A stretch of DNA of 39,731 bases from Bacillota bacterium. Lineage in GTDB: Bacteria > Bacillota > DTU065. Shown here in pieces: positions 1 to 39,731 of this stretch. The notes under the pieces are model-generated. The model had not been told where the DNA came from and did not search any database. It worked only from the letters and a program-made list of their open reading frames with translations. Each line of letters begins with the position of its first letter. Within the stretch, counting starts at the first letter, position 1. The translations under genes and the position numbers were made by a program. Location: NCBI GenBank assembly GCA_028708605.1, contig JAQVYS010000012.1:1-39731 (forward strand), given 5' to 3'.

Positions 1-53
1 TAGTAAAATGGGGGGTTCGCTGCTACTAGGCAAATAGCCTATGCAGTACTTTT

Positions 54-857
54 ATGCCTGAATTACCTGAAGTAGAGGTCATAAGACGGTTTTTAAACCT
101 CAATATAGTAAAAGAACAGATTGGTTTTGTCGATGTATTATACGAAAAATCGATAGAATGTGCTGGTAGTTTTGGTGTAAGCACTCTGTATGACCAAACT
201 GTAAATTTTGTTAATCGAAAAGGTAAATATTTGCACCTCGGGTTAGATAATAATGATTTGGTGATCCACCTACGGATGACAGGGCAGCTTTATTTTGAGC
301 CCGATACTATTCCCAAAGATCACATAAGATGGGTATTTAACTTTAAAAGTGGGAAAAAGCTCTATTTTAGGGATGTTCGTAAGTTCGGTCGGTTAATCAT
401 TTATCCTAAAGGTGAACTAGAGTTTTGTAAAAATGCGGATATTGGCTTTGAACCTTGGGAGATGCCTTTAGATACTTGGGGCGAAAAATTGAAAACAGAA
501 AGAGCTATTAAAATAGTCTTACTAGATCAGCATGTAATAGCTGGCATCGGCAATATTTACGCTGATGAAGCCCTGTATCTTAGTGGTATTCATCCTGAAA
601 GGAAAGCCTCTAGTTTAGCTCACACTGAAGCTAAGGATCTCCTAAAGGCAATTAGAATAGTTTTAGATCAGGGGATAAGGTACGGGGGAACGACTTTCCG
701 TGACTACCTAGGAGGAGATGGCAAAAAGGGAGCTATGCAAGACCATCTCTATGTCTATCAAAAGACAGGTTCCAATTGTCTAAGGTGTTCTAGGCCTATT
801 AGTAGAATTAAAGTTGGTGGTCGTTCTAGCCATTTTTGCTCTAATTGTCAGAGTTAG
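54..857 (+). CDS. mutM: formamidopyrimidine-DNA glycosylase (Fpg/MutM)
   Basis: N-terminal MPELPEVE catalytic motif; C-terminal zinc finger CLRCSRPISRIKVGGRSSHFCSNC. Confidence 0.97.
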   Translation: MPELPEVEVIRRFLNLNIVKEQIGFVDVLYEKSIECAGSFGVSTLYDQTVNFVNRKGKYLHLGLDNNDLVIHLRMTGQLYFEPDTIPKDHIRWVFNFKSGKKLYFRDVRKFGRLIIYPKGELEFCKNADIGFEPWEMPLDTWGEKLKTERAIKIVLLDQHVIAGIGNIYADEALYLSGIHPERKASSLAHTEAKDLLKAIRIVLDQGIRYGGTTFRDYLGGDGKKGAMQDHLYVYQKTGSNCLRCSRPISRIKVGGRSSHFCSNCQS

Positions 858-940
858 ACAGAAGCTTCAACTTTATAAGATATAACAACCGAATTCTAGT
901 TGGCGGTAGTAATTACTACTACTTAGGAGGTTTACCTTTA

Positions 941-1339
941 GTGGAGAAAAAGCCAGTACGCATGACAGAGCAACGCAAGTTGATTTTGCAAATACTCCGT
1001 AACACAAAATCTCATCCTACTGCAGATTGGATCTACCAAGAAACAAGAAAAGTAAAACCTAACATCAGCTTAGGAACTGTTTATAGAAACTTAGGTGTGT
1101 TAGTTGATGCAGGTGAGATTTTAGAAATGGATTTTGGTAGTGGATATAGTCGTTATGATGGCAACCCTCGCAATCATTATCACTTTAAATGCCGCAAATG
1201 TGGCAGAATGTATGACGTGGAACTTGAAACGATAAGAAACTTAAACAAAATCGTTGAAGAGTCTTTAGATGCTAAAATTGAAGACCATAGACTAGAATTC
1301 TATGGTGTATGTAGTAAGTGCTTAAAAGATCAAGATTAA
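941..1339 (+). CDS. Fur/PerR-family transcriptional repressor
   Basis: RMTEQRKLILQILRNTKSHPTADWIYQ...ISLGTVYRNLGVL and HYHFKCRKCGRMYDV...GVCSKC. The ORF track starts at 845, but TAGGAGG (924-930) followed by GTG at 941 is the better start. Confidence 0.9.
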   Translation: MEKKPVRMTEQRKLILQILRNTKSHPTADWIYQETRKVKPNISLGTVYRNLGVLVDAGEILEMDFGSGYSRYDGNPRNHYHFKCRKCGRMYDVELETIRNLNKIVEESLDAKIEDHRLEFYGVCSKCLKDQD

Positions 1340-1361
1340 AGAGGCCTTTGGCCTCTTTTTT
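1337..1361 (+). terminator. rho-independent terminator
   Basis: AAAGAGGCC-TTT-GGCCTCTTTTTT directly after the Fur-family CDS. Confidence 0.9.
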
Positions 1362-1451
1362 GGATAACATGTACTGGATTTGTTAAACAGGAGAAACTAA
1401 AACATTGTTAAATTAGATTAAATAGGAAAGTATCTGGCAGGAAGTGTTAAT

Positions 1452-2660
1452 ATGCAAGAACTCTTAACATCAACTAAACTTCTCTTTTTCTCATATTATC
1501 TAGCTTTTGGAGCATATAGCCCATATATAGTTCGTTATATGAGCAAAATCGGTCTCTCTGGAAAGCAGATCGGCTTCTTGCAAGGCTTTACATCGCTTTT
1601 AGGTTTTGTTTTACCACCACTATGGGGACTGTTCATTGATGTTAAACAAAATAAGAGACAATCTTTGGTCTTGGCCTTATCTGGTATGGCTATTGGTTTA
1701 ATGTGTTATTTTTTTAGCTCTAGTTTTTGGCCACTTCTTTTGGCTACCCTAGTATATGCTGCGTTTAATGCTCCTGTAATACCTCTTTTAGATAGTATTG
1801 CATTAGAGGCGGCAGATAAAACAAACAGTTATTATGGCAATATGAGGATGTTTGGGTCTTTAGGGTACGCTGTCTCTGCATCTTTTATGCCGTATATCTA
1901 TAATCATTTTGACAATCCAGGAAGTATTTTTCCAGTTTCTCTGATCTTTACTATTTTGACTATGTTTTTGATCTGCCGCTTATCTCCAAATAGCTTCTCT
2001 AGTGTAACAAGTAATCGTTCTAAGGCCTTTAAAAACTTAAGTGGCGATTTTGTTAAGTTAATTAAAAATCCAGCCTTTCTTGGTTTAATGTTAGTTGCAT
2101 TTATTAATCGGCTTGCTTTGGTACCCTATTATAGTTTTATCTCCTTGTATCTTGAAGGGTTAAATGCCACTAGTTTTATTGTTGGTTATGCCTGGGCTGT
2201 AGCTATTTTGGGTGAAATGGTTGTTTTGTTTAATTCAGAGAAGATGCTAAAGCGTCTCGGTGAAAAAAGACTCTTAGTAATTGCTCTTTTTCTCTCGAGC
2301 ATCCGCTGGATTATTTATGCAAAAGTGCAACTGCCTTGGGTTATCTTTAGTCTGCAGTGGCTTCATGGCTTTAGTTTTGCCGCAATCCACACAGTTACCG
2401 TTAAGCTTATACTGAAAATAGCCCCTCAAACGATGCAGGTCAGCGCTCAAAGCCTCTATTCTGCGTTTAATTTTGGCTTAGGTGGCTTTTTTGGCTCCTT
2501 AATTATGGGATTTCTTTTCGATTATTTTGGCGGTGCAAAGACGATAACTACCACGATGGGATCTCTTCTTCTTGTCTGTGCATCTGCAAGTTTTTTAGCA
2601 CTAACAGTTTGTATGATCTTTGTACAGGTTAAGGCACCAAAAAAGCAATCACTATCATAA
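1452..2660 (+). CDS. MFS transporter (MFS_1-like / nucleoside:H+ symporter-like)
   Basis: About 12 hydrophobic segments; MFS-like organisation (GFLQGFTSLLGFVLPPLWGLFID). Confidence 0.85.
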   Translation: MQELLTSTKLLFFSYYLAFGAYSPYIVRYMSKIGLSGKQIGFLQGFTSLLGFVLPPLWGLFIDVKQNKRQSLVLALSGMAIGLMCYFFSSSFWPLLLATLVYAAFNAPVIPLLDSIALEAADKTNSYYGNMRMFGSLGYAVSASFMPYIYNHFDNPGSIFPVSLIFTILTMFLICRLSPNSFSSVTSNRSKAFKNLSGDFVKLIKNPAFLGLMLVAFINRLALVPYYSFISLYLEGLNATSFIVGYAWAVAILGEMVVLFNSEKMLKRLGEKRLLVIALFLSSIRWIIYAKVQLPWVIFSLQWLHGFSFAAIHTVTVKLILKIAPQTMQVSAQSLYSAFNFGLGGFFGSLIMGFLFDYFGGAKTITTTMGSLLLVCASASFLALTVCMIFVQVKAPKKQSLS

Positions 2661-2721
2661 AAGTCATCTAGCCTATTTTTAGGATAGACTCTAATATTTT
2701 AGCATCGGAAAAAGACACTCC

Positions 2722-3231
2722 TTAAGCGAAGGTATTTACAGCAGAGACTCTCTTTGCTACTACAAAAGCGAGAGATGCTTTGATGATGTCTCCTAGAACA
2801 AACGGCAGCATACCGACTTTTAGAGCCTGCAAAAATGTGATGTTAGTTACGATTGCAAGTTGGAAACTACCGATTAAGTAGACTACAATAGTAAAAAGAA
2901 TGATTCCAAGCAGAGGTTTTTGTTTAGCTGATAACCAGCTTAAGATTAGAACCCCAAGAAGAAAGCTTGAGAGGTAACCCCCTGTGGGACCAAACAGAAC
3001 CCCGATGCCGCTTTGACCGCCACTAAAAACAGGTAAACCGATTATTCCAAGAGTAAGATAAAGGCTTACAGCTAAGGCTGCATCTTTAGGTTTTAAAACT
3101 AGCCCCGCGACAAGAATAGCAAGTGTTTGACCAGTAATTGGAACGCCCCAAGGAGTAGGAACATAGATAAACGTAAATGCACAGATTAAGGTAGCGAACA
3201 TGGCAATATTTGCGATTTTTCGTATTGACAA
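2722..3231 (-). CDS. bioY: biotin transporter BioY (ECF S component)
   Basis: VPTPWGVPITGQTLAILVAGLVLKPKDAALAVSLYLTLGIIGLPVFSGGQSGIGVLFGPTGGYL is characteristic of BioY. TTG start after GGAGG. Confidence 0.95.
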   Translation of the reverse strand: MSIRKIANIAMFATLICAFTFIYVPTPWGVPITGQTLAILVAGLVLKPKDAALAVSLYLTLGIIGLPVFSGGQSGIGVLFGPTGGYLSSFLLGVLILSWLSAKQKPLLGIILFTIVVYLIGSFQLAIVTNITFLQALKVGMLPFVLGDIIKASLAFVVAKRVSAVNTFA

Positions 3232-3276
3232 ACCAAAAACCTCCTTTAGTGGTTATTGTAAGCTGAGAATTAAGAG

Positions 3277-3307
3277 TTGTCAACCCAAAAATATTTGAGG
3301 CTAACAA
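3277..3307. promoter_or_regulatory. BirA-like biotin operator upstream of bioY
   Basis: TTGTCAACC-N13-GGCTAACAA, an imperfect inverted repeat resembling TTGTTAACC-N13-GGTTAACAA, 46-76 bp upstream of the bioY start. Confidence 0.6.
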
Positions 3308-3414
3308 TACGACGTTCTGGGATAAAAGAAACCATATAGTGTCGATGTAGCTTTTGCTCTTAGGCCTTGCCTCTTTAGTGTTTTCTTTTAAACAAAAAAA
3401 GACTTCAAAAGAAA

Positions 3415-4338
3415 GTGGCGATTTTGATGAAAACCACGGTTGATACTGTTGCAGTTGTGCAGTGGCGGTTAGATCTTGCAGATTTTGCTTCAGTAGAGGC
3501 GTTTGGTAAGAAACTTGATGAGGTGCTTTTTAAAATTAGATGTAGCAGTAAAGAAAACTTATTGGTTGCATTTCCAGAGGATCTGGTGACTTTTGGGATT
3601 CTAACAGAGTTAAAAGCTGCTGGAATTGAGAATGTAGGCCTTGAAGAGGCACTAAGAAAGTATGTAAATAAAAAGCTTTTTCGTCTTGTCATCCCAAAAA
3701 TAAGGATGGGCACTTGGGTAGGAGCAGTTTTTAATAACTCAACGAATCTCATGGAAGAATATTTCTCTTTATATGAAGAAGCAGCACAAAAATATAACTG
3801 CTTTATCGTAGCAGGAAGTGGTCTGGTAGCAGATGGTAGAGAAATCTATAACGAAGCTAGAGGCTATGGCAAAAACAACTCTAAAACTATCCAAAGAAAA
3901 GTACATTTAATTGATCTAGAAGGCAAAGATGGACTTGGGCTTACTCCTGCTTCACTAGATGATATTAGTCTATGGCAAACCTCTATGGGGACTGTTGGGG
4001 TAGCTATATGTTATGATGGCTTTTTTCAAGATATCCGAGATAAGCTTCAAGACTGCGATATTTTCGTTCAGCCATCTGCCAATCCTGGTCCATGGACAAA
4101 GGAGCAACAGGTTGACTGGTTACTCAGTGCTTACGAGTCAGTGCAATCTGTAAGCCATGTGGTACTTAATCCCATGCTAACAGGAAAAGTGTTAGGAATC
4201 GAGTTTTTCGGACAGAGTTCAATTTTAGTAAGAGGTGAAAACAGGAATCTAGGTTATCTTGATACTGGAGCACTACCTAATTTTGTTCAGATTGCAAAAA
4301 ATCCCGTAGAAGAAGAGATTCTAATGTGGCACTTGTAA
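3415..4338 (+). CDS. carbon-nitrogen hydrolase (nitrilase superfamily)
   Basis: Glu in AFPEDL, Lys in IQRKVHL, nucleophile Cys in VGVAICYDGFFQDI; GTG start. Confidence 0.85.
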   Translation: MAILMKTTVDTVAVVQWRLDLADFASVEAFGKKLDEVLFKIRCSSKENLLVAFPEDLVTFGILTELKAAGIENVGLEEALRKYVNKKLFRLVIPKIRMGTWVGAVFNNSTNLMEEYFSLYEEAAQKYNCFIVAGSGLVADGREIYNEARGYGKNNSKTIQRKVHLIDLEGKDGLGLTPASLDDISLWQTSMGTVGVAICYDGFFQDIRDKLQDCDIFVQPSANPGPWTKEQQVDWLLSAYESVQSVSHVVLNPMLTGKVLGIEFFGQSSILVRGENRNLGYLDTGALPNFVQIAKNPVEEEILMWHL

Positions 4339-4342
4339 CATT

Positions 4343-4368
4343 AAAGAGAGCCAGTAGATGGCTCTCTT
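4343..4368. terminator. hairpin between convergent genes (likely bidirectional terminator)
   Basis: AGAGAGCC-AGTAGAT-GGCTCTCT; weak T-runs. Confidence 0.6.
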
Positions 4369-4392
4369 GGTTAGTTGGGGTATTAGGTGAAA

Positions 4393-5025
4393 TTATCTGT
4401 TTGCAAATAACTGAACTTGCAAGTACCCACCTTTTCCATTTGGGATAATTGCAATACCTACGTGAGTAAAATCTTTCCGCAGGATATTACTTTTGTGGCT
4501 ATAGCTATTCATAAGATACATATGAGCCTCGAGAACGCTTCTAGCACCATACTGTAGGTTCTCGCTGGCACTCTTATAAGTGATATTGTAAGACTTAAGG
4601 CTTGTCCAAGGCGAACCTAGATCCGGGATCACATGAGAAATTGTGTTTGTATCTAGCATATGCTGAGCTCTCTTTTTAGCAAGTGCGTTTAGATACTGGT
4701 CCTCTTTAAGTGGAGTTGCACTGACCTTTGCTCTGTCGTTATTGATAGCATTAAGGCTCGATTTTTCTAATTCAGTCATCGTAATAGGTTGTAGGGTTGT
4801 TGAAGTAGGTGGTGGGGTAGGAGTTGGATCTGTAGCAGGTGGCGGATCTGTAGGTTTAGGATTAGTAGGTGGAGTCGGTGTAACAGAATCTGCGGGAATC
4901 CATGAATACCAAGGGAATCTGCTGAAAGTGTAAGCAGAAACCATTGGGGCTGCACTAACCATCAAAAGCAGAATTAATACGAAAAAATAGGATTTATATA
5001 ATCTGCTTGTCCTTTTCTTTGACAA
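4393..5025 (-). CDS. secreted CAP (SCP/PR1-like, YkwD-type) domain protein
   Basis: Signal peptide, Pro/Thr-rich linker, CAP domain (NAINNDRAKV..., ISHVIPD, SASENLQYG, SYSHKSNILRKDFTHVGIAI). The ORF track starts at 5040, but GGAGGTG lies inside that start, so TTG at 5025 is preferred. Confidence 0.9.
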   Translation of the reverse strand: MSKKRTSRLYKSYFFVLILLLMVSAAPMVSAYTFSRFPWYSWIPADSVTPTPPTNPKPTDPPPATDPTPTPPPTSTTLQPITMTELEKSSLNAINNDRAKVSATPLKEDQYLNALAKKRAQHMLDTNTISHVIPDLGSPWTSLKSYNITYKSASENLQYGARSVLEAHMYLMNSYSHKSNILRKDFTHVGIAIIPNGKGGYLQVQLFANR

Positions 5026-5210
5026 GACAATCACCTCCAATGTCTTTTAAAGTATAAAACTATTAAGGAGGAGTCTCAAACGTTGCAAAAGAGGATTAGG
5101 AGGTGTTAATCTGAAAAAGTGATAATATGCACTTTACTAAACAAAAACCGTTAAGTTTTCGACCTCATACCATAATTAAAGAAGGAAGTTATTTAAGTGC
5201 AAAGATAAGA

Positions 5211-5245
5211 AAAAGCGGGTCCGCTTACGCGGACCTGCTTCTTTA
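5211..5245 (-). terminator. rho-independent terminator for the Cys-rich SPOCS-like gene
   Basis: On the minus strand AAGCAGGTCCGC-GTAA-GCGGACCCGCTTTTTCTT. Confidence 0.85.
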
Positions 5246-5905
5246 GAGAAGTTCTTCCTGTTGTGGAAGGTTAAATGGTGGGTAGGGAGTTGCTTCTGGA
5301 TCGAGGAACTCGATACATGGGTTAGGTGCCTGAGTGGTGATTTCAGGCCACAAGCACTCGCCATATTCTTTGATGCAGAGCTCTGCTTGTGCGTGGACTT
5401 TCACTTGGATAAAGGCGCCGAAGTAGCAAGAAACGATTACGTCATTGTTTGTGGAAAATGGTGGCAGACAAAAATCTAGACACTCGCAACGAACTTCTGC
5501 CAAGACATCCATATTTGGATCTGGTACATATAAAACGAACTCAACAGTCCAAGGGACTTGGCGAATGAATTCGTATTGTACACCATTACCATCAGCAACT
5601 ACAAATCTTACATTGCATGCAACTGTTGCAGATACGAATGCAAGTGGAGGAATGGTGCCAGGAATTGGAGTAATGTTAGTAGCAATAACTGTACTACTAT
5701 TGGGGACAATCTCACAGACAAGTACCTGATATGGACCTGCATTAGGTGGTACAGGAGGAGTAGCATCGAATTGTCTTAACTCACATAATCTTGTGCGTCT
5801 TGCATCGTAGACTTTATCGACGATAAGACAGACACGAGCTGGTTCTCGATATTCAGGACACCCAGTTACAGGAACAAACTTATCAACCATATACTCATAT
5901 CTCAC
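5243..5905 (-). CDS. cysteine-rich SPOCS/DUF3794-like protein, possible spore coat/cortex protein
   Basis: No signal peptide; 'VCLIVDKVYDARRTRLCELRQF' segment; beta-rich region with V.C...VADGNGVQYEF...VPWTVEFVLYVP like the SPOCS pattern; about 13 Cys. SD AGGTGAG upstream. Confidence 0.55.
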   Translation of the reverse strand: MRYEYMVDKFVPVTGCPEYREPARVCLIVDKVYDARRTRLCELRQFDATPPVPPNAGPYQVLVCEIVPNSSTVIATNITPIPGTIPPLAFVSATVACNVRFVVADGNGVQYEFIRQVPWTVEFVLYVPDPNMDVLAEVRCECLDFCLPPFSTNNDVIVSCYFGAFIQVKVHAQAELCIKEYGECLWPEITTQAPNPCIEFLDPEATPYPPFNLPQQEELL

Positions 5906-6188
5906 CTTTCTTTTTCTTCACACGGCAGACTTGCCATGTTCAACACATACTATGCTTGCTAAAGACTCCGCGAAATATGAGAATGCTCCTATTTATAGGC
6001 ATTTGGGAAAGAACTGAATATTAGATTAAACTATGATCTCAAAGCTTAGGTAATTTGAAACTTCCTTACTACCTCAATTGAAGTGTTATGGTTCTTTTAA
6101 AAAGAGACGATCTAAAAAAGGCTTTAATAGAGAAATTAAACTTTTAAATTGTGTTTTGGAGTAGATTAGAGTTAATGTAAGAATAGAG

Positions 6189-6212
6189 TATAATTAACCA
6201 ATTGGTAAATTT
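6189..6212. promoter_or_regulatory. rex promoter -10 (TATAAT) overlapped by a near-perfect palindrome
   Basis: TATAAT at 6189-6194; AATTAACCAATTGGTAAATT (6192-6211) is a palindrome with one mismatched pair. Confidence 0.5.
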
Positions 6213-6291
6213 TGAGATTTATCGAGGAATTAGCTTAGTTTAGTGGAATAGAAGAACAAAGACTTGACAAAGTGAAGGGAGGGTATGCAGA

Positions 6292-6933
6292 ATGAAGAAA
6301 AACGATGGTAAACAGATTCCTCAAAGAGTCGTTTCAAGACTAGCCATGTATTTTAGAGTCTTAACTCAACTTGATGCTTCAGGAATAGAACGGATATCCT
6401 CTCGTGAACTAGGCGAGATGATGAGTATAACGCCGTCACAGATTAGACAAGATCTAAGCTATTTTGGTGAATTTGGACAACAAGGATATGGCTACAAAGT
6501 AAGGTTTTTACATGAAGAGATATCTAAGATATTAGGGCTAAAAGAAAAGCACTCTATGATCTTAATCGGTGTAGGAAACTTAGGAAGGGCGATCGCAAGC
6601 TATACAAACTTCCGAAACAGAGGATTTTACTTAGTTGCGGCATTTGATGTTAGGGAAGAGATTATTGGCAAGAGATTTAGCGACCTTATCATAAAGCCTA
6701 TGGATGAGTTGGCTCAGTATTTAGATGAAAATCATGTTGATATCGGTATTTTAACTGTTCCTGCATCCCAAGCTCAAGAAATTGCAGATTGTCTAGTTGA
6801 AAAAGACATTAAAGGCATCTGGAATTTTGCTCCTGTTAAGCTAGTTGTTCCAGAGGACGTAGTGGTAGAGCATGTGCATATTAGTGACAGTCTATATTCT
6901 TTAAGTTTTCGCTTGAGAGAACAAGATAGTTAA
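6292..6933 (+). CDS. rex: redox-sensing transcriptional repressor Rex
   Basis: Winged helix PSQIRQDLSYFGEFGQQGYGYKV and NAD-binding IGVGNLGRAIASY, full length. Confidence 0.97.
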   Translation: MKKNDGKQIPQRVVSRLAMYFRVLTQLDASGIERISSRELGEMMSITPSQIRQDLSYFGEFGQQGYGYKVRFLHEEISKILGLKEKHSMILIGVGNLGRAIASYTNFRNRGFYLVAAFDVREEIIGKRFSDLIIKPMDELAQYLDENHVDIGILTVPASQAQEIADCLVEKDIKGIWNFAPVKLVVPEDVVVEHVHISDSLYSLSFRLREQDS

Positions 6934-6935
6934 GC

Positions 6936-6960
6936 GGCGCAGTAACTGCGCCTTTTTTTT
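6936..6960 (+). terminator. rho-independent terminator
   Basis: GGCGCAG-TAA-CTGCGCC followed by TTTTTTTT. Confidence 0.93.
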
Positions 6961-7084
6961 AAAAACCAAAAACTCTACTATATATTAAGTAGTAAAGATA
7001 TTGCTCTTAGTTATGGGCTTTGTTACAATCTAATTGAAATAATAGTGGTAGATTTTGAAACAGACTACATTTAGGAGGACTAAC

Positions 7085-7378
7085 ATGCTTACAAGCAAAC
7101 AAAGAGCTTACTTAAGAGGACTTGCAAATACCGAGGATGCTATTATCCAAATCGGCAAAGAAAATGTGACAGATGGTACGGTAAGCTTAGTAGATGAGGC
7201 TCTTAAGGCAAGAGAGCTTGTTAAAATCAGAGTGTTAAAGACAGCTAGCGACGACGCTAAAGATATTGCACAAACTTTAGTTGCTAGACTTCCAGGAACC
7301 GAGATTATTCATGTCTTAGGCCGAGTGATAGTGCTTTTTAGATTTAACGTAGAGAAACCACAGATAATCCTACCATAG
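7085..7378 (+). CDS. yhbY: YhbY/CRM-domain ribosome-associated RNA-binding protein
   Basis: MLTSKQRAYLRGLAN...IIQIGKENVT...ALKARELVKIRVL; TTAGGAGG precedes ATG 7085 (ORF track starts at 7055). Confidence 0.93.
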   Translation: MLTSKQRAYLRGLANTEDAIIQIGKENVTDGTVSLVDEALKARELVKIRVLKTASDDAKDIAQTLVARLPGTEIIHVLGRVIVLFRFNVEKPQIILP

Positions 7379-7427
7379 AAGGATTATACTGTTTATTTTA
7401 TGGTAAAAGGGAAATTGAGGTGAGAAC

Positions 7428-8708
7428 TTGCAGGAGGTTCAAACCGAGACAACGATAATTAAGAATTTAAGGCATAACTATAAGGTAGCTGTACTAGAAG
7501 GTGCTACCTATAGTTTGATGTTTGGTCTGACTGGTTCGTTTCTTGGTGTATTAGCGCTAAAGATGGGAGCGTCTCCTTTTCAGCTAAGCTTAATGACAGC
7601 TCTGCCGAATTTGGTTAATGTTCTCTTTATGGTTCCAGTTGCAAGTTATTTAGAAAATCGAAACAATAAAATGCCTTATCTTATAGGCGGTGTTTTTTTT
7701 AATCGTATTGGTTATCTCTTTTTAGGTTTAGCTGCATTTTTAGGGTTTTCCCCTAATGTATTTTTACTAGTATTGGCTATGATGACTTTCCCATCTGTAA
7801 TAGCAGGGCTGTCCTATACTGATGTAGTAGCAAGCTGTTTTCCACCTAGAGAAAGAGGAAGAGTCTTTGGCGCAAAAAACGCAGTAGTAGGCCTTTTGAC
7901 CTTTGTTTGTACGATGATCGCAGGCTTCTTTCTTGACTTAATTGCCTATCCTTATAACTATCTTATTGTATTTGGAATAGCTTCATTTTTCGGTGTGTTA
8001 AACACCTATACAATGAGTAGGCTAAGAGTGCCGGAAAACGTCAAAGCTGTAAGAAAAGAAGACAAAGAATCTTACATCACTAAGTTAAAAAACATCTTTG
8101 CCCATCCAACACTAGGAAATGAGTTTAAGAAGTTTTTAGTTACAATAGTCTTAGTTCATATCGGTTTTAACGTTCCCTCTGCTCTATGGACTATCTTTTA
8201 TGTAGAGCAGATGAATATGACCCAATTTCAAATCGGTAACCTTACAGCAATTAGCAACGCAATTATTGTGATGTCTTCGTTTTTTTGGGGTACGAGAGTT
8301 CAAAAAAGTGGCGATAAAGCCGTTTATGGTGTTTCGATAATTGGTATTGCTATGGTAGCTGTTTGGGCCACTTTAGCACGAAGTGTTTTTTCTTTGTATC
8401 TACTTCAGGTACTAAATGGATTTTCAATGGCTGCTTACAACCTAGCTTACTTTAATATTCTAATATCTTCATCAGATGAGAAATATCGTCCTACTGCAAC
8501 TGCGACCTTTCATGCATTAATTGGTATCACAGGGGTGATCTTTCCTACTATAGGAGTATGGTTATATAGCTTTATGACAATAAGGCAGATTTTTCTCCTA
8601 TCAGCTTTGATACGCTTTTTAGCTTTATTTGTTGCTCTAAAGGGCATAACAAAAGGGGATATTAAAGGGTTGTTTAACATGCCAAAGCGCTTTTTTATAC
8701 AAAGATAA
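7428..8708 (+). CDS. MFS transporter
   Basis: About 12 TM segments; TTG start after AGGTGAG. Confidence 0.82.
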   Translation: MQEVQTETTIIKNLRHNYKVAVLEGATYSLMFGLTGSFLGVLALKMGASPFQLSLMTALPNLVNVLFMVPVASYLENRNNKMPYLIGGVFFNRIGYLFLGLAAFLGFSPNVFLLVLAMMTFPSVIAGLSYTDVVASCFPPRERGRVFGAKNAVVGLLTFVCTMIAGFFLDLIAYPYNYLIVFGIASFFGVLNTYTMSRLRVPENVKAVRKEDKESYITKLKNIFAHPTLGNEFKKFLVTIVLVHIGFNVPSALWTIFYVEQMNMTQFQIGNLTAISNAIIVMSSFFWGTRVQKSGDKAVYGVSIIGIAMVAVWATLARSVFSLYLLQVLNGFSMAAYNLAYFNILISSSDEKYRPTATATFHALIGITGVIFPTIGVWLYSFMTIRQIFLLSALIRFLALFVALKGITKGDIKGLFNMPKRFFIQR

Positions 8709-8756
8709 GTCTAAAAAAGCTTTTAGCCTTTTATGAATAAGATTATGGAGTAAAAA

Positions 8757-8784
8757 AAGCGCCAGAGGTTAGACTCTGGCGCTT
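8757..8784. terminator. bidirectional rho-independent terminator
   Basis: AAGCGCCAGAG-GTTAGA-CTCTGGCGCTT; minus-strand readout followed by T7. Confidence 0.88.
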
Positions 8785-8796
8785 GAAAAATACCTG

Positions 8797-10641
8797 TTAT
8801 TTTAAGAAATACTCTCTTAAAATCTTATCTAATGCTATAACAAAAGCTTCACGGTTCTTTGCAGTAAGTGATGGCACTTTAGTATTTAATTTGTTTGCAA
8901 CCGAAGATAAAAATGACTCTGCAGTTTCCTTTTCAGCTGTTATCTTCGCTCCGTCTTTTAAGCCTTTTGCCCAAGTCGCTAAATCACTTGGGGTGATCTC
9001 TTTTTCGGGATAAAACTTGAGGTCTGGGTCTTGATCGTACTGGTAGGTTCCAAAAGCTGCTGTAAACTGTAAAGCACTAAAGAGTGGATGCCCAATTGGT
9101 ACATCAACAAACCAGAAAACAGGGGCTCCATTTGCAATAAGATTTGCTTGGGTTTTGCGAAGTAGCCTCTCATCTAGCCAGACTTGGTGAGGAAGAGCGT
9201 TGTTAGACAGTGAAGTTGCAACTAACATACCCGCGGCTTCGCCAATAGACCATTCGATAGGGTGTAACCTGTAAGTGCCATTAGTGATATGGGTAACGGC
9301 AAGGTTTTTGCCACCTGCTACAAGGTTTTTCACTCGGCGATGGATCAGAGATCCTAGAGGAATCTGGAACGGATATACAGCAGATGTTTTTGCTGTTTCC
9401 TTATAGCCCGAGTCATGAATATCAATAAAGTACCTACCTAAGCCTACTGAGTCTCTAAAGAAACGTGCTCGTGGACCATCTAGGTAGTCGACACTGACGT
9501 CCTGTTCAACAACAGTAGTCATCCCTTTAATACGGCGAGATTCGCGGATATAAGGATATTTGCTGAGTCCGTCTTCGGTACCCATTAAATCTTTACGAAG
9601 CATAAACTCAGGGTATCCAAAGCCTCCGTCATCACGTTTTACTTCAGTTTGCAGCCAGTACAAAAAGCCTAGAGCTAGGTCTTTGGCTTCCTTTAATAGC
9701 CTGTTTTTTTCTTCCTCTGAGGCGTCTATGAAGCTTCCACCAACATAGTCGTTACCAGGCCAGTTGATCATGGCAAGATCATTAGGATAAGCAGGATCAT
9801 TAAAGTTATTCTTATCGATTAAGCGTCTGTAGGACCAAAAAGAACCGTACAGACCTTCAGCTTTGCCAAACATTAAGTAGGTAGCTATTCTGTCACCATA
9901 GTCTACATCTAAGGTATAGGGCTGGTTATCTCTGTTTTTTTCATAGTTATCTGGTTTTTCAATAACATGATATTCACCAGGTCTATATTCAATGACGAAG
10001 GGATAGGTGTATGATTGAATCCAGTTTGGTTGAGGAGTATCTGGTGCATGTTCTTCGCCAGTTTCATTTTTAGCTTCAGCACCAATTGCGTATTCAACTC
10101 CAACGACAGGCAGAAGATCACCAATTTCGCTGGCATCAATAAAGATCTCAGCACTACAGGTCTTTTCGGTGTTATCATCTAGTCTGTAAGTGACAGACTT
10201 AATAACGTCGTTTTCAATCTCTGCATTTACAGGTACAGCATTGTACAAAACAGTTAACTGATCGCTTTCTAGATATTTTTCGAGCATGCCATCGATAACC
10301 TTTACGCCAACAATTGGCTCAAAGGATAGACGACTTACCCAGCAGTTACCAGGATTTAAGTGTGATACATATTGTGCAGAGTCACTCAAACGAAAGTTTT
10401 TACGGTAGTAGTTACGTACACCTTCTCTAAAAACGTAATAAGATGCAGGTGCACTAAAATATTCAATATATTGATTTTCATCTGGTGCTGATACACCTTG
10501 GCTGGTAAGCTGACCTCCTAACCAGTCTGTCTCTTCTGTCATTAGAACTTTCATGCCACTTGCAAGTAGAGATAGTGCAGCAGCTACGCCACCTGTGCTA
10601 CCACCGGTTATTACTACATCAAAATGAAGGTTTTCTGTCAT
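8797..10641 (-). CDS. FAD-dependent oxidoreductase (FAD_oxidored family, PF12831-type)
   Basis: VVITGGSTGGVAAALSLLASGMKVLMTEETDWLGGQLTSQGVSAPDE...; C-terminal AGGKNLAVTHI...GTYRLHPIEWSIGEAAG. ATG 10641 is better spaced from AAGGAG than the track start 10650. Confidence 0.9.
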   Translation of the reverse strand: MTENLHFDVVITGGSTGGVAAALSLLASGMKVLMTEETDWLGGQLTSQGVSAPDENQYIEYFSAPASYYVFREGVRNYYRKNFRLSDSAQYVSHLNPGNCWVSRLSFEPIVGVKVIDGMLEKYLESDQLTVLYNAVPVNAEIENDVIKSVTYRLDDNTEKTCSAEIFIDASEIGDLLPVVGVEYAIGAEAKNETGEEHAPDTPQPNWIQSYTYPFVIEYRPGEYHVIEKPDNYEKNRDNQPYTLDVDYGDRIATYLMFGKAEGLYGSFWSYRRLIDKNNFNDPAYPNDLAMINWPGNDYVGGSFIDASEEEKNRLLKEAKDLALGFLYWLQTEVKRDDGGFGYPEFMLRKDLMGTEDGLSKYPYIRESRRIKGMTTVVEQDVSVDYLDGPRARFFRDSVGLGRYFIDIHDSGYKETAKTSAVYPFQIPLGSLIHRRVKNLVAGGKNLAVTHITNGTYRLHPIEWSIGEAAGMLVATSLSNNALPHQVWLDERLLRKTQANLIANGAPVFWFVDVPIGHPLFSALQFTAAFGTYQYDQDPDLKFYPEKEITPSDLATWAKGLKDGAKITAEKETAESFLSSVANKLNTKVPSLTAKNREAFVIALDKILREYFLK

Positions 10642-10712
10642 AGCTGACACTCCTTATTTGTGATTTGATCGCAGCTATTTATTTTATTGATTGCTTTGAA
10701 ACGTTTTTGAGT

Positions 10713-11318
10713 TTACGGCTTGTAAAGGCCAAAATAGATAACCATTTCACGCCAAATGTTTAAGATTCGATTGCCGTAACCTACACCAGGAACGGCCCAT
10801 TTTCCGTCTAGGTCTGGCCATGTGGGAGCAGAGCCACGTCTTACCAAGTGGAAGCGAGGATCCACAATAGGCTGAGATTCTGGTAAAGGTTTTGAGGTAG
10901 CATAAGCATAAATATGCTGCATTTGGCCAATCACTCCCTCTTCAGGAGTTCTAAAGTAATGTCCTCTTGTGCCTCCGCCAGTTGCACCGATACCAGCGTA
11001 GTTATTTTGTTCTGGGACTACATCCCCTCCAAATCTAAACCAACCTGTCTCATGGATCGACTGGGCAAAAGCTACATCACCACGGATACCATAGTAGTTT
11101 CCCCATTCAATATAGTAGCTTCCAAGATTTGGAGCATTAGGGTTTATTCTTTTTACATATTGATCAAGCTGTTTGGCAGAGAGAACTGACTTACCGAAGA
11201 TTGAGGGATCATTCCAAATCTCTTTGAGATTAGCCTCTTCCTTTTTGGATCGAAGGCTTAACGAAACAAGACCAACTCCAAGAATAATGATCAGAGTCCA
11301 AAGTAAAGATTTTGGCAT
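10713..11318 (-). CDS. membrane-anchored glucosaminidase-domain (GH73) peptidoglycan hydrolase
   Basis: N-terminal TM; FAQSIHETGWFRFGGDVVPEQNNYAGIGATGGGTRGHYFRTPEEGVIGQMQHIYAYA. Confidence 0.88.
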   Translation of the reverse strand: MPKSLLWTLIIILGVGLVSLSLRSKKEEANLKEIWNDPSIFGKSVLSAKQLDQYVKRINPNAPNLGSYYIEWGNYYGIRGDVAFAQSIHETGWFRFGGDVVPEQNNYAGIGATGGGTRGHYFRTPEEGVIGQMQHIYAYATSKPLPESQPIVDPRFHLVRRGSAPTWPDLDGKWAVPGVGYGNRILNIWREMVIYFGLYKP

Positions 11319-11406
11319 ATTATTCGCTTAGAAACTCTCCTAAGTTTGAGAAGAGAATTTAAGCTATAACTCACCTCCAGGCTGTTATACTTTTTGGTAA
11401 AAAAAG

Positions 11407-12732
11407 CTAATATTTAAGATAATCAAGTAGCCTATCGTAGACAGCAATGATCTTTGTTGCATATAAGCTATCAACTGCCCATCTGCCACTTAGGTTCGCT
11501 AAAAGGGGAGCACTTCCTTTATTTACCAAGTGATAACGAGGATCGACAATCTTATTCCAAAAACTCGGTTTTGAAGAATAGTTCTTTATAGCTATAGGGT
11601 CATCATAACTCTTGTCACAAGCATAGGCATAGAGATGTTGGAACTGACCTAAAACGCCTTCTTCGGGTGTATTAAAGAAGTGCCCTTTTGCTCCGCCACC
11701 TACAGCCCCAATACCAGCGTAGTTGTTTTGCTCTGGAACTACATCGCCGCCAAATTTAAAAAAGCCTGTTTCATGAATCGATTGGACATAGGCAAGATCG
11801 CCAGATAGTCCAATCTCTTTGCCATAGTAAAGGTAGTACTTTGCAATATAGATCTGGTAGGGATTCCCGTTTTGAGATCTAACAAAATCCTCTAGCTCCC
11901 ACGGGGCAAAGAAGGTTTTGCTTGCAAGTGGTGCATTTACAGTTTTCCTTACCTCAGATACAGGAGCTGAGGTAAGAGAGATTGGTGTTACAAGACTATC
12001 ACTAGATAATACTACCATCTCACTAGAGAACACTCTTCCTGGTTTTTTGGCATAGAACCAGTAGATACCACCGTCTTCGAATTGGAAAATCGCATCTTTC
12101 TCTATTCTACCTAGAGACTTAGGGGTAGGGTAATCGAGCTTTTCAGGGTTTTTGTCATGCCAGTAAAAAAGCTCTGCATCTCCAAAGTCAACAGTTACAG
12201 TTACATTGAACTTATCATTAGACTGTCCTTTAAAATCGACGAAAGAAGTCTCGTTTTCAGTAATTGTAATCTCCCTTTCGTATTCAAAAGATTCTTTTTT
12301 AAGTCTTAAATTATAGACTCCAGGTGAAGCTAGTAAAGATACTGCTCCGCTGGATTTTGTAAAACCATAGAAGTCAGCGTCTAGCCAAATAAAAGCATTG
12401 CCTAAGTCAGATGTTATCTCAAGAAAACCTTTCCTAGTAAGTGGCTCAAGGTTGGTTTCGATGATGCTTGTTTTCCCTGGCTGAATGAATACGTTTTTAT
12501 TATAAGGTTGATACCCATTAGAAAAGAGTCTTACTCTGTAAGGTCCAGAATCTAGAGTAAAACTTAAGCTATGATAATCACTGATATAACCATCTTCTGT
12601 TTCAATTAAAACTAGAGGATTAGTAGGTGTGCTTTGAATAGTTAATGTTCCTGTCTCCCTTAGGATTTTGCATCCAGAGAGTATAACTAGAGTTATTAGC
12701 ATTAGAGCTATAAAAGGCTTAGTTTTTAACAT
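11407..12732 (-). CDS. lipoprotein with PEGA-like repeats and C-terminal glucosaminidase (GH73) domain
   Basis: Lipobox VILSGC; two PEGA-like modules (GTLTIQSTPTNPLVLIETEDG..., GFLEITSDLGNAFIWLDADFYG); SIHETGFFKFGGDVVPEQNNYAGIGAVGGG. Confidence 0.88.
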   Translation of the reverse strand: MLKTKPFIALMLITLVILSGCKILRETGTLTIQSTPTNPLVLIETEDGYISDYHSLSFTLDSGPYRVRLFSNGYQPYNKNVFIQPGKTSIIETNLEPLTRKGFLEITSDLGNAFIWLDADFYGFTKSSGAVSLLASPGVYNLRLKKESFEYEREITITENETSFVDFKGQSNDKFNVTVTVDFGDAELFYWHDKNPEKLDYPTPKSLGRIEKDAIFQFEDGGIYWFYAKKPGRVFSSEMVVLSSDSLVTPISLTSAPVSEVRKTVNAPLASKTFFAPWELEDFVRSQNGNPYQIYIAKYYLYYGKEIGLSGDLAYVQSIHETGFFKFGGDVVPEQNNYAGIGAVGGGAKGHFFNTPEEGVLGQFQHLYAYACDKSYDDPIAIKNYSSKPSFWNKIVDPRYHLVNKGSAPLLANLSGRWAVDSLYATKIIAVYDRLLDYLKY

Positions 12733-12786
12733 AGTTTATCTCCTGATAATTTTTTGCGAGGCAGTTTGAATTCCAGGAAATTTACT

Positions 12787-13554
12787 TTAATCTTTAGTAT
12801 AGAGAGATTCTACGTGGTGAAGTTCGAAGTGGATATTACTTAGGCTTACATCTAAAGTTACAAAGCTTTGCCCGAGATAAGACTCTGGAATACCGAAGGA
12901 AAGAGGCGGACAGCACAAATGAAGAGTATCAGCATAGTTTACAATCAATTTGTGCATGTGGCCGGAGAGAACAGCTAAGACCTGTGTTTCTCTTATTAAA
13001 TCTAGGATCTCTTTTCGTGCAAGAGGCTCCGCGTTCCAGTAGTTTCCGCCTGGTTCGTTTTTGTCAAGCAGATATAACGGAGAATGCATTAGAATTATTT
13101 TCGGGCAGTCTAGAGCAAGCTGTGCTTTAAGAAACGTTAATTGTGCTTTTTCTTCTTCTAAGCCACTTTGAAACAGCTGAGAGTTTAAGCAGATGATTTG
13201 GAAGCCATGGTGTTTTTCACCGTAGAAGTCTGGTCCAAAGTATTCCCTGTATTTAGCCACTTTTTGGCGGCTGATTTCACCTTCTTTGCTTTCTAACCTT
13301 TTGTTGCCAATATCATGATTGCCTGGGACAAAAAGCACAGGTTTATCTATGCCTTTGGTGCTTTTTTTAAATGCCTTGGCTCCATTTTCTGAACCAGTAT
13401 TAGTGAGGTCTCCTGCGATTAAATACAAGTCAGGGTTCAGCTTTTTAGTTTTTTCTAAGGCGTTTTGCCATTGTCTGTAGTTGATGTCATCTGTTTCTAC
13501 AATGTGTGGATCAGAAAGTAGGGCTATCTTTAACGGTTTTATAGTGTTATTCAT
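12787..13554 (-). CDS. calcineurin-like metallophosphoesterase
   Basis: LLSDPHIV...AGDLTNTG...VPGNHDIG...LMHSPLY...LSGHMHK. AAAGGAG precedes ATG 13554 (track start 13620). Confidence 0.92.
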   Translation of the reverse strand: MNNTIKPLKIALLSDPHIVETDDINYRQWQNALEKTKKLNPDLYLIAGDLTNTGSENGAKAFKKSTKGIDKPVLFVPGNHDIGNKRLESKEGEISRQKVAKYREYFGPDFYGEKHHGFQIICLNSQLFQSGLEEEKAQLTFLKAQLALDCPKIILMHSPLYLLDKNEPGGNYWNAEPLARKEILDLIRETQVLAVLSGHMHKLIVNYADTLHLCCPPLSFGIPESYLGQSFVTLDVSLSNIHFELHHVESLYTKD

Positions 13555-13629
13555 TTTGCCCGCTCCTTTGATAAAGAACTTTAAAATCTGTTTTTTGGTC
13601 TTGGTAACATAAAAAGTCAAAACACGCTG

Positions 13630-13731
13630 TTAAAATCTGGATTTAAGTCGATCCAATATTGAAGAGAAAGAAGCAGCTGTTTTGTCAAAGGCTTGCCTCT
13701 CTAGACGTTTATTTGGCTTTTCTTGGAACAT
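13630..13731 (-). CDS. putative small protein, 33 aa (MFQEKPNKRLERQAFDKTAASFSSILDRLKSRF)
   Basis: ATG preceded by AAAAAGGAG at good spacing on the minus strand; not in the ORF track because of length; fills the gap between the phosphoesterase and bceR-like genes. Confidence 0.45.
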   Translation of the reverse strand: MFQEKPNKRLERQAFDKTAASFSSILDRLKSRF

Positions 13732-13770
13732 ATCCTGCTCCTTTTTAAACTACATAGAGCAGGATATGTT
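13727..13770. repeat. 14-bp perfect inverted repeat
   Basis: AACATATCCTGCTC (13727-13740) / GAGCAGGATATGTT (13757-13770), 16-nt loop. Confidence 0.9.
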
Positions 13771-13819
13771 TTGTGAGTAATTGAACTTAGTGCCTAAGAT
13801 ATTAAAAGAGGGTGAGTTA

Positions 13820-14494
13820 ATGTACAAGGTTCTAATCGTAGAAGATGAGAACACAATATCTTCGATTATGGAAGATACACTAACTAAGTGGGGTTATCAA
13901 GTAGCAAGGGTTTTAGAGTTTAAAAATGTGCTTACTGATTTTACCGCATTTAATCCTCATCTTGTGCTGATGGATATTAATTTACCATATTATGACGGGT
14001 TTTATTGGTGCTCAAGGATTCGTCAACTATCAAGTGTTCCTATTATCTTTATCTCATCTCGAGACGGGGATGGAGATAAAATTAGAGCAATAGCACAAGG
14101 TGCAGATGATTATTTAGAAAAACCTTTTTCAATGGACTTACTAGTTGCTAAGGTCCAAGCAGCTCTAAGAAGAACATATTCTTATAGTGATGAGTCTCTA
14201 AATGTATTACAGTATAATGATCTTATTCTAAATACAGAAAGACTGCAGGTATACTCTAACGAAAAAGCGATTGAGGTTACACCTAATGAGTCTAAGATTC
14301 TTGCTCTTTTGATTAGAAACCACGGTAAGGTTGTATCTCGTACGCGTTTAATGAAAGCTTTGTGGGATGACGAAAGTTTTGTTGACGACAATACTTTAAC
14401 TGTAAATGTGAATCGTTTGCGCAGGAGATTAGAGATGGTTGGTCTTGATGGTTATATCACAACAATTAAAGGCGAAGGGTATTGTTTAAAATGA
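13820..14494 (+). CDS. OmpR/BceR-type response regulator
   Basis: Receiver domain (VLIVEDENTIS, LVLMDINLPYYDGF, IFISSRDG, GADDYLEKPF) plus winged-helix effector; adjacent to Bce-type HK and ABC. Start at ATG 13820 (track start 13781). Confidence 0.93.
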   Translation: MYKVLIVEDENTISSIMEDTLTKWGYQVARVLEFKNVLTDFTAFNPHLVLMDINLPYYDGFYWCSRIRQLSSVPIIFISSRDGDGDKIRAIAQGADDYLEKPFSMDLLVAKVQAALRRTYSYSDESLNVLQYNDLILNTERLQVYSNEKAIEVTPNESKILALLIRNHGKVVSRTRLMKALWDDESFVDDNTLTVNVNRLRRRLEMVGLDGYITTIKGEGYCLK

Positions 14495-15504
14495 CATTTA
14501 GCAAATACTTAAAAGAAAAGTGGCTTACCTATCTATTTATTGGCTTAGCTTTTTTGTTTTTTTTCGCAGTATATCTGCTAGATTTAGGTCTTAATATGGC
14601 TCCTTCTAATGTGGCTTATGTGGCTTTGGGGTGGGGACTTTTTTTGTCTGTTTTTGTTGTAGTTGATTATTATGCATTAAAGTATCGGGTTAGGAAAATG
14701 ACAAAATTTTGCTATTTGAAAGCTCCAAGTATGGCAGCAGAAGAGTTTTGGTATCCAGTTGACAGAGCCTATGCCTCTTCTGTAAATGAATTAGTGGAAG
14801 GCTTCGAAACTTACAAAGCAGGCATCATTAAAATGTCCGCAGAACAGTTAGAGTTTATTACTAAATGGTTGCACGATTTTAAGGTGCCTATTTCAGCTTT
14901 GAGACTAATCCTAGATAACCACGAAGAAAACATGGATAGAGAGCTAGTTAAAAGTCTAGAACAAGAGGTTTTTAATATCGAAGAATCAGCAAAAAAAGTA
15001 TTTTATGAGATTAAATCAGGGAGCCTTCGAGATGACTATAAAATAGCTAGGGTAAGCACTAAAACTTTAATTGCAAATACGCTAAAAGGCTATGCGCGAT
15101 TTTTTAGTTTTCAAAAATTAGACATCGGTATCTTAGGCGAAGACTACATAGTTGTAACTGATGAAAAGTGGAGTGGTTATATTCTCTCTCAGATTATTTC
15201 TAATGCAGTAAAACACACCCCGATATATGGAAAAGTTATTATCAGTACGGAAAAGATAGACAATCGGATTACTATATCGATCAAAAACACTGGAAAAGGG
15301 ATCTTACCACAGGATATAGGCCAAATTTTCAATAAAGGTTATACCTCCTCTGAAAATCGCATTGCAAGTGGAGCTACAGGCTATGGATTATACCTTGCTA
15401 AAAAGTTAAGTGACATCCTTGGGCATATGTTGTCTGTAGAATCTAACTATGGTGAGGATGCAACTTTTAGCTTAACGTTTGTAGATTACTGCGATGGCAA
15501 GTAA
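14491..15504 (+). CDS. BceS-like intramembrane-sensing histidine kinase
   Basis: Two N-terminal TMs with no extracellular domain; H-box WLHDFKVPISALR; N-box QIISNAVKHTP; GATGYGLYLAKKL. Confidence 0.92.
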   Translation: MTFSKYLKEKWLTYLFIGLAFLFFFAVYLLDLGLNMAPSNVAYVALGWGLFLSVFVVVDYYALKYRVRKMTKFCYLKAPSMAAEEFWYPVDRAYASSVNELVEGFETYKAGIIKMSAEQLEFITKWLHDFKVPISALRLILDNHEENMDRELVKSLEQEVFNIEESAKKVFYEIKSGSLRDDYKIARVSTKTLIANTLKGYARFFSFQKLDIGILGEDYIVVTDEKWSGYILSQIISNAVKHTPIYGKVIISTEKIDNRITISIKNTGKGILPQDIGQIFNKGYTSSENRIASGATGYGLYLAKKLSDILGHMLSVESNYGEDATFSLTFVDYCDGK

Positions 15505-15506
15505 AG

Positions 15507-15520
15507 TGACAAAAATGTAA
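15507..15520 (+). promoter_or_regulatory. BceR-type binding site
   Basis: TGACA-AAAA-TGTAA, exact fit to TNACA-N4-TGTAA, about 33 bp upstream of a putative -35. Confidence 0.65.
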
Positions 15521-15552
15521 GCTACAGCTCCCTCAATGTAAGGTGTATCGAT

Positions 15553-15580
15553 TTGGCTAAAGCACCAACTAAGATATATT
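15553..15580 (+). promoter_or_regulatory. putative promoter of the bceAB-like genes
   Basis: TTGGCT-N16-TATATT upstream of GTG 15614. Confidence 0.5.
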
Positions 15581-15613
15581 AGAGTTAGTAAATTGTTAGA
15601 GGAGTGGAGTTTA

Positions 15614-16372
15614 GTGGAGATACTGAGAGTTGAAAACATTAGTAAGGTATATGGCTCCAAAAAAAGTGACAAACAATATATGGCTCTTAGTGATATTTCT
15701 TTTAAAATTAATGCAGGCGATTTTGTAGGTGTTATGGGCGCTTCGGGATCTGGAAAAACTACGCTTTTAAACATTTTAGGAAGCATTGATACACCAACTA
15801 CAGGTAGCTATTTTATTGATGGGAAGGATATCACCTCATTTAAGAAAAACCAGCTGGCAATACACAGAATCAAAAACATAGGTTTTATTTTTCAAGATTA
15901 TAATCTCTTAGAGACCATGACACTAAAGGAAAACATTATTTTGCCTTTAGCTCTAAACGGTTATGGAGCAAGTGAAATGGAAAAGAGGCTTAATGAGCTT
16001 TCTAAGAACCTAGGGATAGAGAAGATACTTGACAAATATCCCTATGAGGTTTCTGGTGGTGAAATGCAACGCACTGCTGCTTGCCGCGCTTTGATCACTT
16101 CACCGAAAATTATTTTAGCTGATGAGCCAACAGGAAACCTTGACTCAAAGTCAGGCAAAGCTCTTTTAGATCTACTAACTTTCATTAACGAACACTATCA
16201 AGCTACAATTTTGATGGTTACCCATGATGTATTTGCTGCGAGTTACTGTAAAAAGATCTTGTTTATCCGTGACGGGGAGATCTATAACGAGTTATATGCT
16301 GGAGACAATAAAAAGCAATTTTACGAGTCAATCATCGATGTGATGAGTGTACTTGGTGGTGAAATTAGATGA
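15614..16372 (+). CDS. BceA-like ABC transporter ATP-binding protein
   Basis: Walker A GASGSGKTT; signature VSGGEMQRTAACRAL; Walker B IILADEPTGNLD. GTG 15614 after GGAGTGGAG (track start 15593). Confidence 0.93.
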   Translation: MEILRVENISKVYGSKKSDKQYMALSDISFKINAGDFVGVMGASGSGKTTLLNILGSIDTPTTGSYFIDGKDITSFKKNQLAIHRIKNIGFIFQDYNLLETMTLKENIILPLALNGYGASEMEKRLNELSKNLGIEKILDKYPYEVSGGEMQRTAACRALITSPKIILADEPTGNLDSKSGKALLDLLTFINEHYQATILMVTHDVFAASYCKKILFIRDGEIYNELYAGDNKKQFYESIIDVMSVLGGEIR

Positions 16373-18354
16373 ACCTAACTCAAATTGCTGCTCGCAACAT
16401 TAAGCAAAATTTTAGTAAGTACGTCATGTATTTTTTCTCTCTGAGTTTTAGTGTGTTTACTGTGTTTTCTTTTTTAGCCTTGATGTATAATGAATCCGTG
16501 CTTGAGGCTATCGTGTATGATGCTCGGTACGAATCACTTCTAGGATTTTTTCGCATCATTATTTTGGTTTTTGTGATGTTTTTTCTAATTAGTTCTAATA
16601 AAAGCTTTATCAGAGCCAGAAAAAAGGAGATTTCAACCTACGCGTTATTTGGCATGTCTAATTGGAAAATTGGCACACTATTGTTTCTTGAGACTATGTT
16701 AGTAGGTCTGGTTGCACTCCTTGTAGGTCTTGGAGCGGGAGTCTTTTTTTCAAAACTAAATGCGATGTTTTTATTGAATCTTGCTTTGGATGGCGTTGTA
16801 GATAACATTGCTTTTACATTAGATCCAAGGGCAATTTACTATACAGTGCTACCCTTTTCAGTGGTGTTTGTGTTGATGGGTTTATCTGGACTAAGAGTGG
16901 TCTCTAAGTTTGAACTTGTAGAGCTTTTTAGGGCTGGTAAGATGGCTGAGAGTCGCTTTGAAGGTTCAGTCCTAATTTTGCTTGTCTCACTGCTACTAAT
17001 TGGAACAGGCTATTATATAGCTTGGATTCCCGATGTTCGTGTTGTTTCATCTCAAGCGATTAGTATCTTGCTTTTAGTCATCGTAGGTACTTATCTGTTT
17101 TTTTGGCAGGGTTTGCCTAAAGTTTTAAACATTTTCAAAAGACATAAGGGTAAATATTATATAGGAGAAAACCTCATATCTGTATCACTATTTTCCCATC
17201 GTATGAGGTCAATTGGTTCTTTGATGGCAACAATTGCGGTATTATCGGCAGTTGCAGCTACCGCAATCTCAACAGGGTTCTCGCTTTATAGAAATATTAC
17301 TATCAACGCCTATAATACGGTAGGTTTTGATATGTACTTTTATGGTGGGCAGGAAACGATCATGCCAGAGATTGAAGCTGCTTTTTTAAGTGAAGGGGTA
17401 CAAATACTAGATAGCTTTACAACGGAGCGCTATCAAACCCGGCCAAAATTTGAACCAGTGATCATCGATAATATTGAACTCCTAAATAGTGAGCAAGGTT
17501 ATTTTCGAGTTTACTCCGAGTCTATCTACAATAAACTTATTCAAATATCGCGCACCGCTCTAGAACCTGTCAATATTCATGAAGGCAAAGCCATGTGGAT
17601 GATTCAAAAGGGCTATCGAAGCAGTACGGAACAGCTCGTAAGTGCACTTATAGGAAAGACTTTGCAGTTTACTGACAGAGATATAGAAATAACCAGCTTA
17701 GAAGACTCAAGTATCTTGCTTTTTGGTGCATTAAACAGCGTCTTGGTTTTAGATGACAATGATTTTGCTGTTCTATTAGAGCAAGGAGAGATAACTAATA
17801 CTAATCCATCTGGGACGCCTTACGATCAAGTAAGTGTGTTTAGATATGAAAGGCCTCTACACGCTAGAAAGCTAAACAATGACTTGAACAAAATACTAAC
17901 AGGTAGAGTTTCAAGTTACCGAATAGCTTATAACAACTATATTGAAGCGTTAGAAATATTTGGTCTGGTTTGTTTTATTGGCTTTTTTATGAGTGTGGTC
18001 TTTATTCTCATGACAGCAAGCCTCTTATATTTCAAGTTAATTATGGCAGCAGAAGATGAAAAACGTCACTATCAGATGCTTCGCAAAATTGGCCTAGAGC
18101 AAGTGGTAGAGAAAAAGGTTATTAGAAAAAGATTGTTTCCAGTCTTCGTAATACCACTTTTAGTTGGGATTATCCACAGTGTATTTGCAATGAAAACTGC
18201 AGATACGATGGTCTTTACTCAAATGATTTCAGCACAAAACTCCTACCTTATTGTTTTAAGTTCTTCGGCAGTAATGTATGTAGCTTATGCGCTTGTGTAC
18301 GGGATATTCTATTACATTACTAGACATCAGTATACAAGGATAGTAAGATTCTAA
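16369..18354 (+). CDS. BceB-like FtsX-family ABC transporter permease
   Basis: Multiple TMs with a large extracellular domain (about 17330-17930); overlaps the ATPase stop codon (ATGA). Confidence 0.92.
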   Translation: MNLTQIAARNIKQNFSKYVMYFFSLSFSVFTVFSFLALMYNESVLEAIVYDARYESLLGFFRIIILVFVMFFLISSNKSFIRARKKEISTYALFGMSNWKIGTLLFLETMLVGLVALLVGLGAGVFFSKLNAMFLLNLALDGVVDNIAFTLDPRAIYYTVLPFSVVFVLMGLSGLRVVSKFELVELFRAGKMAESRFEGSVLILLVSLLLIGTGYYIAWIPDVRVVSSQAISILLLVIVGTYLFFWQGLPKVLNIFKRHKGKYYIGENLISVSLFSHRMRSIGSLMATIAVLSAVAATAISTGFSLYRNITINAYNTVGFDMYFYGGQETIMPEIEAAFLSEGVQILDSFTTERYQTRPKFEPVIIDNIELLNSEQGYFRVYSESIYNKLIQISRTALEPVNIHEGKAMWMIQKGYRSSTEQLVSALIGKTLQFTDRDIEITSLEDSSILLFGALNSVLVLDDNDFAVLLEQGEITNTNPSGTPYDQVSVFRYERPLHARKLNNDLNKILTGRVSSYRIAYNNYIEALEIFGLVCFIGFFMSVVFILMTASLLYFKLIMAAEDEKRHYQMLRKIGLEQVVEKKVIRKRLFPVFVIPLLVGIIHSVFAMKTADTMVFTQMISAQNSYLIVLSSSAVMYVAYALVYGIFYYITRHQYTRIVRF

Positions 18355-18443
18355 AAGCTCTCAGAGACCAAATAGTATTTAGCCTCTAAAGTTTTAACAA
18401 GGCTAGTTCTTTTCAATGAAGAAAATCGGTTATTAAAACTTAA

Positions 18444-18480
18444 AAACCTCGTTAGCCTAGGTATTAGACTAACGAGGTTT
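18444..18480. terminator. rho-independent terminator (bidirectional)
   Basis: AAACCTCGTTAG ... CTAACGAGGTTT, 12-bp perfect stem. Confidence 0.85.
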
Positions 18481-18483
18481 AAT

Positions 18484-18573
18484 TTACTCAGGGAACGCCA
18501 GAATAAGCAATATTAAAATCAAAAAAAGCGTAAAAGCAGTCTTTAATAGGGTTTTAACCTGTTGAGTGTTCAC
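18484..18573 (-). CDS. putative single-TM small membrane protein, 29 aa (VNTQQVKTLLKTAFTLFLILILLILAFPE)
   Basis: GTG start preceded by GGGGAGGG; one continuous hydrophobic segment; terminator immediately after the stop. Confidence 0.5.
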   Translation of the reverse strand: MNTQQVKTLLKTAFTLFLILILLILAFPE

Positions 18574-18745
18574 AAAATCCCTCCCCAATAACTTACGCTC
18601 GGCTTAGGATCTATGGGAATGACTAAGGAACTAATTGGGACTAAAGGCTATGGGGTACTTGAAATTTGGAGAAAGAAGTGTTGATTTAGAAAGATTGAGA
18701 GATCTTTACCTGAGCCTCAAGAGGTTATAAACACTTGATTTTCGA

Positions 18746-19894
18746 CTAGTCATGTTTACCAGGTTCCGTATCAAGGATTGTGGCTTTTTTAATATCGAAA
18801 CCTTTATTTTGAAGAGAGTCTATCGTTTCCCAAAGCTTTGACTTTTCTTCTTCACTTTCAAAAAGGTTAAGAGTTTCTATGCTCGAAAAGTTAGAAAGGC
18901 TTACGCCAAGGAGTCGAAAAGGACCTTTGTACGTTTTAGCAAGTTTTTTTACTTCCTCAAAGAGAATATCGGTATCAGAGGTTGCTTCATCTAGGGTGTG
19001 GCTTTTTTCAAAGGTGGTAAAATCAGGAAGACGCATTTTGACTGTGACTGTGCGGCATTTTAATTCTTGTTTTCTAAGCCGTCTTGCGGTTTTGTCTGTG
19101 AGTTGAAGCAATGCTTGATGAATCTTTTCTCCCTCGATATCAATAAGAAAGGTTTCTTCGTTCCCGATAGATTTATTTTGGTCTGCTGCTTCCACAGCGC
19201 GGTTATCGATACCACGGCTCAGCCTATAGAGCTGGTAGCCTTGCTTACCTAAAGACTTTACTAGAGTGTCTAGAGGAGTTTCTCTTAGACTTGGGATATC
19301 CTCTATACCTAGAGATATTAGTTTACTATATGTTGACGGGCCAACTCCCCACATCTTTTTTAGAGGAATACTGTCTAAAAAAGCTAATGGTTCTTTTACA
19401 AGGGTAAGTCCATCAGGCTTTTCTTTTTCTGAGGCTAGCTTTGCTAAGAATTTGTTCGGAGCTATACCCACACTTGCGGTAAGTTGGAGCTTGTCTTTAA
19501 TACGGGCTTTGATTTTTACACCTATCTCATAAAGGTCTTTGTAAAAGTGTTCACAGCCTGTCATGTCCAAAAACGCTTCGTCAATAGAAAGAGGTTCTAC
19601 GAGAGGAGAAAACTCGTCAAAGATTACCATTAGATCCTTAGATACCAAGGTATACTTTTCCATGTCTCCCTTTAGAAAAATCCCATGTGGGCAGAGTTTT
19701 TTAGCCTGAGCGATTGGCTGCGCTGAATGCACACCAAATTTTCGTGCCTCGTAGGAGCATGTAGAAACTACCCCTCTGCTTGATAAAGGGTCTGCACCTA
19801 TTATGACAGGTTTGCCTTTTAGTTCGGGATTATCGCGAACTTCTACAGCGGCAAAAAATGCATCCATATCAACATGGACAATAGTTTTAGACAT
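18746..19894 (-). CDS. dinB: DNA polymerase IV (Y-family)
   Basis: VHVDMDAFFAAVEVRDNPELKGKPVIIGADP, SIDEAFLDMTG, SVGIAPNKFLAKLASEKEKPDG. Confidence 0.97.
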   Translation of the reverse strand: MSKTIVHVDMDAFFAAVEVRDNPELKGKPVIIGADPLSSRGVVSTCSYEARKFGVHSAQPIAQAKKLCPHGIFLKGDMEKYTLVSKDLMVIFDEFSPLVEPLSIDEAFLDMTGCEHFYKDLYEIGVKIKARIKDKLQLTASVGIAPNKFLAKLASEKEKPDGLTLVKEPLAFLDSIPLKKMWGVGPSTYSKLISLGIEDIPSLRETPLDTLVKSLGKQGYQLYRLSRGIDNRAVEAADQNKSIGNEETFLIDIEGEKIHQALLQLTDKTARRLRKQELKCRTVTVKMRLPDFTTFEKSHTLDEATSDTDILFEEVKKLAKTYKGPFRLLGVSLSNFSSIETLNLFESEEEKSKLWETIDSLQNKGFDIKKATILDTEPGKHD

Positions 19895-19932
19895 AAAATA
19901 CCTCCTACAATAAAGGAAAGAGGTTTTAGAAG

Positions 19933-21090
19933 ATGCTTATAGTGTTGCTCAAATCAAACCGAGAAGCAAAGGTTCTAAACGGTTACCCAAATATCTACAG
20001 AGATGAAGTGAAAAAAGTAGAGGGACTTGAAGAAGACGGTGCTATCTGTAACGTCTTTAGTGATGGGTTTAGATTTTTAGGTAAAGGACTTTATTCTAAA
20101 TCTAACGTTTCTGTGAGAATGCTTACTCTTAAAGACGAGGAGATAGACGGTAAGTTTTTTAGAAAAAGGGTAGAAGAGGCTGCCTTAAAACGCAAGGGTT
20201 TTGGCGACTCTTATCGGCTAATTCATGGCGAAGCCGATCTTTTGCCAGGAGTTATCTGTGACAAATACCAAGACTATCTTGTACTCCAAATCCGAAGTGT
20301 TGGCATGGAACGCTATAAAACGATGCTGATTTCCGCAATAGTTGATGTAGTTATGCCAAAAGGTATCTATGAAAGAAGTGATTTTTTAAGTTCTGCTTCA
20401 GATATTCTTACTCGCAATGTCGGACTACTTTATGGAGAAAATCCTCCAGATGAAATGTCCATAACAGAGCATGGTATCCTCTACAAAGTTGATATAAAAA
20501 AAGGTCAAAAGACTGGGTTTTTCTTCGATCAGAGAGATTCTCGTTTTTTTGTCAGTCAGATCACACCGCAGAACGGACTAGCTTTAGATGCCTTTGCCTT
20601 TACTGGCGGATTTGCCTTAAATATGGCAAAATCTGGTGCCTCAAGGGTTATTGCTTTAGATAAAGATGAAGACGCAGTTACACTCGGGATAAAAAATGCA
20701 GCGATTAATGGGCTAGCTAATGTTGAGTTTATTACAACACGCTATGAAAACTACATGAAAAGCTACCAGGGTGAACCCTTTGATATTATTGTGCTTGACC
20801 CACCATCTGTCATTAAAAAGAAGGAAGAAAGAAAAAAAGGTCTAGAGATTTTTCAAAACATTGTTTCTCTAGCAATTCCTCATCTAAAAGATGGTGGTAT
20901 ATTAGGGCTTTGTAGTTGCGCTTACCAGCTAGACCTCAATTTATTGATCGATGCTATTCGCAAGGCTTATAATGAAACATTTAAAGTGCTACAGGTTATA
21001 GGGGTAACCTCTCAGTCTAAGGATCATCCGTGGATTTTGTCATATCCAGAAAGCCTTTATCTCAAGTGTATCTGGGTTAAGGTATCTTAA
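19933..21090 (+). CDS. RlmI-like class I SAM-dependent rRNA methyltransferase
   Basis: PUA-like N-terminus; GQKTGFFFDQRDSR; DAFAFTGGFALNMA; DIIVLDPPS. Confidence 0.92.
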   Translation: MLIVLLKSNREAKVLNGYPNIYRDEVKKVEGLEEDGAICNVFSDGFRFLGKGLYSKSNVSVRMLTLKDEEIDGKFFRKRVEEAALKRKGFGDSYRLIHGEADLLPGVICDKYQDYLVLQIRSVGMERYKTMLISAIVDVVMPKGIYERSDFLSSASDILTRNVGLLYGENPPDEMSITEHGILYKVDIKKGQKTGFFFDQRDSRFFVSQITPQNGLALDAFAFTGGFALNMAKSGASRVIALDKDEDAVTLGIKNAAINGLANVEFITTRYENYMKSYQGEPFDIIVLDPPSVIKKKEERKKGLEIFQNIVSLAIPHLKDGGILGLCSCAYQLDLNLLIDAIRKAYNETFKVLQVIGVTSQSKDHPWILSYPESLYLKCIWVKVS

Positions 21091-21120
21091 AAGAGCTCAA
21101 ACAAGGTTCGAGCTCTTTTT
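21090..21120 (+). terminator. rho-independent terminator
   Basis: AAAGAGCTC-N11-GAGCTCTTTTT. Confidence 0.85.
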
Positions 21121-21124
21121 GACT

Positions 21125-22789
21125 TTAATAGACGGTAGAGTAGAGCAGAGCTTTAGAGGAGCTGTCGAAGAAAGAGACAACATAACTGTAATTTGCTCTG
21201 CGATTTGTAGAGAAGCTTACCGGTATCTCTAGTATTCTAATATTTGAGCTATATGAGCGAGTGATAGTGTATTCAAAGACTTCTTTTGCTTCAAGATAGT
21301 TTTGAAAGAAAGGTGCTTCTGCTAAGGTTACAAAAACCTTGATATCCCTAGTAAAGTTCGAGGGGACATACTCTACAGTAAGCCTACCACTTACTCTGTT
21401 GAAGATTGATGTGTCGGTGTATGTGGTTCTAAGCTCTGGTCTAGTTACACCCCTATATCCACTAGGGGTACTGATAAAGTTAGTTATCTTGGTTTGACCG
21501 TTAGAAAAGATAGATGGTAGTTCAATTTTGTCAGAATCTAGGAACCGGTATTTACTTACAAATGACTCATGGAAGTTCTCTTCTCCCCACATTGGGTAGT
21601 AGATAGAGGTGGTATTGCTAGTTGTTATATCTCGCAGATAGCGCAGAGCATTTTGATGAGAGTTAAGATAGCTTACTGAAAATAGCTCTGCGATATTCAT
21701 TGAAGTTTGAGGATAGCCAACTACAGTAACATTAACGTTTCTTCTACTTATTTGTCCTGAGATGTCTTGCACCTCAATTGCAATGGTGTTAGCACCTTCT
21801 TGAAGATAGACGACTTCGTTAATACTAGCGGTTCTACCCCAGAAACCACTAATACTTTTGCCGTTTACTCTAATCCAGTTAATGTTATTATTTGCAGTCA
21901 CTGTGGCTTTAAGGGTTACAGGGGTCTGAGCTTGGTAGCTGACGATTTGGGAATTGTCCAAAGGCTCGTGAACCGTAATTTGCGGAGGATTAGAGACTTT
22001 CTTTGTAAAGAGCTCTAAGCGAACATTAGAAAACTCAAAGTCGTCATAGTCGTTTTCGAACTGCGAACTGATTGTCAGGGTATTAGAGCCAGTTCTAAGG
22101 ACGTTTGTTGGCACTTCTACAACCCATTCACCAGAATTACCGAAATTATTGTTTAGGCGTAGGAAACCTACTCTTTGACCATTAATCTGTACAGGATTGT
22201 TAGACTCGGCGCCTTTTACAGTTATTTTAAGGAGCGCTCTTTCAATCTGTCCAACCGCAATAGGTAGGTTAAATGTAGTTTCATACTTAGGCCCTTTTGT
22301 AGGCATTTGAAACTGTGAGTTTTTAATACCAGAATAGAGATCATCGCCAAGGTGATGCAGTCTTGGGTCGATGATGATATAGTTTTCTGTCAGTGGCATC
22401 ATCTTAAACGAGTGCCTGCTTCTACCTAAGTTATTTGTGTAATGGACTTGACTTTCTGGGACATATCCTTCAGCTTCAACCTGTAAAACAAGCATAGTAG
22501 GTAGATCACCAAAGGGAAGGTTTAGACGGAAATAGCCCTCCAAATCACTATAGGTTACATATAAATTGGCGCCAACTGAAACAAAGACCTTTCCGTTTCT
22601 AAGACTGTCACCACTTGTTGTATAGAGATTGCCTTCAATATAGCTACCACCAGTAGTAGGGACACTAGGAGAATAGGTTTGCCCAGTTTGCAGAGGATCG
22701 TTTAGGTCTATTCCTGCTGCCTCTACAAAAACTGTAAGCGTACAAAGTATACTAAACAACAAAAAGAGGCGTTTGAAATTCATTATCAT
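21125..22789 (-). CDS. secreted multidomain protein (carboxypeptidase-regulatory-like plus glucodextranase_B/Ig-like)
   Basis: Signal peptide; IEGNLYTTSGDSLRNGKVFVSVGANLYVTYSDLEGYFRL; PQITVHEPLDNSQIV...VNGKSISGFWGRTASINEVVYLQEGANTIAIEVQDISGQ. Confidence 0.7.
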   Translation of the reverse strand: MIMNFKRLFLLFSILCTLTVFVEAAGIDLNDPLQTGQTYSPSVPTTGGSYIEGNLYTTSGDSLRNGKVFVSVGANLYVTYSDLEGYFRLNLPFGDLPTMLVLQVEAEGYVPESQVHYTNNLGRSRHSFKMMPLTENYIIIDPRLHHLGDDLYSGIKNSQFQMPTKGPKYETTFNLPIAVGQIERALLKITVKGAESNNPVQINGQRVGFLRLNNNFGNSGEWVVEVPTNVLRTGSNTLTISSQFENDYDDFEFSNVRLELFTKKVSNPPQITVHEPLDNSQIVSYQAQTPVTLKATVTANNNINWIRVNGKSISGFWGRTASINEVVYLQEGANTIAIEVQDISGQISRRNVNVTVVGYPQTSMNIAELFSVSYLNSHQNALRYLRDITTSNTTSIYYPMWGEENFHESFVSKYRFLDSDKIELPSIFSNGQTKITNFISTPSGYRGVTRPELRTTYTDTSIFNRVSGRLTVEYVPSNFTRDIKVFVTLAEAPFFQNYLEAKEVFEYTITRSYSSNIRILEIPVSFSTNRRANYSYVVSFFDSSSKALLYSTVY

Positions 22790-22814
22790 CCCTCCAAACT
22801 ATTCTTTTTAGACT

Positions 22815-22849
22815 TGATATCTTAAGAGGGGTTACTCTTTAAGATATCA
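22815..22849 (-). repeat. near-perfect inverted repeat in the 5' region of the secreted multidomain protein gene
   Basis: TGATATCTTAAGAG-GGGTTA-CTCTTTAAGATATCA with a 1-nt bulge. Confidence 0.8.
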
Positions 22850-23063
22850 TTATGCACCTACCTTGAGTATAAACGTATTAACCAGTTTTTACTACCTAAT
22901 ATAGGAAAAGTAGGGAATAACCTCTCCTTTAGATTTCAAAAGATAAGCAAGTTTTTTCTTTGTTTACGAAGAGGAATTTTACGAGTTTAAGAAGGTATAA
23001 CACCTCTTTAGCTGAATATCACAATTGGAAAGTATTTTAAATTAATAGGCGGGGGGAAGTTGT

Positions 23064-23792
23064 ATGAAAAGGTATCTTTTGGCAATTCTTGTGATTTTGG
23101 TTTTAGTTTCTGGATTTGCTTTTGCTAAAAAACCACTTGCTGTAGTGCGTTCGCAAAAAACTATTGATAAACCAGTAAATTACCCATCCTACACTGCAGA
23201 CTTTGAATTTTTTGTAAAATGGTTAGAGGCTTTTGCTGAGTTTGACATTATCACCGATGAGGATGTAGAAAGTGGCGTTTTAAAGAACTACGAGGCCATT
23301 CTTTTGCCTGACAATGCTGTTATGGGCGCAGATGAAGTAGACTGCTACTTTGACTTTATCGATCGTGGTGGAAGGCTTTTTGCCTGTTCTTCTACCTCGC
23401 TTAGAAAAGAAGATGGCACTTTGACTTCATATCAAATAGCTGATATTATTGGAGTTACTTGGGTCCAGTGGACCAATGCTAAAGATAAACACAATTATAT
23501 GGAGTTTGGCGATCATAAAATCTTTGATGGTCTTGATGTAGAAGGTATAAAGAGCATTACACCTAGTACCCAGATTGTGACTCTTAATCTTGGAGAACCG
23601 CTAGCTACTTGGTATAACGAAGATAAAGTTACCCCAAGTGAAGCTGATGAAAAGAATGCTTGTATTATTGAAAACGAAGGTAGTATCTTTGTAACCTTCT
23701 CAATCAATAATTCCATTTATCTTAGCCACCCTGTATTTGGAAAAATAATGAAAAACGTTGTTGCCTATCTTGCACCTAGTGCAATTAAATAA
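23064..23792 (+). CDS. exported protein with class I glutamine amidotransferase-like (GATase1/ThuA-like) fold
   Basis: Signal peptide; YEAILLPDNAVMGADEVDCYFDFIDRGGRLFACSSTSL; GGGGGGAAG-type SD. Confidence 0.6.
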   Translation: MKRYLLAILVILVLVSGFAFAKKPLAVVRSQKTIDKPVNYPSYTADFEFFVKWLEAFAEFDIITDEDVESGVLKNYEAILLPDNAVMGADEVDCYFDFIDRGGRLFACSSTSLRKEDGTLTSYQIADIIGVTWVQWTNAKDKHNYMEFGDHKIFDGLDVEGIKSITPSTQIVTLNLGEPLATWYNEDKVTPSEADEKNACIIENEGSIFVTFSINNSIYLSHPVFGKIMKNVVAYLAPSAIK

Positions 23793-23801
23793 TGGGGAAA
23801 C

Positions 23802-23833
23802 AAAAATCTCTGGTTTAACTCCAGAGATTTTTG
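23802..23833 (+). terminator. rho-independent terminator
   Basis: AAAAATCTCTGG-TTTAACT-CCAGAGATTTTT. Confidence 0.88.
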
Positions 23834-23874
23834 GATATTATAGTAAGTGGTAGTATTTTGATAGGAGGTATATT

Positions 23875-24411
23875 ATGGCAGAATTAAAAGGATCCAAAAC
23901 TGAAGCTAATTTGATGGCAGCTTTTGCAGGAGAATCTCAAGCTCGCAACAAGTATACTTTTTATGCATCACAAGCGAAAAAAGAAGGATATGAGCAAATA
24001 GCAGGGATTTTTGAAGAGACTGCAAACCATGAAAAAGAACATGCTAAAAGGATTTATAGATTCCTTAACGGTATAAAAGATACCCATGCTAACCTACTTG
24101 ACGCTGCTGAAGGCGAAAACTATGAGTGGACAACTATGTACAAAAACTTTGAAATTGATGCAAAGGAAGAAGGCTTTACCGAAATTGCCACTTTCTTCCA
24201 TGAAGTTGCTGAAGTCGAAGAAGAACATGAAAAACGTTATCTGAAATTAGCTGATAATGTAGCCAATGGTGTAGTTTTCAAGAGAGATGAACCAGTAAGA
24301 TGGATGTGCAGAAACTGTGGTTATGTCCATGATGGAACTGAAGCTCCAAAAGTATGTCCTGCATGTGCACACCCACAGAGTTATTTCCAACTTAAAGCTG
24401 AAAATTATTAA
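23875..24411 (+). CDS. rubrerythrin
   Basis: [42 protein letters not shown], rubredoxin [22 protein letters not shown]. Confidence 0.97.
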
Positions 24412-24423
24412 TAAAGACAGCGC

Positions 24424-24458
24424 AAAAACTCAGGCCTTATCGGCTTGAGTTTTTTTTG
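24424..24458 (+). terminator. rho-independent terminator
   Basis: AAACTCAGGCC-TTATC-GGCTTGAGTTTTTTTT. Confidence 0.88.
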
Positions 24459-24527
24459 GAGGGGCAGGAAGATACATACAGAAAGAATAAATAGATAGGA
24501 ATAACAAGCATGAAAAGAGGTAAGTTT

Positions 24528-25166
24528 ATGGACTCTAAAACCCTAGCTAGTTATATTGATCATACTCTTCTAAAAGCAGATGCGACAGAAGACGAGATCT
24601 TAAAAATCTGCCAAGAGGCAGATGAATTTGGTTTTAAGTCAGTTTGTGTCAATCCTTATTGGGTACCTTTTGCCAGGAATCATACTAAAGCCAAAGTGTG
24701 TAGCGTAATTGGTTTTCCTCTCGGCGCGCAGCCTGTAGAACTCAAAATAAGGGAAGCTGCATATTGTCTCCAAAATGGGGCAGATGAGATCGATATGGTC
24801 ATTAATCTTTCTTATCCTAAAAGTGGTGACTTTACAGCGCTGTTAGCAGAAATATCTCAGATAGTTGTAGCAAGCTCGCCTGCAATAGTCAAAGTTATTC
24901 TTGAAACTACGCTTCTTTCCAAATCAGAAAAGATTGAGGCTACGAAAACAGCTGTTAAAGCAGGAGCACATTTTGTCAAGACCTCTACTGGTTTTAATGG
25001 TGGTGCGACAAAAGAGGATGTAATTCTTCTCAAAGAGACCGTTAAAGACCAATGTTTGATTAAAGCTAGTGGTGGCATCAGAACAAAAGAAGATGCTTTA
25101 AACTTTATCAGTCTTGGAGCAAACCGCATCGGTACTAGTTCAGGGGTGAAGATTGTATGTCCCTAA
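24528..25166 (+). CDS. deoC: deoxyribose-phosphate aldolase
   Basis: YIDHTLLKADATEDEI, CVNPYWVP, VIGFPLGA, VKTSTGF, IKASGGIRT; ATG 24528 preferred over 24510. Confidence 0.95.
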   Translation: MDSKTLASYIDHTLLKADATEDEILKICQEADEFGFKSVCVNPYWVPFARNHTKAKVCSVIGFPLGAQPVELKIREAAYCLQNGADEIDMVINLSYPKSGDFTALLAEISQIVVASSPAIVKVILETTLLSKSEKIEATKTAVKAGAHFVKTSTGFNGGATKEDVILLKETVKDQCLIKASGGIRTKEDALNFISLGANRIGTSSGVKIVCP

Positions 25167-26434
25167 CTGCATATAATATCATTACAAAAAAGCGAGATGG
25201 TTTTACTCTCTCAAAAGAAGAAATTAATTTTTTAATCGGTGGTTATGCAAAAGGTGAGATTCCAGACTATCAAATAGCTGCTTTTTTAATGGCAGTTTTT
25301 TTTCAAGGTCTAGATGAAGAAGAAACCGCGGACCTGACTCTGACAATGGCCCATTCCGGTGATATGCTGAAATTTGATGATTTAGGCTATGTCTTAGATA
25401 AACATAGCACAGGTGGCGTTGGAGACACTACGACTCTTATTGTCTTGCCTCTTGTAGCAGCTGCAGGAGGTAAGATAGCGAAACTCTCCGGGAGGGGGCT
25501 TGGACATACTGGAGGCACAATCGATAAACTTGAAGCAATTCCCGGTTTTCGCACAACCTTATCTAATCAGGAGTTAAAGAACCAGGTGCTAGATATTGGC
25601 CTAGCTATAGCTGGTCAGACCGGAAATTTAGTGCCTGCAGATAAACTGCTATATGCGCTAAGAGATGTTACAGGGACAGTAGAAAGCATCCCTCTGATTG
25701 CGTCAAGTATTATGTCTAAGAAAATTGCAGGAGGAGCTCATGGCATTGTTCTTGACGTAAAGGTCGGGAAAGGTGCCTTTATGAAAGATATTAATGAGGC
25801 CAGAAAGCTTGCTAAACTGATGGTAGCTTTAGGCAGCTTAGTGGGAAAAAGAGTTACAGCAGTCCTTAGCGATATGGATGTTCCACTTTCTAAAGCCCAA
25901 GGCAATACCCTTGAGGTTATTGAGGCCATCAATGTTCTAAAAGGAGTAGAAGGAAGAAGTAAGAGACTACAAGAGCTCTCAGAGGTGCTTGCAACAGAGA
26001 TGCTAGCACTAGATAGCTCTCTAGATACTACTTTAGATTTTCCTAAGGGCTATAATAGCTTTGTTCAGGTAGTTGAAAGACAAGGAGGAGACCTTTCAAA
26101 ACTAAGTCTTAGTGCACCATTTAAAGAGGAGATTATAACTGAAACCAGAGGCTATTTTTCAGATGCAGATGCTTTAGCTGTTGGTAAAGTAGTTAGAGAC
26201 TTAGGCGCAGGTCGAAGAGTAAAAGGTGAAAAAATTGATTCTAATGTAGGGGTACTTTTTAATAAGGATCTTGGCGACGAAATAAAAGAAGGCGAGCTTC
26301 TAGCTACAGTCTATGCGAGTAACAAAAATCAACTAGACGAAGCAGTATCTAATCTAAGAGAAGTCCTAGTTGTTGGGCCTAAGCCTTACGACAAACCAGT
26401 AGTCTTAGAGGTTATACGAGGTGGGAGTAGATAA
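25157..26434 (+). CDS. pdp: pyrimidine-nucleoside phosphorylase
   Basis: LDKHSTGGVGDTTTLIVLPLVAAAGGKIAKLSGRGLGHTGGTIDKLEAIPGF. Confidence 0.96.
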   Translation: MSLTAYNIITKKRDGFTLSKEEINFLIGGYAKGEIPDYQIAAFLMAVFFQGLDEEETADLTLTMAHSGDMLKFDDLGYVLDKHSTGGVGDTTTLIVLPLVAAAGGKIAKLSGRGLGHTGGTIDKLEAIPGFRTTLSNQELKNQVLDIGLAIAGQTGNLVPADKLLYALRDVTGTVESIPLIASSIMSKKIAGGAHGIVLDVKVGKGAFMKDINEARKLAKLMVALGSLVGKRVTAVLSDMDVPLSKAQGNTLEVIEAINVLKGVEGRSKRLQELSEVLATEMLALDSSLDTTLDFPKGYNSFVQVVERQGGDLSKLSLSAPFKEEIITETRGYFSDADALAVGKVVRDLGAGRRVKGEKIDSNVGVLFNKDLGDEIKEGELLATVYASNKNQLDEAVSNLREVLVVGPKPYDKPVVLEVIRGGSR

Positions 26435-27141
26435 TGAAGTGGCTTTTTGTACTCCTTTTAGTCGTCTCTCAAGCGAAAGCAGACTCAGTGATAGAGATAG
26501 CTGCTAAACCGTATTTAGTAGCTTCTGCTTTTGGCGGAGATATCTTAGATGCAAACTACAGAGCAGATCTTAAAGAAGATTTAAAAAGAAAAGACTATTT
26601 TGGGGTAATTTTAACAGATTATGATATGGAAAATCATCTTGAAAGATTAAAAGACTTAGATTTCAATGGAGATCTCCTTTTAAGTGAGCTTAAAGTGATA
26701 GGAGAGAAGATTTTTATTTCCTTTACTAGAGAACTCTATAGTCAGGGTTTTGATGTAGCTACTTATGGAGCACAGGGAATAACATATGTAGAGAGGGGCT
26801 TGGTGTCATTTAGCCTTTTAGAAAATAAAGTGTTTTACTCAGACCATCTGTGGTCTTTGCTTCCTCTTGAGGATCTACCTCATCTTAATTGGGAAGATAC
26901 TTTTACTAAAGAAGTCTGCTATCTCAAAGAGATATCCCTTAATAAAGCTGGTGAAAATCCTTTTTATAAGCTGTCTTTCCTTGCTTTAGAAGACCTTTCT
27001 AAAGATAGGGGAAGTGCGATTAGAGACTTTCGTGCAAGTCTTAAAAAGGCAGGATTGCAAGGCAGCCAAATCGATCAAGCTTGGCAAAGATTAGAGGAGA
27101 TTTTTTTTCAGCTAAAAAGGCAGGAGTTAAGAAACAGATAA
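26434..27141 (+). CDS. exported protein of unknown function, coupled to pdp
   Basis: Signal-peptide-like N-terminus MKWLFVLLLVVSQAKA; start codon overlaps the pdp stop (TAATG). Confidence 0.7.
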   Translation: MKWLFVLLLVVSQAKADSVIEIAAKPYLVASAFGGDILDANYRADLKEDLKRKDYFGVILTDYDMENHLERLKDLDFNGDLLLSELKVIGEKIFISFTRELYSQGFDVATYGAQGITYVERGLVSFSLLENKVFYSDHLWSLLPLEDLPHLNWEDTFTKEVCYLKEISLNKAGENPFYKLSFLALEDLSKDRGSAIRDFRASLKKAGLQGSQIDQAWQRLEEIFFQLKRQELRNR

Positions 27142-27142
27142 T

Positions 27143-27156
27143 GTATACGAGTATAC
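27143..27156. promoter_or_regulatory. perfect inverted repeat upstream of gdh
   Basis: GTATAC-GA-GTATAC, upstream of a possible TTGGAT-N16-TAAAAT promoter. Confidence 0.4.
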
Positions 27157-27257
27157 TATAGGAGCTAGTGTTGGATTCGGCAATGTTTGTGATAAAATAG
27201 AGTCTAAGAATTTTTCGAATTTCTTGTATTCTGTCTTAATATTCCGGAGGTGCTTTG

Positions 27258-28505
27258 ATGGCTGAACAACTTACGCCAATGCAAATAGCGCAAAGTCAAC
27301 TTAGAGCTGCTGCTAATAAACTAAATCTTGAAGATAGTGTTTTGGAGATGCTTCTAGAACCCCAAAGGGTTGTTTGTGTAAGAATACCTGTAAAGATGGA
27401 TGATGGTACAACAAAGGTCTTTAATGGGTACAGATCGCAGCATAGTACCGCTATTGGCCCTGCCAAAGGTGGTCTTAGGTTTCATCCAGGAGTCAACCTC
27501 GATGAGGTGAAAGCCTTATCGTTTTGGATGACTTTTAAATGTGGTGTACTTGGACTCCCCTACGGTGGTGGTAAAGGTGGCATTGAGGTAGATCCTAAAA
27601 AGCTATCAAGAGGTGAACTAGAAAGATTAAGCAGAGGTTATGTTCGGGCTTTAGCAGATGTGCTTGGCTCTAACAAGGATATTCCAGCTCCTGATGTCAA
27701 TACTAATAACCAAGTTATGAGCTGGATGTTGGATGAGTATTCTGTTATTAATCGTCAAACTGACTTTGGTATGGTTACTGGTAAACCGATTCTTCTTGGT
27801 GGTTCTAAAGGTAGAAATGAAGCAACTGGTAGAGGTGCTGTGGTAACCTTATTAGAGGCTTTAACAAAGCTTAAGATGGATATAAAAGGAAGAACTGTTG
27901 CCATACAGGGCTTTGGTAATGTTGGAAGTGTAGCTGCCGATCTTTTGTGGGAGTTGGGTGCTAAAATTGTTGCTATAAGTGACATTAGTGGTGGAATCTA
28001 CAATCAAGATGGTATAGATATTAAGGCCCTACTTGAGCATACAGCACAAAGCGAATATGTTTCAGGCTTTGCAGGTGCTATTCAAATGCCAGGAGATCAA
28101 GTTTTTGAACTTCCAGTTGATATTGTGATTCCTGCAGCATTAGAAAATGTTTTAACTGAAAAAAACGCTCCAAAAGTTAAGGCTAAGATTGTACTAGAGA
28201 TTGCCAATGGCCCAACAACGCCTAAAGCAGATGAGATCATGGCTAAAAATGGTGTTTTGGTATTGCCTGATATTCTCAGCAATGCTGGTGGTGTTACAGT
28301 TAGCTACTTCGAGTGGGTACAGAACAACTATGGTTACTACTGGAGCGAAGATGAAGTAAACGATCGCTTGACTAAGAAGATGCAAGAATCGTTTGCTACT
28401 GTTTGGGATATGATGCAAGAAAATCAAGTAGATATGAGAACCGCTGCTTATATGGTTTCAGTACAGCGAATAAGCGAAGCAATTAAGTTAAGAGGAATTG
28501 TCTAA
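27258..28505 (+). CDS. gdhA: Glu/Leu/Phe/Val family glutamate dehydrogenase
   Basis: GGLRFHPGVNLDEVKALSFWMTFKCGVLGLPYGGGKGGI, PAPDVNT, VAIQGFGNVG. ATG 27258 after GGAGG. Confidence 0.95.
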   Translation: MAEQLTPMQIAQSQLRAAANKLNLEDSVLEMLLEPQRVVCVRIPVKMDDGTTKVFNGYRSQHSTAIGPAKGGLRFHPGVNLDEVKALSFWMTFKCGVLGLPYGGGKGGIEVDPKKLSRGELERLSRGYVRALADVLGSNKDIPAPDVNTNNQVMSWMLDEYSVINRQTDFGMVTGKPILLGGSKGRNEATGRGAVVTLLEALTKLKMDIKGRTVAIQGFGNVGSVAADLLWELGAKIVAISDISGGIYNQDGIDIKALLEHTAQSEYVSGFAGAIQMPGDQVFELPVDIVIPAALENVLTEKNAPKVKAKIVLEIANGPTTPKADEIMAKNGVLVLPDILSNAGGVTVSYFEWVQNNYGYYWSEDEVNDRLTKKMQESFATVWDMMQENQVDMRTAAYMVSVQRISEAIKLRGIV

Positions 28506-28508
28506 TAG

Positions 28509-28616
28509 TTAAAAAGAGCCTTATGATATGATACCTCCAAAGCAGACAGTCTAATTAATTAAAAATTAGATTACCTGTCTACTTGACAAGGGTCAGTTCA
28601 TTAAGGCTCTTTTTAA
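28509..28616. repeat. nested inverted-repeat element with 15-bp outer stem (structured RNA/terminator)
   Basis: Outer TTAAAAAGAGCCTTA (28509-28523) / TAAGGCTCTTTTTAA (28602-28616); inner AGACAGTCTAATT (28544-28556) / AATTAGA-TTAC-CTGTCT (28564-28580). Confidence 0.8.
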
Positions 28617-28745
28617 TTTTTTAATGCTTCTTGCCTAGTCCTATAATGCTAGACTAACTTGTACTTTTTCCCAGTACTGTATAAAAGGGAAATTGAATAG
28701 GTAGAGGAATGTTTTACAATAAGGTTTAATTTTGGAGGTATTTGT

Positions 28746-29546
28746 GTGAAAAAGGCGATATTAGTCTGTTTTTTTGTGTTAGTTGTTTTTGGCACACAAT
28801 TCATAAGCGCTGCTACCTGGAGAAGTAGAGTGTGGCCTCAAACGCCAGAGGGCGTGCTAAAACCCCACCACCCTGCAGAGCCTGAAGACCCTGAGGATCC
28901 CGTTACTCCTTTAGAACTTCAGGGCTGGGTTATTGTCATAGATCCAGGTCATGGTGGCACAGAACCAGGCGCGATTAACAATAATTTAGGTTTAAAAGAA
29001 AAAGACATCAATCTTTCAGTCGGGCTACTTTTGAGAGACAACTTGCTAACCTTTGGCGCGGATGTCAAAATGACAAGATCAACGGATGTTAACGTCACAA
29101 TAGCAGCTCGCAGAAACTTTTCTAACTCTCAAAATGCTCATCGCTTTGTATCTCTCCATGTAAATGCCGCAGGTAACACTTCAGCTAAAGGTATTGAGAC
29201 TTGGGTTGATACAGATGCAGGTAAGATTTGGAAAGATTATGCTCAGACCCTTCACAATAATATTGTGAGGAAAGCAAGGAGTTACGACAGTAGCATTCTA
29301 GATCGTAAGCTTAAATATTCTGGTTCAACACCTCCTTGGAGCGATGGCAGAAAAATCGGCGTTTTGCGCTACGACCTCATCAATGCTCCTGCAGCTCTAA
29401 TTGAGATGAATTTTATTAGTAATGATGTTGAGGCAAACCGTTTGAGTAGAACTGAGTACCAAAAGACTTTAGCTGATGGTATCGCAGAGGGGTTTGTGGA
29501 ACACTCGACTCAGTACAACAAAGAAGACGGCGTAATCAAACGATGA
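28746..29546 (+). CDS. N-acetylmuramoyl-L-alanine amidase (Amidase_3/AmiC-type)
   Basis: Signal peptide, Pro-rich linker, VIDPGHGGTEPGAINN, RFVSLHVNAA, ALIEMNFISN. GTG start after GGAGG. Confidence 0.95.
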   Translation: MKKAILVCFFVLVVFGTQFISAATWRSRVWPQTPEGVLKPHHPAEPEDPEDPVTPLELQGWVIVIDPGHGGTEPGAINNNLGLKEKDINLSVGLLLRDNLLTFGADVKMTRSTDVNVTIAARRNFSNSQNAHRFVSLHVNAAGNTSAKGIETWVDTDAGKIWKDYAQTLHNNIVRKARSYDSSILDRKLKYSGSTPPWSDGRKIGVLRYDLINAPAALIEMNFISNDVEANRLSRTEYQKTLADGIAEGFVEHSTQYNKEDGVIKR

Positions 29547-30622
29547 GAAATGTTCTTCTTTTTTTGAGCATTCTTTGTTTTCTTGGCTATAGTAGCGCAT
29601 ATGCTCTAGAGTATCCGTTAGGTACGTCCAAGTTAAGCGGTGTTATGAATTTTCGGATCTTTACAGGCGCACCAATAGATGAGGACTTTACATTTAGTCC
29701 TCCTGAGATCTCACACAGTCTAAAACTCCGTTATATAAGTCAAATAGATCGTTATCTTGTTGAAATTAATACGTCTAGTTTTGGTATCTTTGGTGCTTCA
29801 CCATATGTAAATCTGCCAAATATCAAAGAAGGTTTTACAGTTGACGAAGCTTTTGTCAATATACTAACTGATTATGGCTCGGTTATGATTGGGCGCTACG
29901 CACCATTTATGCCAGTATCTCCAGATGACTATAGAACAGACGGTCTCCTATTTGGCAATCCATCACTGCCAGTTGACGTAATCTCCCTTTATAGTGAGAC
30001 TCCAGATTTTGAGTATGAACTAGCCTTAGGTTATTTAAACTATACTAGACAAAGTGCTTTAAATTCACCGAGTGCGGATATGTTTATCGCAGCAAGATTT
30101 GGCTTTGATTATTTACTTAGTTCTTCTAGAATAAGGCTTAGCCCGAGTGTTCTCTTTAGCGACTTAGGTCAATCATTTGGTTTTAGCCTTCCTTTTCAGG
30201 CTAGTAAAGAAAATCAAGTTTTAGAGGGAGAAGTCGCTTTGTATAACCTTTTTGGCACTGAGCTGCTTAAAGAAGGCATCTATCCTGGTGTGATTTTAAG
30301 CTACCGTTCGAAAAGGTCCCCAGTTACAGTGGAGGTGGCCCACATCTCTCAAGGCTTTTTGCCGTATCTCGGGAATTTAGCAAACTTTGGTGGGAATTCA
30401 AACTGGAATACTGGTTCTTCTGGAGTAAAAGCAACTCTGCAACTAAAAAACTACACCTATAGCATAAAACTAGAAAAACGGCAAGAAAATTCTATAATTT
30501 ACCTATTTACTTTAGAAAAGAGAAATTTACCTAAACATTTTTCACCCGTAAAGATCAGCCTTGGAATCCAAGATAGGCAAGCGTTTTTTTCTCTCCAAAC
30601 AGGTTTACTATTTAATTTTTAG
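29543..30622 (+). CDS. exported predicted beta-barrel (outer-membrane-type) protein
   Basis: Signal peptide MRNVLLFLSILCFLGYSSAYA; many short amphipathic strands; C-terminal aromatic strand FFSLQTGLLFNF; ATGA overlap with the amidase. Confidence 0.6.
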   Translation: MRNVLLFLSILCFLGYSSAYALEYPLGTSKLSGVMNFRIFTGAPIDEDFTFSPPEISHSLKLRYISQIDRYLVEINTSSFGIFGASPYVNLPNIKEGFTVDEAFVNILTDYGSVMIGRYAPFMPVSPDDYRTDGLLFGNPSLPVDVISLYSETPDFEYELALGYLNYTRQSALNSPSADMFIAARFGFDYLLSSSRIRLSPSVLFSDLGQSFGFSLPFQASKENQVLEGEVALYNLFGTELLKEGIYPGVILSYRSKRSPVTVEVAHISQGFLPYLGNLANFGGNSNWNTGSSGVKATLQLKNYTYSIKLEKRQENSIIYLFTLEKRNLPKHFSPVKISLGIQDRQAFFSLQTGLLFNF

Positions 30623-30638
30623 GTGAAGGTGTAAAAAT

Positions 30639-31460
30639 ATGAAACTTAAATTTAACCGTCCCTTTTTGATATTGATTTTTGGCCTTGTTTTAGCTTTTAG
30701 CTTAAATGCTTTGGCAGGTGATTTTAGTGCTAGCTTTGGCGTAGGTTATGAGGCTTTGCAGCTAGAAAATAGTTCGGGATATAAAGATAAAACCAGCACT
30801 TTACTTTCCAGTGCTACTATTGACTGGGCTTTTTTGCCAGCTTTTGACATTTTATTAAATCTTGAACAAGGCTCGACCAAAAGTGCTGAAATAGACAGTG
30901 GCTTTTCGCACCCACTTCATAATTTAAAGGGGCATTATAACAGGCAGGTTCTAGCTCTTAACTATTATTTAGGAAATACGTTTAGATTAGGTTTAGGGCT
31001 TGGGCTTGATATAGATCGCGAAGGGTTTACTTGGACTGGCGATAATGATGATACTCTCTTGCGTTATTGGCAGTGGAATCGAAATTCACTTGGCGTATCA
31101 AGCTTAGTTAGTTTAGTCTATCAAGATGATCGCTTTGGATTCAAAACTAGCTTTAGTTATACACCGTTTTTTAAATCAGATGAAACATTAGTAGCGTTTA
31201 TTGATGAGGCCTGGGAGGCGTGGCAAACAGAGTCACTAAAGACTACATTACTGAAAGCAAATACCGAAGCCACGATAAATTTAACCCGCAATTTTGGGAT
31301 TTTGGGCGGTGTAAGCTATAGGAGATATCAGAGTCCAGCTTACAATGTGCCTTCTTTGTATGAAAATAGTGACGGTGAAAAAAGAGAGGTAGATTCTTTA
31401 GCTAGTAAAGTCTTAGAGAAGGGCAGTTTTGTTTATCTCGGATTAAAATTAACCATATAA
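30639..31460 (+). CDS. exported predicted beta-barrel (outer-membrane-type) protein
   Basis: Signal peptide ending ALAG; alternating strands (DFSASFGVGYEAL, TFRLGLGLGLDIDREGFTW, RFGFKTSFSYTPFF, NFGILGGVSYRRY), terminal strand GSFVYLGLKLTI. Confidence 0.6.
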   Translation: MKLKFNRPFLILIFGLVLAFSLNALAGDFSASFGVGYEALQLENSSGYKDKTSTLLSSATIDWAFLPAFDILLNLEQGSTKSAEIDSGFSHPLHNLKGHYNRQVLALNYYLGNTFRLGLGLGLDIDREGFTWTGDNDDTLLRYWQWNRNSLGVSSLVSLVYQDDRFGFKTSFSYTPFFKSDETLVAFIDEAWEAWQTESLKTTLLKANTEATINLTRNFGILGGVSYRRYQSPAYNVPSLYENSDGEKREVDSLASKVLEKGSFVYLGLKLTI

Positions 31461-31462
31461 AG

Positions 31463-31490
31463 AAAAAGCTGCAAAAGTGCAGCTTTTTTT
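31463..31490 (+). terminator. rho-independent terminator
   Basis: AAAAAGCTGCA-AAAG-TGCAGCTTTTTTT. Confidence 0.92.
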
Positions 31491-31583
31491 CTTCCCATTT
31501 CCTGCTAAGATTAGTCTGCAGACAAAAGGCTTATCTGTGGTATGATAAATTGGAACAGAGTAAGAATTTGGAGGTTACCTTAA

Positions 31584-32705
31584 ATGATCTACCTAGACAA
31601 CAGCTCTACAACAAAACCCCACCCTCTAGTGGTAGAAGCAGTTAAATCAGCACTCGAAGAAAACTTTGGCAACCCTTCTAGTTTACATAGATTAGGGCTT
31701 TTGGCAGAGCGGACGATAAAGGAAGCTAGAGAAAAAGTGGCTGATTTAATCAAGGCATCTGCCGATGAAATCGTTTTTACTTCAGGAGGAACAGAAAGCA
31801 ATCATTTAGCGATAAGATCAATTTTGTCTAATTCATTAGACAGGCACGTTATTACATCGATAGTTGAGCACCCGTCAGTCATGGCTGTATTTGAAGAGTT
31901 TGCTGAAAGAGGCTGGGAGGTAGAATATCTACCAGTCGATAAAACAGGTCATGTTGATCTTGAAGCTGTAGCAAATAGTCTTAGAAAAGATACAGTTTTA
32001 GTCTCAGTTATGGCTGTAAACAATGAGTTAGGAACAATTCAGCCTATTGCTAAAATAGGTAAGATATTAGAGTCTTATCCAAAAACTTATTTCCACGTAG
32101 ATGCTGTACAAGCAGTAGGTAAGGTTCCTTTAGAACTCAACAGAGTTGATCTTCTTTCGATGAGTGCTCACAAAATCCATGGACCAAAAGGGATAGGCGC
32201 TCTTTACATTAGAAAAGGCCGTAAATTTCAGTCGATTATGCCTGGTGGAGGACAAGAAAAAGGTTATAGAGGTGGGACAGAAAACGTTCCTGCTATAGCA
32301 GGTTTTGGCGAGGCTGCTGAAATTGCTCTTGAAAAAATGCCAGATATTGGTATTCTAAAAGCCAAGAGAGATGAGCTTGCAGCTGAGATCAAAAAACTCG
32401 TACCGGAGTGTACGATAAACAGTCCAGACGAGAGTGTTTTAATTTTGAGTGTCAGTTTTCCTAACATTAAATCAGAAGTGCTTTTGCACTCCTTAGAGGA
32501 AAAAGCGATCTATGTCTCAACTGGCTCAGCGTGTTCGTCAAAGAAAAAGGCTCATCCCGTACTTACTGCAATTGGTTTAGACGATAAACTTCATGAAGGA
32601 ACCATTAGGTTTTCTTTGGGGTGGGGTAATGAAGATATAGATCCTAGTTATATAGCCAAAATCACAGCACAAAAGGTTAGAGAGATCCAGCTTCTCTTGG
32701 AGTAG
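31584..32705 (+). CDS. iscS: cysteine desulfurase (NifS/IscS family)
   Basis: MIYLDNSSTTKP, FTSGGTESNHLAI, HVDAVQAVGKV, SMSAHKIHGPKGIGALYIRKG, STGSACSS. Confidence 0.95.
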   Translation: MIYLDNSSTTKPHPLVVEAVKSALEENFGNPSSLHRLGLLAERTIKEAREKVADLIKASADEIVFTSGGTESNHLAIRSILSNSLDRHVITSIVEHPSVMAVFEEFAERGWEVEYLPVDKTGHVDLEAVANSLRKDTVLVSVMAVNNELGTIQPIAKIGKILESYPKTYFHVDAVQAVGKVPLELNRVDLLSMSAHKIHGPKGIGALYIRKGRKFQSIMPGGGQEKGYRGGTENVPAIAGFGEAAEIALEKMPDIGILKAKRDELAAEIKKLVPECTINSPDESVLILSVSFPNIKSEVLLHSLEEKAIYVSTGSACSSKKKAHPVLTAIGLDDKLHEGTIRFSLGWGNEDIDPSYIAKITAQKVREIQLLLE

Positions 32706-32716
32706 GAGGCCGTTAG

Positions 32717-33895
32717 ATGAGTTTAAATTATGAAGTTTTGATTTTGAGATATGGTGAATTAGCTCTTAAAGGTAGAAATAGAGCAACCTTTGAAAATCTG
32801 TTAATTAAGCAGACAAGACGTGTACTAAAGGATCTAAAAGGATGGGAGCTAAAAAGGCCGTCAAGGCGTTGGATTCTCTTCCTTGGAGATAATGATCCAG
32901 AGGATGTAATTACAAGACTACAGAAGGTCTTTGGTTATGTTTCGTTTTCTCCCGCAGTGGTTATAAAAGAACCAACTATGGAGAAACTGGGGGATACAGC
33001 TCGCCAGATGGCACGTGAGATCGGTAAAGAGATCAAAACCTTTAAAGTTAATACTAGAAGAGTTGATAAGAGGTTCCCCGCAGATAGTTATGCTGTTTCT
33101 AGAGAGCTTGGAGGAGTTGTACTTAATGAGGCAGATGGACATCTAAAAGTCGATGTCCATAATCCAGAGTGGGTTTTAAGCGTAGAGATTAGAGAAGAAG
33201 GAGCCTATTTATATAGCGATTCTTATAAAGGAGCAGGAGGTCTACCTTATGGTAGTGCTAATAAAGCTTTACTGCTTCTTTCAGGGGGAATAGATAGTCC
33301 TGTTGCAGGTTATCTGTTAATGAAACGTGGCGCGGTTGTAGAAGGTCTCCATTTTCATAGCTATCCTTTTACTAGTGAGAGAGCCAAACAAAAAGTTATC
33401 GATCTAGGTCAAAAGCTTGCTTCATTTGGTGGGCATTTTAGGATTCATTTCATCTCTCTTACGGAGATTCAAAAAGAGTTGAAACTAAAGGTAGATCCTG
33501 ATTTGAACATCACTATTCTTAGACGCTTTATGTATCGCATAGCAGAAGCTATTTCTGAAAAAGAAGAGGCTTTAGCTCTTATAACAGGAGAGAGTCTCGG
33601 GCAGGTTGCTAGCCAGACACTCGAGAGTTTGCGTACTATTAATGCAGTTACTAATCTTCCTATATTAAGACCTCTTTGTGGTATGGATAAGGAAGATATT
33701 ATTACAATTGCTAGAGAGATTGATACTTATGATATCTCTATCGAACCTTATGAGGATTGTTGTACCATATTTTTACCGGAGCATCCTGAAACCAAACCAA
33801 GAATTGAACGAGCGGTAAAAGCAGAAGAAGCTTTAGATGTTGAAAAGCTATTAGAAGATGCCCTACAAACACATGAAATAATGGATCTTAGATAA
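32717..33895 (+). CDS. thiI: tRNA 4-thiouridine synthase ThiI
   Basis: ILRYGELALKGRNRATFE, THUMP, PP-loop LLLSGGIDSPVAGYLLMKRG, EPYEDCCTIFLPEHPETKP. No rhodanese domain. Directly after iscS. Confidence 0.96.
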   Translation: MSLNYEVLILRYGELALKGRNRATFENLLIKQTRRVLKDLKGWELKRPSRRWILFLGDNDPEDVITRLQKVFGYVSFSPAVVIKEPTMEKLGDTARQMAREIGKEIKTFKVNTRRVDKRFPADSYAVSRELGGVVLNEADGHLKVDVHNPEWVLSVEIREEGAYLYSDSYKGAGGLPYGSANKALLLLSGGIDSPVAGYLLMKRGAVVEGLHFHSYPFTSERAKQKVIDLGQKLASFGGHFRIHFISLTEIQKELKLKVDPDLNITILRRFMYRIAEAISEKEEALALITGESLGQVASQTLESLRTINAVTNLPILRPLCGMDKEDIITIAREIDTYDISIEPYEDCCTIFLPEHPETKPRIERAVKAEEALDVEKLLEDALQTHEIMDLR

Positions 33896-33902
33896 ACAGA
33901 AT

Positions 33903-33950
33903 GGAGTCTTGCAAAACTACTAATTAAGTAGAGCGCAAGACTCCGTTTTT
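33903..33950 (+). terminator. rho-independent terminator with internal secondary hairpin
   Basis: GGAGTCTTGC ... CTACTAATTAAGTAG ... GCAAGACTCCGTTTTT. Confidence 0.85.
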
Positions 33951-34083
33951 GCTGCTTACCTTATATTTTCGCTTTCCTGGAAATTAAAATGTTCCCGTGA
34001 TAAACAGTTTTATTATTTCAATTGCCTATTACAAGGTGAGCATATCATGTTTTATAAGCGAAGGCTTTTTGACGCATACTTTT

Positions 34084-34725
34084 TTAACTCCAAATAGTTT
34101 TTCTAAGCCAAAGCATAAAGAGTTGCCGATATGCCGGATCTTCTAAAAAAGCACCGTCAAACCAATCAAAACCAGAATATAGGCCCCATCTTGTCTTTAG
34201 GACAGCAGAGTTTAATAGATCGATATGTGATTTAGAAGTTCCATCTGCTAAAAGATATTCTGCCAAAACAGAGTCTCTATCATCTTCTGCAATGACGCTG
34301 ATGGGAGCTGCGTTTTTTGGGATAGTAAACACTTTAGGACTTTGTGTGTAAGTAGGATCGACAATCTCTAGATAGAAAAGATCTTCCCCTACATATTGTT
34401 TGCCGAAAAAAGTGATCTCACCAAAGTTTTTAGTGCCTAGCAGAATGAGCTTGCCGCCTTTAGCTAGGAAAGTCTCGATCTCTTCTATCTGTAAAGGGCT
34501 TAAGTAATCTAAATTGGTTACTAAGGCTTTACCTCTCAGATTTCCTGTCACTGCTAAGAAACCAGATTGAGCCAAAAATGACTTTGCAGATTCTAGCTTT
34601 TTACTATCTGCATCTAGCCAAAGAGTTATTTCATTTTTGGGGGCAAAGGGATCATAAGCTGCAGAAATTGCTACAGCTGTAAGCAAGAAAAAAAGTGCTA
34701 CAAAAAGGGTTTTTATTTTTCTCAT
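34084..34725 (-). CDS. exported GATase/Rossmann-like protein of unknown function
   Basis: Signal peptide MRKIKTLFVALFFLLTAVAISAA; LSPLQIEEIETFLAKGGKLILLGTKNFG; ATG directly abuts the upstream stop (ATGTAAATGAGA). Confidence 0.65.
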   Translation of the reverse strand: MRKIKTLFVALFFLLTAVAISAAYDPFAPKNEITLWLDADSKKLESAKSFLAQSGFLAVTGNLRGKALVTNLDYLSPLQIEEIETFLAKGGKLILLGTKNFGEITFFGKQYVGEDLFYLEIVDPTYTQSPKVFTIPKNAAPISVIAEDDRDSVLAEYLLADGTSKSHIDLLNSAVLKTRWGLYSGFDWFDGAFLEDPAYRQLFMLWLRKTIWS

Positions 34726-37119
34726 TTACATTTCTCCCCCTTGTAAAAGTAGAGTCGTAAAGGCGAGCTTTTCTAAGACTGTTTTTAAGTTAAGGTTGCT
34801 TTTATAAACTGGGTCTAGAGCTTGCGCGCTAATTAGCTTGTTTACTTCACTATGAAAAGATATGTCAAAGATCCTGCTTTCATAGAGGTACTGAGGTATT
34901 GTTGAAAAGATGGTTGAAGGAGCGAGTTCCTCTAGCCTTATAAGACAGTTTTCAATCTCTTCAATGACCTCGTTTTGAAGTATCCCTTTTCTACCAAAGG
35001 CTAAAAGCCAGCGCTCTAGCATCTGTAAATCACCTGTTAGGTCTAAACTAGCACTAGCATAAGCAGGCTGTAAGACAAGACTTAGAAGGTATCTAACTTG
35101 ATTTAGACTAGATAGGTAGACTCTGAGGCTTGTTATGCTGTCTTTTTTTAAGGTAAGCTCATTATATTCTTTTTCTAAGATCCTGAAAGCATCTAATGAA
35201 AGGGTGTTTTTTGCTTTAGAAAGTTTTTTAGTCAAGTGTGTTAAGAGTGCATCCCAATCTTCAAGAAATAGGCGATGGGCAGGAGCTGCATCTTGACTAA
35301 AAACCCCTGCTCTTAGAACTTTTAGACTTTGTAGATCGAAGTGATCGTAGGCAAAGAAGAAACTGCCAAGAGAACCACTAGTCCTACCTAGCTGGCTTAC
35401 TTGGTTATTCAATGAGAGTCTATTGTAGAGATTGAAACCGCTTACCCCGGCAAAGACTTGAGACGTGGGAGGGGCCTTTTTGACTGCTGAAGAAAACCAG
35501 CCTGCGACATTTGCAGGATTAGGAGAGTAGGTCATAGGAATAACAAAATCTACATAACCGTGTTCAAGCCACAAAGGCCAGTTTTGTAGATAGTTTCTCT
35601 GCCACTTTGATGGTGGTCCGTCAGGTGCAACTGCTGCAGATAGGTAGATGTCTGGATCTATTTTCTTAATCTTCTTAGAGGCCATTTCCACGAGCTGGTC
35701 TATGCCATTGCTTCTATAGTTGATCCAGAGCATTGGGGCAGAGGTTCTTCTCTCATCTGGTAAAAGACCGTAGCGGAGCGTAAAGTTAGAAACGGCATCT
35801 TTACTATAATCTGTCTCAGGAACATCCATACCCCCATAACGGACATAATCGAGGTGAATGCCATCCACACCGTATTTGGCAACCTCCTGCATCAGGTTAG
35901 TTACATAATCTCTAAAATCTAAATTAAGAGGAGATGCAAAATAAAGGTGGTTACCATCTCGTTTATAACCAAAACTACCGTTTTTATTTACAGCAATCCA
36001 ATCAGGGTATTTGGAAAGTATTGGTCCATAGGAGTTTAGCCCAACATAAAAGACTGAAAACCAAGGGTGGATTTCGATATTGTTTTTGTTAGCTTCTTCG
36101 ACTAAAATCTGGAGAGGATCGAAGTTGAGAAAGTTTGGACTTTGGTGATCGATACCATATTCTTTTGCAACGAGTGAAGGGTAGATGGTATAGCCATGAA
36201 AAAAGACCTCCGGTAAGATCACATTAAAACCTGCATCTTTGATCATTCTAACCATCTCTTTAATACCAGGTTCAGTCTTAGGGATAGCCTTAGAGCTGAT
36301 CCAGATACCTCTAGTCTCAACTGGCATACTTTCAAAAGATGAAGCTTTATAAAGCTCGATTTGGTTTTCAACCTCTAACTTTAGAGAGTTAAGAGACCAA
36401 ATCTTACCTGACCCACTACTTTCAATAGTTTTTGCCTTTGATAAGAGGGCAGTTAACCCGGTTGCTAAGTCATTTGCTGTAGCTTTTTCAGGAATACTCG
36501 TATGGAGTAGTGTGTTTTGGATCAGAGTCTCTATCTCTAAGACCCTCTCGTGGATTGTTCGATCTGTTTTTTCTAGAAAAGAAGGATTGATCTCTCGCAA
36601 AAGAGTTACGAAAAGCTTCCTAGTAGCATCAGTGTTTATCGAACTGACAATGTTTTCGTGAAAAAAGCAACCACTTTTAAACTCAGTGTAGGAGATTGTA
36701 GAATCAGTTCCATCTAGAAGTCTCACAGTAGAAGTTTTGACGGGCGAGGAGTCTATAAGTCTAGAGAAGAATTCTTGATTTGACTCATTTGCCTGGGCAG
36801 ATAAAGGGTAGAATATGAGTTTTCCGGTCTCTGCATACTCAAGGATCTGTGTGATTTCATTACTAGTTAATTTACCACTTAGAGGAATAATTAAGGCTGA
36901 GCTACTGTGGTCACTAGATGACTGAAGTAAAGTTAGATCTTTAATTATCTTGTTATCTGTTAAGATCAGATCTAAAAAAGTCTTAACCGAAGAAAGACTA
37001 AGCCAATTTTCTGTGGTCTGGTAGAGATAAACAGGTGTAGCTAGAGCGTTGATGGTCATATATAGACTGAGTAAGATAAAAAACATAAATGCGCGGGTCT
37101 TTTTAAGCAAAGATATCAC
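34726..37119 (-). CDS. secreted family 10 glycosylhydrolase-like protein (GHL10/DUF187, COG1649)
   Basis: ETRGIWISSKAIPK...MIKDAGFNVILPEVFFHGYTIYPS...GVDGIHLDYVRYGG...WPLWLEHGYVDFVIPMTYSPN; signal peptide; N-terminal GATase-like segment. Confidence 0.88.
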   Translation of the reverse strand: MISLLKKTRAFMFFILLSLYMTINALATPVYLYQTTENWLSLSSVKTFLDLILTDNKIIKDLTLLQSSSDHSSSALIIPLSGKLTSNEITQILEYAETGKLIFYPLSAQANESNQEFFSRLIDSSPVKTSTVRLLDGTDSTISYTEFKSGCFFHENIVSSINTDATRKLFVTLLREINPSFLEKTDRTIHERVLEIETLIQNTLLHTSIPEKATANDLATGLTALLSKAKTIESSGSGKIWSLNSLKLEVENQIELYKASSFESMPVETRGIWISSKAIPKTEPGIKEMVRMIKDAGFNVILPEVFFHGYTIYPSLVAKEYGIDHQSPNFLNFDPLQILVEEANKNNIEIHPWFSVFYVGLNSYGPILSKYPDWIAVNKNGSFGYKRDGNHLYFASPLNLDFRDYVTNLMQEVAKYGVDGIHLDYVRYGGMDVPETDYSKDAVSNFTLRYGLLPDERRTSAPMLWINYRSNGIDQLVEMASKKIKKIDPDIYLSAAVAPDGPPSKWQRNYLQNWPLWLEHGYVDFVIPMTYSPNPANVAGWFSSAVKKAPPTSQVFAGVSGFNLYNRLSLNNQVSQLGRTSGSLGSFFFAYDHFDLQSLKVLRAGVFSQDAAPAHRLFLEDWDALLTHLTKKLSKAKNTLSLDAFRILEKEYNELTLKKDSITSLRVYLSSLNQVRYLLSLVLQPAYASASLDLTGDLQMLERWLLAFGRKGILQNEVIEEIENCLIRLEELAPSTIFSTIPQYLYESRIFDISFHSEVNKLISAQALDPVYKSNLNLKTVLEKLAFTTLLLQGGEM

Positions 37120-37160
37120 CTAACTTAAGTAGTTTTTTTACGCTCATTAAAGAATGAAGC

Positions 37161-37982
37161 ATGAAGGAATTTACGATAATACCGAGAATTTTTGCACTAA
37201 GAGAGAGGTGGAAAGAATTGAGAGAACCAGTGTTTTTTGAAAATGAAGGGCAGCGCCTTATCGGTGTTTTGCATAAACCCCAAGGGCCTGGTCCATTTCC
37301 AACTGTTTGCTTCTACCACGGTTTTACAGGCAATAAAGCAGAAGCTCATAGAATCTTTGTGGCACAAGCAGAAGAACTTGAGAAACGAGGCATAGCATCT
37401 TTCCGATTCGATTTTAGAGGCTCAGGAGATAGTGAAGGCGAGTTTGGGGAGATGACCTTTACCCGCGAACTATCTGATGCACTTAAGGCTTTAGATTACT
37501 TGCGAAGCCGAAAGGATGTATCCTCAATTGCCGTTTTAGGTTTATCAATGGGAGGAGCTCTAGCTGCATCAGTTGCAGGCAAATCCCCTGATCTTAAAGC
37601 TGTAGTTTTGTGGTCTGCAGTAGGTAGGTTTATGGATTGTTATGTAGGTGATAATATTAGAAACGCTGCAGTAAATGGGTTTCCTATTGACTGGGGAGGA
37701 TATGTTCTTAGCAAAGACTTCGTTGATGATATTGTTCTTCATAATCCATTTTCAAGCATTGCAGAGGCCAAGGCGCCGATTTTGCTCATTCACGGCACCG
37801 AAGATCAAGCAGTGCAAATAGAACAAGTCTTTGAATATGACAGAGTTTTAACGAACGCCAATGTCCCTCACAAGCTAGAAATCATCAAAGGTGCAGATCA
37901 CTGCTATTGTCGTCAAGATTGGAAGAGGAAAGTTATCAAAACCAGTGCTGATTTTCTAGAGGAGCAGTTAATAAAAGTATAA
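37161..37982 (+). CDS. alpha/beta hydrolase (serine esterase-like)
   Basis: FYHGFTGNKAE, FDFRGSGDSEG, nucleophile elbow VLGLSMGG, GTEDQAV, GADHCY. TTG 37218 after AGAGGTGG may be the true start. Confidence 0.9.
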   Translation: MKEFTIIPRIFALRERWKELREPVFFENEGQRLIGVLHKPQGPGPFPTVCFYHGFTGNKAEAHRIFVAQAEELEKRGIASFRFDFRGSGDSEGEFGEMTFTRELSDALKALDYLRSRKDVSSIAVLGLSMGGALAASVAGKSPDLKAVVLWSAVGRFMDCYVGDNIRNAAVNGFPIDWGGYVLSKDFVDDIVLHNPFSSIAEAKAPILLIHGTEDQAVQIEQVFEYDRVLTNANVPHKLEIIKGADHCYCRQDWKRKVIKTSADFLEEQLIKV

Positions 37983-38015
37983 CTTTAGCTTTTGTGGGGT
38001 ATATATGTTAATAAG

Positions 38016-38062
38016 AAAGATCCAAGTAGTTCTTCCAAGATTGTAATTACTTGGATCTTTTT
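38016..38062. terminator. bidirectional terminator overlapping the 3' end of the lipase CDS
   Basis: AAAGATCCAAGTA (38016-38028) / TACTTGGATCTTTTTT (38048-38063). Confidence 0.85.
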
Positions 38063-38994
38063 TGAAAACTCTCGAGCTTTGAAAACATGTAGTCTCTACT
38101 TAGAATGTATTTGACTAGAGCCTGTACTTCAGGATTATAGGTGAGGCTACTATGCCAAGTTGTATCGGCAGGACCTTTGACAATAAAGGTTTGATCTGCG
38201 TTTTTCCAGAGGGCACTCTCTAAAGGGACAATTAAATCACCTGCACCGAAGCGCTCGGAGATTTTTTCAACAAGGCTTTCCGGTACCAGTGCTGAGTCAA
38301 AGGCTGGAAGAACTAGTCCTGCAATACAAGTAACGTTAATCTCGGGAGGTATATAATAGTTTTCAAGATTTTTAATAAACTCTCCTTCTGGTTCCATCTG
38401 ACCTAATGAAGGGTATTCACTAAAACGATAGACTCTATCCAAGAATCTATAGGTTTCTTGGCCTAAAGATGAATCTGGCAGCTCTGCGTTAGAGAGTACT
38501 GTTTCAAGGGTAGTAAAAAACCAGCTACTAGATTGAGGTTTGATTTGTTCTGCAATCTCGACCCAATAAGAACCGCGGTGAGGAGTGCCGATTGTAATTA
38601 GGTTTTTCACTGGAGGATCTTTGGTCCCGTTTAAATAAGTTCTGGCAATCAGTCCCCCCATGCTAAAACAGATTAAATCTACGCTTTCTGAATTAGATGA
38701 TTTAAGAAATTCATCTAAAAATGTAGCAAACTCACTTGCGATATGTTCGATAGGATCAAGCGTATCATAGTCATAGCTTAGGAGATTTTCACCTAGAGTA
38801 TAGCCACTTGATTCTACTAAAAAATCAGTCATACTTTTGCTTTGCAGGTTTAAATATCTTAAAAAGGGAATTCCCTCCCAGGTAAGACCACCTCTTACAC
38901 CGATTCCGTGAATCAGGATCGCCGGTCTTTCTGGTATGAAAGCTTGAGCATCTAAAGAGAGAATCAAACTGATAAAAATAATAAGGAATAACAT
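38047..38994 (-). CDS. secreted lipase/alpha-beta hydrolase (PGAP1/LipA-like)
   Basis: Signal peptide; RPAILIHGIGVRGG; LICFSMGGLIARTYL; ITIGTPHRGS. Confidence 0.85.
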   Translation of the reverse strand: MLFLIIFISLILSLDAQAFIPERPAILIHGIGVRGGLTWEGIPFLRYLNLQSKSMTDFLVESSGYTLGENLLSYDYDTLDPIEHIASEFATFLDEFLKSSNSESVDLICFSMGGLIARTYLNGTKDPPVKNLITIGTPHRGSYWVEIAEQIKPQSSSWFFTTLETVLSNAELPDSSLGQETYRFLDRVYRFSEYPSLGQMEPEGEFIKNLENYYIPPEINVTCIAGLVLPAFDSALVPESLVEKISERFGAGDLIVPLESALWKNADQTFIVKGPADTTWHSSLTYNPEVQALVKYILSRDYMFSKLESFQKRSK

Positions 38995-39188
38995 GCTATC
39001 ACCTCATAATAAAAGTCTAATAGCATAAATGTAACGAGTCAACAAAAAAAGGACACTATCTATTCTTTGGAAATGTCACTTCTAGGTACAAGGTTTATTT
39101 AGTATGTCTTACATCCCTTTATTAGTAGGCATTTTCGGCATCAGTTTGACAATAAAGTAACACAATATTGCTACTAAAAAAGCAAGAC

Positions 39189-39217
39189 TTGACATAGAGC
39201 ATTAGGTCAAGTACAAT
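39189..39217 (+). promoter_or_regulatory. consensus sigma-A promoter
   Basis: TTGACA-N17-TACAAT upstream of the transglycosylase gene. Confidence 0.8.
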
Positions 39218-39305
39218 TTTACAAGTAAGTCTTTGTACTCATTTTTGAAAAAATTCAGAAAAATTGTTGATATATATGGGTGTTTCCCATAAGGAGGTCA
39301 TAAAC

Positions 39306-39731
39306 TTGGCAGCAAACATTACCTGCCGCCTATGGAGGGCAAGCGCCAAGATACTTATTCCTCTCGCAATCTTTAGTATTGGAATATTGATTCTAGTCTT
39401 TTCTTTAGATTTGGACTCTAAATCTTCGTCTATTCTTTTTAGTTCGTCTGAGTGTATTACTCCACAAGATTTAGAGCAAGCAGGGGATAAGTCAGGTGAA
39501 CCCTTAATTGAACTACCGCATCCTTATGATTTAATAGTAGCTACTGCTACAGAATATGCTGTAGATCCAGCACTAGTTTTAGCAGTTGCAGCCATCGAAT
39601 CTAACTATAAAGTTGATGCTGTATCTCATAAAGGGGCGATAGGAATTATGCAACTTATGCCAGCAACAGCAGAAGAGTTAGGAGTAAATCCTTACATTCT
39701 AGAAGAAAACATTGAAGGCGGAGTCAAGTAC
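39306..39731 (+). CDS. membrane-anchored lytic transglycosylase (SLT domain), truncated by window end
   Basis: AAGGAGGTCATAAAC-TTG start; TM segment; VDPALVLAVAAIESNYKVDAVSHKGAIGIMQLMPATAEELGVNP. Open to the last base; absent from the ORF track. Confidence 0.9.
   Translation, partial: MAANITCRLWRASAKILIPLAIFSIGILILVFSLDLDSKSSSILFSSSECITPQDLEQAGDKSGEPLIELPHPYDLIVATATEYAVDPALVLAVAAIESNYKVDAVSHKGAIGIMQLMPATAEELGVNPYILEENIEGGVKY

Follow-up and report, generated by a model that had tools for sequence, protein, structure and literature searches.

Organization of the Locus

The window, i.e., the whole 39,731-nucleotide stretch of DNA analysed here, carries three consecutive plus-strand genes, which encode an amidase and two exported proteins designated ORF2 and ORF3 (Table 1); their coordinates, four-nucleotide overlap, and 16-nt gap are all as given in a preliminary description of this DNA. 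The GTG start codon of the amidase gene is preceded by a GGAGGT sequence, and the overlap at its other end likely couples translation of the amidase to that of ORF2. Three other genomes of the host class, DTU065, carry orthologues of ORF2 (53, 43, and 38% identity) and ORF3 (51, 38, and 31% identity) in the same gene order, and both reading frames are thus real genes. Given the terminator-like hairpin directly 3′ of ORF3 (−15.6 kcal/mol, z −4.8), the three genes appear to form a single transcription unit; the terminator scan lists this hairpin on the minus strand but not on the plus strand, because the T run is absorbed in the stem. A second, long hairpin separates the amidase gene from the gene for glutamate dehydrogenase and is very stable (−44.5 kcal/mol, z −8.1); the two hairpins flank the likely three-gene unit. 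One arm of the upstream hairpin, GGCTCTTTTTAA, is found in five copies in the window (at most one mismatch) against 0.9 expected; considered as a mobile element, the hairpin has no second matching arm pair in the window. Farther upstream lies a gene for an exported protein of no recognised family that is conserved in the class (orthologues of 237–248 aa).

Table 1. Features of the amidase-barrel locus and its surroundings (window coordinates).
Feature	Position	Strand	Remarks
Exported protein of no recognised family	26434..27141		upstream
Long hairpin	28507..28616		upstream of amidase gene
GGAGGT	28734..28739		upstream of GTG start
Amidase_3 gene, 266 aa	28746..29546	+	GTG start; open reading frame and Pfam
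WRSRVWPQTPEG segment	28818..28853	+	directly after predicted signal peptide of amidase; alignments
ATGA stop/start overlap, amidase/ORF2	29543..29546	+	
ORF2, 359 aa	29543..30622	+	ATG start
ORF3, 273 aa	30639..31460	+	ATG start; 16-nt gap after ORF2
Terminator-like hairpin (stem)	31463..31488	+	directly 3′ of ORF3; T-rich stretch after
GHL10 glycosyl hydrolase gene, related to E. coli DigH	34726..37119	−	neighbour, outside operon

A Bare Amidase With a Conserved N-Terminal Motif

The first protein belongs to the Amidase_3 family (Pfam, E 5.7e-43), and its zinc-ligand and catalytic positions (H69, E85, H138, and E220) are invariant among eight aligned homologues. It is laid out as a signal peptide, an N-terminal motif, a Pro/Asp-rich linker, and the catalytic domain, with no AMIN, SH3, LysM, or SLH domain detected in its 266 residues. 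The earlier label "AmiC-type" is therefore withdrawn, since AmiC carries an AMIN domain; a separate AMIN-amidase is present in a relative from the same class (G003), so that the usual division amidase is encoded elsewhere. CwlD, the best NCBIfam match (TIGR02883), was rejected at 100.7 bits against a cut-off of 221.55. That match is what would speak for a spore-linked, CwlD-like amidase lying beside porin genes by chance, a reading made very improbable by the same shortfall in score, by the strict porin linkage described below, and by the lack of a recognised spore gene directly adjacent. In another relative (G004), a second small Amidase_3 gene lacking an obvious signal peptide (L012, 14745–15359) adjoins a GHL10 gene.

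The N-terminal motif, WRSRxWP or WRTRVWP, is present in all six amidases of the three-gene operon type (five from DTU065 and one from the more distant genome G303, where it reads GWRSRSWP) and is followed in each by a linker of variable length. It is absent from the amidases of the other, porin-amidase type (clade II, see below) that were aligned or read. To judge from sequence, a bare catalytic domain joined to a signal peptide and this motif has a docking-like architecture; the segment may instead serve folding, export, or substrate contact.

Two Predicted Outer-Membrane Barrels

Both ORF2 and ORF3 begin with signal-peptide-like sequences, and their AlphaFold models (single chains, four-sequence alignments each) are otherwise nearly all beta, in agreement with the signal peptides and many strands previously noted; the C-termini FFSLQTGLLFNF and GSFVYLGLKLTI likewise match those quoted before. 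Both proteins model as barrels and the top Foldseek matches are all outer-membrane barrels, which bears out the earlier beta-barrel proposal, with the proviso that the shallow alignments leave the loops and the precise number of strands uncertain.

The ORF2 model (mean pLDDT 75, pTM 0.69, approximately 18 strands) resembles Campylobacter MOMP most closely among PDB structures (Foldseek E 4.7e-11, TM 0.59), followed by OprD/Occ and other porins, and no Pfam or NCBIfam family matched its sequence. ORF2 is hence best described as a predicted outer-membrane porin of about 18 strands, from a family without a database entry. Its conserved features include the loop segments GRYAPFMPVSPDDYR..LLFGN and FLPYLGNLANFGG, as well as the charged and loop positions E102, R118, D179, and E230.

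The ORF3 model (mean pLDDT 79, pTM 0.73, approximately 10 long strands) finds OmpT in the PDB (E 1.8e-12, TM 0.67), and omptins fill the first 11 places; the protein is predicted to be a 10-strand barrel of the omptin fold that lacks the omptin catalytic residues. ORF3 of the window has no Pfam match, including to Omptin (PF01278), one of four ORF3 orthologues passes the PF01278 cut-off (25.5 versus 22.6 bits), and a direct profile comparison with OmpT was not significant, so that omptin homology rests on the fold and one Pfam match. Ubiquitin matches of the ORF3 profile in a PDB sequence search were dismissed as an artefact, as none of the strong matches had a stretch that passed by itself. 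In a joint sequence alignment, equivalents of the OmpT catalytic positions D83, D85, D210, and H212 are not conserved in ORF3; a different set of residues (W132, W144, W146, E182, T183, W192, E193, and W195) is invariant in five ORF3 proteins, including that of G303. The same alignment shows DxDW and DxH to be kept by a Pfam-confirmed omptin homologue from G083, a BamA-positive Bacillota genome (L035, 1252–2217), whose FKDSDWLA and DEDRH motifs appear intact and which, by its sequence, is likely a true omptin in Bacillota. A small barrel in G278 (L059, 5681–6418) matches the ORF3 profile at about 1e-5, is not located beside an amidase gene, and is possibly a distant ORF3 relative.

A Host That Is an LPS-Type Diderm by Gene Content

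The host genome (2.16 Mb, 141 contigs) belongs to a class represented by five species in the searched set, with relatives recorded under names such as Clostridia bacterium DTU065, Bacillota bacterium SL1-B34.1, and Firmicutes bacterium UBA4881. A literature search found nothing specific on DTU065 beyond a paper that places it in the candidate phylum Firmicutes G and describes it as sister to the class Limnochordia (PMC11456536); diderm lineages near Limnochordia are already known, according to the statement in that paper that cites them (Taib et al., 2020, cited in PMC11456536). Limnochordia, a related class, have been imaged by microscopy (PMC11456536), and the outer membrane of the present host is predicted from its genes.

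The preliminary description inferred a diderm firmicute and suggested a genome search for bamA and other outer-membrane biogenesis genes, which are indeed present. BamA/Omp85 with POTRA domains (E 8.1e-53 in the host) occurs in all five DTU065 genomes and in 50 of 200 genomes sampled from the phylum. The host gene is part of a cluster that also includes TamB, OmpH, LpxD, LptF/G, an LptD candidate, LptC, an LptA-like protein, LpxC, FabZ, LpxA, LpxB, an MsbA-like exporter, LptB, and a second LptF/G. LpxD, LpxC, LpxA, LpxB, LptF/G, LptC, OmpH, TamB, and Omp85 were confirmed by Pfam; FabZ, MsbA, LptB, and LptD were assigned from sequence, general ABC family, and position, the LptD candidate (no Pfam match) by position and length only. 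An ExbD-containing cluster is also present. By its gene content, then, the host is an LPS-type diderm. The earlier conclusion holds because of these BamA, Lpx, and Lpt genes and not because of the rex, BceRSAB, BioY, and SPOCS genes first offered in its support, which are silent on the outer membrane. Within the biogenesis cluster (L013), two small barrel-like genes (7440–8066 and 8041–8916) were also observed, the first of which matches YjbH (7.8e-8).

An OmpM-type tether was considered for ORF2 and ruled out, as ORF2 carries neither an SLH domain nor a coiled coil. Three other host proteins (L030, 15649–16686; L032, 6705–7400; L033, 4435–5652) combine an N-terminal SLH domain, a coiled coil, and a C-terminal hydrophobic segment with no barrel, and are possibly Omp-alpha-like outer-membrane tethers in place of OmpM. 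Since such separate proteins could provide the tether, the outer-membrane tethering formerly suggested for the amidase-barrel module is not needed; envelope remodelling, the other role then suggested, is plausible.

Recurrence of the Amidase-Porin Pair

All 24 ORF2-family porin loci that were read, in DTU065, the classes of G264 and G278, and G171, have a bare Amidase_3 gene as direct neighbour, whichever of the two comes first. They comprise four from DTU065, one from G303, two from G264, one each from G352, G353, and G171, and 14 from the class of G278; at least 22 were discovered from the porin side, and the G171 locus was reached by starting from the amidase, as G278 was initially. G001, G002, and G004 share the order amidase-ORF2-ORF3 with a cysteine desulfurase gene and thiI after it, and G003 seemingly lacks the two barrels only because its amidase gene stops about 25 bases from a contig end. 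Outside DTU065, G303 retains the full order, with GTGA as the four-nucleotide overlap. Elsewhere the order is porin-amidase: G264 has two porin-porin-amidase clusters and G352 and G353 have one each, and in the class of G278 the porin occurs in 14 of 17 genomes with the amidase directly downstream in every one of the 14. The two orders imply that the genes stayed neighbours through rearrangement. The module is patchy in the class of G264, where the porin was found in only 4 of 73 genomes. Contig searches with the single ORF2 sequence gave no match and those with an ORF2 alignment as query did, and when ORF2 and ORF3 profiles were run against 300 genomes from the phylum, DTU065 alone yielded strong matches. 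The conservation that the preliminary description proposed to look for in Limnochordia and Halanaerobia was seen, but in another pattern, comprising DTU065 and scattered relatives.

With one to four strong amidase matches per genome and an estimated 2,500 or so genes, chance adjacency would be well under 1% per locus; loci from related genomes do not count as independent, but the pairing occurs in at least four lineages and with two gene orders. In a tree of 53 amidase domains, the linked amidases group into two clades (DTU065 plus G303, and the other 20), both of them fully supported by bootstrap, and the unlinked amidases fall apart from both; a single clade for the linked amidases is not rejected (p-AU 0.205). 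Two origins would mean that the pairing was built twice and one origin that it is old, and either favours a functional link. Simple co-expression, wherein a housekeeping amidase and general porins are co-transcribed because wall and outer membrane grow together, with no physical or substrate link, would be accounted for by the overlap and close spacing of the genes; we consider it unlikely, given that the pairing recurs inverted in several lineages, always with the same porin family and despite the presence of other amidases there. The recurring partnership is well supported, and the amidase and porin are very probably functional partners.

Proposed Function

From these observations we infer a mechanism, including its elements of contact, localisation, and biological role, in which the barrels would position, control, or feed the amidase. 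The amidase would be exported to the periplasm to strip stem peptides from peptidoglycan, with ORF2 as its cognate outer-membrane channel and ORF3 as an omptin-fold barrel in which the protease residues would be gone and another, aromatic/acidic site would be conserved. In the operon type, a barrel would position or control the amidase via the WRSRxWP segment and the flexible Pro/Asp-rich linker, and wall cutting would thereby take place near the outer membrane and in step with it. Because the amidase itself lacks any domain for wall binding or targeting, positioning or control by a barrel is the most likely arrangement in our estimation, and is advanced here tentatively, with a likelihood somewhat short of even. 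Docking through WRSRxWP is not a general rule, as the clade II amidases without the motif keep the porin.

The conserved lumen and loop residues of the porin are no less compatible with a substrate channel than with a scaffold. The module might serve wall-fragment transport for recycling or scavenging, with ORF3 binding or processing glycan or peptide at the surface, ORF2 passing fragments through the outer membrane, and the amidase stripping stem peptides in the periplasm. An outer-membrane channel with a periplasmic hydrolase is a common uptake layout, and the conserved charged and loop positions of ORF2 and Trp/Glu positions of ORF3 would suit this role. So would the genomic surroundings: the GHL10 hydrolase encoded 3.3 kb downstream of the operon is related to E. 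coli DigH (2e-14), and AnmK (anhydro-MurNAc kinase) is encoded after ORF3 in G002 and G004, behind the cysteine desulfurase and thiI genes. DigH acts on peptide-free glycans left by amidases (PMC12288456). Both neighbours fit wall turnover, yet neither is in the operon, AnmK is absent from the window, no importer lies in or beside the operon, and the retention of one copy in nearly all genomes of DTU065 and of the class of G278 is more like a core envelope function; we regard wall-fragment transport as possible but doubtful.

A bolder version of barrel-controlled cutting, in which the non-protease omptin barrel and the new porin family would form an outer-membrane receptor for the amidase, with WRSRxWP docking and a surface event controlling peptidoglycan cutting, is considered improbable; if true, it would connect the cell surface directly to the wall, in contrast to the lipoprotein activators of Proteobacteria.

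What emerges beyond the preliminary description is a recurring amidase-porin module, accompanied in one branch by an omptin-fold barrel without protease residues, to which a function is provisionally assigned. Diderm Bacillota are central to the debate on the loss or retention of the outer membrane by bacteria, and the coordination of their wall cutting with that membrane is largely unstudied; a porin-amidase pair that several classes have retained, some of them with the order inverted, offers a concrete and testable partner for this question. The linkage also provides a lead to the function of the porin family, and ORF3 adds an omptin-like barrel, apparently devoid of protease residues, to Bacillota. 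No description of the pairing was found in literature searches, which covered open-licence papers only and are hence weak evidence of novelty.

Comparison With Known Systems

The amidase shares its domain (PF01520), zinc-ligand and catalytic positions, and signal peptide with AmiA/B/C, CwlD, and LytC, and differs from them in having no AMIN or other targeting domain, in its WRSRxWP segment and linker, and in its operon with barrels. ORF3 is likened to the omptins (OmpT; PF01278) by its predicted 10-strand barrel, its TM score, and the one orthologue above the Pfam cut-off, but unlike in OmpT, the catalytic Asp/Asp and Asp-His are not conserved and other aromatic and acidic positions are. For ORF2, the 18-strand porins MOMP of Campylobacter and OprD/Occ are the best structural matches (TM about 0.57–0.59), with identities of about 10–13%, no sequence family match, and, in ORF2 but not in them, linkage to an amidase. 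OmpM of Veillonella, an SLH tether plus porin (PMC10628300), is likewise a porin of diderm Bacillota and also appears among the Foldseek matches; unlike OmpM, ORF2 is free of both the SLH domain and the coiled coil, the SLH proteins of its host being separate and appearing to end in a hydrophobic anchor. Finally, in the NlpD-AmiC axis of E. coli, an outer-membrane component is linked to the control of a periplasmic amidase (PMC5533458). NlpD is a LytM lipoprotein activator and the module described herein would consist of integral barrels, so that the likeness is one of analogy only.
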